DNA from: Tilletia caries
Lineage: Eukaryota > Basidiomycota > Exobasidiomycetes > Tilletiales > Tilletiaceae
NCBI GenBank assembly: GCA_032718865.1
Contig: JALUTQ010000003.1
Location: 960,001-1,024,000, forward strand
Reading direction: 5' to 3'
DNA length: 64,000 nt
Under the pieces are notes generated by a model. That model did no database searches. It saw only the letters and a program-made list of their open reading frames with translations, and had not been told where the DNA came from. The position numbers and the translations under genes were made by a program. Positions within the stretch are counted from its first letter, which is position 1; every line of letters starts with the position of its first letter. This document shows, piece after piece, positions 1-64,000 of this stretch.

Positions 1-1097
1 GATGCCTCTCCTTCTGGTTCTGGCGTCGGCGATGAACAAATGCTAGGAGGCGTTAATTCCCCTCCCGGCTTTCCCCTATCGCGACAGGCACACGGCACAA
101 TTCACAATAATAATTCTGCGCATGGTGATGATGGGGACGATAGGGAAACACGAGCTGCAGACATGGACATTGATCTCGATGAAGGTGCGCATCACCACAT
201 ACAGATTTCTGCTATTGCACATGACGCTGAGCTGCTCACTTCACATATTACAGAGGCAGATGCTGGAAATGCTGCTGATGGAGTCTCGTCGTCTTCTGAG
301 TCTGCAGCAGGCAATAAAAAGAAGACAAAGGAAATCAGTGACGCTGAAGGCGCAAGTATCTGGCGTGAGTTACGGTTGCTTCAAGTCTCTAGATGACCAG
401 ATATGCTGTTCATGCCGCCCAATGCCCATCATACTGAAGTTCCTTTCTCAATTTCTCAGTGGACATAGACAATGCACACGCTCAGCTGCTGAAGGATAAG
501 GTCAAGTACCAGACCAATCCAGAAGCGCGAGCCAGGTACTTGAGACGCTGTGTGTGGAGGGTTGCTCGCTCTGTGAGTATGAATCATAACACAGGTTGAT
601 ACAGCTACCACATTGTACATGGTTCATGGATGAAGGAACTTATGAACTCCTTTTAGGTTGCTATGCTAGGTGCGCGAACAGGAACGGCCGTGTTCTTCGG
701 ATTTGCCCAGCTGGAGCCCGGCAAGCACAGGCTCCCCCATTACGTCTACGCCGATCCCGTTCTATGTGATCCTTCTCGGGGCTCGCTTCATGACATGGCA
801 GCGGCCATGTTCAAAACTTTCGTGAAGGAGACCGACTTCTACAGGGAGAGTCAGCGCGTTAACATCGTCAATCAGCTGCGAGAGCGTCACGAGTGGCAGC
901 AGAAGGAGATGGAATATCAGGACAAGATCCGTCAGCTCCAGGCTCGCGTCGCTGCTCAGGACATCGCTCAAGCATCAACAGTTCAAGCCCAAGATCTGCT
1001 TGCCAATGCTGCGTCCACGTCCAACCTCGCATCGCTTGCAATGGTATCCTCCGACACCCACTCAGGCGTGCGAGAGAGGCAGGAAGGGAACGAGTGA
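1..1097 (+). CDS. Unknown protein, 5'-partial, three visible exons
   Basis: The reading frame is open from base 1, so the start lies outside the window. I infer exons 1-364, 460-572 and 657-1097. The introns have GTGAGT donors and CAG/TAG acceptors, and the frame is kept across both. The visible protein has an acidic, His/Asp-rich N-terminal part and a conserved-looking middle (ARYLRRCVWRVARSVAML, then RTGTAVFFGF). A helical, charged C-terminal stretch follows (QLRERHEWQQKEMEYQDKIR) that could form a coiled coil. I recognise no family. It converges with the KDZ transposase, whose stop lies 53 bp further on, so it may be an accessory gene of that element or a host gene beside its end. Confidence is good for the exon structure and low for any function. 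Confidence 0.6.
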
Positions 1098-1149
1098 CGG
1101 CGAAGAGTGACACGTGAGTGAGTTGCGATTGTGGAAGACTGGCTCTACG

Positions 1150-4100
1150 CTAGCTGACAAGTATGTTTCCCATCTCCAGCGCCCGCTTGCGATTCCATAT
1201 CGACAGGAAGTGTTCCACCAGCGCAAGTGCATGTTCCTGAGAGCAATACGAAACCGATTTCTTGATCCTGGCCAATCCTGCGTTACCGGACTCGGCGGCG
1301 GAGCTGTTGAGGCGATGGAGATCTTGATTGACACCCATATATGTACTGAGGAAAGAGGAAGTACTGAACTTGGTATGACCATGCTGATGCATCTGGTCGA
1401 CGACAAACAGTGTGTTTTGGAAGAACTCTGGTTCACGATGAAGAGAGTAGGGTGCAAGCTGGCAAGCAAAGTCGTACACGATCACTTCTGGGGCGACTGG
1501 CCAGAACCGATAGATGGCAGAGAACACATCATTCCTACCTTCTGCCTTTGGTATAGCATGGAGCCCCACGCAGATTAGGTGCCTGCACCACAATGCCATC
1601 AGTCCGCCCGTTCGTTTGGCGGTGACATAGGCCGTAAAGTACTTGCGACAGTGATCCGAACCCATGGCCTCGTTGTCCTGCTGTATGCTGTCATCCACAT
1701 GGATCCCACCCTTATCCTCAATCTTCGAATACCACTTGCGCTCGCGCACAGGCTTGGCTCCATAGAGAACGCCGCTCTGGAAGAAAGGAACCTCCTCAGC
1801 TTGATCCGCGTCTACCGTCACAGCTGGATTGCTTGGACGACGAGTTTCCACTGCGTTCGATTCGACTACGCCCAACACGAGAAGCTGGTGGACGACGAGA
1901 GCAGCAGTCTTGACGAGCAGAAAGCGTATCTTGACGATTGCGAGCGACGGATGAGCGAATTGATCCTGGTATGCCAGCAAGAGAAGACCAATCGCAGGAC
2001 AATGACGGGCCAGAGAGGTCGCCTGCTGTGAGAAGGTGGTCGAAGCCAGCGTGACCGTGTCCGAGCCAAGGGATCGCAGCAAGGGCACCGACAGAGGCCT
2101 GCACAGCTGTAGAACGCCCTCCTCTGCCGCCAGCTGCTGGATAAGGTTCCGCCAACGCATCGCTACCTCCGAGGATCGTGCACAGTCGTTGAAGGCAGCC
2201 TGTAGAGCATCCACAAGTGCTTGAATCCACTCCGACCGAGCCGGGCTGATGGAATCGAGTTTGGCCAGGTCTATTGCTGAGCGGAAGGACTCCACGTGGA
2301 CGGGGTAGTGCTGGGAAAGGGGCAGAACAATATCCACCATTGATCGGAGTTGATTTCGTAGTGCTGCTGTTGGAAGAAATGGGAGCATACGCCCAGTGCG
2401 AGCTTGTCGATCGTCCACAGGACCTGGAGTAGTTGGAGGTCGCAAATTGGCATGTAGCAGCTTCGTGTCGTGCGCCAAAACGACACCATCAGCAATGACA
2501 ATAGAAGGGGTAGGACCACAGCTTGGGCAGGAAAGCGGCGAATCTTTTTGTTGCAGTTGCAGGAAGGCGAAAAAGATCCTATTGAAGGTTGAACGCGCGA
2601 CAAAAGGAAGTGTGCAGCCGTGCTCGATGTAGGCATTGCTGGTGGTGGTGTGGAAGGCTGAGAGCGGGGTAGAAGAGGCACAGAGCTGCGAGCTGTAAGA
2701 GTGCAAAAGCTCATGGGAGAAGATCATCTGATTATTCCAGTTGAACAGATTAAGCGATGCCAGATCCCTCTTGCACCCGCGCTTGACCTGGTCTGTTTCT
2801 TGTCGTGCCGGACCGGGAATCGATATCGAGAGTGGTGGTAGACCAAGGAAGAGAACAAGAGAGATGTATTGTGGGTCGAGACCCCAAGAGGCTATCGCAT
2901 TACGCATAGCACACTCAGGGTCTGGACGAAGGCAGCTGTCTCGAGCGAGCCACCCACGGAAGAAAGGCGGAAGGTGTGGTGACCGCCGCGCGCGCGAGAT
3001 GAATGATGCGCTGCCGGCCCCGAAATGAGAAAGGCGGGAAACCGTCGCCGCTGCCGCCAGGCACCCCGGTGGGCGCGCACCTGTGGGGCGAGATGAGAAA
3101 AGCCGAATGCGCGACCGGCCGCGAAATGAGAAGGCGGAGAAACAGTCGCCGCCGCCGTCAGGCACCCAGGTGGGCATGCACCAGTGGGGCCACCGACAAA
3201 CGATCCGAGAACACGCCGGCGTGGTCGCGGACGTACACGGTCCAGGCGTCCGAACGCCAACGGCCGTGCGCCTTGACGTCCTCAATGGCTGCCCCCCGCA
3301 AAAGAAGTTCCGTACACCCCCCAATTCGGAAAGAATGCCCGTGTAGGGTGGGCAGCGCCGCTGCCTCGGCTGCTCGGCGAAGTCGAGAAAGAAAGACGGA
3401 GCGAGATAGCGGGACCCGCTTGTTGCCCTGGGAGTATGCGAAAAGCGCCGAAGAGTCCGGGAGCGCCGAAGTGGTGAGATGGGCGGACAAAGCTGACACC
3501 GGGCAAAGATCAACGTCTTGGACCGAGAGAACAACCACCGCGCCCGCAGATCGTGTCGTCTTGGTCCATGGAAGGCGCAGGGTGCCGGCTGCCGTGGAAC
3601 CGGGAGAGGGAGGGCGCAGCGCCCATCCCGCGCGACTGATGTGAACGGCGGGGTCGTAAGTCTTCTGGGTTGGCACTGTGACCTCACCAATTCGCGCCAA
3701 TCCCCAGAACGCGCAGAGCGCGCAAGCCCACACCGCCAGATCCTTTGTGTCTCGAAGATCGAAGTGAGGTTTGATGGCGCGTAAGTACGCCGGCGTGTAA
3801 GGGTCCCGCGGCGGGCGTTTGGAAGATGCGGGCGTCATGGCGGCGGCACCGCGCAGGGCAAGAGAGAGACTGGAGCCCGAAACAAAGCACCAGGGGACAC
3901 CGAACATCTTGTGCCATGCGCCGACTGCTGATATCATCTTGGCGATGTAGTCGCCTGAGTAGAATCCGGCCTGAGCGGCTACGAAACGAGTCAGGAGCTC
4001 CTCGGAAGCCGGGCAGCGCAGCTCCTCGTCAACTCCGCGATCTTCGCACCACGCCAAGAAGTGGCTGAGGCCGGTGCCGTAGCCGACGCGGGTAGATGGC

Positions 4101-7100
4101 GCGAACGCCATCTCCATCACCCGGGCCAGGCGCGCGTCTTCGAGACCCGCAAACTGCTGCGCCGCTGCCGACGGCCGGTAGGCCACCAGGCGAGAGCCGG
4201 CGGGAAGCGCAGCCAGAGACGCTGGGGCGGGTGCTGGGCGCGGTCGGAACTGACGGCGATTGAGCGCCGCAGTCGACGAGGAGGCTCTGCGCGTGGGAGG
4301 AGAGGTGGGGGAGGAGAGGATCGCTCTTCTGCTGCTGCTGCTGCTGCGGTACTCCGCGGTCAAGAGGGCGGCCGCGATGGCCGTCGTCCTATCACCACTT
4401 GCGGGTGAGGACTGTGGCGAGCTCGAGGGGGAGAGGTAGAACGGGGAGCCGAGCGAGGGCAGAAGAAACGCCTCGGGAGGGGCCGTCGGCGGGGTTATCG
4501 GCAGAAGCGACGCGAGTAGAAACGAAGGTGATGTTGTGGTCAGAGGCAAACCGGAAAAGCCGTTCGAGGCAGTGGTTGGCTGCCTCGTTTCTGACGCGAC
4601 CATGGCGAAGACCGGACTCCACAGCGGTGTTGTCATTGTATAGACGAACACGTCGGTCTCGAACCCCGTTCGCAATGAGATGTCGTACGCCGAGCTCAGC
4701 TCCCACTGCCTCCGCCCACATGATGTTTCGACCACCGTCCCGCCAGGCTGGGTCAAAAGCATAGGCGGCGACGCGGTCGTCGAGCACCACTCCAGCGCCG
4801 CTCCCGCTTGCGTCGGTGTAGAGACCGGGGTCGAGCAGGTCGAGGTCGTTGGCGAAGGAGCGGGAAACGACTGGCTGGGCCAGGATGCTGTCCCACCATA
4901 GGAGATCTTGGCGCACGCGGCGGGGAGGATGGAGGCCCGCGGACTCGAATGCTGCGCGTTGTCCTGCGGCGCGCCGCCGCGCCGCGGCTGCGGCGTGCAT
5001 TCCGAGGAACTGAACCAAACCCGAGAGGTAAGGTCGGCCGTTTGGCACGACGTGTGTGCCGAACTGGAGGAGGCCGAGGAGGGCTTCTGCGCTGGCGAGA
5101 GTGTGAGTGCGGGAGGACTCGCCAAGCCATGCTTGAATGTCGGCCCGCATCTTGGCGCGCTTCCGCTCCGGGAGCGCAATGGTTCGGGCGGGAAGGTTGA
5201 AGACGCAGCCGTAGTAAGTAACCTCGAAGCCGAAACCTTGCTCCTTCTCCTCTGACCACGGGATGCCCAGTGGGGCACAGACAGCGTCGACGTGGGCGAA
5301 GGAGAAGGTCCACTGCGCGGCCGGGCCGTCGAGAGGGCGAAGCGGACGAGTGAAGTCCTCGGAAAGCTCGTGCTCACCGTCGCGCCAGAAGAGGCACCCG
5401 TTTCGGCCCGAGGCAGTGACGCGCGCAGCCAGTGCGGCCCGATGAGCGTTGACGGTAGAGAGGGCGGAGGGGGGGAAACGGAAGAAGAGGTAGTCGTCCA
5501 CCCACTTGAGTATGGGTCCGATGCCTTCCGCGCGCATGATGTCGGCCAGTGCGTCGCCGACCACGCCCCACGCGCCCGCCGACGACGACATCCCGAACGC
5601 CAGCGCCTTGTCGACATAGAAGTCGTTCTCCCACTGTACGACCGCCGCGGGCCACTGGCACCGCCGAAGAGCGATCGCTCTGTATGCCGAACGCACGTCG
5701 CGTGCCGCCGCTTGCGCGAACGGGGGAAGAGACAGAATCTGCGACGGACAATGGTCAGGAGTATGCGATGTCAGTAAGATGCTTCATGAGAGATTGAGCG
5801 CAGAGGAGAGGCGAGTGGTGCTCGGAGAGATTTGAGAGAAAGGAGGCTCGATTGAGAAGGAAGAATTCTTTAGGCGCTGCGCCGCGGTACAGCACCGACG
5901 GACGACAGAGGGGCGGAATGGTGCAACACCGATTCACGGCACCCGGACAGAGGAGAGGAAGGGTGGTAGATGGGACTATGGGAGACTCGATGTACATCAC
6001 AGTCGAGACTCACCTGCCATATAGCCATGGCGATGCCAGAGTACGTGCACGGCCAGTCGTCAGAGTTGATGGACGCGTTGATGGACTTGGTTGAGTGGTC
6101 GTGGCGAGGGAAGGAGGCGTCTTGAATGAATCGCCACCCGTCAGGGGGCTTGGGTGCGAGTGCGATCGGTGAAGATTGGAAAGGACCCCCGACCACCCGC
6201 TCGCATTGCTGTGCTGGACGACCACGTGGCTCTGCCACATGGCATCCATATCTAATCTCCTTTCGTTCTCCTTATCTTTCCTCTTACCTTTTCCCATGAC
6301 TCCTGCATAGCAACATCCCGCCTCCACATTTCCCACGTTACATTTTCCTCGCTCTCATCCTTTCCGCTCTCGAGCTCATCCTTGTATTCTTTCGACTTCT
6401 CTCTGTCGCATCACAACTCAACTCATACTTCACTTTACTTGCAAGACTAGTACTTCTCACAACTAGCGTCTTGTACATGGTGATGAGAGGTGATTTTCTC
6501 TGCTGAGCGAACGACGCAAGCGGAGAGCCCACACGGCCACAACTACCCTTCTACTTCATCTCACCCCCTACTTCCAAACCTACCTTCCTTCAGCACCTCT
6601 TTTCTTTCACACTTCTTCACACTCCAGATGTTCGTCCTTGTTCGCCTTTCACCTCCCGACAGCGCCCTCGACCAGTCCGATTTCTTTCTGCATCCTCTTT
6701 TGGCCCCTGAGCACCTCGACGACTTCTCTCTTCCCCTGCCCTTCTCTGTCGACGCGCAGGCGCAGCTTCGCCTTGAGGACGGACAGCCAGTCATTTACTG
6801 TCAGCATCGCCGCTCTGACGTTCTGCACAACGCTCTTCCCGCCACGAAGACTCCCCGCCGCGTGCATACAGGGGATATCCTTACCGTCCTGTCGTCGGAC
6901 AACCCAACCACTGTCTCCGTCCGATATGCCGTTCAGGTGGCCTTCTTCTCCTTCTCGGCCGACCTGCGTGCAGAAGTGAACGTCGAGCTGCAGCGGCTTC
7001 AGTCCGCGTCGGTGCTCGCGTTACAGGCTCAAACATCACCCCACTTTCCCCTCGCGCTACCCCTCCACGGCAAGCTTCCAACTCCTGCACCGGATGGTAC

Positions 7101-10100
7101 GAACTGGGATGGAGTGCGGGATCTCATCAAGACCGTTCAGAGTCATTCCTTCCAGAACGCCGATCAAGATCGAACGCGTGACGGCGTGGTCTGCGCATCA
7201 TCTTCTTCCGCCCTTTCCAATCTGCAGCCGCCGCCGTCTTTGGAGTCTCCCACGTATGCACAGCTGATCGCCAACGAATCCTCCGCTGGACCGGCATCTT
7301 CATCATCCCCGCTCGTCTCGCCCTCTTCATCATCGTCGAGCTCCGGCTCACCGTTGGCTGCTACCTTCTCATCCGCTGGACGCACCCCTTCGGAATCTAC
7401 CGGAAGTTCCCCCCCTTCTCCACTCACTTCGGTACTCCCGTCTTCCGGGCTCGTAGACGGGACAAGTTCAAAGACCTCGTTGCCGGCATCCGTGTTCATC
7501 TCGTCGTCTGGACTGCTTCCATCAGCGACTGCGCAGGCCGGCTCGATCCGCGAGGTGTCCACTCCAGGCTCACCCAGGCCGTGTTCACCATCCGCACCCG
7601 TAGGAGCGTCCTCATCTGCTTTCGCGCCATCTTCGAATCCTGCTCGGTACGCTACAGCTCAATCGGCTGCGTCCCGGATGGCATCTACCCTATCTTTGGT
7701 ATCGGCGGAAACTGCCCTTGCACGCGTCCGACAGGCGTGGTTAATGCTTCGATATGAGGTGCTACACTCTGAGCTCTCGGTGAACTTGGTGCGCGCTCCT
7801 GGTCGTGATCAGCACCACCACGCGAACGATGCTGTCGATCCTCCCCCTGCGGTGCAGCACAGTCCTTCGGATACTATCGATGTCGTCCTATCACGCGTTC
7901 GCCGGGCACTGACATCTTGCATTGCCGCGCGCACTGATGAGCATTCAGCATCGCCGATGACGGTCCCTGAAACTACTTCCGCCGCGACTTCTCCTAACTC
8001 CTCCGTCCCTCTGCCGGGCTTCGACGCTACAAGTTACGGATCACCTTCCTTCCCATTGCCTGGTTTCCACAGCTATCCGCCACCTCCGTTTACTCCCTTC
8101 ATTTCGAATTTGTGGCAGTCATTACCTCTCGCCGCGATCGCCACGAACATCACCCTTCTGCTTTCTGGCATCTTCAACCCGTTCGGTCCTCATCCTCTTG
8201 CTTCGCCATGCCACGGTCATCTCCCGGCTTCACATCATTGGTGAACCTGTTTGTCGAGGTCATCGGTTCCTTTTCCTTCTCGCTTCTCGTTGCGCAACCT
8301 TGCTCCTCCCTTGCATACTCCTTTGCCGACCACAATCTCTCTCCTACTTTCCTTCACGACTAGGGACAGTCGTCTTTTTGTCGGTGGGGATGTGCTGGAC
8401 GACCACGTGGCTCTGCCACATGGCATCCATATCTAATCTCCTTTCGTTCTCCTTATCTTTCCTCTTACCTTTTCCCATGACTCCTGCATAGCAACATCCC
8501 GCCTCCACATTTCCCACGTTACATTTTCCTCGCTCTCATCCTTTCCGCTCTCGAGCTCATCCTTGTATTCTTTCGACTTCTCTCTGTCGCATCACAACTC
8601 AACTCATACTTCACTTTACTTGCAAGACTAGTACTTCTCACAACTAGCGTCTTGTACAATTGCTGCTGCGAGAACGGGCCCGCGTATCGCCCGGCGTCGC
8701 GCTCTTTTTGGATCTTGGCGGCGACGGTGGCGGGGTCCTTGGTGGCTGATTTGTGGTTGGGGGGAACAAAGGTTGTGCCGATGGTGGGGAGACCGACGTC
8801 GAACCCGTTCCAAATCCCGTCCACGATGGTTGGGTACCGGGTCCCCATACTCCATCGCTGTAGGGCTGACTGCCAGCCGTCGGCGAGTAGGGGGGTTGGG
8901 CCGAGCGGCTCTTCAGCGCCGGTGTGGGGCTTGGCTGCAGTCCTGGTGACTGTGACCGTGGCTGCCGCACCAGGTGCAGCGGTGCGCGTTCCCTTTGCAG
9001 TCTCCCCTGCATCCTCCCGGCAGGTTGAATGGGATACACGCTCGCTCGCGGGTGTCCTGGAAACGGATTCCATTTCTCCAGCCCGGGTCTGTCTCGAGGA
9101 TGGGAAGAGAGCCATCGGTGCGCTGCGCTGGCATGCACTTGTTGACTTGCTGGTCGGCCGTGGCTGCTCCCCCGCATCGGAGACATGCTTTTGAGTACGA
9201 GTGCCGTCCGGACGAGGCTGAGCCTCGGATGTTGAACGTTGATGGGCCGGCTCCCCCGGCTTGGCGAAAAAACGTTGCGGGGGGGTCACGCACCTTCGAC
9301 GACTGGCTCTTGATGCTGCTGGTCAGGGCAGCGACCAGGGCCTCGGCCTGCTGAGCGCGTCGCTCCGCTGATTGCGCCGCGTGGACCGCTCCGCGGAGCT
9401 GCAAGCTGCTGTATGTTGACGGATTGAGGGCGTGGAGACTGAAGGGCTTCTCGACTTCGGGGTTGGCCATATAGGTGGCCCACGAACGTCGCTGATGGGC
9501 ACGCCAAACTTGAAGGGTTGCCGGGTCGGTTTGCCAGTGCGGATGGCCGAAGATCTTGGTGTTGAGCAGAGTCATTGCGCAGAGAATATCGCTGGGTACC
9601 TTCATTCTGGTCGCGACCCGGAGCCAGAGAGCAGCCGCTGCCTGAAACTGGTGGGCTGGGAGCAGCTCGTCTTTCGTCACCCGGGTGCTAACAGCCGGCT
9701 TGAAAGAGCCATCGGACTGCATGACCATCGCCTCGTCTGTGCCGTCCGCGCGCTGCTCCTCCGCCTGGCGACACCCGGCTGGGGTGAAGTGCCATATCCA
9801 GATGAACTCGAGGCGCTTGACCTGCTTGCAGATGCGTTCCGCCGGCCACACCTCGTCGACCTCGTGTGGGTTGAGGTACGTCGGGTTGGGCTCGAAGTCT
9901 GCGAGGGCTTTGGCGTCGGCGTCGTCGCCAGTGGCCGCTTTCTGTCGTTTGGCGGAGGGGCTTGGAGAGAGCTCCTCCCGAACGCGACGCTGGCGGGCCG
10001 GAGAGGGGGAGGGTGGAGGAACCGAGCCGCCTCGGATGTTTGCGACGTCGCCCTCTTGGCGTCGGGGCGTGCCGACGGCGACGATGCGGGCCCGGTCTGG

Positions 10101-13100
10101 TGAGCCGGGTGCGCTACCTCCGTTGGGAGTTCCCTGGCCCACCACGGGAGGTGCTGCCGGCGCGACGGCTGCCATCACCATTTGGATGGCGGCTGGGATG
10201 GAGTGGCCTGCTGTGATGAGCGCCCGGGGTAGGTTAGCCGCCGGGGGGTTCGACTCGGCCAGCTCCTCGAGACGGCGCGCGTTCTCTGCGTCACCGTCAG
10301 GGGGTGCAGAGCCGGCGCGTGATTGGAGCTGGGGTGCAGCCCCAGGAGCAGAGTTATCGTCCATGACGCGTGTGCTTGCGATTGAAGGAGTGGGAAGAAA
10401 AGAAAAGAGAGAGATAGAGGTCCTAAGCACGAAAGGCAGAGACCAAGGCAGGCAGACGCGTCGATGTGGTGTGCAGAATCTTTGACGCGTTCTTCGCTGG
10501 GCAAGAGACTGGTCGGTCAATCTCCGAAAGGCCCAACTGACACGGACCACGAGATGTTCGAGCTCCATACCTAGAGCAGGTGCAAGCTTGTGTCTGGATG
10601 CGCCTGCTGACCACTCCTTGGCTGTGGTAAACTTTGCAATCGATGATTGAGATTGGCACGTCGTCGTCGTATTGCATTCCACAGCCAGCGCCGCACCGTC
10701 CGACTCCATCAAATTTCAGCACGCTTGGCAGCTGATGAGCAGGAACAGGGAGGCTCAGGCGGCCACGCTCTTCCTGTGACAGCGCAAAGCGAGGCAAGGT
10801 GACTGGGCGGAACGAGCATGATTGGCGATGGTAGTGGGAGATGGGGTCGGCGCGCAAAGCTGTGGAAGTATGAAGTGTGAAGACAAACCACCAAATAAAA
10901 GCGTTACCCCCGTCAGCAGCCGCTCATATGAAGGTTTTGAGACTGTTCGATCTCACCATTCAACTCAGATGCGTCAGATTGATCCTTGTCAAGATCTGTG
11001 TAACCCAGAATGTTTTCCAAGAACGCGCGACCTCTGCTTCGATGCAAGCAATTGCAGCCGTACGCCGAACACGACCACTGATCCGGTCCGGCGAGAGAGA
11101 CGATACATCGCTTGTCGTCGTATTGAAGAAGTCTAGCTCCTGACGCTCGATTCGAGGACAACACGGAGAGCCACGAAGTTCGTCCATGTAGAAAACCTGC
11201 AATTTCAATGGCAGTAGGCGCGTCTGTGATATAATGAATGAAATGTTTGATGGTAGGTACGTAGGTTATTAAATGCACTGCATAGCATGAACCAGGGCTC
11301 GTGCCGCGAAGCTTCACACCGAAATTCGACAACTCACGAGCAGAAGAAAGGGGTGTGAGGTCTGAGAAGCGCTCCGTAAAGCGGAGGAGCACGTCACCAT
11401 GAATGCAGGGCTGTAGTTTTTTCCCAATCTGACAGTCGCATGTTGCGGTTCGGCTGTCGATTCCCTCGAAGAGGACGAGATGATAAAGACGTCCTGGCTG
11501 TGATTGGAACATCGGGAATCAGGACAAATTGCACCGCCAAAACATTTCTTTGCTACTCACATCCGGATACCCATTCATCACGCTCTCCACAACCCACGTC
11601 CGAGAGTCAATACGTGCGACATGACAGTATCCAGTGGTCGGCATGGATGAGAAATCGGATGAGAGGGGGTCCTCATCCACATCCACATCCACATCCGATC
11701 AGAAATTTTGCCCTCATCCACATCCACATCCACCAGATCCGATGTCACTCGGATGTCATCCGCTTATGTAATCAATTTTTCGGCGCGTGGCTGCCACTCA
11801 CGTGGCAGCCCTCCGCACCCGACTTTCATCGGACCTCATCGGATGTGAACGGGTGATGACCAGATGGCATCCGATGTTACTGCAGCTGACATCCGTTTAC
11901 CATCGGATACTCCTTCGGCACTTCATTTGTGCCATCCTGCTCCTTACTTCCGCTTCTTCTCATCACCAACGTACGGTTCCATACACCCTGTCAGCATCAT
12001 GACATCCCAGACCGAACAGAAGGCCATTCTCAACAGAGGCCTCACAGAATATTGGCCTTCTCCTAGTGTCGTGCAGCAACTCGACCTTCACAAGCTTCTC
12101 TTTGGTCGACCAGACGCTCCCGGCTCGACCCTCGTGCCGCTCTTGGCGAAATATGGACCAAAGCCTGAGAAGCTCTTCGTCAGTGGCGACACGATCACAT
12201 GGACGGACACCCGCGGAGCCGGCCCTCTCGGTCCTGCGATGGAGTTACGGCTGCTCCTTCTCTCTTTCCAGCAGCTCGAGGGACAAGCACCGGATCTTGA
12301 CATCCCACATGTCGCGCAGCAGCTGGTGCCCTGTTTGGCCTCTCATGTCCTCACTCATCTGACCGGCGCAGCCTTGGAGCAGAGCGAGGCGTTGCTTCAG
12401 GATCCTCAGGCGAACGAATATGGCCGGATGGTTTTTCCAATGGGCCCAGCGTTGTTGCACCTTCAGGTTCAGCAAGCAATTTCGACCAAAGAGGTTCACA
12501 TGCTAAGGCAGTTTGTGGAGACTCAGACATCGGATGCATCCAACAGTCAACAGCAGAAGGACGAGCTCGACGAGATACGGGCAGAGCTGCGGAAAGCAGA
12601 GCAGGCGATTACAGCGGCGGAGGAACTGGAAACGCTGCTCGAGAAGGCTCGTTCTGACGTCAAAGAACTGGAGGCGCAGGCGGTGCGAAAAGAGACGGAG
12701 ATCGTCCACGCGAAGGATCAACTTCGGGCCTCTGCAGAGCAAAGCAGCCAGGAGATCGCCAATCTACAAGACCGCCTTCGAGAGGCCGTACGAAAGGGCG
12801 AAAATGCATCTGCCGACAGCCATCTGCGCCTCACCACAGCTGAGGACCATCTCAAGGCCTCCGAAGACCGTCTCAAAGTCTCCGAAGACCAACTGAAGGC
12901 CGCCCTGCAACAGGAAAAATCCCTCAGAACTCTTCTTCGCGAGGCTGATGCGCGCAAGGCCTCGGACGACGACCGCTTGCAAGCAGCGCGCAACTATGGC
13001 AAAGCTTTGGAAGAACGACTGCAACAGGCGGAAGACCGGGTGAATCCACTGGAGGCTCAGCTCAATACCTTCGAGCAGCGGAGCCGAACAGCACAGGTTA

Positions 13101-16100
13101 ACACGGATAAGCTTTCCAAACAGAAGCAAGATCTGGAGGATAACGTGCGGAGCTTGACGTCCAAGTGCGACGAAGCGACGGAGAAGCTGCACTTTTCCGA
13201 GATCGAATGCGCCAAGCTCAGGGAGGAGCTGCGGACAAAGATCGAAGCAGAGAAACGGTCGGAGAACACGAGGAGATCAAACCGACACGCCGGGAGCGAC
13301 ACTGCGTTTGCTACGACGATCGCGCTGGATGCCTTGAAAAAGAACGTGAGTAGGCCGGCACGATGTTCTTCCCACAGATGCCGGCTCGCTGAATCCTGAC
13401 CTTCTCTCTGAACTATGGCTCTTCCAGTTGAAATCGGCAGACCAAAAGGCGCAGCGTTTGCAAGCTGAGCTGGACGGCATGGTACGTTTGTTCGTCGTTC
13501 ATCGTTATCCCTCCAGTGCAGAGATACTGACGTCCTCGTTTGACCGTCGGCTGTAGCGAGCGCAGATTACGGAGACCAATCGTACAGCCGAGGCTTCTCT
13601 GCAAGCTCCTCAAGAAGTACGTCTCCTTCCCACGAACCCCATTTGGCGCGACGCAGCCCGTTATTCGATCGACCCTCAAACTCGTACCGTGGGTGCCGGT
13701 GCGCACGGGAGGGTGCGTGTGGTCCGCGATGACCTTACTCGCAATCGTGTGGTGGTGAAGGTGAACGAGATTCCTCCTCCTGGGGTTCTTCCGCAACATA
13801 TAGGGCGCGAGATCGACTTTCTCGCAGAATCGAGCTGCGACTACGTCGTTCCACTCCTGGACGTGGTTCAGTTCATGGAGGGACAGCATCACTTTCTTGG
13901 ACTGGTCATGCCGTTCTATCCTCGCGATCTGGAAGGGGTTATCTACGACTTCGCAAGGAACCTCAGCGTCAAAGACATCACCCACTACGCCAGTCAAATC
14001 TTGTCCGGACTTTCTTTCCTGGCGTCGCGCGACATCATCCATTGCGACTTGAAGCCTGCTAATTTGCTGGTCGGAAAGAATCACCAACTGGTCCTCGCCG
14101 ACTTCGGCCTGGCGGAGATCAGAGTCCGCCCGCAGCAGAGACGGGTTATCGCATCGATGAATTACCGCTCGCCCGAGTGCTTCTTCCGGACTGAACAACG
14201 CGGGCAGTCGCTGGACATTTGGGCGTTTGGGGTTATTTTGGCGGAGATGATCGGTCGAGCCTTGCCCTGGGATGGATCCACGCCCCTGGACATTTTTGAA
14301 CAGATCCTTCGTCACACCGGTGTTCCTTATCAAGTGGAGCTGTTCCCGGGTGCAGGCAAACACCCCGGTGTGTTCCACGGACAAGACATGCACAGCGAAA
14401 GGTCAATCCCACCGACTGGGCAAGTCAAGTTCGATCCACGCCCTCGGCTTCTGCCCATGTCGATCGACACCTGTGGAACCTCTCGAGATCATTTCCGTGA
14501 TCTCCTTGCGCTTGTGGACCGGACACTGGTCCTCGATCCGGCACGCCGACCGTCGGCATCGCGACTGCTGGAGTCGACCGCCTTTCGGGATTCAGATCCA
14601 CGGGGCGATAGGAAGATGTAGCCTTTTGGATCCGAATTGAGAGCATCGGATGTTGCTGAAATCAGACGTTCCCGGCGGCGGTTGTAGTTACATAGGCACG
14701 ACCTTTCTCTGTCAATGCAATAGAGTCTATGTTGGCCTCTCCTGTTCGTCGCTCCCTGGAAAACTTCTGATATATAGCGCTGGATCAATTATCCAGCGAT
14801 CATCCGCGATTACCCAGTCTCCATCCAAAGGTCATCCGTGGTCATTCAATGCTCACCCGCTTGTCATCCGCTGTCATCCAGTGCCCATCCGTTTGTCATC
14901 CGTAGGCATCCACTATTCACCCGTGTATCATCCACCTTCACTCTTTGTACATCCAGTCACATCGGGATTTCTAAGTGACACAATAAAGCAAGTGCAGGAT
15001 GATGCCATTCTAATTCGAGCAAAGCTACAAGGTCCGCTGAGCCTCCTGCGCCGAGTTAGGAGTCGCCATTGCTGTTGAAGGGTTGCCAACTTCGGATTGT
15101 TCAGATGCCACTGACTTGGGCGTGAGCTGCGGAAGCTCATCGACGATGTCGGGTTCACCGTAGCCATCAAAACCGCTCAGCATCAGGAGCTTTGACATCG
15201 TCAGCTTCTGAATGCTGGAAGGGCCCAAGTTTCGACGAGGAGAGCAAAAGATCCCGGCGTGACTGAAACCGCGTTCCGCTACCGCTGTACTTGCAGGGGT
15301 CGACAACACCACTCTTGCGAGAATGGAGAGTCGCGGAAGCAGCATCGCATGTCTTTTTCCACCACGCGACTGCTCCGTCCGTTGTCTGCAAGTCGTTTGC
15401 GCCCCAGCTGTATAGCTTCGACAGGTATTTCTCGACTTCGTCGGCCTGCGAGCTGGAAGATGTTGGAGCGCAACGCTGGCTTCCGATGAAGCGGTCGTAC
15501 TTCGTCTGAATGGTATTCTCCTCGGCTCTTGATTCCCGGCCAACGAATGTGTCGAGGTATTCGCGTAGCAGATCGTGCGCACCGTGAGCCTGTGACGGAA
15601 AGTGCGCTTCGAGCCATTCGAGCCGGTATCCGGGATGCATGAGCGTGGCTACGATGATCAACTCGTTCTTCTTGGTCCTCTTCAAGTACTTGTCGTGCTT
15701 TTTTGCATCGCAATGATCGCCTTCTTCACGCCGTATGCAGCTGTGCCTTCTCTGATCTCCTTGAGAGAGTCGAGCTGAAGCTGTAGATTTGTTCGAAGGA
15801 CGTGATGGAAGAACAGGACGTCGCCGATCGAAGCTTCCCGCGACTGGGCATCGAGACTGAGCACTTCAGCGCACTCGAGAACGTCGACGAGCTTCTCCAT
15901 CGCCAACCATTCCGGTCTCGAAATTGAGAAAGGTCCCCACTTGCCAGTTTCGTCCGAATTGACCAGCGCTGTAAAAGCCCGTTGGACGTTAACGCAGCCT
16001 CGCATCTCGACCAGAGCTGAGTTCCATCGCGTCGCATTGCGAAGCATCGGAACCACCTTCTTCTTCTCTCCTGGGTATGAGCTCTTGATGAGTTCGGTGA

Positions 16101-19100
16101 ACTGCGTCAGTAATTTCGGGGAGGATCGAATCTTCACCAAGCATTGGTGAATTCGGGTAAGTGCTGAGGAAGTTTCGTCCACGTCCGAGGCCTCGTATTC
16201 TTGGACGATTTCGGCATCATCGGGACTAAGTGCATCTGCATCTTCTCCGTCCCCTTCTTCGCCGTCGCCATCCGGAACAGGCTCTTCCATCAGCTCGGCC
16301 ATCTCCGCGCGCATCTGCTCCTCTTCCTGTTGTAGTTCCTTCTCCTCGACGCTGAGCTCCTGCTCGGCAGCCAGCCCAGTGTATCGACGCAGCCCGCCCC
16401 CGACCTCGGTCTCGTCGATCATAATCGTAGGGGCAAGAACTTTGTCGTTGTCCTTCTCGACCATAGCAAGCTCGGCTCCTGCTGCAGCCGTACCGTCCAG
16501 AACCGCGCGGTTGAGTCCGTGAGCAAAGCAAAGGACAAGGGAGTCGACGATCTTGTGCCGCATTGGGACGACGGAGCCGATTTCGCTGTCGACTTCCAGT
16601 TGAATGAAGCGCGATGCGCGGATGTTGGACTCGGCAGCGTCGGAGACAATGACTCCCGACCAATGGTCCCACAGCTTGTTCTCTTTGAGAATGGAGACGA
16701 TGTGCGCAGCAAAAGTAGCTCCGGTATGGTCGGCGCCGAGCTGATTGAACGCGATGCATGCCTCCCGTCGAACGAAGTTGCCGTCGATCCAGCTAGCGTG
16801 CACTGCGAGAAATGCCGCACGTCTGTTACGTGTCGTCCAGCCATCGTGTTGGATGGAAAACTTGGTGTTTGCCGTCTTGATCGCTTCGATAGCCTGGGTG
16901 AACAGCGAAGAATGCATCTTGTCGAGATCTCGTCCGATCATGCGTGCCGACTTGAGTGCTGACTCCCCAACAGCTGTGTTGGCTCTGGCCATCATCCTCC
17001 GAAAATGCTGATTCCGAGCCGCTGTGAAAGGCTGACTGGTCATCACGATCCAAACGAGGGTCGCTCGCCGTTGATTGGCGGTTTGCGTCTCGAGGGCGGA
17101 GCGACGGACCTACTTCGTCCACTTCGACATGAATGACCGCTGCGACATTGCATCTAGATCACGTCCCTTCGCTGGTTCGGGCACACGCGCAGACTCGTCG
17201 TCCTTTGCCCATGACGGGATCCAGGGTTCGACACCTTTTGTCAAAGGATTGTCCCGGTCGGGGCATGGCCCTCTGCTTGGTTTCGCGTTCAGGTGTCCGA
17301 GGAGGTTTGTGGTAATCCCTGGAGCCGCAGTAAACGTGCGGTGGCAGCAACGACATTTCCAAGTGATGGACTTGATGAATCCAGGACTCGGTTCGAGCTT
17401 GGAAACCGGGTCGAAGTATTTCAGGACTGTGATGCTCTGGACTTCGTTGAGAGCAGGGTATCGCCAGTCTTGGATTCGCCCGTTCTTTGCCCTAACGACG
17501 TCCTTCTGTCGATCCTTGGCTTCGGCTCGCGCTTTGCGCGTTTCTTCAGCCCCAAACCCTCGGCGCTCGCATTCGTCTTGTGCTGCCTGGTCATTGTCGG
17601 GCCCATCGCCGTCCTGTTCGATCCGCGCGTCATTCAAAGCCTGACCCGACAATCGAGGTGCAGATCCTCGATGATGGGATTGCACCGCAGAAGATGCTCT
17701 GGTATTGGTGTAGACTTCTTGTTCCTGTTGCGTCGGGCGAAACTTCTTCTTTGGAGCAGTTTCTGCGCTGGATCGATCCGTGCCCTTCTTACGCTTCTTT
17801 CTCACGGGGGAGGCCGGAAGAGCGTCTTCATCTTCGTCGTCGCTGTCGTCAAGGATGGTCTTGCGGTGTTTACGACCGACAACCGTGATATCTCCATCGT
17901 CATCGGCAGGATCTGATCGGTCCGACGGAGAAGCGGCCTTCCCTTGGCGTCCGCGAGACCCTTCGTCACCCGAGAGTTCAAAGTTGCCGCTGTATCTGCG
18001 GTTCTGCGTACGCGCTCGTGTGCTTGCGCGTACGGGGGAGACCGATCCTTTTCGAGTCGGGACATGGAGCTTTGAACCTACTCCGAGCGACGATGACGTT
18101 CCGGCGGTAGAGGTGGGCTGCCGAGAGGAAGGCTGACCTTTTTTCTTGATGTCCATGAGTATCTTGTCAAAGTTCCCCGGGGTGGGATCGCTCTCAAACT
18201 GCTTAAACGCTGCCTCCACGATGGAGTTGTCGATGCGAGGCTGAAGGTTGGAACAAGAAGAGACAGCGGATGTCAGCATCGAGACCCTATCCGTCGCAGC
18301 GCATGAGTCGTCTAGCTACTCACTCGTTTAGAGAAGTCGTATTCCTCGGGCTCCTTCTTGTCGATGAACTCGCCGTTGTATTCCAGGAAGGCCTTCCAGC
18401 TTGCGGTGGCCTGAGGGAACAGAGAGAGCGAAGAAAGCGCCTCGCCCATGGCCTCGGTCTCAAGGCCATGGCAAAACCATTGCCCGGTGATATCCAAGAG
18501 CTTGAGTTCCTGCGCGTATGATGGCATGGCCGGGAAACTTGCTGAAGGCAATGGATGTGGTGGTGGTGATGGAGCCGACCGGTGACAAAAGTCTTTTCAG
18601 CGTGCTGCGCATGGATGAGATCAGGTGATGGACCGATGATCATTCTAACCAAAAGCAGACAATCATCCGATCTGACCGGGATCTAAGCCGATGACACCAA
18701 AATTTGCAATTTCAAAAATCAAGAATCAGTTGAATGGCGCGAAAATTGGCTTTCACGTGCCTCAGCCGGATGTCATCCATGCATCAGCTGATGACGGTCG
18801 GATGAGGGTCAGATTCGGAAGACATCCGGATGTATCTCATCCGCCTCATCCACATCCGAGCTGAAACCAAAATCGGCCGCCTCATCCACATCCACATCCG
18901 ATTGGTCGGATGATATGACATCCACATCCACCGGTCATCCACACCCATGCCGACCACTGACAGTATCGTTCGTCGAATAGCAGACTACCGTATGTCGCTA
19001 CAACATCGAGGTCTTCGCCGTCTTTGTCGCGATTCTTGAGACCGAAGCAGTGATCCATCGATTCGTCCCCGCTCGGCCCGAAGTCCACAGCATGACTGTC

Positions 19101-19520
19101 TCCGAGGTCGAAATTGAAGGTGGGCTGTTCCTGAACTTGTGGTGAGCTATTCGGGGATCCGCTATACGCTTCCACTCCTGAGGAGGGGTTCGAGGAGGAG
19201 ATCAGAGATGGACCAGGCCCGGAAAGAGGATGAGCGTGCTGCGAAGGCGGCTGCCGGGAGGCAGGGCGCCGGTCTTGAAGAGCGTGACCGGATTTTGTGC
19301 TTCGGGCTTGCCTTCTAGCAACATCCGCGTCTACCGCACCCAACGTACGAGATTCAGGGGCACTGGACCAAGGCAAGAGCGCTGAAGGCGAAATGGAAGG
19401 CAGTGATTGAATCCGTCCGGTATCGACGAAATAGCTGTGAAGGTCATTGCTTCTGTTTGCAGCTGCAGCGGCCTGAGACTTGCGGCGGGCTAGCGGATGT
19501 TTGGAAGAGGACAAATCCAT
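1150..19520 (-). CDS. KDZ (Kyakuja-Dileera-Zisupton) transposase, interrupted
   Basis: Excising the hAT element leaves one ACAGTATC copy, and exon 1 then runs 19520-18960 plus 11623-11561. Exon 2 is 11497-10957 and exon 3 is 10859-10543 plus 2766-1150. Introns are 63 and 97 nt. These pieces total 3099 nt, about 1032 codons, with no internal stop. Matches to fungal KDZ proteins include a cysteine-rich N-terminal part (CDCQIGKKLQPCIHG; CSAYGCNC), LNLFNWNNQMIFSHELL, the CPSCGPTPSIVIADG motif, VPFFQSGVLYGAKPVRERKW, VYDFACQLAPYSLHREPEFF and SSAAESGNAGLARIKKSVSY. The N-terminal 180 residues are disordered. The exact junction with the DIRS element was placed by protein pattern and frame, not by repeats, so it may be off by a few bases. 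As it stands the gene cannot be expressed whole. Confidence 0.78.
2993..3187 (-). repeat. Two-copy tandem repeat at the DIRS 3' end
   Basis: A unit of about 100 bp occurs twice, roughly 2993-3087 and 3087-3187, with a few substitutions. Both copies share CGAAATGAGAA, then GTCGCCGC, then CAGGCACCC and GGTGGGC. The second copy overlaps the last codons and stop of the recombinase gene. DIRS and Ngaro elements carry repeated terminal blocks here, so this may be part of the replication repeats. Confidence 0.6.
3158..4390 (-). CDS. Tyrosine recombinase (DIRS-type integrase)
   Basis: The stop is at 3158-3160. The frame is open far upstream, overlapping RNase H in another frame, so the start is uncertain; an ATG at 4117 would give 319 residues, and the catalytic domain lies downstream of it. 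The fold is that of a phage-integrase-type recombinase: an N-terminal core-binding segment (STRVGYGTGLSHFLAW), the first catalytic Arg in GLARIGEV, the HxxR motif in HSFRIGG, and a C-terminal WRSDAWTVYVR carrying the likely nucleophile Tyr. All expected residues are present, so it could be active. It would integrate circular retrotransposon cDNA. It lies in the +1 frame relative to the end of RNase H, so expression probably uses an internal start, a frameshift or splicing. Confidence 0.82.
   Translation of the reverse strand, partial: RTTAIAAALLTAEYRSSSSSRRAILSSPTSPPTRRASSSTAALNRRQFRPRPAPAPASLAALPAGSRLVAYRPSAAAQQFAGLEDARLARVMEMAFAPSTRVGYGTGLSHFLAWCEDRGVDEELRCPASEELLTRFVAAQAGFYSGDYIAKMISAVGAWHKMFGVPWCFVSGSSLSLALRGAAAMTPASSKRPPRDPYTPAYLRAIKPHFDLRDTKDLAVWACALCAFWGLARIGEVTVPTQKTYDPAVHISRAGWALRPPSPGSTAAGTLRLPWTKTTRSAGAVVVLSVQDVDLCPVSALSAHLTTSALPDSSALFAYSQGNKRVPLSRSVFLSRLRRAAEAAALPTLHGHSFRIGGCTELLLRGAAIEDVKAHGRWRSDAWTVYVRDHAGVFSDRLSVAPLVHAHLGA
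4392..9289 (-). CDS. DIRS Pol: reverse transcriptase-RNase H, split by an LTR element
   Basis: The frame opens near 9289, overlapping Gag in the +1 frame; the true start is unknown. Coding runs to 8659, is broken by the LTR element, resumes at 6209 and reaches 6014. It then skips a 275-nt intron (5739-6013, GTGAG...CAG) and continues from 5738 to the stop at 4392. Joining across the LTR element at one ATTGC copy gives GPFSQQQCERVVGGPFQ without a frame change. RT signatures are the SPIALAPKPPDGWRFIQD block and WVDDYLFF, where the YxDD-box is VDD. RNase H shows YTDASGSG, WAEAVGAELG, YNDNTAVESGL and NPADGPSRG, so the acidic residues are present. The LTR insertion should abolish function of this copy. 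Confidence 0.82.
6210..6477 (+). repeat. 5' LTR, 268 bp
   Basis: This is the left copy of the direct repeat. It starts TGTGCTGGACGACC, ends CTAGCGTCTTGTACA, and is preceded by the ATTGC duplication at 6205-6209. It is pyrimidine-rich in the middle. Confidence 0.93.
6628..8244 (+). CDS. Unknown Ser/Pro-rich protein of the LTR element
   Basis: The open frame extends up to 6490, but the ATG at 6628 (MFVLVRLSPPDSALDQ) begins the better-looking sequence and gives 538 residues. The first 150 residues look globular (DGQPVIYCQHRRSDVL; TVSVRYAVQVAFFSFSADL). Residues of about 200-390 are low-complexity Ser/Pro, and a helical segment (LARVRQAWLMLRYEVL) follows. No zinc knuckle, protease, RT or integrase is visible. 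It could be a diverged Gag or a captured host ORF. The long uninterrupted frame in a recently inserted element suggests that it is expressed and useful to the element. Confidence 0.6.
   Translation: MFVLVRLSPPDSALDQSDFFLHPLLAPEHLDDFSLPLPFSVDAQAQLRLEDGQPVIYCQHRRSDVLHNALPATKTPRRVHTGDILTVLSSDNPTTVSVRYAVQVAFFSFSADLRAEVNVELQRLQSASVLALQAQTSPHFPLALPLHGKLPTPAPDGTNWDGVRDLIKTVQSHSFQNADQDRTRDGVVCASSSSALSNLQPPPSLESPTYAQLIANESSAGPASSSSPLVSPSSSSSSSGSPLAATFSSAGRTPSESTGSSPPSPLTSVLPSSGLVDGTSSKTSLPASVFISSSGLLPSATAQAGSIREVSTPGSPRPCSPSAPVGASSSAFAPSSNPARYATAQSAASRMASTLSLVSAETALARVRQAWLMLRYEVLHSELSVNLVRAPGRDQHHHANDAVDPPPAVQHSPSDTIDVVLSRVRRALTSCIAARTDEHSASPMTVPETTSAATSPNSSVPLPGFDATSYGSPSFPLPGFHSYPPPPFTPFISNLWQSLPLAAIATNITLLLSGIFNPFGPHPLASPCHGHLPASHHW
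8391..8658 (+). repeat. 3' LTR, 268 bp
   Basis: By eye it is identical, base for base, to the left LTR. It is preceded by the purine run GGTGGGGA and followed by the ATTGC duplication at 8659-8663. Confidence 0.93.
8913..10364 (-). CDS. DIRS Gag-like protein with zinc knuckle
   Basis: The ATG at 10364 (MDDNSAPGAAPQL) gives 483 residues. It is the first gene of the DIRS element, and the pol frame overlaps its 3' part. The N-terminal 180 residues are Ala/Pro-rich and disordered, with a basic patch (PSAKRQKAATGDD). The middle is helical and capsid-like (CKQVKRLEFIWIWHFTPAGC; HQFQAAAALWLRVATRMKV). The C-terminus holds Cys/His clusters ending in a CX2CX4HX4C knuckle (CTWCGSHGHSHQDC), the usual nucleic-acid-binding module of Gag. 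The longer open frame up to 10712 runs into KDZ sequence and is not used here. Confidence 0.78.
   Translation of the reverse strand: MDDNSAPGAAPQLQSRAGSAPPDGDAENARRLEELAESNPPAANLPRALITAGHSIPAAIQMVMAAVAPAAPPVVGQGTPNGGSAPGSPDRARIVAVGTPRRQEGDVANIRGGSVPPPSPSPARQRRVREELSPSPSAKRQKAATGDDADAKALADFEPNPTYLNPHEVDEVWPAERICKQVKRLEFIWIWHFTPAGCRQAEEQRADGTDEAMVMQSDGSFKPAVSTRVTKDELLPAHQFQAAAALWLRVATRMKVPSDILCAMTLLNTKIFGHPHWQTDPATLQVWRAHQRRSWATYMANPEVEKPFSLHALNPSTYSSLQLRGAVHAAQSAERRAQQAEALVAALTSSIKSQSSKVRDPPATFFRQAGGAGPSTFNIRGSASSGRHSYSKACLRCGGAATADQQVNKCMPAQRTDGSLPILETDPGWRNGIRFQDTRERACIPFNLPGGCRGDCKGNAHRCTWCGSHGHSHQDCSQAPHRR
11637..11900. repeat. Left subterminal CATCC/GGATG repeat cluster
   Basis: The sequence is dense in CATCC, CACATCC and CGGATG, with runs such as CATCCACATCCACATCCACA around 11670-11735. 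Subterminal repeats of this kind are usually transposase-binding sites in hAT elements. The cluster also lies directly upstream of the kinase start at 11999, so it may belong to that promoter. Confidence 0.8.
11999..14621 (+). CDS. Coiled-coil Ser/Thr protein kinase, hAT cargo
   Basis: Exons are 11999-13345, 13428-13481 and 13557-14621. All introns are GT-AG and in phase 0, giving 821 residues with no lesion. I chose the ATG at 11999 (MTSQTEQKAILNRG) because an in-frame ATG at 11864 lies within the repeat cluster. Residues 1-170 are a globular-looking N-terminus. About 180-450 form a long coiled coil rich in E, K, A and Q. The kinase domain spans roughly 510-815, with glycine loop GAGAHGRV, Lys in VVVKV, Glu in IGREIDFL, catalytic HCDLKPANLLV, DFG in ADFGLAE, SMNYRSPE and DIWAFGVILAEM. 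All catalytic residues are present, so activity is likely. The substrate is unknown; the coiled coil suggests self-association or binding to a partner. The gene converges with the transposase inside the same TIRs. Confidence 0.85.
14785..14960. repeat. Internal CATCC repeat cluster between kinase and transposase
   Basis: At least ten CATCC or CATCCG motifs lie in about 175 bp, many as GTCATCC, between the 3' ends of the two convergent genes. They match the motif of both subterminal clusters. They could be a relic of an internal element end, or extra transposase-binding sites. Confidence 0.75.
15025..18551 (-). pseudogene. hAT-family transposase with BED finger, three lesions
   Basis: Exon 1 is 18551-18324 and an 83-nt intron follows. 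Exon 2 encodes a basic/acidic disordered region, then a BED-like finger (WKCRCCHRTF...LLGHLNAKP) near 17.3 kb. The RNase H-like core has HDGWTTRNRRAAFLAVHASW, GVIVSDAAESNI, CFAHGLNRAVLDG and RNATRWNSALVEM. The C-terminal dimerisation region reads LPRLSILARVVLSTPASTAV and ERGFSHAG. Three lesions are visible: an in-frame TAG at 17110-17112 between the finger and the core; a one-base loss in an A-run near 15705; and a one-base gain in an A-run near 15363. Without them the protein would be of ordinary hAT length. The two indels lie in homopolymers and could be assembly errors; the TAG is harder to dismiss. Confidence 0.85.
18655..18950. repeat. Right subterminal CATCC/GGATG repeat cluster
   Basis: Repeated CATCC, CACATCCG and GGATG motifs fill the last 300 bp before the right TIR, mirroring the left cluster. 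It lies upstream of the transposase start at 18551, so promoter and transposase-binding functions may overlap. Confidence 0.8.
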
Positions 19521-19987
19521 TGAAAGTACGGGCTATAGGGAGGAAGAGGATTTGAGGTGTTGCTGTACGTAGTGGGGCAAAGGAGGTCGCGAGCAGCGAG
19601 CTTCTGTCTGTGCGCAATCCTCATAGTGAAAGCCACGTGGCTCTTCCAACGACGGATTCCGGCCCTGTGGACGACAGATTCTGGCCTTTGACCCGACCCG
19701 ATACTGGCCCTGAAATCAGAACGGTTCTGTCCCTTCCCATAGTGACCCGGCTGTGGGCCGGAGGATTCCCCAGTCTCTGTCTCCGGGGCTTTTTCGAACG
19801 CCTCGACGCCCATAAGAGTGTCGCAGTTCACAAATCACAATCTCCTCGCCCTGCGTGATTTTCAAGGTTGACAACTACCAATCACTGACACGCCCACGCC
19901 TGCGGCCAGGTTTATATATCTGATATGCTGCCTTTTTCTGACTGACCACTGACTCTCTTCCTTGATACTGATGACTCTTCTCCATCA
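19521..19987. other. KDZ upstream region, no gene recognised
   Basis: This stretch should hold the KDZ promoter and right terminus. Short frames exist on both strands but none resembles a known protein. I could not identify a terminal inverted repeat because the partner end is unknown. Confidence 0.4.
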
Positions 19988-21960
19988 GTCTTGACCCTTC
20001 CTTACTCGATTCTCCAAGACTACAAAGGACAGTTTTTCACTTTGTTCTCTCTGCTTTCCGTTCCGCCCTCCCCCATTAACCCAAGAACAGCATCAACATC
20101 AGCATTCAGCAGATGTCTATTTGGCGAAATTTGCTTCGAGGCTAAAGGGGGTAAACGAGGCTGCGGTCAGGAAGGTCAAGGCTATGGTGGGTGCGCTGGA
20201 GGAGTGGTGAGTCAAGGAAGTCGAGAAGGCTGCCAAAAAGCAGGGGAAGGAGGAGTGGGTCATCATCTCGAACGAGTTCATCAGCCTCGTAGGCGGTACC
20301 TTCGATCAGGTCAATGTGAGTACTGGTCTCTTTCCTGCCTCTGTCAACCCTTGTGCTGCTTCACTTACCTTTCTCTCTGCGGCAATAGTTCCTGATCTTG
20401 CAAACATATCTGCGAGAGTCACAACTCCTCAGGACCTCAGCTGCATCGACGCCCAAGCTGAGCGTGCTGCCGACAAGGCAGCGAAAGCCAAGATCGCTCA
20501 GACGGCGACCTCAGCAACAATCTTTCGACTGCTGAGAATTCGATGGTGCTCAGGTATCAGCTCCTCAATCTTGCGGATGAGAGGCGAGGAGTGTCATCTT
20601 GCTAGGTGGAACGATGGAACCGGTGAGTGAATAAGAACAGAGGCACATTGCACATCATCAGTAACCCCCGCTCTATTTCAATGCCAGATGTCCACCTTCC
20701 GCACCCAACTCTTCCCAGACGCACCCAAGGACCGCTTCACGTCCTTCTCCTTCGGCCACATCATCCCGCCTTCCAGCCTGCACGCCGTCTTCCTGACAAC
20801 CGCACCCCGGACTAACCGCGTCTTCGAGTTCAAATGGGACGTCCGGCCGGATACCGCCTTGCTTAACGATCTGGGCACGGGTGCCGTCGTTCCCGGGGGC
20901 CTTGCCGTCTTTGTGCCGTCGTATGGGTTCCTGGAGGCCGGTGTTCGGCGCAGAACAGAGGAACACTCTGCTAACCACGGATCCTGAATCCCACAGGCCA
21001 ACCCAGCTCAGACACCTTCAACATCTCGCTCCGCCGCCACAACACGGGGGCACTCATGTTTGCCGTCGTCGGTGCCAAGCTGCCCAAGCACATCAACTTA
21101 TCGGACGACCTAGCCCGTACGGCCGTCAAGGTCGACATGCCCCATACAAATGCGGCGAGGCCGAAGCTGGCAGAGCGGATGAGGTGCGTTGTAACTCCGA
21201 TGGTATCTCGACTCGCTCATGCTGATGCGTATTTCCCCTTTGCGTGTTGACAGGTATGTGAGGGAATTTGCGAATACTTCTGGAGGATTGGAGAAGGGCG
21301 CGTCTAAACCAGATGCGGTGAGTTAATGTCAATATTCTCGACCCAACAACAGCATTGCGCGAGGGAAAGGCACTGAAGAGCTCCCTTATCCTACACTCGG
21401 TAAAAAAAGGGAAACGAACTGTACCCGAACATGTGCATGAAGGCCGTCAACCAGTCAATCGGTATGTTCTCATGCCTCAAATCTGTAATGCTTTCTGTCT
21501 CTACTTTTATGACTCTGCTTTCTGATGCTTCCAGGTCGAGCCATCCGGCACAAGAATGACTATACGTGAGCGACTCTCAGGCTTTTATTTCACCCTGCAG
21601 TTCCCGTCTCGGACATACCATGATGTTTCTTTTGCGCGCGCGCGGCATGGTAGGCTGCCCTGATCCTCCTCGAGCGACACTACGCCCGTCCCGACATCAG
21701 GAACCGTCTTCCTGGCTGTGAGTTGCTGCCTTCTTCTCGGTCCGCCCGCCCTATCTCGATTGCGCCCTTACCAACCCTTTCCGCTCTAAGCCCCAGGGTT
21801 CAATCGGAGTCAAGTCGGGCTGAACATGCTTTCTATCATCTCATTCAGGGATCCGCAACGAAGTCAAGACGGTTGAGCAATTCGGGCCTGCCATGGCCGG
21901 CTTGGGCGCCTTCTTTCGCGGGAAGAAGCAGCAACAGGATGTCATTGTGGACCGACCTTG
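19988..21960 (+). pseudogene. CHL1: CHL1/DDX11 DNA helicase, 3' part, decayed
   Basis: Exon-like blocks match the C-terminal half of the Chl1/DDX11 iron-sulfur DNA helicase, which acts in sister-chromatid cohesion. In order they are: LTLPYSILQ at about 19,991; YLAKFASRLKG through IISNEFISLVGGTFDQVN (20,120-20,315); SVILLGGTMEP near 20,600; FRTQLFPDAPKDRF and FSFGHIIPPSSL, then VVPGGLAVFVPSYGFLEA (20,688-20,940); MFAVVGAKLPKHINLSDDLA (21,056); and YPNMCMKAVNQSIG, RAIRHKNDYT and ARPDIRNRLPG split by short introns (to about 21,950). Lesions include an in-frame TGA after GALEEW (about 20,208), a frame change before SVILL, missing residues in the VVPGG region and loss of the segment that would carry the DEAH box. 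The 5' half is absent. The gene relationship is secure and the gene is clearly broken. Confidence 0.85.
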
Positions 21961-22639
21961 TCCTCCGCCTTCTGCCGCGCGCCTGGGACTATTAATCGAG
22001 CGCTGCAACAGTCCTCCAGGCCTCCATAAGTTGCTCCGCTCCGTTTCCCTCCGGGCGCCCATCCTACCGCCCTCGTGGTTCCACACAGCACGGTGTGCTG
22101 ATGGTGCAGTCGTCCAGATGGCCGGAGACGGGAGCGCTATTCTGAGCAAGAGGCACTGAGGAACGTTCGTCAGTCAGAGCCGCATACAAACCAATTGCCT
22201 AGCTGACGATCCTCGCACAGCCTCGCAGGCGTTAAAGGAGATGATTCACCCATGCCAGTCAGATCATACGCAATGAACTCTTCTTTTATCATTCCTTCGC
22301 TGTCAGAATTGCTCAAAGAGTTGGTTGCTATCAGCTGACTTCTACAAAAGCATGTCTAATTAAATCTCTGGCTATGAACACTGAAGGTAAAATCATTGCA
22401 GGCCCGAGGAGTCGATCTTGGCACAGGTGATGCTCCGGCGGAGGAGGTATGCAGCGAAAAGTTCATCGCCACAGGGCCGGGCGGCCGGCCGGGAAGCAGA
22501 TGGCGGCAAAAGGTACTGGTAGTTCGCCAAATTGTTTCGAGCTTCGGCGAACGCAGGAAGTCGCTCCATCGAAGTCCTTTTGCGGCTCTGTCGATACGCC
22601 GAGCCCGATGAGGTAGTCGATTAGGTCCGGGTCTAACGT

Positions 22640-23061
22640 CACCACTGCGAGGGCGAGGATGGGTACCGGCTTCCCGCATGGGAGCGGCCGCTCCCTTTGA
22701 GGGGACGCCCATCGCTTTGAAGACGGTCTCCTTGGCGGCGAAACGGCCGCAGAAGGAGGCTTGGGCGCGGCAGTAGGCGATCTCGGCCGGCGTGAAGCTG
22801 ATCAAAAGAGAAGAGCAGGGCATCAGTTGTCGGTATGGAGTCTACGTAAACGGGAGGGAAGGATAAAAAGCCTTGGGCTCACCTGCGCTCGTTGAAGGTC
22901 TCATTGTCTGCAGGGAACCCACCGATGTCCTCGACGTCGACGCCAGCACCCTGACATCCGACCAGCAGCTTCGCACTTCCTTCCTCCTGTTCGTTCGCCG
23001 TCGTTGATTCGGCCACCGTCTCCTTCTCCACAGCTTTAGCCGCCACCGTCTTATCCGTCAC
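22640..23061 (-). pseudogene. FAS2: FAS2 C-terminal phosphopantetheinyl transferase fragment
   Basis: The block GAGVDVEDIGGFPADNETF, an intron of about 85 nt (near 22,799-22,884), then FTPAEIAYCRAQASFCGRFA and AKETVFKAMGVPSKGAAAPM match the 4'-phosphopantetheinyl transferase domain at the C-terminal end of the fungal fatty acid synthase alpha subunit. Catalytic-type residues (GVDVE and AAKE) remain. The match ends after about 75 residues and the rest of the domain is not in frame. The upstream sequence is Ser/Glu-rich and unlike Fas2. It is therefore a fragment, not the 1,800-residue gene. Confidence 0.8.
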
Positions 23062-23469
23062 CGCCCTGCCGTTACCGTTGCTTGACGAAGACGACGATGA
23101 TGATGAGGGTGAGGACGAGCGATTGCCACCGTCACCCTGGGCATCAGCCTCCGCCTTTTTCTCGCGCCGCGATCGCTTCGCTCTTTGAGATCATCCAGGC
23201 CGAAGAGTCCGAGGCACAAAGTTCTTCTGCGCGCTCAAGTGTTTGTCCAGGACGCCTGCTGAGGCGGCGATGACTCGGGGTGGGCTTGGAGGCAGATAAA
23301 GTAGGGGTGTTCTAAATGGCATCTCATGAAAAGTGTACCTCATCACCTGTAGCGTTTGACATCGTCAATAAGAAACTCACCTTCGTATTCGAGAATCTGC
23401 ATTCGCTCCTCCCTTCTCATCCTTAGCAACGAGCCGCAGCCGATCCGGCTTCTCCTCCGGTCATCCTCG

Positions 23470-23853
23470 TCGTACTTCAAATCCGCACTCGCAATGAACG
23501 ACGAGGTCGCGCTTGGTCCGTTTGGAGTGTACAGTAAGGTCGTATGCTGACCGATTGACACCGCCGACGCATTCGATCCAGCCGTAGGAGGTGTGGATCT
23601 CGGCATTCCAGCAGTCGGAGGCGTTGTGCGCCACCTCTTTGCCCATTTGCTGTCGGAAGCGGGGACGGGCGGGGTCGATACCGATCTTGAGGAGGAAGAG
23701 ATGGATGCGGCCGAGGAAGTTGTCGAGGGTCTGGTTATCGACCATGCCGGAGCTGACGTCCTGGATCTGCTTGGGGAGGAAGGTGAGCTCGAGCTCGTCC
23801 ACGTCTGCAAGGGGAAGTAAAGGCAGAGCCAAGTCAGTATGTCTGTGCAGCAT
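23470..23853 (-). pseudogene. GRS1: Glycyl-tRNA synthetase (GRS1) internal fragment
   Basis: About 110 residues match the middle of eukaryotic glycyl-tRNA synthetase: DVDELELTFLPKQIQD, VDNQTLDNFLGRIHLFLLKI, RFRQQMGKEVAHNASDCWNA, then SYGWIECVGGVNRSAYDLTV. The last block belongs to the catalytic core (motif 2 neighbourhood). Neither the N-terminal part nor the anticodon-binding domain is next to it; the sequence diverges after SKRTKRDLVV. A donor-like CTCAC at 23,378 and an acceptor-like junction upstream suggest that exons with their introns were copied. Confidence 0.85.
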
Positions 23854-23859
23854 GATGCT

Positions 23860-25730
23860 GCAGCGTGAGAAGGGGCGTTCGAGGCGTGGACTTCTGCTAG
23901 GACAAGGAATGTCTCTTGTTCGTTTGAGAGTGTAAAGATGCTTGAATCAGACCTGACGAAATGGGTGAGACTGTGAGAGGATGGGCAGGAAGGGAGCTGG
24001 GAAGGTACGAACTGGGAAGGGCGTCAGCTAACAGCGACAGGACCTTGGCAAACGAAGAAGGTATTACTCACCACAATGAAGCGCGCGGGCCGCGGACAGA
24101 CCTCTGGAAGCAAGAAAGCTGTCAAGATAATGGAAGGGAAGTCAGCGTGCTATTGGGAAAAACGGGTGACCGGATCTTCATCTCTTAGCGACTGCATATA
24201 CGATGAGAAAGGGTCGTGAGCAAGCGCACAGGACGAGGCGCGATTGCATAGCAAGAACATGCTGGAGGGAATCTGCTGCTTGATTATCACGAGTTCTGGA
24301 CGGAAGTGTAAGTCGGTGTACAAGCTCGGGCACGTGGTGACTCTCCTTCTTGACTCTCGAGCTTGATGCGAATCAGGATCAAACACTCGCCCGGCGCTGG
24401 TGCATTTTCCAGATTATAGTCCGAGCTGAGAAGACGGGGGTAAGGAAGCGGTCAGTCGGACCGAAACAGAAACCAAATAGGGGTGCATTTTGACAATGCG
24501 TACTCACTGGTACTGACGCAGAGACCGCGTCCTTGGTCACCAGTCGATGGGGCAGTACGAGGCCACGGACACCCCGGCACATTTCCTCAAGCTGCCCTCC
24601 ATCTACCAACAGCAGACAACCCCCTCCCCGCCGTCGTTGTCCCGCTAGCAAGCTCAGGAGCCCCCCTAACCCCTACTACACCCACGGGCGTGAATCCCTT
24701 CTTTCCCCTCCCACCCAACAATACTGATGACGAGGAGCGGGTCCCCATTCAGATTTCAGGAATGAGCTTGTCGTCGTCAACGAGACCGCTGCCGCTGCGG
24801 CTGGGGGCTGAGATGCTGTCTGCGAGATCGTTTGCGTGTGGGAGGGCCCGCATCAGACCGGAGATTCCTACGCGGAGACGGGAGGGAAAGCAGGTTTGTA
24901 TGGCCTGTTGAGAGCTTGTACGATGGTGTTCGGGATTGGGGCTGTTGGCTCGGCTACGCTGGTGCTGGGGCTGGGTGGTGACGATGGAGGGGGAATATGA
25001 TGGTGTGTCTTGCCATGCTCGATCAATACACCGTGCGCGACCTCGAAAACCAGCTTCGCGAGCTGCACGAGAGGCGAAGTTTCCAGCTCCGGGCGCGAGT
25101 CGTAGCATCGGGTCAGGATGGCGAAGCGGAGTTCGGGCTTGCGGAGCATGACGAGGCCGTATCTAATTGGTGGACATCATGACATGAGGTGCGTTGCGTG
25201 AGCTAAAGCTTGGAAACAAGATCAATACGCGTTTGAAGTTTGAATGCACAATATTGATCACTCACCCAGGAATGACTCAGCCAGATAGTTGACGAGAGGT
25301 ACTCCTTGATCTTCTCTTGAGAAGGGTTCGCACCGACGTCCTCGAGCATGTATACATTCCAGCCGAGAACCTCCTGTCTCCTGGTCAGCGAGACTATGGT
25401 ACCAAACGCGTCGGTAGTGAAAGGAAAGGATGTTAGCCGAAGGCGGTAACTACGGCACGTGTACATCAACAGAGTGCGCACCCGTACAGGGGACCGGCGA
25501 GACCGAGAGAAGCAGCGGAAAAATAGGCGCGGAAAGGTTTGGAGAGGGCTGAGCCGACGATGTCTGTGTTTGGCAAGAGGGTCGAGAGGTTAGCATCAAT
25601 TGCGTGGGGAAGATGAGTGAGGAGTATGCATGCCTGGTCAGTTTGATTAACAAGCGCACAGTACGAGGGGGACGCGGTAAAAGCCACCGCCGAGGTCCGC
25701 CTAAATGAGCTCGATCCGAGTGAATTATGA
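23860..25730 (-). other. Exon-like segments of unassigned origin
   Basis: Several GTGAG donors on the minus strand (CTCAC at about 24,068, 24,505 and 25,262) and matching AG acceptors frame short open segments, for example one reading EKIKEYLSSTIWLSHSW near 25,300. I do not recognise any of them. By position and style they belong to the same series of broken minus-strand exons as GRS1 and PMT4. Confidence 0.4.
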
Positions 25731-25734
25731 CAGT

Positions 25735-26592
25735 TGGCTTCCTGTTGGGTATGTCTGTACGTGAGAGTGCAGGAGACCGCCGCCTTAGCACATGTTCTTG
25801 GAAGTGACCTTGCTACCGTAGGCAGCCTCTGTGGTGTGACAAGATGGAATGGCTTAGTACGTGCAAGGACTGCAGAGGAGTGAAATTCTGTCGCTCGACT
25901 TGTACGTACCAACATGGTTCTTTGCGAAGTCATCGCCCTTGAGACCAGCCTGGAAGAGACTGCTCATCTGTGAGTTGCCTGGACTGGAGTGGCTGGGAAG
26001 GACGAAGTGGATCTTGAACGAGACCATGTAGATGATGGCGGGCATTACGATGAGAGCGATTGCTCTGACAAACCAATGTCTTGCATATGTTCCCTGTTCG
26101 ACGATGGACGATGGACGACTGACAAGTCATCATGGAGACGTTAAGGAAGGGTGTGGGAGGAAAAAAGACATACCACTGGAATTCGGAAATCACCAAACTT
26201 CTCCCACAGATCCTCCATGCCGTGGAGACCAACGAGGGTCATGGCAAACAAGCCGACCCATTTGCAGTTTGCACTGTGGAAGGAAAGCCCTGGTAAACAC
26301 GATGTGCGAAGATCGGTCTCTGAGGAAGGTGAGCGCAGACGTACCTGGTGACTGCGCCGACTGATGCGCCTGTGAAGATGAGCCAGGAACCACAACGTGT
26401 CGGAGAAACGTCTGGTAGAGACGCGGGGGATGGGTCAGTGTATGCGCCTTGAAGGTCAGGAAGGGAAAGGAGACATACTGGCTCTAGTAGGAGTGGAGCT
26501 TGACCATGCCATGGAAGGTGAAGGACAGCAGCATCAAGTCGAGGAGAATGCAGCCAGATATGACGAGCCATGCGTTGTCTGAATATCATCAC
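25735..26592 (-). pseudogene. PMT4: Protein O-mannosyltransferase PMT4 fragment
   Basis: Successive blocks match Pmt4-type protein O-mannosyltransferases of the ER membrane: DNAWLVISGCILLDLMLLSF (about 26,580), FTGASVGAVT, CKWVGLFAMTLVGLHGMEDL and WEKFGDFRIPV (about 26,200), ARHWFVRAIALIVMPAIIYM and SSLFQAGLKGDDFAKN (about 25,930), then AYGSKVTSKNMC-stop-GGGLLHSHVQTYP (about 25,800-25,740). The blocks are separated by short GT-AG introns. In-frame stops occur after KLHSY (about 26,487) and after KNMC (TAA). Only about 200 of the roughly 750 residues are present. Confidence 0.87.
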
Positions 26593-26849
26593 AGGGGGAA
26601 AGAGGTAGGAAGAAAAGGTTCAGGGGGGGGGTCTGTCGAGTGTTGCGCGAGCTGAAACCAAGCGAAAAGAGAGCGACATACCGCATAGGACCATGATGGC
26701 GAGCAGATGGCGCGCGCGAGCGGTGTCAGTCTCCTTTTCCTCTTCCTAGCTTGCGTGAGGTTTGTATGAGACTCTCTGCTGGCCTGACCAGGTGACAGAA
26801 GGGTCAACATGAGTACGAGCTACAGATCAAAAAGAGAAAGAAGCCATCA

Positions 26850-27806
26850 ATGAAAAAAAATTGTACCAATGAAGATGTGAGACTGCTGGGCGGAATGGCA
26901 GGCAAGGCTAAGCGCGACTCGCGGCCACCCTTTTTCCCGCTTTGCCATGTGTCGACTGTCGAGTGCCGTTGTCAGCAAGCGAGGATCGTACTCGAAGTAG
27001 TCGGCCCGCAGCGCATCCGGCTTGCCCGAGACAGCTTCCTTGATGCTCGCATGTCCCCGCAAGTTGCAGCCCCAATGAGCGATGCGTTCCCATAGGCCGA
27101 ATTCCTTCTGGAGTCGACCCTCGTCCCAAGCCCAGACGTCGTGCACCACCGTCCGCGGGAGGGTCCGTCGGGTCGCCAGAGGGGTGGGTTGGAGGAAGTG
27201 ACGATGACGAGAATGGCGGAGGCTCGACGAGGGAGTAGTGCGAGAGGGCGGTAGGGAAAGGAAAGGACTTCACGTAGCTGAGTTGTACCCGCAAAATAAT
27301 CAAAATATCCTCTTCGATTCAAGCGACTCAAAAGGGGACTAGCTAGGCGTGACCTTCGCCAAGAGCGACGGCCTGGAGGAACAAAGGAAGGTAGCCGATG
27401 TGCAAGTCGGTATCGTAGTCCCACGCGTCAAAGGAGTGCAGATTGACGAAGCCGCGATGGGGCTCATTCATGACCTATTACGCAGTGTGGAAAGGAGAGG
27501 TCAGCATTCCCGAAAACATTCCCATTAAGCACGCATGACTCTTCTAGAGGCTAGACTCACCTCGAAGCCCAACACGCTCTTTAACCCTCCAACCGCATCG
27601 GCCAACTCCCCGAACGCCCTAAGATACGCATCCTGCAAGAAGGTCTGCAACCCGACCATTTCCTTCCCGTCCTTGCCCTCGTCGTTGTGCTCCTGCTCTG
27701 CAGAGGTCATCTTGTGGCCGGCAGAGCAAGAGCGTGGGACGCGGATCTTGTAGCCGAAGATGTCGCCGGCCCAGAAGACGGTGGCCATAGTCCCTGCTGC
27801 AAGCTT
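26850..27806 (-). pseudogene. GH5 glucosidase fragment (steryl/ceramide glucosidase type)
   Basis: Exon 27806-27561 (KLAAGTMATVFWAGDIFG ... LQTFLQDAYLRAFGELADAV) joins in frame, through an 86-nt intron, to an exon beginning at 27474 (VMNEPHRGFVNLHSF, then YDTDLHIGYLPLFLQAVALG). The NEP motif carries the acid/base Glu of glycoside hydrolase family 5. A later block near 27,060-27,000 (LRADYFEYDP) also fits this family. In fungi this subfamily cleaves glucosylceramide or steryl glucosides. The N-terminal barrel half and the C-terminal part are missing, and a stop follows ALGEGHA. Confidence 0.82.
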
Positions 27807-29330
27807 CTGGGAAAAAGGAAGTTTGCAGATGGAGTCATGGGGAGGAGCAGGGGAGCGGGTAAAAGAATATCATAAGGCCAAGCAAAGGAAGCTGAGAAAC
27901 GGTCAGCCCACATCCAAACAACAAAGCCCCAGAAGAGGAACGCCCAAAGAACTGGAGAAGAGAGAGGAGAGGGGAAGAAAGAAGAAAGGGGGGCAGAGAA
28001 GCCGGGGTTGGTCAGTCCAGTCCAATTTGGCCTATTCTCCCATCGCAGGTCACGGAGGCCAGAGAGACGGACCTCACCTCTCCCTTGGATCCACCTTCCC
28101 GCCTAGCACACTTTACGGTTCCCGATACCCTTAATATCGATTGTGCTGCCGCCCTCCTTGAGGAAGGCGACCTTGTCGAAGCGGGCTGAATCCTGGAAGA
28201 AGCCTTCTCGCCGCCGCCGCCTTCTATGGCGGTGATGCTGCAAACAAAAGCATGACGTTTGGCTCCGCGAAGCTCGGACGCGAGTTAATGTCTGGCTGTG
28301 AAAATTAGAGGTGGGAAATGTTGATGGTGGTGTGAGCGAGAGAAGCATGAGGGCGCCCGCGCAAGCCAACCTCACTTGGAAAAATGCTGCTTGTAGCCGA
28401 TAGGAGTCAAAAGCGTCATTGGCTGTTTGTGCTGCGGACAACCAGTTGAGCTGCGCAGATGGAATGACGTGGAACAGTTCGGAACGACGCAAAGACTCAC
28501 CTCGACTTCCATGGATGATTTGCGAGACGTTTACGAAAGTTACTCTTCTGACCTTGGATGCCGCTAAACTGCAAGAGTCAAGTGGCGGAACGGGAACGGG
28601 GAGAATGCGTGTGAGATATCTGAGCCGTGAGCGTGAGCAAGGAAACGAAGCACGAGAAGACATGTCACATGACCGAGAGAGACCAAGTCAAAGACAAACG
28701 CTGTCAGCAGGAGGTAGTTGGGTGGCAGGGCGCAAAAAGAAAAGAAAGGGACAAAAATGAGAGGCTGGAAACCGAAGCGTAAGCAAATAGCAAAAGGAAG
28801 CGTGAACGATAGCAGAGCGGAGTCGTGCACGGTGCAGGAAAAGAGAAGCAGAAAGTGTTGCGTTGACCAGGAGCAGATGCGTTGAAGGGCGAAGGCTGCG
28901 CACATATAACCAGGTTGGGTGGGGTACTGTGGGATGCAGTTCAAAAGCACAAGTCAAAGACGCGGTAAAAACGGACCGGCTTGGTAAGAGCTTGAAATGG
29001 TGGAGGAGATGGGGCGGAGTGGGCGGGAGCCATTTGACCGTTGACGAATTTGTTCTAAGTGAGTCTTTCCAAAGAAGATAGCAGAGCTGACAGCGTTGTA
29101 GAGGGCAACCAATCGCTATCAGTCGGGATATGCGGAAGGAAACGAAAGAACAACAGTTAGTCGTCACAGTAACCGAGTCTACCAGGGTAGCAACGTACCG
29201 GTTTATGTATTTGGTGAGGAAGTCGTCACTGGGTGGCCTGTAGAGACAAGTAACGAAGGCGGGAGTGACCGCGGAAGAGGGCGATCAGAATACCACCCCA
29301 GCTGATTTCAAGAAAATGGGAAGGGACTCA
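27807..29330 (-). other. Unassigned exon-like segments upstream of the GH5 fragment
   Basis: Minus-strand donors near 28,071, 28,372 and 28,498 bound short open segments, for example ones reading FDKVAFLKEGGSTIDIKGIG (about 28,165) and RRVTFVNVSQIIHGSRG (about 28,540). The first looks protein-like but I cannot name it. No complete gene is visible. They probably belong to the fragment series. Confidence 0.35.
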
Positions 29331-29339
29331 CCGAACCCC

Positions 29340-29682
29340 TTCTGTGTCGAGTTGGCACCAACTCCGTCTTGAGCTCCTCAACCGAAGGCACGTGCACTGC
29401 GAGGATATCCATGTCGCCGGTAACGTCCAAGGAAATGTAGAGAGCGGGCCTGGTGGAATATGGTGAAGTCGAGCTTGGGATGTCCGAGACCGCGGCGGCG
29501 CTGTACGACCGGCGCGCTGCGGATGCGGTGCGGGCGAGGGAGCGCAGAGGTTGTGCAGGACGCGTCTGACGCACTGGCGCGACGGGCCGGGAGGCGTCGA
29601 GAACTCGAGATGAGTGTATAGGAGTGGGATTGATGAGCTGAACCCTGAAAATGGCATAAGAAGGTAAGGGAAAAGAATTCAA
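29340..29682 (-). pseudogene. ATP16: ATP16 (F1 ATP synthase delta subunit) N-terminal fragment
   Basis: A basic, Ser/Arg-rich presequence-like segment (RSLARTASAARRSYSAAAVS) precedes a short block, DVTGDMDILAVHVPSVEELK. That block matches the TGDMGILANHVPSVE signature of the mitochondrial F1 ATP synthase delta (bacterial epsilon) subunit. Residues normally between the presequence and the block are partly missing, and the protein breaks off after about 20 more residues. The next donor is at about 29,331. It is a fragment of an essential nuclear gene, in the same orientation as the other relics. Confidence 0.72.
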
Positions 29683-31048
29683 AGAAGGAAAATGGGGAGG
29701 GCATCAGCGGTCAGCAGGCAGAGCTCTTAACCATCAAAAGAAGCTATGTCAGACAGCATCGTGATTCGTGCGACCTGATACTTTTTGTTACTGCTTTGCT
29801 GGGAAAGGTTAGTTCTGCGCAGGCACGCGGAACGGGGCGCCTTGAGAGAAAGTGGAGGGAGCAAGGGATTGTTGTCGGTAGGAACATGGCGACCAGTGAG
29901 TTGAAAGGCTTCCTTACATACACATGGCTACGGGGGACTCAGGGTGGCGCCGCCACCCTTCGCCCGCTTTGCCATGCCGGTGGCCCCTGGCCCCCTGCAG
30001 GTGCGATTGGTGAGTGGGAGTGTGGGACTGCCGATGAGCTGAGGGGAACGTCATACTCACAAAATAGCCACTGAGGATTGAATAGGTACGCGCGGTCGCG
30101 CCCTCAGGGTGGCGCAGCCACCCTTCGCCCTGCCCGCCATGCTGACACTTGACAGTATCTACTGTTGCGGTTGTGGAAGGAAGCTGTAGGAGGGAAAGAG
30201 CATCGAATTTGGGTGGTTCTTTCGGTTCGTGTTGGTGAGCGGAGTTAAGTTTGTGTGATTACATCATCAGAAAAAGTCAGAAACAGCTTCCACAGCATCA
30301 ACCACACAACCTGAAGAGCTGTAAGTCTGCAGCCTGAAAGAGTTCAGGATTTGAACCATAGTCGTTCTGACCTCCAGGACGTCTTTCCTTGGAAGGGAAA
30401 ATATTTTTTCTATTGATGTTGGTTCAGACGCTTACGGCCGTAAGAAAACTGGTTCCAGTAACCCCAATCTCTAAAGAGACTGGGGAATAACCGCAATCCG
30501 TTCGAAGTCTACCCGGAATTTCGAAATTGTTGCCAAGAAGCCAAGAAGGCTCCGAGCGCTTGCCATGTGGCTGTTGTATTTCTAAGGTTTATTGGACCGG
30601 ACACGAAAACTGAAAGTCGCCCAGCTCCCAGCCAGCCTCCGAAGTCCCATATAAGTACTCCCATGCCCAACCTATCCCTCAGTAATGCCTCGGCCTCGAT
30701 GACAAGAAGGCAGGCAGAACTGAAGAGAGGGGATAGTGATGCTTTGCACGAGTAAGAGCAGGGGGATAAAAAACACAGCTGGAGGGAAGCACAAAGAAAG
30801 AGAGAGCGAAAGGTGCAAGGAAAGAGGGAAAGGAAGGGAAGGGGAGAGGGGGGAAAGGTTCCACATCGCAGTATACAGTTGAAGGGAGTGAGAGCGGCGG
30901 CCGCGATAAAGAGAGTCGGTGCGATGCTTGCAGACGTTGGCGAATAAGTGGTGAAATGTGGTCCCAGAAGGTGAAAAGAGTGGACAGATGGGAGCAGAGG
31001 GGTAGGGATCGAGGGGGCCCCTGGAAAGACGCGGGGAATAAATGACAT
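29683..31048. other. Non-coding spacer with GC-rich short repeats
   Basis: No convincing gene is present. A motif of about 23 bp, CAGGGTGGCGC then GCCACCCTTCGCCC, occurs near 29,940 and 30,104, and a weaker relative (GCCACCC...CCGCTTTGCCATG) near 26,923. The 750 bp next to the Axl2-like stop are purine-rich on the plus strand and may be its 3' UTR and terminator region. Confidence 0.45.
29939..30125. repeat. Short GC-rich repeat pair
   Basis: The two copies each begin CTCAGGGTGGCGC and continue CCACCCTTCGCCC. They are self-complementary (GGGTGGC...GCCACCC), so each can form a small hairpin. Their role is unknown. Confidence 0.55.
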
Positions 31049-34000
31049 CTAGTACCGGAACATCTTCGCATCGCCCACAGCACGCATAGTCTCCTCCGGC
31101 CGAAGGGAGAAGGTCGGGATTGTCTTCAGAGCTGCCTCAGCGAAGATCGCCGCACCTTGGACGGCCTCGTCACTGCTGTGATTTGTCGTGTAGCTGAGCA
31201 CGCTATGCCGTTGTACTGCCGGGGCGGCCGTCGCTGACTCGGTTGTCAGCGCTCGACCCGCTGCCACAATCTCGACCGTGCTGAGTTCCTGCTGGAGCAC
31301 ATCGTCATCTTCGCCGTCATCCAGGTCGTTATGATAGTGATATTGTTGGTGCGCTTGGTGCATTCCAGCGCTGGCAATGTCCTCGTCCGCATCCTCGAAG
31401 GCACCTTCGGAGGAAACCGCATGGCTGACGTTCCGTAACTTGCTTTCCTCGATCGAGATCGGATGCCGACTGCCTAGTGAACGCACGTTCATGATATTCT
31501 GTCCATCTCTTGCGTTTCCATCAGCGGCGCTGCTGAGTCCAAGGCCGGTGCTCATCACCCGCTGTTCCAACCCGGTCCGTGCCTCGTCAAACATCCGCTG
31601 CCTTGACTCGGACAACGCCATTCCACTCTCGCCGCTGCTCGCCGTGGTGTCAAACGTGCCCGTCGTCTGGAAGGCGGGGCTGTCGTTGATGTGGCTATTC
31701 CGGTGTCGCATAGGTCCCAGCCCACTCTTGTTTCCAAACAGTAAATTGGCCCCGCCACGCCGTTGAGGTATGCTCGGAGCAGTGCTTGCCCGTGACTGTC
31801 CGCTCTCGGGACTTGCGAGCACATCGTCTCGTACTCGTAGGTTGTTGGTGTTACCACCTGCCGCCCGAGGATCATCATCGTGCCAGATCCCTTCTTCCCA
31901 GCTGCTCTTCCGGGACTGAATCGTGTGTCGACTGCGCGAATGTGTAACTCGACCGCTACCGTTATCTGGGTGATCGTCGACATCCTCGCCGATCCCGAGA
32001 CCGGACAACCCGAGCCCTGCCGAAGGAGAAGCAACGTACGGCCCATGTGTGATCAGACCACCGTCGCCTCTCTGCGACGTTCTTGGCTTCTTGGACGTGA
32101 AGATTGCAGCGAGCAAACCGTTCGGCCGTGGTCTCTCGCGATGAGCCGCATTCGACATCGCCACAGCCTCCGCTTGTCTGTATGCTGCGACCGCCTCATT
32201 CAACGTCGGACTGCCTCTGCCATCGTCCACCACAACCTGCTCCAACCCCGCCGAATGTTGATCGCTATCTGCCCAGGCTACAACCCCATCCTTCGTCTTG
32301 GGGTTCGCCGACAGGACCGGTGCGACCAAGATGCTGGCAGGCTCTAGATACGGGCTCGTCTTGATCTTGACCTGCGACGCATTGTATCCCTTCGACATCC
32401 GGAGTTGAGAGTGCGGCACGTACAGACCGCTCATGGCCGGAGATTTGCCCTTATCATCCGTTTCAAAGGAGTTGAGGTCCTTATGAATGTAAACATCATT
32501 ATCGTGGTCGTTCGCCTCGTCCGCGACCCATCGTCGGCACCCCAAAATGAGCAGGAATAGGAGCAGCACGCCGCCGACCGTCCCCAACGATGCTCCCAGG
32601 GCCATGCGCGTTCTGTCCGTCATCCCGTGTGAGTCCTGATGGTGGCCATCAGTCGCTGAGCTCGTAGGATCAGGTTCATTCCCGTTCAGGCCAACGAAGA
32701 AAGTGGTTGAACCGGCCCGTGTGAAGTCGTCGGAAACATCGCTAATGGCGTCCACCCTGACCTTGACCTTGTCTAGCACTGCATTTGCAGGTGTCCGGCC
32801 CGATAGGAAGAATGTCGATGTGTTGAATACGAACCAACTGCTCGCTTCCGCTGGATCGTAAGTCAGGTTGAGCTGTACGGTGGAAGCATCCAATGGTGCG
32901 CGCAGGAACTGTTGAAAGGAAATATTGAATGGCATCCCAGTGTCGATATTCATGTTTGGTATTGTTTCGAGGGTGAAGATAGACGGGAACACGTTCAACG
33001 TCAGGGTTGTGTTCGTGGTGAAATTGCTGGTCCGGTCGTTGAAGAGAACTGGCACTTCTACCGGCAGAGGAGCCAGCGAGTTCGAGTTCGAAGTGGAAAA
33101 GTTGAAAGGTGGAGTTCCCGACAAGGTTGATGTCGCAGAGTCGAAGGAGAGCCACGGGTATGAAGGGCTGAGTATCGCATCGACAGTGATCGAATCGTCT
33201 TGTGGTGCCTGCTTTCCATTGAGCTGGACCCCGCTTGTCGGTACTGCATAGTGGAAAGATGAACCAGCAGTGGCGTTGACCGGTCGCAGTGGGTGTGCGA
33301 GGGTCAGTGGCTGCTTGGTCAGGACGATTCGAAAGGAGTCCGACGTACCGCCGAAGCCGCGCATGTTTGAGGCGGTGATCACGACGGTAAAGGCGCTGTC
33401 GGCAGGGCTGGGCGACGCAGGTGCCACTCCGTCAAAGGTGAAGCTTTCGGCACTGAACGTGAGCCATGACGGGAGTGGAGAGCCGTCGTCGCGGGTAGCG
33501 GTGTAATAGATGTGCTCCCAATTTGGCATTTGGAAGCTGTACCCCGAGAATCCCAGGCTAAAGGACCATCCGAGTGGCACAAATTGTGAGCCATCGGGAA
33601 GGATGTACTGAGAACCGAGGCCGTTCACTGTAGGTAGTTGAGGTGCCAAAGGCATTTTGAGGGTGGGCGGTGGACCCTCGACGACAATGAGGCTGAAGCT
33701 ATCTTGCGTCGATGAGCCGTCGGAGCCGGTTGCAGTCAATTTTACTGATGACCGGCCTTGATCGTGAGACTGTGGTGCTCCTGTGAACGTCCGTGATGGT
33801 GCGTCGAAAGAGGCCCAAGAGGGCAGTCCCTCGACCTCGAATGAGATCGAGTCCGAGGAGGACGGGGAAGGGGATGTGGAGGAACCTGATGAACTGTCTT
33901 GATCGTCCCCCATCGCCAAGAATGTGTCATCTGCAAATGTCCAGGAATATGGTAGACCAACATGGCCGAGCTGAGGAAGTTGTGACGACAGTCTCCGCTG

Positions 34001-34105
34001 AACTTCAATGTCTGCGGCGACATTGGAGAGCGTGACCAAGATCGTAAGCCAGGCCGCCCATCGTCTGCCTGTGCTGCCGCGGCGTTGTCTGTTGGTGTAG
34101 ACCAT
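31049..34105 (-). CDS. AXL2: Axl2-like transmembrane protein with cadherin-like repeats
   Basis: The ATG at 34105 (MVYTNRQRRGS) gives 1018 residues in one exon. A donor at about 34,217 and an acceptor just before 34,131 suggest a 5' UTR intron. A signal-anchor-like stretch (WAAWLTILVTLSNVAA) is near the start. Four dystroglycan-type cadherin-like repeats follow, each with the W-x-x-F-D/N ... G-x-P pattern: LPSWASFDAPSRTFTGAP, LPSWLTFSAESFTFDGVAP, YPWLSFDSATSTLSGTPP and SSWFVFNTSTFFLSGRTP. One transmembrane helix (LGTVGGVLLLFLLILG) lies near residues 495-525. The roughly 500-residue tail is Ser-rich and presumably cytoplasmic. Axl2 family proteins mark sites of polarised growth or budding at the plasma membrane. 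Domain order and length fit the family well. Confidence 0.8.
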   Translation of the reverse strand: MVYTNRQRRGSTGRRWAAWLTILVTLSNVAADIEVQRRLSSQLPQLGHVGLPYSWTFADDTFLAMGDDQDSSSGSSTSPSPSSSDSISFEVEGLPSWASFDAPSRTFTGAPQSHDQGRSSVKLTATGSDGSSTQDSFSLIVVEGPPPTLKMPLAPQLPTVNGLGSQYILPDGSQFVPLGWSFSLGFSGYSFQMPNWEHIYYTATRDDGSPLPSWLTFSAESFTFDGVAPASPSPADSAFTVVITASNMRGFGGTSDSFRIVLTKQPLTLAHPLRPVNATAGSSFHYAVPTSGVQLNGKQAPQDDSITVDAILSPSYPWLSFDSATSTLSGTPPFNFSTSNSNSLAPLPVEVPVLFNDRTSNFTTNTTLTLNVFPSIFTLETIPNMNIDTGMPFNISFQQFLRAPLDASTVQLNLTYDPAEASSWFVFNTSTFFLSGRTPANAVLDKVKVRVDAISDVSDDFTRAGSTTFFVGLNGNEPDPTSSATDGHHQDSHGMTDRTRMALGASLGTVGGVLLLFLLILGCRRWVADEANDHDNDVYIHKDLNSFETDDKGKSPAMSGLYVPHSQLRMSKGYNASQVKIKTSPYLEPASILVAPVLSANPKTKDGVVAWADSDQHSAGLEQVVVDDGRGSPTLNEAVAAYRQAEAVAMSNAAHRERPRPNGLLAAIFTSKKPRTSQRGDGGLITHGPYVASPSAGLGLSGLGIGEDVDDHPDNGSGRVTHSRSRHTIQSRKSSWEEGIWHDDDPRAAGGNTNNLRVRDDVLASPESGQSRASTAPSIPQRRGGANLLFGNKSGLGPMRHRNSHINDSPAFQTTGTFDTTASSGESGMALSESRQRMFDEARTGLEQRVMSTGLGLSSAADGNARDGQNIMNVRSLGSRHPISIEESKLRNVSHAVSSEGAFEDADEDIASAGMHQAHQQYHYHNDLDDGEDDDVLQQELSTVEIVAAGRALTTESATAAPAVQRHSVLSYTTNHSSDEAVQGAAIFAEAALKTIPTFSLRPEETMRAVGDAKMFRY

Positions 34106-36456
34106 TATGTTGAGGACCGGGGCCGGCAAGGATCTGCGATAGAGGGAAGGAGAAGGAAAGATCCCACGGGTTAGAAGCTATGACCTCCAAAGATATCTGG
34201 AAGCAGCGGGACTCACCAGTAAGTGGTCCTTGAAGGAGTTCTTGATCGCCTGAAGGGAAGAGGTGAAAGAATGTGAGTTGAGCGAGAGAGCTCAGTCAGC
34301 CAGCGAAGGCGAGTGGAAAAGAGAGCGTCAAAGGAAGGTGGTGATGGTGGTGAGAGGGCAGAACAGAAGCAGGGGACTGAGCATAGGAGGTCGAAGAATG
34401 GCCACTGGAAGAAGCAATTCAGAAGAACGGTCAGCGCAGACCGTGTATGGAGACGCGCGCTATAGACTTCTGCGGCGATCGGAAATACAGCGACAGGGCA
34501 CCGTTCACAGTCGAAGCAAATGGCCAGGGCGCACCTGTGCGGACAAACAAAGCGGTCAACGATGTCCCCTCTCAAAGCCAGCTGAGAGTGCAGTGTGGCC
34601 GAGCGCTTCTGGCGGCCGTCAGGTGGACCTGGAATGAGGACCTCCCTAAGATCACTCAATATTAATAATCCTCGACAACCTCGCCACGACTTTGCCAGCG
34701 TATGTCAATAAAGAGCTCTGCAGCCTGATGGTCCGCCCGTGGGAAACGAGGGCCAGCTAGCGGGGTGTGAGTCCTTTCCTTTTGTTTGGGGATGCGCGAT
34801 GGTCGAACCGTTGAGGGCGGCACGGAAGGCGTATCGTCGGATTCAGCGCCCAGCGGGTGTGGACACGCCCAAAGGACTCCGCCTGCAAGGAAGTCGAGAC
34901 ATCGGGGGAGACTACCGGCACCCAGCCTGGCATCCTTTCAAGTCCCGGACGTCTGGAATCGCATTCAAATCGCGGGCACTCACCAGGTTTCGCTAACCTG
35001 CCTGGACTTATGGTGTGCTGGTCCATGGAGGTGATGACTGGTGAAGGACAAGTCCAAGAATCTTTCCCTTTGTTCGCATCTGCTGTCTGCTGTCTGACCG
35101 CGGCTGCTTCCGCAACCCGCTAGACATGCTATACATATGTGTGGGAGCTGGGAGGTGTGGGAGGAGAACAGACAGGAAGCTGGGAAGGCGCGAGACAGAA
35201 CTTTGATTGGGTTGAGAACACAGCAGTAACTAGAAGGTGATGGACAGGAAAGGGAAGGGATGTACGATCAAAGCGGTAGAGCGATGGGATTCTTGTTGGA
35301 GGCATGTGGGGAGGGCAGCGTGCTTTGCAAATGTACGTGGAGAGCGTAGGTGTCTGTGTGACGTGTAGAAACGGTCTTGGGGGTCGGCAAGTCGAAGGTC
35401 CGGACGCGCTCACGCTCGTCCGCAACCATGGGAGATGAATCGAATTGAGGGCCCGAAGCTCGAGAAGGAGAAAAGAAAAAGAAAAGGCCGATGCGTTGAT
35501 GCTTGTGGTTCCCAGCGCCTTCCTGCATTTCGGCCGAGCCGAGCGAGCTATGTTCGCCAGCTGCCTGACGTTCTGCGTTGGCCAGTACGAACTTGTTGAT
35601 AGAGGCGGAGGTGCGAAGCCGACCGGACGGAGACGACACCATCGAGAGTAGAACGTTGGTCACTCGTGGATCAGACCGAACCCGGAAGCACTTGAAGCCC
35701 GAGGAAGGCGAGACCGAAGCAGGGCAAAGGATGTTGTTGAGGCGACGGGACGAAGAAAGACAAGAGCGAATGCCAAGCGCGACCAGAACTTGAGAAAATT
35801 GGGTTGGGCAGAGAACTTGAGGTTGATTTGCTGTAACTTGCCATCGAGGAAGCTTGCGGTTGGCGGGATCGTCGAATGTTGCATAACTTGCGGGAGTTGA
35901 GAGTTTTGAGGAGTGAAGTCAGAAGAATAGTAGGGGAAGAGGTAGGAGAGAATGGAGAAGAACAAGCAAGACGAGAGAAATTGAAGGTGCAACAGCAAGC
36001 CTATGAGTGACGTGCTGATCCACCAAGTGGATGATCGGCGAGAGGAGAGCAGAACACAGGATTGCTTGGTGTTGTTGGTGAGAGGGAAGTTTCTTGACAG
36101 GCGCCTGTAGTATGGAAGTTGCAGAAGCTCGGAGAAAAGACCCGGATATATGGATTTGGCCGGAACGCGCTGAAGCGACATCGATGTTGCGGGTGTTGCA
36201 AACTCTTGCTGATTCGAATGGAGAGCAAAAAGAAGGGAAGTCGAAGAGAAAAGTGTTCAATCGAAGCCGGGTTTGGAAGCGATATTACGGCAGGGTTGGT
36301 GAGAGCCGCCTGCAATCATGATGAATAAAGTGACTGCTGATTCTGCTGAAATCCGTGTTGAAGATGACCGTCCGACTAACGGTTTGCAGAGCACGGACGG
36401 GAACGAGCGCTTCCGATCCGCAAGAGCGATTGAATGGATAAATGGATAACCGATAT
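34106..36456. other. 2.35-kb upstream region, no gene recognised
   Basis: It lies between the start of the Axl2-like gene and the stop of the RNA-binding protein gene, both on the minus strand. A probable 5' UTR intron of the Axl2-like gene occupies about 34,131-34,217. Other short frames on both strands resemble nothing known. It may hold a long, regulated promoter. Confidence 0.5.
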
Positions 36457-36877
36457 TCAAAATCCATGAGCCTGGCCGTCCGTGCTTTGATCATGCGACA
36501 TGCCTCCGCGGAGCATGATCGGCGGAGGAGACCTCAACACCTCCGCCGCCCGTGCAAGCGGCGTCGCAGCCGAGTGTCCCGAAGGCCCTCGCTCTTTGTC
36601 ATTCTGCCGGTAAGCCTGGTCCAACGATCCCTGAGGAGGCGACCGAGACGAGGGCGTCGCCGCTTCGGACCCCATCTCCTGTGATCGCCCTGCAAAGCCC
36701 TGGGCTGGCCCTGATGGGTGATATTGAGGACCAAATTGCTCGTGCCACATCAAGACTCGAAGCATCTCGTCGTGATCCAGTGAACCAAGATTCCCGTTTC
36801 GATAGGCTTCGGCCAGGCTCGGACTTTTTGCCAGCTGTTGCTGGTTTTGGTGCTGATGCAGCAGCTGTTGCTGTTGA

Positions 36878-36909
<32 letters not shown>

Positions 36910-36922
36910 ATGCTGCTGCTGC

Positions 36923-36956
<34 letters not shown>

Positions 36957-39900
36957 GCTGTTGCTGCTGTAGATGGTGCTGCAGCTGTTGTTGTTGTTGC
37001 TGTTGATGCTGCTGCTGCTGTCGGTGCTGCCCATTTTCTTCACCATCCTGCCCGCGGTCAAACTCCCTCTGATCCAGCCTGTGCCGGCCCACATGGTCAC
37101 GAGGATCGTACCCATGGCCCGCTTGACCGTTGGAGTCCTCGGCAGGAAGCTGCGTAGAGCCACCGACGACAGGAGAGATGGCCGGACTAAAGGGCGAGAA
37201 CGTGGACGACTTAAGCAAATTCGTCAATGGAGAGGGTCGACCCCCACTCAGACCAGACTGGGAGAAGTTGGAGTTGCCAAAGTCGCTGCCGCCGGACGCG
37301 TCCCGCAGGCGGTTGAGCACGGTAGGGTCAATCGCCATCTTTGCCAATGTAGCAGTCAAGGCGTCGTGGTCAATATCATGCTGATTGTACTCGTTGGAGT
37401 TGCCAGTGTTGTTGTGACTGTTGCCGTTGTTGTGACTGTTGCTGTTGTTGTTGTTGCTGATGCTGTTGCTGATGGTGCCACTGCTGTCCGTAGCCGCCTG
37501 TCTAGTGAGGTTCCCGAGCAAGGAGCTGAGCTGTGAGTGATTCAGGGAATCACTGAGCATGGCAAAAGCATTAAGGTCCAACGATCCAGGAGGAGACTGA
37601 TGCTTGGGTTGCTGCTGCTGCTGTTGCTGCTGCTGAGGCATCGACATGTGATGGGCTTGCTGACCGTATCCCTGCTGATGAGGCTGAGGCGATGTGGGCA
37701 TGGCAGCGCCATTGAGGTTGGACGGCGGACTCGCGCCGCTCAGATTGGCAGCAATCTGCTGCAGCAAGGCCGTGTTGGGGTCAACACCGTTGCTTGTACC
37801 GTTGCCTGCCGACGCACTACGCTGGACTGCGCTCAAGACCGAGCTGAGCCCAGCGAGCTGAGCCAACTGGGTCGCGCTAAGACCGCTCAGGCCTGCCAGA
37901 CCAGCCAACTGGCCCAACTGCGCCGCATGCGTAGCCGCCTGAGCTGCAGCAGCCGCTGCTTTATCACCCTGGCTACGACCCCAACTCAGGCGGATGCGAC
38001 CTCCGCCAATGGGGAAACCTTGCATCCGCTCGATGGCGCGCTCAGCATCGGTCTTGGACACGAACTGCACGAAGCCACATCCTTTACCCGGCGGAATTTT
38101 GACGTAGGTGATCTCGCCGAAGGGCACAAAGAAGGTCTTGAGTGTCTCCTCAGATATCAAAGACGACAGCCCGCCAACGAAGACAGTCGTGTTTGTCGGA
38201 TCGAGGGCGCTCGAAGAAGATAGGATTGAAGCTGCGCTACTTGGCCCGATGGCGGACGATGGCGAACCCATCTGCAGCGGGAACCCGTTGGATCCATTAT
38301 CGGGGACGTTACCGTGCGGCGGCATGGATAGTTGACTCAAGGCCTGACCGAACCCAACGGGCGGCCGGTCCATATGGGGCTGGTTTCGAGCCAGAGCCTG
38401 TGCCTGCATGATGCCAGCAGGTGGCTGACCACCGGCAGGAGACATCGCTCGCAAGTCTCGCATTTGCTCGGGCCCGGGATAGGGACCGCCAGGGCGCGGC
38501 ATCATACCGGGGCCTCCAAAGGAAGCCATCTGCATCGGAGGCAACGGCGACATACCCGGCATGCCAGGCTGGTTGCCAGCAGGCTGGTGCTGGGGAGGTC
38601 GATTGAAGTTAGGTCCAAAGTGTCCAGGCGTTGGTCCAGGTCCATAGAAAGCGTGGTTAGGCTCTTGCTCCGGGAACTGCGGGCCAGAATTGGGATTACG
38701 ATTCTTGGGAGTGGCGGTGCACACACGCAAAGGCCGGCCGGGAGAAAACCCGTGCACAGGACTGACAACAACGCCTTGCATCTCAACCAAGGCGCGAGCG
38801 CAGTCGGCCTCTTGCGTAAAGCGGACGAAACCGAAGCCGCGCGACATGCCCGTGACCGGGTCGGTCATAATCTGTGTGATAGGGCGAACGCGAGTGATGA
38901 GTGAGCTGTGCGATGTTCAGACCGAGGGCGGAACTCGTGATGACTTACCTTAGCAGATTTTGTGGACAAGAATGGAGCGGGACCGATGCGTGCCGGTGGA
39001 TTGTAGTTGCCCTGCGCTTGCTGCGCATGTGCGTGCACGATGGCAAACGGATGCGAAGGCGGCCAAGGTGGAGGCTGCAGGAACTGGTTGACTAGATCAT
39101 TCTCGCGTAAATCCAGGCTCAAGTCACCCACGAAGATACTGAATTCCTGTGCCCCTCCAGGCGCACCACCACCCTGCGCACCAGAGGCCTGCCTTGCCAT
39201 ATTGGGCGGGGGAAGAGGAAGACCCGGAACTTGAAAGTAGTCTGGCGGCAGATACTCGGGAGGACTCATGCGAGCCATCTGTGGATCCGTCCATCCACCA
39301 GCCACTGAAGGCGGACGTCCAGGTTCGGCTTTCCGTTCCCTGTCGTGATTGAGAAATGTGAGATGTGGTGTCAGTGCGAAGGGCTGAGCCTGCGTAGCAG
39401 ATCAAGCCTGCGCGAGACATGTCAGGCACTGAACTCACCCTTCCGCTGCGGGGTAGCCACCCGGCAAAAAGTGCTTGGGCATTTGTGCTCCTGCCATGTG
39501 ACCCGGGAATCGATTGGGGATGTTCTTATCGGCGACGTTGTTGGCTGGCGGACGGGGACCAGCGATCATGCCGCGTTCCGAATGAGCGGGTGGGAGAAGG
39601 AACTCGTACATAGGCTGAGCGACTGACATCTGCCATGGCATCCGGTTGTCAATGCCACTATTGCCCTCCTGCGGATGCTTGCCGTGCGGCACGATTTCGC
39701 TGAAAGTGGAAAGCGTGGAGGGCGGACTGATGAACGTCCGGGATGAAGTGTAATCACTTGTGAGACCGAATGATGATGCCGAGTCGTTAACTCCAGACGC
39801 TGCCGAAGCTCGGTCGGATGCTGAAGAACGAGATCGATCGAAACGGAGAGAAGGAGAAAGGGTGAAGGGTACGTCAAGGGGACCACCAAAAGGAGGACCT

Positions 39901-40235
39901 TGGCCAGGATGCGGCTGCCCTCCCGCACCCGCACCAGAGTCACCCATGCCATGAGGAGGACTGGGGTGCGCGACGGAGCGCAGTGGCCTGGCGTTGTCCG
40001 TGACAGACCTCCAGTGTTGCATGCCTGCGCGGTTGGCAGCAAAGTGATCCTGCAAAGCGGATGCGACGGGCTGCGCACTGTTCATACGTTCCTTGCGAGG
40101 ACCGTCTGTTGACGCAATGCTATGCGCACCTCCGCTATCGTGGGAGTCATTCTGTTGTTGCTCGAGCTCGCGTCCCTGGCCGATGCTGCCTTCTTGATTT
40201 GGTCCGACTTGGCTTTCGTGCGGGCCTCGCTGCAT
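36457..40235 (-). CDS. Two-RRM RNA-binding protein (Nam8/Ngr1/Csx1 type), poly-Q
   Basis: Exons are 40235-39439, 39339-38949 and 38871-36457; introns are 99 and 77 nt. The frame is kept, giving 1200 residues. The first RRM (about residues 330-440) has IFVGDLSLDL as RNP2 and SRGFGFVRF as RNP1. It contains an insertion of about 50 residues (PPPWPPSHPF...) before KSAKIMTDPVTG. The second RRM (about 615-690) has TTVFVGGLSS and GKGCGFVQF, and ends RIRLSWGRSQ, typical of the last RRM of Nam8/Ngr1 proteins. The rest is Gln/Pro/Ser/Asn-rich, with a long polyglutamine tract near residues 1010-1075. Family members bind U-rich mRNA, affecting splicing or stability. A third N-terminal RRM, usual in Ngr1, is not seen. 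An upstream coding exon cannot be excluded. Confidence 0.82.
36837..37025. repeat. Trinucleotide (polyglutamine-coding) microsatellite
   Basis: About 190 bp of TGC/TGT/TGA-type triplets on the plus strand read as CAG, CAA and CAT on the minus strand. They encode a Gln/His tract. CAA interruptions are common, including about ten consecutive CAA codons. Length variation between strains is likely. Confidence 0.9.
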
Positions 40236-41735
40236 TGTTGGATATCCTAGTGGACCTTGACTGGGCTACTGGGATAGTGTTGTGAGGGAAGGAGGGATGG
40301 ATGGTGAAAGGGGAATGGTGTACCTGATGAGTTTGTAGTGCGCCTAAGAGAGGATTGCTGCCGACAAAAGAAGAATTGTTGAGGAGGCTCTCCTGTGTGG
40401 GTCAGGCGTTCGGCGCCCAATAGAAGACCGCTTCAGCGTCAAAAAAGGATCGTTCGTGGGAAGGGCTGTCAGAGAGCGAAGGATGGAGAACAGGCGGTCA
40501 GAAATGAAATAGGAAAAACTAGTCAAGGCTTCGGGAAGAGACGTGGCTGAAAACTCCGCCCGCTTTCACTCACTCGTCTGGCTGCTCGCTTGCAGGTCCA
40601 CCTCTTTCGTCGTTCCTGACAGAAGAGGAATGAAATTATGAAATCGCCGGAAGGGAGAAAAGGAGGAAATGTTCGGTACAGTATCAGCAACGCAGAGTAC
40701 AACATGGCGTCAAACCGAGACGGGCCCGGGAGGGAACTCACCTTCGTCCGGCGCGTGTCGATGGCGTTGAAGATATGAAAGAGAGAAAGCCCGGATGTGA
40801 TATGACGATATATGGAATTCCGCTGTGGATAAGAGATGATGCGATGATGTCCGATTCCATTCACCGTCCGTGAGAAATCCGTGACCCCGCTGGTGCGCGT
40901 TTACGCTTCCTGCCTTCCTTCCTTCCGTTCTCTGCCCGGCTGCCGCTTCGCTTTTTGGAAAGGGTCGATGTCCGTTATTCTCCGCTCTGTGTGGTGGTAG
41001 CGGTGGTGATGGTGGTGGACGAGAAGCTGCTGTCGGAGTGGGTGAGACCGTATGGTGTAGAATTGGTTGGAAGGGAGGGGTCAGAGCTCTGGGAGAGGTG
41101 CGTCCCGAGAGCCGACAAGGCGACAAGTATTTGAGCAAACGGGGAGGACCAGCAGAAACACAGCGCGCGGGTACTGCAGCAGAGCTACGGAAGGCAAACC
41201 TTTTGCACGACGTGCAGTAGCGTTTAGTGCGGCGACGTGGTACAAACGAGGCACAAGATCTACTTGCCGATGGCAGACGTCAGGAAAACCTCTGGTGTGG
41301 TACCCACGCCTCAAACGTAAATAATCGCGTGGAGGTTCGCCTCATGGATAGATGAACACCTTCACGATTCACGTGGAGAGGTACATAGTCACCGAGTCAC
41401 TGCAGCGAACACGATGCTGCGGCTGCAGTCTGCACCGCCTTTCGCAGTTCGCACAGGTCGCCGCGAAGATCAGCGCTGAGCGTCTCGTACCTTGCAGCTT
41501 GCTGACCGCTGACTGCGCCATGGTCCTTCGCCCTTGACACGAGTCGTGTAAAGTGAGGAAGGCAAGACGGCTTCAACGAACCGGGCTGGCCAATCCTGCC
41601 ACCTTTTTTGCGCAACAAGGAAGGCAGAGATAGCGGGAGTCAGTGCAAATAAGTCCCAAAGAGCAAATAAAGAGCAAAGCTCGATTAAAAAGCAACTTCC
41701 CCCAGCAGCGTCTGGTTCGAACAACGCGGAGAAAG
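40236..41735. other. Upstream region of the RNA-binding protein gene, no gene recognised
   Basis: Donor-like CTCAC motifs on the minus strand (about 40,571 and 40,738) suggest 5' UTR introns of the gene at 36457-40235. The short frames do not resemble known proteins. Confidence 0.45.
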
Positions 41736-42802
41736 TAGGCTCGTACCCAGCCCCTACCCTGCGGTCACGTGCTTATGAATTTCATTCGCCAGTTACGGAC
41801 CGGTCGCCCGAACTTTACAGTCTTTGACCTCCGCACCGAGGGGCTGGGAACAAACATACTCATTAGTACACTAAGAGCAATCCTCCACTAGTAAATGTAC
41901 GTAGACTTAGAGCACCAACCACACAATACTGGCAGTACAAGTTGGTCATGTAGCTTCGACAGAAACTAAAGGCGAGCACAGCAGGAGCAAGTTCCATGAG
42001 AAGAGATGCTGGAGAATGAAAAGAACTGTAATCACTTGTCAGTGACATGTCCGGAGGGGATCAGGAAAGAACGGAGACAGACGCAAGACATCCCTGAACG
42101 CGAAATTGGAATAAGGATAGTACTGACCAGTAACCAGTCACGACGTCAAACGCCCTTCGCCCCTCGCTTGCGCCGTGATGTCGGCGTTACGTGATGCTGC
42201 CGACTGGAGAGGTTGAAAATGAAGAGAGATATGATGTCAGAACAAGGCTACAAGGTGGAGGAATCAGCAGATAGCAGGCGGGGGACGATGGAGGTACAAA
42301 CCGGTGTCGTCCACAGTCTGACTCCAGAGATCTGATGATTGTTGCTGTCTGCCTAATGAGTGATGTTGCCTGAGCCGCGAGGTGACTGGTGAGGAGGGTT
42401 TGAGCTGTGAGAACTGAGATGCGCCGGTCGATGCGAAGAGCGAAGAGCAGACGGGGAGCAGAACCCAGGGACGGGAGAGCAGGAAGCGGTCGGCGGGATT
42501 GGCAGACTTGTGGCGAAGACCGGGTGAGGTTGCGAGACTGTATGCGCGTGAAGAGAAGCAAAGTTGAAAGAGAACAAAGCAGTGAGCTGTGAGAAGATGT
42601 GATCAAGCAAGGGGCAAGCGACGAGCTGCAAGACGTAGCTCGCAAAGCAGTCAGCAGTCAGCAGAGCTGGAGCTGGAGCTGAAGCTGAAGCTGAAAGAGC
42701 TGGTGTGGATCGATGTGGTGATTGGCGAATGCTTGCGGATGGTGGTGTGGTGTCCATCCACTAATGGAGATTTGCTCGGAGCTGCTCCCAGCCAAACACT
42801 TA

Positions 42803-43146
42803 GGGCCTGTACAGCTGCACCGTCCTATGACGCTGAAAGATATCACAAAACACAAAAATAGGAATCATATGACATATGACGCAAAAGGAGGTGGAGTTAA
42901 CAGATCCCGTACAGCAAGCCCGTCAAAGAGTGTTGTTCGAGCTCAATTTTTCGACGGTGCGTCAAATCACGGTGCGTCCAGCTAAAAAGCTGGACGCTAG
43001 TTTTGACTATGAAAAAGTTATCATGACGCAAAGTTTTGCGTCACAGAAGGTCTGCTGTACAGGTCATGACGCTACCGTGACAACTTTATCACATGACGCA
43101 AAATCAATTAGTAGCGTCACGCGTGACGCTGCAGCTGTACAGGCCC
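42803..43146. mobile_element. PIF/Harbinger (Tourist-like) MITE, 344 bp
   Basis: The terminal inverted repeats GGGCCTGTACAGCTGCA (17 of 17) are bounded by TTA at 42800-42802 and 43147-43149. A TTA duplication and a GGGCC start are hallmarks of PIF/Harbinger elements. About nine copies of TGACGC or GCGTCA are scattered in both orientations, many as TGACGCAAA. There is no coding capacity. It lies inside the Mutator-like element, so it inserted later. Confidence 0.9.
42974..42997. repeat. Central hairpin of the Harbinger-like MITE
   Basis: GCGTCCAGCT, a four-base AAAA loop and AGCTGGACGC form a perfect 10-bp stem at almost the midpoint of the element. It may be a relic of a fold-back origin or a structural signal. 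Confidence 0.75.
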
Positions 43147-43534
43147 TTAGTAGAATCGGGCTCTATTAGAGAATTGCTCTTAGTGTACTAATGGGTATGT
43201 TCCCAGCCCCTCCTGAGGAGGTTCAGAGACTGAAAATCGGGCGACCGGTCCGCAACAGCCGAATGCAAATCATATGTTAGCACGTGGCCTCAGTGCAGGG
43301 GCTGGGTACGAGCCTACGGAGAAAGATGGCTTGCATGCACGAATAAGCCAGGAAGAAGAAGATACGAAACAATGGAACAACGAAAGCTCACGACGACACA
43401 ACGCCTCAAAAGGTCCAAGCGACCTCGTCAGAGCCCCGCCGGTGGAGTGGACAGGAGTATATAAGATAGAGAGGACGAGAAGGAGAACGACTAAGGATCC
43501 ACGAAAAGACTGAGGACAGTAGTCACTGCTAGCA

Positions 43535-44142
43535 GGGGGGGTGTTTTAACGGGGTCAGAAGGTACGCTAAAAAAATGTTTTACGCCGGTTTTAGGATTTG
43601 GTGTAAAACAGGCGTTTTACACTTGTTTTACACTTTTCTTAAAACAGGGCTGATTTGGGTGACTTTAGCACCCGTAAAATGCAATGCTAAAACGATGACG
43701 TAATGTCTCGATCGGGGTCAGTGCTCGCCTCGGTTGGAAGCCGTTCAGCTGTACCTCCGCCCGAGAGTAAGTCACGTGCACTCTCTCGAGTCGTCCCTAC
43801 CGCAAAAGTGAGCAAGGTGACTGAGAAAAAAAAGACGCAACAACGTCGTTTGAAGCAAATTTTACGCAAGCACGACCATGGTGAGGGCACCCTCCCACCG
43901 CAAAGATGCGTGCGCTGGGGGCGAAGGGGTACAGGGGCTCCACTCTGTGCAGGACGGGGAACGTACGAATGTCAAACGGGTGCCGCTCGTCAGGGAGAGG
44001 AGCTCTATTAGGACACGCATGTTTTACACTGTTTTACACCTTGGGTTTAGATGGCCTAAAATCGGGACAAAATGCAAAAATAATAATGTAGACATAACTC
44101 GCCTGTTTTATCGCTGTTCCACACAGCTTAAAACACCCCCCC
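43535..44142. mobile_element. hAT-like MITE, 608 bp
   Basis: The ends GGGGGGGTGTTTTAA and TTAAAACACCCCCCC are inverted repeats (15 of 15). The palindromic 8-bp duplication TGCTAGCA lies at 43527-43534 and 44143-44150. Subterminal GTTTTAC or GTAAAAC motifs occur at least six times. It has no transposase gene. The 8-bp duplication suggests hAT, although the G-rich termini are unlike those of the kinase-carrying hAT element here. Confidence 0.88.
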
Positions 44143-44150
44143 TGCTAGCA

Positions 44151-46754
44151 GTGAGTGAAGGGCCCGTGCAGGGAAGGACTTTCACGATGTTCTTTGTCGC
44201 AGTCGACCGTCTTCGCTCAAGTCAGTGTGTCAGTTTGGAAAGGTTGTTTGGAGAAATCCTAGTTACCTCACAATCCTAGATCACTCACAACTCACACGCG
44301 CTCGAGCGTTCCAACTTCCAACCTTCCAAGGCACCAAAGGGAGAGAGAGACTTTGTTGTTTGGAAGCATGACAGCAAGAAAAAGTCAACAGAGGAAGCTG
44401 GGAGACTACATATGTACTGGAGAGTGGAGAGTGGAGAGCGGTTCGATTTACCCCAGAGTTTCCGCACTCCTCGCTCGGCGTTCGGCGCCCCGAATTTTTA
44501 AGAGACCGCACCGTTCCCCACGCATCACGTGAGCGAGCTTCCAGATCTTATCTCATGCGCCACTACCTTCGTCCTGAACCGCGCGTCAAGTGTCAACCGC
44601 TCCAGACGATGTGAGAAATCATGCAGCACTTGTTCAGCGACGGGGTGGCGAACGACGAGGCCTCGGGCTCGTGCTGTGCTCCAGGAGATGCTGTTGTGTC
44701 GTCCATTGCATTTGATAATGACTCCATGTCGCGTCGCGTCGCGTCGACGCGCGCTAATTTGCACCTTAGACCAAGTGGAAGTATAACAACCTCCCTCCCC
44801 TACACTGACTCTTGCATTCCCAATTCCTTGCTGTGCTCTCTTAGATGGAGGCTGGAGTGCTGTCGAACAATCTGCGCCGCTTTTGCTCGCACGACCACCA
44901 GGGCCACTCTCGGTCTTGGAGGTCGTCGTGCTAAGGACGTTGGAACAAAGGTTAGAAATAAGAGAACTGAGAGAGAGAGAGAGGAGACAATCTGCAGCCG
45001 GAATGCCTTTAGTGCGGGGTGAGCAAACCGAGCAAGTTCGTCCGATGTCTACGGTCGCGCGCGCGGACCGGCGAAGCAGCGATTGGGGAGGAAAGGCGCG
45101 GGGAGGTGGGTGGAAGAGCTTGAAACCTGACTGAGAGAGCTGCACGTGCCGTCTCAAGGACTGGAATCTGTAGCGAGCGAAGGAGGACATGATTGAAGGA
45201 AGGAAGCAGGACGGACAAGGAAGAGAAAGAAAGGGAGGAGAAGATAGCCCTGTTGACCGACGTGTCGCGCCTCCCAGGCTCCCATCAGCCTCAGGTGGCC
45301 GATGGTCCCTCCCTCTCGCTGGGGACGCATTGTTCAACTTCTTTGTTCGACCTCGGGGCTCGAAAGGTCAAGCGGTCAAGATTTGAGGCCGAGTTCAGCC
45401 GCGAGCGATGTACGACAGGGACAATCGATCATAATTCTCATTTCTTTGTATGTACATGTCCTGCTCTCTGACAAAACCGATGGGTGGACGAGTCCATCGA
45501 AAGTTGGTGCTTGGAACTTTGATCTCAGAGCAACATGTAGAAGTAACCGGCTCGTGCTGCTACCGCCTCGTCGGTGTTCCAGGAACCAACATGGACGCAT
45601 GAGCTCCCCACCCCCGGGCCTGTGCTCGCCGTTCGTCCACCTGTGTGAGTCTGGTGTCGCGACTCGTGTGGTTGGACCGAGTACAGGTCTTTGGAGATCA
45701 CAGATAAACCCGGGAAATGGGGGGCGCAATCGATAATCCACGCCGTAAACAAACCTAAAAGGGCGAAATTACGCCCCGAGGCGTACGAGACCTTCCTCAA
45801 CACCTACTCACGCTCACCACCAGTGTGGTGGTGTAAGTAGTACTTATGTGTGTAGGCGACGGGCCGAGGCAGTATCGAAGAGTTGCGCTCGATACAGCAT
45901 CCGGAACACGCTGTTCCTTTCCTCGGAAGCGTCGATCGTTCGGTCCGGTGGTCAGCCGAGCGGCTCCAATTACCACGTCCAAGCCCCGCCAGCCCACCAC
46001 CACCACAAGCAAGGAAGCCGGACCATGTGATCACTATTATTCGCTGTGTGCACGCCACGGCTCGGGGCTATGTATGATGCGAGCCGCGAGCCTCGAGATT
46101 CGCGGAAGCAAGGATCGACATTCGACGCGGTTCAGGCGCCCGGGTTTATTCGGGGCTTGGGCAAACCGCAAGGCACCACACACCTTGCGCAGGTACGCGT
46201 CACGTTGCGTCTATATCTGTGTTGGAACTTGGATGTGTCTCGCTCACAATAAATAAAGGGGTCTGACTTTCGCCTGCAGAATTTGGGCGCTGGGCTCTGG
46301 GCCACTCGCCCTCTCACAATTTACGCTTCGGGCGTGGTTGACCCGCTGCAGTCCAGCATGCCGCAATTGTTCTTGGACCCAATAATGTTGTACAGCAGAG
46401 TAGACACTGCTGAACGAACTCCATGCTGCATGCACCGCGGACCAGGACATTATTGTAGAGGACCCCTTTTCTTCCCGTCCTTGCCCTCACCATAACTCTC
46501 CCTCCCTTCATCGCTCCATCACCTGAACAGAAGGGCAGTTCTTCTTCACGCTGACTTTCAGGACTGACACATTTCGTCTCCATCCCCACCTTACACAACT
46601 TGCCTTCCAGCCCTCGACCCTGCAAATCCTCTCATTCTGGCCTCTGCAATTCGCCTGCTCGCGAGACAATCGAAGGTGTCCGACAAAGGGCGAGTTGGGA
46701 GCAACTCTGCAAACCTTCCAATAAGGCCCGACACCCTGCTTCAAGGAATCCACC
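44151..46754. other. 2.6-kb spacer, no gene recognised
   Basis: Short overlapping frames on both strands resemble no known protein. The last 300 bp are pyrimidine-rich and probably the promoter and 5' UTR of the gene at 46755. Confidence 0.45.
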
Positions 46755-48803
46755 ATGACCATCTCAGAAATTCCAAGACCACCGTCGCTCCAGCGGACCT
46801 GGGTTAGCGACAGTGCCGCCGAGCTACCAACCTTGCAGACCATTGGTGACCTTTTACCCGCACAACAGAACCGGGAACAAGGAGCAGGGCCCGGACGGTC
46901 ACGATCGAAACGCTTGCCATACCTGTCCACGGCGCAGATATCGTATGCATCCGACACACAACGAGCCGTCTTTGAAAGTCCATTTCTATGCTTCCCTCGC
47001 TCTCGTAGCGCTAGACCTGGCAATGCCCACTCATCGTCTGACTCGAATCGACCGTCTCCACCGGGCTCCCCGACCACAGATTTCGAAGAGCTCTCTGCAG
47101 TCCTCAGGCTGATCCCTTCTACGAGCCGGATGTTCCCAGCCTCTGGTGTCGCCAGTTCTCCCTCCCTCGTTCGAAGGAACTCGTCGTCACCGAGTCCGCT
47201 GTGGCAGCCATTTCGAAGCCAAGCTAAGTCTCGATCTCAATCGCGTTCCCGTGCTGGAAGCTCGTCCGGTCACCTGTCAGATACAACTTTACGTCGTACT
47301 CAGACTTCGGATCCTGCGCCGAGGAGACCATCGCTCGCAATCTCCATTACGAACAGGTCACACGTATCAACCATCGACTTGGATCCTGCTTGGTCATCTT
47401 CTGACGGTCTTCATACACCGAGTTCGCAAGTCACAGAACCCACGCCAGCGATACCGGCCTTCCAAGATGGAGAACACGAAGGAGAAGAATGGCTTGCCTA
47501 TCCTGATGACGATTTAATAGGCAGACAAGGCGCTGAAACATACGTCAATCGTCGTTCATGGGGCACCTTCAGGAGGGCAATGTCCACAAGCTCCGCATCT
47601 TCATCCATCAAAGGGTTTCCGATCGACACTGGCTCCCATGTTCCGGCTGCTGCAGGTCCTTCTGTGGGATCACCTCGCCGTGCTTCCACTCGCATGGAGT
47701 CATGGAATTCGGGCACTCACGACGACTGGGCTGGCCCACCAACAGCCAACTCCGATAGGTTGAAGCGAAGACGGAGATCGAAGGCAACGCACGAGGGATC
47801 GAAGAGCCCCAGCACTTTTTTGGCTTTTTTCTGGGACAAGGACAAAGACAAGACTCAGCCACAGCGCACAGTAGCCTCTGCGCAGGTTCAACCCATATTT
47901 TCGGACGATATCAAAGGCCGTCTCGATTCTGAAGGCTCGAAGAGTCAAGGTCCGGATCGCCGCGGCTCGATGAAGCCATCACACGCCTCGGAGAAATGTG
48001 TGCAGTCGATGCCTGCTGCTTACGACGTTTCGCCCTCTGCACCTCGCAGTATAGTGTCTCTGTCGGACCGACGAAACGTTATGACAGCGAGGTCTGTCTC
48101 CTCCGCATCATCATTGGCGTCTTCGAGCTATCAAATGTCTCCGCAATCGAGCGCCGGTACAAGCTCGTCCCAGTGCATGTCGTCTATTCACAGCCTGAAC
48201 GTGGACTTCAACGCGACGAGCAGTTTCCGTGCAAACAGTGTTCGCAGCAACAGCGCAAGCGCAGAGTCTCACAACGACCACCGGCTCAGTATCGTCAACA
48301 GCTCTCAGACGAAAACTGGGGACAGCAGTCGTTCAAGCGGGTCGCACTCCAGAACGAAGGGACCAAACGCGGGTCAAATCAAGAAGAAGTCGCCCGGCGC
48401 TGCGGCTTCGACTGCGATTATGGACCCCAGCACAAAGGCAATGCTCTCGGCCGACCAAGCCTTTGCTGCCATGTTCCCTTACGACGAAAGCAGAACACTG
48501 CGCCGGCAACGACAGAAGGCCGACAGCATTTCGGTTGCGGCAGAGAAGCTCGAACGTGGCTGGAATCACGCGCCACAACCACACTCGTCCTCGTTTGGCG
48601 TTCCTGATGCAACCGGTCACCAGGATTACTTGACCCGAATCATTTCTCCGAAAACGACGGTGGTGCCGGACGCTAAGGCAGCCCAGCTGAAGGCCTCGAC
48701 GCTTCGCCGGCCCAAGACGGAAGATGGCAGCGGTGGAGAAGGTACACGGAAACAGCGTGGTGGATTTGGCACTCGGTTTTCTGCATGGTTGGATAAGATC
48801 TGA
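46755..48803 (+). CDS. Ser-rich, largely disordered protein of unknown function
   Basis: A single-exon frame of 682 residues begins MTISEIPRPPSLQRTW after a pyrimidine-rich leader. Most of it is Ser/Arg/Pro-rich low complexity (for example SRSQSRSRAGSSSGHLSD) with many potential phosphorylation sites. Short charged stretches such as TFLAFFWDKDKDKTQPQ may be conserved. The C-terminus (GGFGTRFSAWLDKI) looks like a short amphipathic motif. There is no transmembrane segment or named domain. Length and codon pattern support a real gene. A regulatory or scaffold role is possible but cannot be shown. Confidence 0.7.
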   Translation: MTISEIPRPPSLQRTWVSDSAAELPTLQTIGDLLPAQQNREQGAGPGRSRSKRLPYLSTAQISYASDTQRAVFESPFLCFPRSRSARPGNAHSSSDSNRPSPPGSPTTDFEELSAVLRLIPSTSRMFPASGVASSPSLVRRNSSSPSPLWQPFRSQAKSRSQSRSRAGSSSGHLSDTTLRRTQTSDPAPRRPSLAISITNRSHVSTIDLDPAWSSSDGLHTPSSQVTEPTPAIPAFQDGEHEGEEWLAYPDDDLIGRQGAETYVNRRSWGTFRRAMSTSSASSSIKGFPIDTGSHVPAAAGPSVGSPRRASTRMESWNSGTHDDWAGPPTANSDRLKRRRRSKATHEGSKSPSTFLAFFWDKDKDKTQPQRTVASAQVQPIFSDDIKGRLDSEGSKSQGPDRRGSMKPSHASEKCVQSMPAAYDVSPSAPRSIVSLSDRRNVMTARSVSSASSLASSSYQMSPQSSAGTSSSQCMSSIHSLNVDFNATSSFRANSVRSNSASAESHNDHRLSIVNSSQTKTGDSSRSSGSHSRTKGPNAGQIKKKSPGAAASTAIMDPSTKAMLSADQAFAAMFPYDESRTLRRQRQKADSISVAAEKLERGWNHAPQPHSSSFGVPDATGHQDYLTRIISPKTTVVPDAKAAQLKASTLRRPKTEDGSGGEGTRKQRGGFGTRFSAWLDKI

Positions 48804-49078
48804 AACGGGCGGGTACAAGACTTGACGGCGCGGTTTGCGTTGGAAGCAGGATCTAGACACGCTCTCCCATATACTTCTGTTCGCCTTCCTTGGCACAACT
48901 GTATGATCAGCGACGGATTCGATAATTGGCACGTTATAATGCATTAGAGTCACGCCTTCTTCACGTGGGGCCATCTCAGGCGACCGGCCAGTAATCGTGA
49001 CAGAGATTGATTCATGATTCCAAACAGTCGTTTACGTAGTTATCCGTGGGTCAGTGTACGGTATGAAGACGTACAAAG

Positions 49079-50979
49079 TTACAGCCTTGCCTGTGGTACA
49101 GTTGAAGAAGACCTTGAGCCAGAGAGGATGTCGATGATCGCAGCGGCTAGTAGGAAGGCAGAAAGTCACAGCGTCAATCCACCGCTCTTCTTTGTCAAGG
49201 CCAAAGCACGAAAGAGGACTCACCCAAAACGGCGGGTTGTTGTTGGACGACCAGATGTCCTCCCTCAAGCTGCCTGGCCGTAGATTCACTCGTTTGGGCG
49301 CGGAAGAGATTGGTAAGCTGGGCTGCTGTGTCCGGTGATTCGCAATAGATACCGGCCAACGTGGATGCCGACATTGTGAACAGATGAAGCGGAGAACGCG
49401 TCTCCGACGACATTCCGCGGCCTCGTTCCAGCAGGGCCCAGCAGTATCGCGCCAACCAGTTCTGGTTGAAGGCTTCGGCTTCCCGCCACTTATTCATAGC
49501 CAGCGTCTGTGGCCCGCCAGAGCCAGAGAGAGACGGATCGGGTTTGGTGGGTCGGAGGCCAAAACGGACGAACAGTTCGAGAGCATGGGGATCCCACGGA
49601 GTAAAGAAGGGCTTCTTCTTGAAGGAAGCGAGTGCCGCAGCCCTGTAAACCATTAGCCCGATGGGAATATGTTCTCAGTACACAGGAGCCACACGAGTGG
49701 AATACACTTGCTAGATTTATCTCAACTCACGAGGATGGCCACACCTCTTGCCTGATCGCGGCTCCTCTGCCCAGCAAGGCCTGTGATGGCCACGGGCCTA
49801 CTATGCCGTCCTCCCAGCATTTGACAGAGATGATGACAGGGTCGATGCAGATGGTCCTCTCCATAAGTTTCGGCTCGAGGGCACTGATCATGGCGACTGC
49901 ATTTCCACCTGCAGGATGTTGTACGAGTTGAACAAATCAGAGCTGATGTCCATGAAGGAGTGAAAGCACGAACTTCAAGGTAAGCTGGAAGAAGAATACT
50001 TACTGTACGAATGACCCATCAGGACAACTCTCCTGCCTCGAAGGCCTTCCCCCTTGTTCAAGCGTGGCAGGATGCGGGTTGGCCACGTCGGCCGGAGGCC
50101 TGCATCCGGTTGTGACGCGGCACCAGCCTGGATGCCGCTCTGCTTCTTTGCTGAAGACGTCGACTTTCCTTGCTCCGCAATGCTCGCGGTAGCTTGTGGC
50201 AAGTGATACTGTAGAAAGTTCAGGATGTCACGGGGTTGGTCTAACCAATGGCCGCATCGTCCCAAGATCCGACCATTCAGCAAGCCACCGTCACCAGAAT
50301 CGATAGTGTCGATACTCCAGATCTCGTCGATCCGGGGAGTCGCGTCCTCTACCTTGGCCTTCAGCTGTTCGGTCAAAGCTCGGAAGAAAGGTTCGTAGGT
50401 CTCCTTGTGCATTCCATTTGCATGAGCAGCGACGACGGTTAGTCCAACCTGACCGGCTCGATCAATTGCCCGTTGCTCCTGGACGGTTCGCATGGGAACG
50501 ATCCGTTCCACCACAGTCCATAGCTGAGGCTGCCGGCTTGCCCTTCGCTTTTCAGCGTCGATTTCAGCGTCCAGCTTCGTTCGGGGTGGGTAGTAGGTGG
50601 GCGGCGGATTGTCCCTGGTGCACTCCTCGATAAGAGCCCACTGCGCTTCACGAACCTCGTCTGTAGTAGCATTCGGCTTTACGTCCATGCCCGCTCCGAG
50701 GGGGAACAGAGGCTTCGAAGGGGGAGACGTTGCCAAGTCATGCATACGAGGATAAGCGGCAGGAAGGACGTGCGTGGTGACGACCCAGTCGACTCCGTTG
50801 CTTCGAAAGGCAATGCGAGGCTGTCGATGAGCTTCCAGGTAGGCCAATTCTGCCTGTGGCGGGGCGATGGCGGCGATGGCCTCAGGGAACGGCCGCAGCA
50901 AGGGCAAAAGGTGAAATTCCGCATTGAAGTCGGGAAACGGAGCGCCCATGGCCTCGAGGTTCTGCCTCAAGGAGGTCAT
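49079..50979 (-). CDS. Alpha/beta hydrolase, Lpx1-like, with C-terminal ARL
   Basis: Exons are 50979-50004, 49908-49731, 49642-49224 and 49146-49079. All junctions are GT-AG and frame-consistent, giving 546 residues. The HANGMHKETYEPFFRAL motif is the oxyanion-strand signature of this hydrolase group. The nucleophile elbow GHSYSGG spans the exon 1-2 junction, with an unusual extra residue compared with GHSxGG. The likely acid is in CIDPVIISV or FFTPWDPHA, and the catalytic His is in EGGHLVVQQQP. The last three residues are ARL, a variant of the peroxisomal PTS1 signal. Together these suggest a peroxisomal lipase/esterase like yeast Lpx1. The fold assignment is strong; location is inferred and substrate is unknown. 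Confidence 0.83.
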
Positions 50980-51492
50980 CGTGACTCAACTTCGTTCAGA
51001 GTGACAGGGCTTCGAGGCTGTATTCTCCCTTTCAGTTGGCACGATGGCAAGAATGTAGACTGTAGAGGAAGGAGAGCGAGAGATCCTCAAGGCTGTCTTT
51101 GTACCTGCTGGTCTGTCGATGTGGCGGTATGGGACGAAGGTTTGGCAACCGGTTATCATGCAGTCGGATACAATTGAGCTCCGGAGATATCCCTCCGCTC
51201 ACTCGAAGGAAGGGAAGACCTCAACCATTCATTGCCGGAGAGAAGAAAAGTAGAGGAAATACAGCATTCAAGCCACGAAACAGGATCCGAAGGTACAGCT
51301 GACATGATGCGACGAGCGTAAGCCCACCGCAGAATAGCAGCGAAGGCGGAAGCACAAGCCGGTATCCCTTCCCCCCCCCCAAAGGATCTCCCTTGGCACG
51401 GAATCTGTGAGCGGCGGCCGCCAAGTCCCTCACGTACGAGGCACTTTGAAAGGATGCGACCTGTTCTCTGAGAACTGAGACCGAGAGACAGC

Positions 51493-52268
51493 TCAAGCCG
51501 ACGACGGGCAATCGCGAGCGATATGGCCGACCTGAGCGCAACGGTAGCACGCTTTGGCTGCCACAGGCCGGGCGGCCTGGACGACGGGTGCGACCGGGGC
51601 GAGGCAGTCACGCGCATAATGGTTCGCTCCGCCACACCGGTGGCACTGGACCTGGACCTGGGCCTGGGCCTGAACCTGGACCTGGGGCACCACGGCCGGG
51701 CTGGTGCACTGCGCCTTGATGTGACCGCGACCTCCGCAGTTGTGGCACTGTACGTTGGCGTTTGCCGTGCCCGCGATGGCGACGGGGGCCGCGTTGGGGG
51801 TCTGTACCTTGGGCGGAGGACGCGTCAGGTTAGGGCAGTCCGAGCGGATGTGGCCCTGCGTCGCCCGCGGAGACAAACCGACCGGATGATGAGCGCGATG
51901 AAGAAAGGTATGTGATTAATGCTTTGAGGTCCGAATGTGCCTCACCTTCTGGCCGCAGCCGTAGCACTGCTTCGAGTCCGTCGTGTGGGGCTCATTACAT
52001 GCACTGCTCTCATGGCCACTCGAGCCACAGTTGAAGCACACTGTCGAAACATAGATTTGACTTTAGTTTCTGGCATCGAAAGGCAAGTGGCAATGATACT
52101 CACATCGCTCCGAAGAACTGCATGCGTTTGCCAAGTGGCCCACTGCGAACTCAGGGGAAGATAGAAGTCAGCTTATCCGATCTCCTGTTGTCAAGATCGA
52201 GGTCAATCCAGCACTGAAGAGCAATACTCACGCTGGCCACAGACGTAACAGCTCGTAGGTCGTCTCAT
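51493..52268 (-). CDS. GIS2: Gis2/CNBP-like protein with six CCHC zinc knuckles
   Basis: Exons are 52268-52232, 52142-52104, 52040-51946 and 51855-51493, giving 177 residues. Six CX2CX4HX4C knuckles are visible: CYVCGQLGHLANAC, CFNCGSSGHESSAC, CYGCGQKGHIRSDC, CHNCGGRGHIKAQC, CHRCGGANHYARDC and CYRCAQVGHIARDC. Two linkers are long: one Pro/Ala-rich between knuckles 3 and 4, and one of VQVQAQAQ repeats between 4 and 5. The first two introns fall inside knuckle 1 and just after it, and the third inside knuckle 3. Yeast Gis2 and human CNBP have seven knuckles and bind G-rich mRNA to promote translation. It is divergent from DCN1. Confidence 0.9.
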
Positions 52269-52906
52269 CGTTTTCTTCTGCTTCTTCCGCTTCTTTCTTT
52301 CGATACAACTCCCTCCAAATGTCGTCGACCGCCCACCCCGAACCTTCTTACCGGCCTTTGTAGGATTTGGAGATGGAGTTGAAGACGAAGATTGATGGTG
52401 GTCGTGAGTATGGTGAGCTGCTCGCACCGCTCTCGGCTACCAGCCGTCCCGGGGCTTCCTCAGCGGGTGGGCAGATTTGTGCGGGGCTCTGCATTGTGCG
52501 CCTGTGCCCTGTGGAGTGTGGACTGTGCGCACGACACCTCTCCTTCGGGAGTCGGGAGGCGAGGCGGGGCGCGGGGCGGCTGCTGGCGAGGGGCGACGTG
52601 GGAGAATCGTGACCCTGATATATAATCAAGACCCTGACACAAAGTCTCACAGCGTCTCAAGTGAGAAGCATCGGCCATCAACCGTCTGTCGAGCTCACAT
52701 CGACATTCGACGCGCAGGTCTGGTCTGGAGGGCAGCGCGCGCAATCAATCGAACGGGGGAAGAGATAGAACAAGTCAAGGGGTTCCCGGGCAGCTCTAGA
52801 AAACATGGTGAGGAACAGCGCCCGCAGGAAGGGGGTAGTATTTCCTCGCGTGCCAGCCTGAGGCACCTGGATACCCGCAGCTTCAGCTGACAGCTTCCCC
52901 GATTGC
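52269..52906. promoter_or_regulatory. Divergent promoter region of GIS2-like gene and DCN1
   Basis: These 638 bp separate two divergently transcribed genes and hold no recognised gene. Both 5' UTRs and promoters must lie here. No TATA box or motif stands out. Confidence 0.5.
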
Positions 52907-54308
52907 ATGCGTTTCCCACAGTCGTCGTCGTCCAAGGTCACCAAGGAGTCCGTCCTTAAGCAGTTCCGCACCATTACCAATGCAACCTCTACCGATGCGC
53001 AGCGTATCCTCAAGGCACACAGCTATCGCCTCACCGCCGCCCTGGACGCATTCTACGACGATGCGGGCGCGGTCCAGAACGCATCGAAGGCAGGGAGCGG
53101 AAGCGGTAGCGCGTCAAAGAAGGCCGAGAAGGAGAGCAGAGATCGCTTGAATGCGCTGTTTGATGAGTACAAGGGTGAGTGCTTTGAATTTTGGGTTGGG
53201 AGGTAATCGGACCGAGCTGCTGGCTAAAGCATTGTCTCTCCATTTTGCTTGGTCATCTCCCTTCTTCAACCGAACCTAGACGAAGACGGAGAGAACATCA
53301 CCATCGAAGGTGCCATGGAGCTCTGCTCCGATCTCGGCATTTCGCCCGAAGACCCCGCCATCCTTCCGCTCTCCTTCTACCTGCGCAGTCCTTCCTTGGG
53401 GACATTCACCCGAGAGGAATACGTCGAGGGCTGGCGCAGCCTTGGATCGGGCTTGGACACCAAGGAGAAGCAGAAGGAGTACGTAGCGAAGACGCTATCG
53501 AAAGAGCTGCGGCAGGATGCACCTGTGCGTGGACCCTTGGCGACGCAGGGTAAGGGTGGACTGTATCGGCGGGTATACGAGTTCACCTACACCTTTGCAC
53601 GTCCAGAGGGGCAGAAGAGTCTTCGTGAGTTTTTCTGAAGTACATGAACAAGGCGTCTGATCTATGTAGCAGGGCTTGACTGACCCCATCTTGCTCGAAA
53701 TCTGGCGTACCAGCTCTCGATTCCGCGGTGGCTTTCTGGGACTTGATTATCCCTTGCGCGCCCGTCTTTGAGGGCAATCACGATATGTCTGGGACACCGG
53801 GGGAGTTCTCTCAGAGACAGCTCGATCTGTGGAAGGAATACCTCTCCGAGACGATGAAGGGTCGGGCCATCAGCAAGGACACCTGGTCGCTTGTGAGTGT
53901 TTCCTTGATGCGAAGGCGTTCTCGCACAATTGAGGGAGAAAGTCGGATCTCTTTCGGAGCAAGCTGTTGACGCTCTGTAATGGCCGCGATCCCGCTTGGA
54001 CCAGTTCTTGGACTTCATTACGCAGATTAACGAAGACTTTTCCAATCATGACTTGGACGGTGAGTCTCGGTAGCGACTTGTATCATCCGGGGCTGAGCTG
54101 ATTGTTTGTTCCATCACTCACTTCCTCTCGCTTCTTCATCTTCCACCGCCACCCACCGCCTGTGCGCTTTGCTACCATCAACCTCCATTGACGAACTCGG
54201 TATCGATCTCGTTGTGTGGACTTTGCAGGAGCCTGGCCGTCCGTGATTGACGACTTTGTGACGTGGGCTCAAAAGCGAAGCGCGGCGAACGACGAAATGG
54301 AGTCTTGA
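52907..54308 (+). CDS. DCN1: DCN1-like protein, cullin neddylation E3 co-ligase
   Basis: Exons are 52907-53174, 53280-53624, 53714-53892, 54005-54059 and 54229-54308, giving 308 residues. The N-terminal UBA-like part (VLKQFRTITNATSTDAQRIL) precedes the potentiating-neddylation (PONY) domain: GAMELCSDLGISPEDPAILP, FTREEYVEGWRSLG, VYEFTYTFARPEGQKSLPLD, AVAFWDLIIP, LDLWKEYLSETMKGRAISKD, TWSLFLDFITQI and GAWPSVIDDFVTWAQ. Family members bind Ubc12 and cullins to promote Nedd8 transfer in the nucleus and cytoplasm. The order and spacing of motifs are complete. A 35-residue Ser/Gly/Lys linker sits between the UBA and PONY parts. The gene appears intact. Confidence 0.92.
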
Positions 54309-54924
54309 TTCCTCTCCCATTCTCCTCATCCAGCACGTCGAGGATGGCGTCGACGTTTTGACATACCCCAGTCTCCAGACGGTGCTATGTAGCTCGATGT
54401 AAAGCTGCCAGTCAGGAGACCGTGCGTGTCATGCGGAACAATCCAACCTCGCTGAAACGTTGAGCAGAGTCCCGACTCCCGAGCCGAGTTGGACAAGCTT
54501 CAAGCTTTCGATCTTTCTTCAAGCAAGGTTACTTCCTTTCCATTCTGCCTCAGCATCTCAGCGGTCAGCGGTCAGCGCCGGCTTCGAAAAGCTTTTGAGG
54601 CTCAGTCAGCTTCGAGACACGTCCGGGATCAGACGATACATATTATGTAGTAGTCCGAAAGGCTTAACCCAATTTCTCGGTGTTCACGTGTATCTATGGA
54701 GCGTATTAGTGGAGAATAGCCATCCAACGACGCGACGACACGACCAGGCGACGCGTTACGACAAGGGAGAGCCTTGTCGCTGTCCTGATGTACGGACGGG
54801 CGATGCGGCATTGGACTCATGACTCGAGCGTGGGGCCCCGGCCCTTTCGAATCGTGGGGCGTGAGGCTGGACTTCCGAAAGCGCACGGTTGTGCTAGCCT
54901 CATTGACTCAGGCGTGTCTATGCG
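54309..54924. other. DCN1 3' region up to the Mutator-like element
   Basis: No gene is recognised. It presumably holds the DCN1 3' UTR and terminator. Confidence 0.5.
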
Positions 54925-54945
54925 GTCGCGGCAGGGGAGTGATAG

Positions 54946-55000
54946 GGACAAAACCACTTCTAACTAGGGACAAAACTGCTGACTGCGGACAAAACTCCCG
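54946..55000. repeat. Left GGACAAAAC array of the Mutator-like element
   Basis: Three GGACAAAAC copies are spaced about 20 bp apart within the left TIR. The matching right array (about 57,133-57,200) has four. They are candidate transposase-binding sites. Confidence 0.85.
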
Positions 55001-55103
55001 CGTGGGAGCGCGTCAGAGCCATGCGTCAAGGCGCGTGTGCGTTGGGCATGTTTCTTCTGTACTTCCACTTTCACCTGCGCAACAAGAAGCATACTTGATC
55101 ACC

Positions 55104-56968
55104 ATGCCACCGTTTCTGGCTCCTCCGCCAGAAGACACGTTCGATTCGAAGGAAGCGGCAATGAAGTATGCGCAGAAGTGGGCGCGAGCTGAAGGATACG
55201 CGGTCGTCACACACGCGTCTGCAAAAAAGGGTCGTTTCGTCTACCTTCGCTGCGATAGGGGAAGCACATACAGGAACACGCGCAAGCTCCAAGACGACGA
55301 CAGGCAGCGGAAAGTCTCATCAAGCAAGGTCGACTGCCAATTCCGAGCGCGCATCCATCTCACCGACAGTGGATCATGGGAACTCAACGTCCAAAATGAG
55401 GCCCACACAGATCATGGCCCCTCCGAATCCTGCTTGTCGCACTCAATCCAACGCCGATTCGATGCTTTGACGACGAACGTGTGCTGGAACTTGCTCGATC
55501 CGGATCTCGAGTGCGCCAAATCGTGACTTTGCTTCAAGAACAAACCCCTCCTGTCCTTGTCACCTCAAGGGACGTTTCCAACCTCATCGCTCGATACCAG
55601 CGAGAACTGCTCCAAGGTCGCCCTCCCGCCGAGGCGCTGCTCGATTGGCTCAAAGAGCAAGGATGGCCGCACCTGGAGAAGACTGTTCCGGTCTCTGAAG
55701 ACGCAAATCGCCTGGAGGGACTCTTGTTTGCGCATCCCCGGGGTCTGGAGCTTATGCATCGCTTCAACACGGTGCTCGTTATTGATGCAACATACAGCAC
55801 CAATAAAAATCGACTTCCACTCCTACACTTTGTAGGCTTCACCAGCTCCAATCGGAGCTTCACGGCCGCCCTCGCGTTTTTGCCCAACGAGACGACGATC
55901 ACATACACCTGGGCATTGGCTGCATTGCAGCTTCTTTGCCCGACGTGGGAGCCACACGTCCTGGTGACAGACGAGGACGCTGCATTGAGCGCTGCAATCC
56001 TCAACACGTTTCCTCCCACAGTTTCGCAGGTCCTATGTCAATGGCACATCAGACAAAATATGCAGAAACACGCGCGTCGCTCCCTTCTCGACGAGCAGGC
56101 GTACGAACTCATTCTGTCCGATTTCGACGAGGTACGAGACGCGCAGACGTTGGACCAACTCACCGAGGCCAGGAACGCGTTTATGGAGCACTGGGAGGAC
56201 TCGCACCCGAAGCTCTGCGACTATCTGGACGAGAAATTGTCGGCCGAGCACCTTTGGGTTAACGCATACATTAACCGCCATCCACACATGGGGACGAGAG
56301 TCACTTCTCGCGCGGAGGGAGCGCACGCTACCCTGAAGAACTGGCTCCATTCCCGCCATGGAAGTCTATTTGTCGTCACCCAGGCTCTCAAAAATCACTT
56401 CGTTGTCCAGCAAACAGGCATTTCTTCCGACCTCGAGAATGATCGGTCCAAAATTCCAGTCACCCTCCTCGGCGATCCATTCTTCGTGCAAGTTTCGCGT
56501 ACAGTCTCGCGCCATGCCCTCAATCTGATCAAGTACCAAGATGAGATGAGTCGTCGGCCGAAGAATCGCACCCCCGCGCCCGCCACACCGGCATGTGCCT
56601 GCATACTTCCACCGACAATGGGCCTGCCGTGCTTCCATGCACTGACACGGCTGCGCGCGGCGGGAAAGCCAATTCCCCTGGATTTCATCCACCCTCAGTG
56701 GCGCACTGCTGCAGGGCTTCTTGACGCACGAGTTCCCCGACTTCTGGATCCATTGTCGCCCAGCCAACGCAGAGTCGCAAATGAGGCTGCGGCCGCGACC
56801 ACCTCTTCCGGCAGAATCCTCACAGGAAATGAGGCTGCACAGCAGGTGCACACTCGCAGGTCCCGTCGGTGCAAAAACTGCCATCAGACCGGTCACAATT
56901 CGAGCAAGTGTCCGTTACCATGTGGGCGCTGTCAAGGAGATCATCAGCTTGGCCAATGTCCCCATTGA
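55104..56968 (+). CDS. MULE transposase (DDE), with one frameshift
   Basis: The first part (ATG 55104) encodes a FAR1/WRKY-GCM1-type DNA-binding region: FDSKEAAMKYAQKWARAEGY, then RFVYLRCDRGSTYRN. The reading frame changes near 55,466, in a TTT run. One extra T there would join RRFDA to FDDERVLELARSGSRVRQI, so this looks like a single-base loss or an assembly error. The second frame, open to 56968, has the MULE core: VLVIDATYSTNKNRLPLLHF, VLVTDEDAALSAAI, VLCQWHIRQNMQKHA and TSRAEGAHATLKNWL. The D, D and E catalytic candidates are all present. A SWIM-like PACACILPPTMGLPCFHAL follows, then a C-terminal zinc knuckle (CKNCHQTGHNSSKC). If the frameshift is not real, the gene is complete. Confidence 0.87.
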
Positions 56969-57132
56969 TGGCTGATGCGGCGGTCTCTATACATGCATTC
57001 TCATCTCTCTGCTTTCAATTCAATCCTGATCTGATATCTTCTTTGGTACTGTTGTCTCTGATGTTCGCCTCCTTGCGCGCGAGCTTCTGAACCACAACCA
57101 CCACCACCACCACCATCCCTCTCAAGCGGGAG

Positions 57133-57200
57133 TTTTGTCCCCAGTCCGAAGTTTTGTCCGCAGTCCAAAGTTTTGTCCCCAGTCGTAAGTGGTTTTGTCC
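57133..57200. repeat. Right GTTTTGTCC array of the Mutator-like element
   Basis: Four GTTTTGTCC (reverse complement GGACAAAAC) copies, spaced 20-24 bp apart, lie within the right TIR. Confidence 0.85.
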
Positions 57201-57860
57201 CTATCACTCCCCGTCGCGGCAACGGCGTTGCCGCATTGTCACGTGGCAAATTTATCGGCCGAGATGAATTCAATTAGAGAGCAGACAGAGACACCGCGAT
57301 AGACAGCCTGAGAACACTTGTAAGGAGCTACCCGGACTGCCACCTCCGCAGGGGACTTAGACGAAATTGACCGAATCCACCACTCACATCCTGACCCCTC
57401 GACCAAACTCACGATGAGCACATACGCATACTGTTATCCTCTCAAGCATCCTATCTGCGCGCTGCTGCTTGGTTAGCTCGGAGGATTGCGTCCACTGACC
57501 TCCTCCTCTTGTCTCCGCAGTGCGCAGTATTCAAACTCCTCACATCCAGCTGACAGCTCCCAAGTCCCACTTTTGTTTCCTTTCCCATGACCCATACAGC
57601 TAACATCTGCTACACTTCCGCTTATCTTCTTTGAGCCCTTTGCCTCTCGCGCCCAACACGACGCGTACCTAGATGTCGCTGCTTGCTCAATGCTCTCGTC
57701 TTCCGTGTCCTCCCCTTCTGCATTCCTCTCACAGGTCCCAACGTCTACTTGCTTCTCTCCCTTTGCAGTTTGCCCTTCTTACACCGATCGCAGGGCTCTC
57801 CACAACTTCAAGGTATGTGTGCCCATCCACCTTCGGCAGTTCGGCTGCCGCGGATCTTCT

Positions 57861-57889
57861 CACTCACTCACTCACTCACTCACTCACTT
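57861..57889 (+). repeat. TCAC microsatellite
   Basis: About seven consecutive TCAC units. Confidence 0.9.
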
Positions 57890-59910
57890 CTCGTTCACGT
57901 TGACAGACTCATCAACCAGGCTAGCCATGACCGGTGTTCTCCTGCAATCTCGAGCGAGCCGCTGTCGGTCCTCCGGCCTCCCACTTACACAGCACACTCG
58001 TTCTCACTTCTCGAGCCAGAAGAACGTCCTTCACCTATTCATTGTTGGCACTTGGCATAGCATTTATCTGCAATCCACTTCATCATTTTCAATGTCCAAT
58101 ATGCTGTCTGAAGGCTGAGAGTAAGGAGCAGAAGCAAGCTAGAAATGTACATAGGTAGACAGTGGTGGATTGCGGTCTATTTCGTCTAAGTTCTGTGTGG
58201 AAATGGCAGTCCGGGTCGCTCCTTGCAAGTGTGCTCAGGCGTGTTTGTGCACGCCGCGGCTTCTGGCCATTGAGCAATTCATTACGGCCGAGAGAGCATC
58301 ACGTGAGCGACATTACAGTACACACACACGCCTGAGTTTCTGAGGCTAACGGTTGTGCATCGTGCAGCCAGCCAGCCGCCAAGTCTCTCTACTTTCCTGT
58401 GGAGCTGGTGCCTGAAAAAGGACGATCACAACTTATCCAGCACGACTCGCTCGACACTCGACAGTCGATACGCTGGATGCTCATCTTACATCTATTATAG
58501 GCCCAGGAAAGATGACCGATAACTTGAGGCCTGCAGCCAGCGACATCGGTAACAGCCGGAGGCAACGAATGATGTGTGGATGCCATCGAGAAGCCTGGGG
58601 GCATGAAGCGATCAGTACAAGTCGTGGAAGGAATGGCCCATCGCCACGAGTCCAGGACGCATTACGCAGACATGAAAGAAGCAGCATGAACAATGCTGGA
58701 GAGTAGTTGGAGGCACAGAATCCACGCTCGACATCATCAGTCCGGGGCTCCGCTTTTCTCGGGGCGGGACAGCTCACACACAGCATGTATGGACTCTATG
58801 TTACGAGTACATAAATGTAAGCCGCCACCGCCACCGCCGAAGGGTCGGTAATCGGCCAAATAAAGACTCGATGCAGACATAGTAATGTGCACATTATCAA
58901 AATAACATGTAAACAATAACATGCTGTCCGAATTGTATGTAGGGGGACATTAATGACAGTGGTAGTAGTAGTGGAGCCCCGAGCCCACCGCCTTCGAAGG
59001 ACGAAGACCCTGCTTCTTTTGGTACCCATGCATGCAGATTATTGGCATTTGGCCAGCTTAACATATAATAATGTACTTGATTTGGCTCTTTGTTTGGCTC
59101 TTGACCGGGGCTTATTATTCGCCCTTACTTGGCCCTTGGGGCCTGCTTGGGGTTATTGGGACTACATTTGTACGTGTACCTGGCTATATGTATAAGCCGC
59201 TATCATGTGTAATTCATAATACTCGGCTGGGTCGGCTCGTCCTCGACGACGATGTTTATTGTTTTCCCAGCAAGCCTCTTTTCCACTTAGGCCAGGGGGA
59301 GCCACTAACTAACACCTTCGTCAAAGTTTATGGGGCACCTCCCCATATAATCACTCAGTATGTACCCAGTGTGCGGACCAGCTGGAGCATGGAAGCTGGA
59401 GCGCTGGGGCACTGATGCCTGATGTCTGATGATGCGATGATGTACTGATGAAGCCCCGAAGGCTGAAGTCTGAAGAGTGAAGCCTGATGTATTCCCCGGC
59501 CCTGGCAGCTTCGAAGCCTTGTAGAGCCCGTCGCCTTTCAGGACCTCGGACATCGAAGTTGCGATGCTGCGCAGGAACGTCGGCATGGCGGATCTTCTCA
59601 CGGGTTGGAGGGAGTGGCGAAATAATATTCAGTGTCCGCGCAACGCGTCGCGTTCAACTCCGCGCGTTACGTGTCGGAACAAAATGCTCGATCACAGTTT
59701 AAGCTTCGAGCTATGCACATACTTCCTTACCGAAACAGCCTACAAAAGTTCTCAAAAGTCCAAGCCCCCGAAGTAAGCACTAAGCACATGTAATATGTGA
59801 TCAGCGATCATGCGCGCATGCTCTTCAATCGGCGGAGCGACTGACGATTTTTCTTCCAAACGGCGTTGCAGAGAAGCGCCGCCGTGCGATGGTCGATGCT
59901 CATTGGGGCG

Positions 59911-60053
59911 CTCAGGCCTCAGGCCTCAGGCCTCAGGCGTTCTATCTGCGTTGACCTGCGCTCAGGGGCATCGGAGTTTTTGGCTGTGGGACGGTCTACG
60001 GCGAGCCAGGCGTGCTTCGTGCAGCCTCAGGCCTCAGGCCCCAGGCCCCAGGC
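59911..60053 (+). repeat. CTCAGGC tandem arrays
   Basis: CTCAGGC occurs four times in tandem at 59,911-59,938. It recurs at 60,024-60,053, where later units change to CCCAGGC. Confidence 0.85.
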
Positions 60054-60412
60054 GGTAGGATGGGCAACATTGCGGCATGCAGCTGCATGCCACATTCATC
60101 ATTTTACCACTGAGCATCTCGCTCCCTTAGTCTCTATGTCAGCTGTTTAAATGTGTTGACCTCTCTTCCTTGTCTTCCTCAGTTTCTTCTCCCCTTCACA
60201 TCCCTCTCCCATCATCTCTTGGGCCTCTTCCCACACAGTGCCACCCGTCCATATGAAGGAACAGAGAAAGTGACAGACATCGCCCCATCGAGCTCTTCTC
60301 TATTCTTCTTCAGCAGGCCTCCCTTCGCTTTCTTTCACGTCCTTTGCAACGCTATCTGCCTCTCCCCTTCGCTACACAGGCGCGGACCTCACACGCTCGC
60401 CTCATCAAAACC

Positions 60413-63400
60413 ATGATACATCGCAACTGGTCGGTCACAGGCTTACTTCAAGCCGTTTCCAGCTCCCAGGCCTCGGATCAGCAATCGACCACATCAATGC
60501 AGTCCATTGCCGAATCTCCAGGACCGCGAAACAGATCAAATACATTCAGCAATGACTCCGACTCTGCCAGCCTCCAGTCCAACACTTTACCAAGAAGAAA
60601 AAAGCTCAATGGGCTGATGCATCGTTCCACAAGTGGCTTTCACGCTCTTATTCGAGGGTTGCTCCCCGAAAACTCGGCAGACGCATCCGAAGCAGGGAAG
60701 GGAGCGCCAGACGACCATCTGTATCCACCCTCAGAACTCGTCCACGACCGACCGCGACGGAAAAGCGACAGCGCTGATGAATTACTCAGAGATCCGTCAA
60801 GGCCAAGAAAGCCGCGCGGTATTGTTCAGCCTGCTTCCTACGAACCACACACGCTACGATCGGGCAGCGATGTTCCACCCAACTCTTACACAAGGGTAAG
60901 TGGCCTCTCCAGTCTTGATCTCGCCATACCGTATTTCGCGCTGATGACCTTCTAGATCCAACCACAGCAAATACCTGGACCTCGTTCAGAGGCTGAGTTG
61001 AGATATAGGAATGGCGGAGCAGACCGACCGCCTCCGCCGCCACAAGTGCGGCTACCGTCACATACCAGAGAAGCTTCAAGGAAGCAATCGTCCTCGACGC
61101 TTCAAATGCTCACGCCGGATTGCTGCAACGCCGCTGGTGTGAAAACACCCACCTTCGGACCAGTTGACGCCGGTCGTGACTCTTTCTTTGGTGATGAAGG
61201 GCGGGGCAAGCAACGTATTCATGATATACAGGCCATGCTGGACGGCTACCAGCCTTCGGTCCAGGGCGGCTTGGGTCTTGCTCTGACGAGGGAGCTACTG
61301 TACCAACAATCCCGGAACAACGCTAGATCGCAGTCTCACTACACACCTCTCGGACGGGATTCAAGCACAGTCCAGCGAACATTGTCCTCTAAAGAGGCAC
61401 ATCCACGCACTCATAAATCCCTGTCCTCAAGAGCCGACCTCACCAAATTACCGCCTTTGCCTTCGCCGCCGGCTCACGCTACACCGTATCAGTTCTCATT
61501 GGCTGGCAACTCAACCTTGTCGTTGAACAGGGATGTTATCACCCCATCCTCCACGCCTTCAGGATGGGTGGAGACGTATCACGAACTGGGGTCATCCAAA
61601 GGCTCGGCAGGATTGGCCGGAGTACCCGACGAAGCGCGTTCATTGCTGCAGCGTCGTTCTCGCAAGCCTTTGGAAATCGGATTGTTTCAGGGGTCGGACA
61701 AGCAAGATTCTGCTAACGGACAGACGGCGGCGGTGTCAACAGGCTGGCAATCACAAGGTTCAACCTCGATGTCAGCAATGGTCACAAGCCCAAAGTCTCC
61801 GGGAAGCTTGCGTTCGCCGCCTCCTTTCCCTCCTCCACGCATGCCTCTCCCAGCAGTCCCGAAGAGTGGATCGACACACATCCCAATGCCCCATACCCCG
61901 ATGCCCACCCTCTTACAACCGGACACGGCTGGATCGAGCAAAACGTTCTATGGCAAGCATTCGCCTCTTATCGGCTCGGCGAAGCTTGCTGCGACGGAAG
62001 TGGAGGGTCGGAGTCGGTCTTCTTCGCTGGACACACCCTCGGCTGCTTTGTATCGACGTCAGGGCCAAGCTTCGGGCAGGGGCCGATTTGATTCGGGCAG
62101 CGCGTGTACCTTCACCCCCCTCACTGCCCTCCCGGCCCCAATCCGGCCTCCACGAGCACAAGACAATGTTGCCTATAGAGAGCATGCGCCACAGGTCGAG
62201 CTCGCTTTCCTCGCCAAATCATCGGCAGCCCCCTTCAATGCAACAGGAAGTGAGCTCGGTAGCCTCGGCAAGTTGCGGAACGACCTGAATGACTACGGTC
62301 GGGTATCTCTCGAAAATTCATCTCCGCGGCCCTCGAGTCCAGGCTATACTTCTCAACCCACGTACAGCGGAAGTGAAGATGCGGCTACATACGGGGATGA
62401 TGCTATGCGAGCCCAAGAGGCTCGCAATCTGACTAGGCGTCGACAACTTTCGTCACCGCCCCTGGTGCTGCATGCCGAAGCCAACAACCCTGCTCTGACA
62501 CGAAGTGATTCGTCCCGAGGCCGGCGTTCTTCCATCAGCATGCTACCGTACAAGAACGAGCCGTCATGGTCATTGGATCATTCTTCTCCTCCGCAAGCTC
62601 AGCGCGAGCTACAGCAATCCGAGAGGTCTGCCCTCGGACACGCTCCGTCCTCCAGTCTCCGCCATATGGCAGCTTTCGTCGCTGCGTCCACACCGGCTTC
62701 CAGACCTGGACCTGGGAGAGGACATGCGGCGAACAGTAGTGCAGGAAGCATGTCCAGCCGCGATACGAGTCCGCTCATCCCGATGGTCCACACGTCCTCG
62801 CATGCTGGCTCTTCTGCAAGCTCCGCCAGCTTCGATGGCCCGCCCACCCCAGCCGACTCAATCATGGAGCGGTTCAGCACGGTAGACCATCCTCCCTCGG
62901 CGACCCGGCGATCGATGTCGGTGCCGAGAATTCTGCTGCTGGGTACGCAAGAGATCCCTGCCGAGTACGAACATTTGCTTCGCGACCGGGCGGATACCAT
63001 TGCGAATGAAACCGACGTGCTCAATAGGCCACCAATGGGCTCCACTTTGTCGCAACTTCCCGATACTGGCCTTCGCGGACACTCTCCACAAAAGTTGAGC
63101 CCCATCCTTGCGTCCGGTCCAGGGTCGTTTGAGACGCACTCCAGCGGACCAAAGTTGATCAGTCCTTCGGCTCGGACCAGCGAGATTATCCATTCGGCCG
63201 ACTTTCCATTCGTCGGTCACATCGAGCGACGAACCCCTGAGCAATTCTCAGCGGACACTCCAAGCGCGCGAACAAGTCGAATAACTTCGTACGCGGCTTC
63301 TCTTGGTCACGGCCAACCACACATGACAACCGACTCAACGTCACCCAACACACATGCTTACACAGACAACCTTCACCGATCACCGAGCGGAAGGAGCTGG

Positions 63401-63514
63401 AAACCGTCGCTTCCTGCTTCTCGTAAGGCCAGCACCAACAGTCGCGGCATGACCGGCTCGTATCGTCGAGACGACGAGATTGACCAAACCAGCATCTATG
63501 GCATGGCAATGTGA
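60413..63514 (+). CDS. Long Ser/Pro-rich disordered protein of unknown function
   Basis: Exon 1 is 60413-60895 and exon 2 is 60956-63514, with a 60-nt GT-AG intron in phase 0, giving 1013 residues. It starts MIHRNWSVTGLLQAVSSS. Most of the protein is low-complexity Ser/Pro/Thr/Arg with short SH3- or WW-ligand-like proline runs (RPPPPPQ; RSPPPFPPPRMPLPAVP). It has no transmembrane segment or named domain. A short segment, RILLLGTQEIPAEYEHLL, near residue 820 is more hydrophobic and may be a conserved motif. It resembles regulatory or scaffold proteins of fungal polarity and cell-wall pathways only in composition. Confidence 0.72.
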
Positions 63515-64000
63515 GGCCGGCTTTCGCTATATGACCAAGTGTCGGCGGTCAGCCCTACACGTTCTCCCTTCTTTCGCTTTCTCTCTCCCAACTTCCTGCA
63601 GCCTGAAACCCTTTTGTGCATAGATATATTCCCTGCCCTCACACGCTCCCTGTATCCCAGTGCTTTTCCTATACCTGTATAAAGTCAAAGCGATACTTGC
63701 AATGTCGTAGTCTCCCCTCCTCTGACATTGCGCGCCTGTGACTGCTCCGTCCGTAGCGATGGCTTTCCCGACCGGTGATCTGACGTTGGGACAATCAGGG
63801 ACACTTGATGCTTGATGGTCAAACGGGTAGTTTGTGGTATTTCACTTGAATGAGAGAGCGAGGGTCGAGCGTCGAGCAATCAATGCTCTATGTACTGTCG
63901 ATGAAAGATGGTATGGAGACCGAAAAGAGTGGAATGGAATTGTCCTTGAGCCCGTGTCGGTCTTGCGAGTGACTCCAGTCGGCTCGGCTTGCCGCGGGCA
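63515..64000. other. 3' region after the last gene
   Basis: It probably contains the 3' UTR and terminator of the preceding gene. No other feature was seen before the window ends. Confidence 0.5.

What the first reader, a model, noticed from the sequence alone, without database searches (positions are those of the whole stretch)
11632..18959. hAT transposon carrying an intact coiled-coil protein kinase gene
Seen: 15-bp TIRs and an exact 8-bp TSD enclose a hAT transposase and a convergent 821-residue kinase gene with all catalytic motifs and three clean exons. The kinase is intact while the transposase has three lesions. Known: hAT elements normally encode only a transposase, sometimes with small accessory ORFs. 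Inference: the kinase may serve the element, for example by phosphorylating the transposase or host repair or silencing factors, or it may be cargo that affects the host.
Basis: partly seen in the sequence, partly recalled or inferred. Interest (0 to 1): 0.92.

Follow-up and report, generated by a model that had tools for sequence, protein, structure and literature searches.

The report
hAT transposons carrying their own kinase
In a wheat-bunt fungus, a whole lineage of jumping genes of the hAT type carries, beside the enzyme that moves it, its own protein kinase related to the cell-cycle kinases, which suggests that these parasites manipulate the cell with phosphorylation.

Summary
Confirmed, and larger than reported. 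The window (a Tilletia controversa-like genome) holds a 7,328-bp hAT element with a perfect 15-bp TIR, an 8-bp TSD, a broken transposase and an intact 821-aa kinase gene facing it. Two more insertions carry both genes with other TSDs. Genome-wide, 38 of 53 related transposase loci have a kinase within 6 kb, 36 convergent (random placement: mean 3.8, maximum 11). A family with a kinase only about 33-40% identical is bounded by its own TIRs and TSD with both genes inside. Kinases of this family from three Tilletia species form one clade (97/92) beside CDK/MAPK kinases and lack the HRD arginine (16 of 16); the N-termini compared share an RTC4-like domain. Deep divergences show purifying selection. 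Transposase-only relatives arose at least twice, and one element pairs a window-type kinase with another transposase lineage. So it is a standing accessory gene, not a chance capture. Its substrate is unknown; I favour a host nuclear target. Precedents: ciliate TBE kinases and fungal IS3EU alpha-kinases.

The parts
11624..11631 (.). left target-site duplication ACAGTATC
   Evidence: exact copy at 18960-18967
11632..11646 (+). left terminal inverted repeat CAGTGGTCGGCATGG
11647..11985 (.). left subterminal repeat cluster (CATCCG / CATCCAC units)
   Evidence: 203 repeat 6-mers per kb against 5-7 in the coding parts
11999..14621 (+). kinase gene, three exons 11999-13345, 13428-13481, 13557-14621, 821 aa
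   Evidence: open through with GT-AG introns
12041..12463 (+). N-terminal RTC4-like domain of the kinase (about residues 15-155)
   Evidence: no direct Pfam match in the window copy; profile-profile match between the RTC4-matching N-termini and those of the other families including the window, probability 97.6, E 4e-12
12593..13270 (+). coiled-coil linker (tropomyosin-like, residues 199-424)
   Evidence: weak, below cut-off: PF00261 E 0.0053
13680..14579 (+). protein kinase domain, CDK-related, non-RD (HCD)
   Evidence: PF00069 E 6.7e-39; CMGC affinity
14622..15030 (.). gap between the two convergent genes with an internal cluster of the subterminal repeats (mostly 14800-14935)
   Evidence: 26 repeat 6-mers; coding windows of the same length at most 9; shuffles at most 14
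15103..18527 (-). hAT transposase gene, broken in this copy (one in-frame stop, about two frame changes)
18600..18944 (.). right subterminal repeat cluster
   Evidence: 197 repeat 6-mers per kb
18945..18959 (-). right terminal inverted repeat
18960..18967 (.). right target-site duplication ACAGTATC

Best explanation
This is one member of an old lineage of hAT transposons in Tilletia that have two genes as their standing equipment: a transposase and, facing it, a kinase made of an RTC4-like N-terminal domain (in the families whose N-terminus was read), a variable linker and a CDK-related non-RD kinase domain (shown). The kinase was taken up once or a few times, has been kept by selection over deep divergence, is sometimes lost and is sometimes exchanged between element lineages (shown or strongly indicated). 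It most likely works in trans as an accessory factor that favours the element by phosphorylating a host nuclear target (cell-cycle, DNA-repair or silencing machinery), with the RTC4-like domain as the targeting part and an activity that does not need activation-loop phosphorylation (inferred). The structural claim stands at about 0.95, the host-directed mechanism at about 0.4.
For: Three insertions of the window family with three TSDs (ACAGTATC, CCTCCGCA, TCCTTAGC) hold both genes. A far family, C3:618558-626952, has TIR CAAGGCTCGGC, TSD GCCACGAC and the same convergent pair inside. 38 of 53 transposase loci have a kinase within 6 kb, 36 convergent and 2 tandem; random placement mean 3.8, maximum 11 in 2000 runs; 1 of 13 other hAT loci. 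16 kinases of this family, 12 from this genome and 4 from T. indica and T. horrida, form one clade, 97/92 by IQ-TREE. Catalytic Lys in 11 of 11 rows that reach it, alpha-C Glu 12 of 12, HxD Asp and DFG 15 of 15. Between families pS 0.59-0.83 against pN 0.29-0.44 (6 deep kinase pairs of the 17 compared). Host-directed rather than transposase-directed: transposase-only relatives persist, one with a perfect 11-bp TIR, exact TSD and a 1131-aa open frame; C36 pairs a window-type kinase with a transposase of another clade (p-AU 7.8e-5); S/T-P sites are not enriched in any of 15 transposase pieces (lowest p 0.099); CDK kin.
Against: No expression, activity or substrate data. The kinase and transposase trees agree in part (C4_2419 with C30_957; C27_900 with C3_221), which also fits a kinase tuned to its transposase. 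FastTree gave the family clade only 0.76 support. Recent copies drift (window/C25/C28: dN above dS) and two of the three have shifted kinase frames. TIR and TSD were read for only two kinase-bearing families; in the third family read across (C36) none was found. The T. indica and T. horrida kinases are database proteins; that they lie in elements was not seen. The Mantel correlation is weak (r 0.34, p 0.03; r 0.21, p 0.11 with the other kinase of the two-kinase element). The window's own N-terminus has no direct RTC4 match, and the whole L027 protein scores below the RTC4 cut-off that its N-terminal piece passes.
Confidence: 0.6

Rival explanations
1. The kinase acts on its own transposase (activity, nuclear import, dimerisation or turnover), as a built-in regulator.
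For: The two genes travel together and some sister pairs agree in both trees. Subterminal repeats recur between the genes, so the transposase could also bind beside the kinase gene. Host-kinase control of hAT and P-element transposases is recalled, not looked up.
Against: Twofold loss with a persisting open transposase frame, pairing of a window-type kinase with a foreign transposase lineage, no excess of S/T-P sites in 15 of 15 pieces.
Confidence: 0.3
2. Host-beneficial cargo: the kinase serves the fungus, and the element rides on it.
For: A kinase without a detected transposase or TIR in 5.4 kb keeps an 839-aa open frame, and T. caries has a 94% identical protein in a cluster of 24 sequences.
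Against: In the window family the copies with both genes are recent and partly broken; the transposase-less kinases drift (omega 0.73 and 0.95); 18 of the 23 kinase loci that score above the first plainly cellular kinase sit with a transposase.
Confidence: 0.1
3. Chance capture of a host kinase by one hAT family.
For: Gene capture is common in transposons (recalled).
Against: About 16 families (my own grouping from identities) in the same arrangement; one clade over three species.
Confidence: 0.02
4. Expanded host kinase family into whose neighbourhood hATs insert by preference.
For: Other fungi have expanded FunK1 kinases (recalled; search listing only).
Against: Both genes lie inside TIR and TSD in two families; 36 of 38 pairs share one orientation; the fungal-kinase model PF17667 (its link to FunK1 is recalled) is not among the Pfam matches of the element kinases scanned.
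Confidence: 0.03

Closest known systems
[quoted passage not shown]
   Same: A DNA transposon carries a kinase gene of unknown function beside its transposase; the paper's title reports genome-wide purifying selection on TBEs.
   Different: Other transposase superfamily and host; zinc finger-kinase, not an RTC4-like domain with a CDK-related kinase.
Fungal IS3EU transposons with an alpha-kinase gene opposite to the transposase (Kojima 2025, PMC12730594; outline, abstract, sections 13 and 25 and passages read)
   Same: Accessory kinase in a fungal DNA transposon, in opposite orientation to the transposase.
   Different: 6-bp TSD, TAYGG ends and alpha-kinase there; 8-bp TSD, CA..TCGGC ends and a conventional PF00069 kinase here.
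hAT7 elements of rust fungi with a TET/JBP dioxygenase (PMC12730594, passages)
   Same: Fungal hAT elements with an accessory enzyme gene that passes between element lineages.
   Different: Dioxygenase, not kinase; 7-bp TSD; dioxygenase in the same orientation as the transposase in the three hAT7 families named in section 25.
CDK/CMGC protein kinases
   Same: Nearest solved relatives: 59 of the 60 sequences listed (of 2768 matched) are named as CDK, CDC2 or PHO85 type (CDK2 is over-represented in that collection); PSTAIRE-like helix in two families, C4:998897 and C36.
   Different: No HRD arginine; separate clade beside the four CMGC rows used.
RTC4-like domain (PF14474)
   Same: N-terminal pieces of three element kinases pass the curated cut-off; 3 of the 5 genomic RTC4 matches lie just upstream of element kinase domains.
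   Different: Fused to a kinase; the window and four other pieces match only through profile comparison.

Membership tests
hAT superfamily | 8-bp target-site duplication | tested here: met
   three window-family insertions, the C3:618558 family and the kinase-less C5 family
hAT superfamily | hAT C-terminal dimerisation domain | tested here: met
   PF05699 in L072 and L071, above cut-off; not matched in the broken window pieces, where only a weak PF14372 match (0.038) was seen
hAT superfamily | BED-type zinc finger at the transposase N-terminus | tested here: met
   PF02892 E 3.5e-5 in the window copy, 9.2e-5 in the C28 copy; not matched in L071 and L072
hAT superfamily | short terminal inverted repeats beginning CA(G/A) (feature recalled) | tested here: met
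   CAGTGGTCGGC, CAGAGGTCGGC, CAAGGCTCGGC
IS3EU transposons with alpha-kinase | 6-bp TSD and TAYGG..CCRTA ends | tested here: not met
   8-bp TSD and CAG ends; definition
IS3EU transposons with alpha-kinase | alpha-kinase family | tested here: not met
   Pfam gives PF00069, no alpha-kinase model listed
CMGC/CDK kinase group | groups with CMGC kinases in a tree | tested here: met
   20-row branch of 16 family and 4 CMGC kinases 97/94; few outgroups used, and L032 is called CDK-like by my own reading
CMGC/CDK kinase group | HRD catalytic loop and T-loop threonine | tested here: not met
   HRD arginine absent in 16 of 16; the window activation loop has no threonine
RTC4-like domain family | PF14474 above curated cut-off | tested here: inconclusive
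   met in 3 of 9 N-terminal pieces, weak in a fourth, none in five including the window; the two sets are linked by profile comparison
Active protein kinases | phosphotransfer activity | not testable with these tools
   catalytic residues kept; activity not measured

The most novel reading that the evidence does not exclude
A hAT lineage turned a CDK-type kinase into a portable host-control module: an RTC4-like domain steers a kinase, freed from activation-loop control, to the host's chromosome-end, repair or cell-cycle machinery, opening a permissive state for excision and reinsertion. The module is exchanged between element lineages and doubled in one family, so it works as a transposon-borne counterpart of viral cell-cycle kinases and cyclins.
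Probability: 0.27. Interest if true: 0.88.

Novelty: new variant of a known kind. Interest (0 to 1): 0.75.

Why it matters
DNA transposons are usually seen as a transposase between two ends. A kinase kept over deep divergence by about 16 hAT families (my grouping), lost and exchanged between them, says that phosphorylation signalling can be part of a transposon's own equipment. Together with ciliate TBE kinases and fungal IS3EU alpha-kinases it points to repeated recruitment of kinases by unrelated DNA transposons and makes the open question of what transposon-encoded kinases do directly testable, with natural pairs of kinase-bearing and kinase-less sisters. It also warns that kinome counts of Tilletia may include transposon genes; two T. 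horrida members of the family are named Cyclin-dependent kinase 2 in public records.

Tried and rejected
Chance capture and host-neighbour readings were rejected. S/T-P enrichment as a sign that the transposase is the substrate: negative in 15 of 15 pieces. Mantel test of co-divergence: weak, so trees and an AU test were used instead. Structure of the N-terminal domain: mean pLDDT 67, no PDB match with E at or below 0.001; kinase model poor, pLDDT 52, not searched. Protein search with the full kinase alignment: apart from three Tilletia proteins, the 120 listed of 134 hits cover at most 36% of the query; it did not return members of its own alignment such as P0004 among those listed, so its reach was limited. 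The N-terminal domain alone found 3 Tilletia proteins (the query among them) in 112 candidates. These word-based searches cannot exclude relatives outside Tilletia. PDB sequence search with the N-terminal profiles: 0 matches. TIR scan of C36, of the solo kinase C4:998816 and of three C17 loci: none found.

Literature (10 searches): no listing showed hAT elements with kinases; most listed papers were not opened. A Tilletia genome paper lists hAT among its TE superfamilies and has 0 occurrences of kinase in its main text (PMC9172201, passages). Subscription journals, preprints and Repbase reports are not covered.

Lengths of some short contigs were set from the last hit in the shuffles.
Full report
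Observation. The element at 11632-18959 is as described: 15-bp identical TIRs, exact 8-bp TSD ACAGTATC, and a three-exon 821-aa kinase gene on the plus strand. A hAT transposase on the minus strand is broken in this copy by one in-frame stop and about two frame changes; the two yardsticks used disagree on the frame near the C-terminus. The kinase domain is conventional (PF00069, E 6.7e-39), preceded by a weakly tropomyosin-like coil. The nearest public proteins are from Tilletia controversa (98-99%), with a T. indica relative at 65% over the whole queried part, so I take the host to be a wheat-bunt fungus of that species group.

The family moves as a unit. The TIR occurs 54 times exactly, its reversed control never. 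Two further insertions hold both genes: C25:1018301-1025659, 99.2-99.3% identical, TSD CCTCCGCA, and the rearranged C28:1231179-1239657, 98.6-98.9% for the main blocks, TSD TCCTTAGC. Of 22 neighbouring TIR pairs, 2 are 7.3 kb and 20 are 1.03-2.93 kb, too short for both genes; one of the short ones is part of the C28 complex. In the two other large copies the kinase match breaks into two frames in exon 1, so the intact kinase beside a broken transposase in the window is one state of decay among several.

The association is genome-wide. Searches with the kinase, its first exon, three transposase cores and PF00069 gave, transposase loci and 123 kinase loci after merging. 38 of 53 transposase loci have a kinase within 6 kb; 36 are convergent and 2 tandem (one of these is the internally inverted C28 copy). 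Random placement gave a mean of 3.8 and a maximum of 11 in 2000 runs; of 13 weakly related hAT loci 1 had a kinase that near. In ten loci outside the window family (L024, L026, L027, L029, L030, L031, L033, L035, L036, L037) the kinase frame and the transposase C-terminus are seen together on opposite strands in under 4 kb of sequence. Several elements keep long open frames for both, for example C30:954110 (1218 and 760 aa) and C4:2415656 (1183 and 575 aa).

A second family proves the arrangement. C3:618558-626952 (8,395 bp) is bounded by CAAGGCTCGGC TIRs and TSD GCCACGAC and holds a kinase of about 33-40% identity and a convergent transposase; the sequence CAAGGCTCGGCAAC occurs 138 times exactly in the genome. 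By contrast C5:1622586-1628236 (5,651 bp, TIR CAGAGGTCGGC, TSD CATGCTTT) has a 1131-aa transposase frame, 48-53% identical to the window core by the search used, and no kinase. Some elements (C4:1627695-1632988, C22:1174651-1179327, C40:618004-623324) have two kinases in tandem, both facing the transposase.

Architecture. The subterminal repeats of the window family (CATCCG and CATCCAC units) recur as a cluster in the gap between the two genes: 26 repeat 6-mers against at most 9 in coding windows of the same length; the C3 family shows the same with its own, different repeats, 11 against at most 4 in coding windows, though single shuffles reached 16 (P 0.0045). The kinase gene thus sits between two repeat clusters, which offers a simple way to lose it by recombination (inference).

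The kinase. Over 15 aligned domains the HxD aspartate, the lysine and asparagine of the catalytic loop and DFG are invariant; the ATP lysine is present in 11 of 11 and the alpha-C glutamate in 12 of 12 rows that reach it. The HRD arginine is replaced in 16 of 16 kinases of the family, while 10 of 11 comparison kinases have it. The nearest solved structures are CDKs, and two families keep a PSTAIRE-like helix. In an IQ-TREE analysis the 16 kinases, 12 from this genome and 4 from T. indica and T. horrida, form one side of a branch (97/92), next to the four CMGC kinases used; FastTree gave that branch 0.76. The N-terminal domain matches RTC4 (PF14474) above cut-off in three kinases when the N-terminal piece is scanned (E 2.4e-7, 1.2e-5, 1.4e-5) and weakly in a fourth (0.017); five pieces including the window's show no direct match, and the whole L027 protein stays below the cut-off (21.5 of 23.7 bits). 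Profile comparison joins the two sets (probability 97.6, E 4e-12). Only 5 RTC4 matches were found in the genome and 3 lie just upstream of element kinase domains. The N-termini of some families (for example C27_900 and C3_221) were not compared. That yeast RTC4 was named for telomere capping is recalled; the paper sought was not held.

Evolution. Between families the kinase shows pS 0.59-0.83 against pN 0.29-0.44 (six deep pairs, not all independent), while near copies drift (window/C25 dN 0.010, dS 0.004) and the transposase-less kinases have omega 0.73 and 0.95. In the transposase tree the two kinase-less rows (C5, C35) are nested apart, and one clade for them is rejected (p-AU 5.3e-5), so two losses are the simplest reading. 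The C36 transposase groups with the C3_221 clade (99/98) and not with the window (p-AU 7.8e-5), whereas its kinase groups with the window kinase (99/95): the two genes have been exchanged between lineages. The distance correlation over 9 elements is weak, r 0.34, p 0.03.

Mechanism. Shown: two genes inside one mobile unit; long-term constraint on the kinase; loss and exchange. Inferred: the kinase acts in trans and helps the element. I favour a host nuclear target (about 0.4) over the transposase (about 0.3), because transposase-only elements persist, because kinases can be swapped between transposases that share about 23% identity, and because S/T-P sites are not enriched in the transposases. 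The missing HRD arginine suggests an activity that does not depend on activation-loop phosphorylation (recalled for non-RD kinases in general). The N-terminus shows no obvious signal peptide by eye, so a secreted role is unlikely.

Known and new. Transposon-borne kinases are known: a 57-kD zinc finger and kinase ORF in ciliate TBE elements (PMC4724952, passage) and alpha-kinases opposite to the transposase in fungal IS3EU elements (PMC12730594); fungal hAT7 elements carry TET/JBP dioxygenases. The listings of my ten paper searches showed no hAT element with a kinase. This is a new variant of a known kind: an accessory RTC4-like, CDK-related kinase in hAT elements, so far seen in Tilletia only, within the limits.

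Noticed in passing
G000 C4:1627695-1632988, C22:1174651-1179327, C40:618004-623324 (L021, L022, L023, L037): hAT elements with two different kinases in tandem, both facing the transposase.
   Followed up: partly
G000 C4:998816-1001332 (L012, L066); C17:59694-73580; C34:1834204: Element-type kinases without a detected transposase; the first has an 839-aa open frame and a 94% identical T. caries protein (P0121): decayed elements or a co-opted kinase.
   Followed up: partly
G000 C21:1099316, 1119159, 1139019: Three kinase and transposase copies spaced about 19.85 kb apart, as if the whole segment were tandemly repeated.
   Followed up: no
G000 C4:1784734, 1786192, 1787650: TIR plus kinase N-terminal fragments repeated at 1,458-bp spacing.
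   Followed up: no
G000 C25:808883, C28:1159220, C28:1244264, C30:1178654: End sequences of the C3:618558 family (CAAGGCTCGGCAAC) lie inside 2.25-2.93-kb derivatives of the window family, as if nested insertion was followed by joint amplification.
   Followed up: no
P0005 (T. horrida): Public gene model of a kinase of this family ends in a core-histone domain (PF00125, E 1.7e-16): chimeric model or insertion beside a histone gene.
   Followed up: no
G000 C4:2356506-2356784 and C32:1065640-1065807: The two RTC4 matches not beside element kinases; the first is the strongest in the genome (3.3e-11) and may be the host RTC4.
   Followed up: no
L071/L013, C36:1347222-1348086: A reverse-transcriptase-like open frame lies between kinase and transposase of the C36 element (judged by eye).
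   Followed up: no
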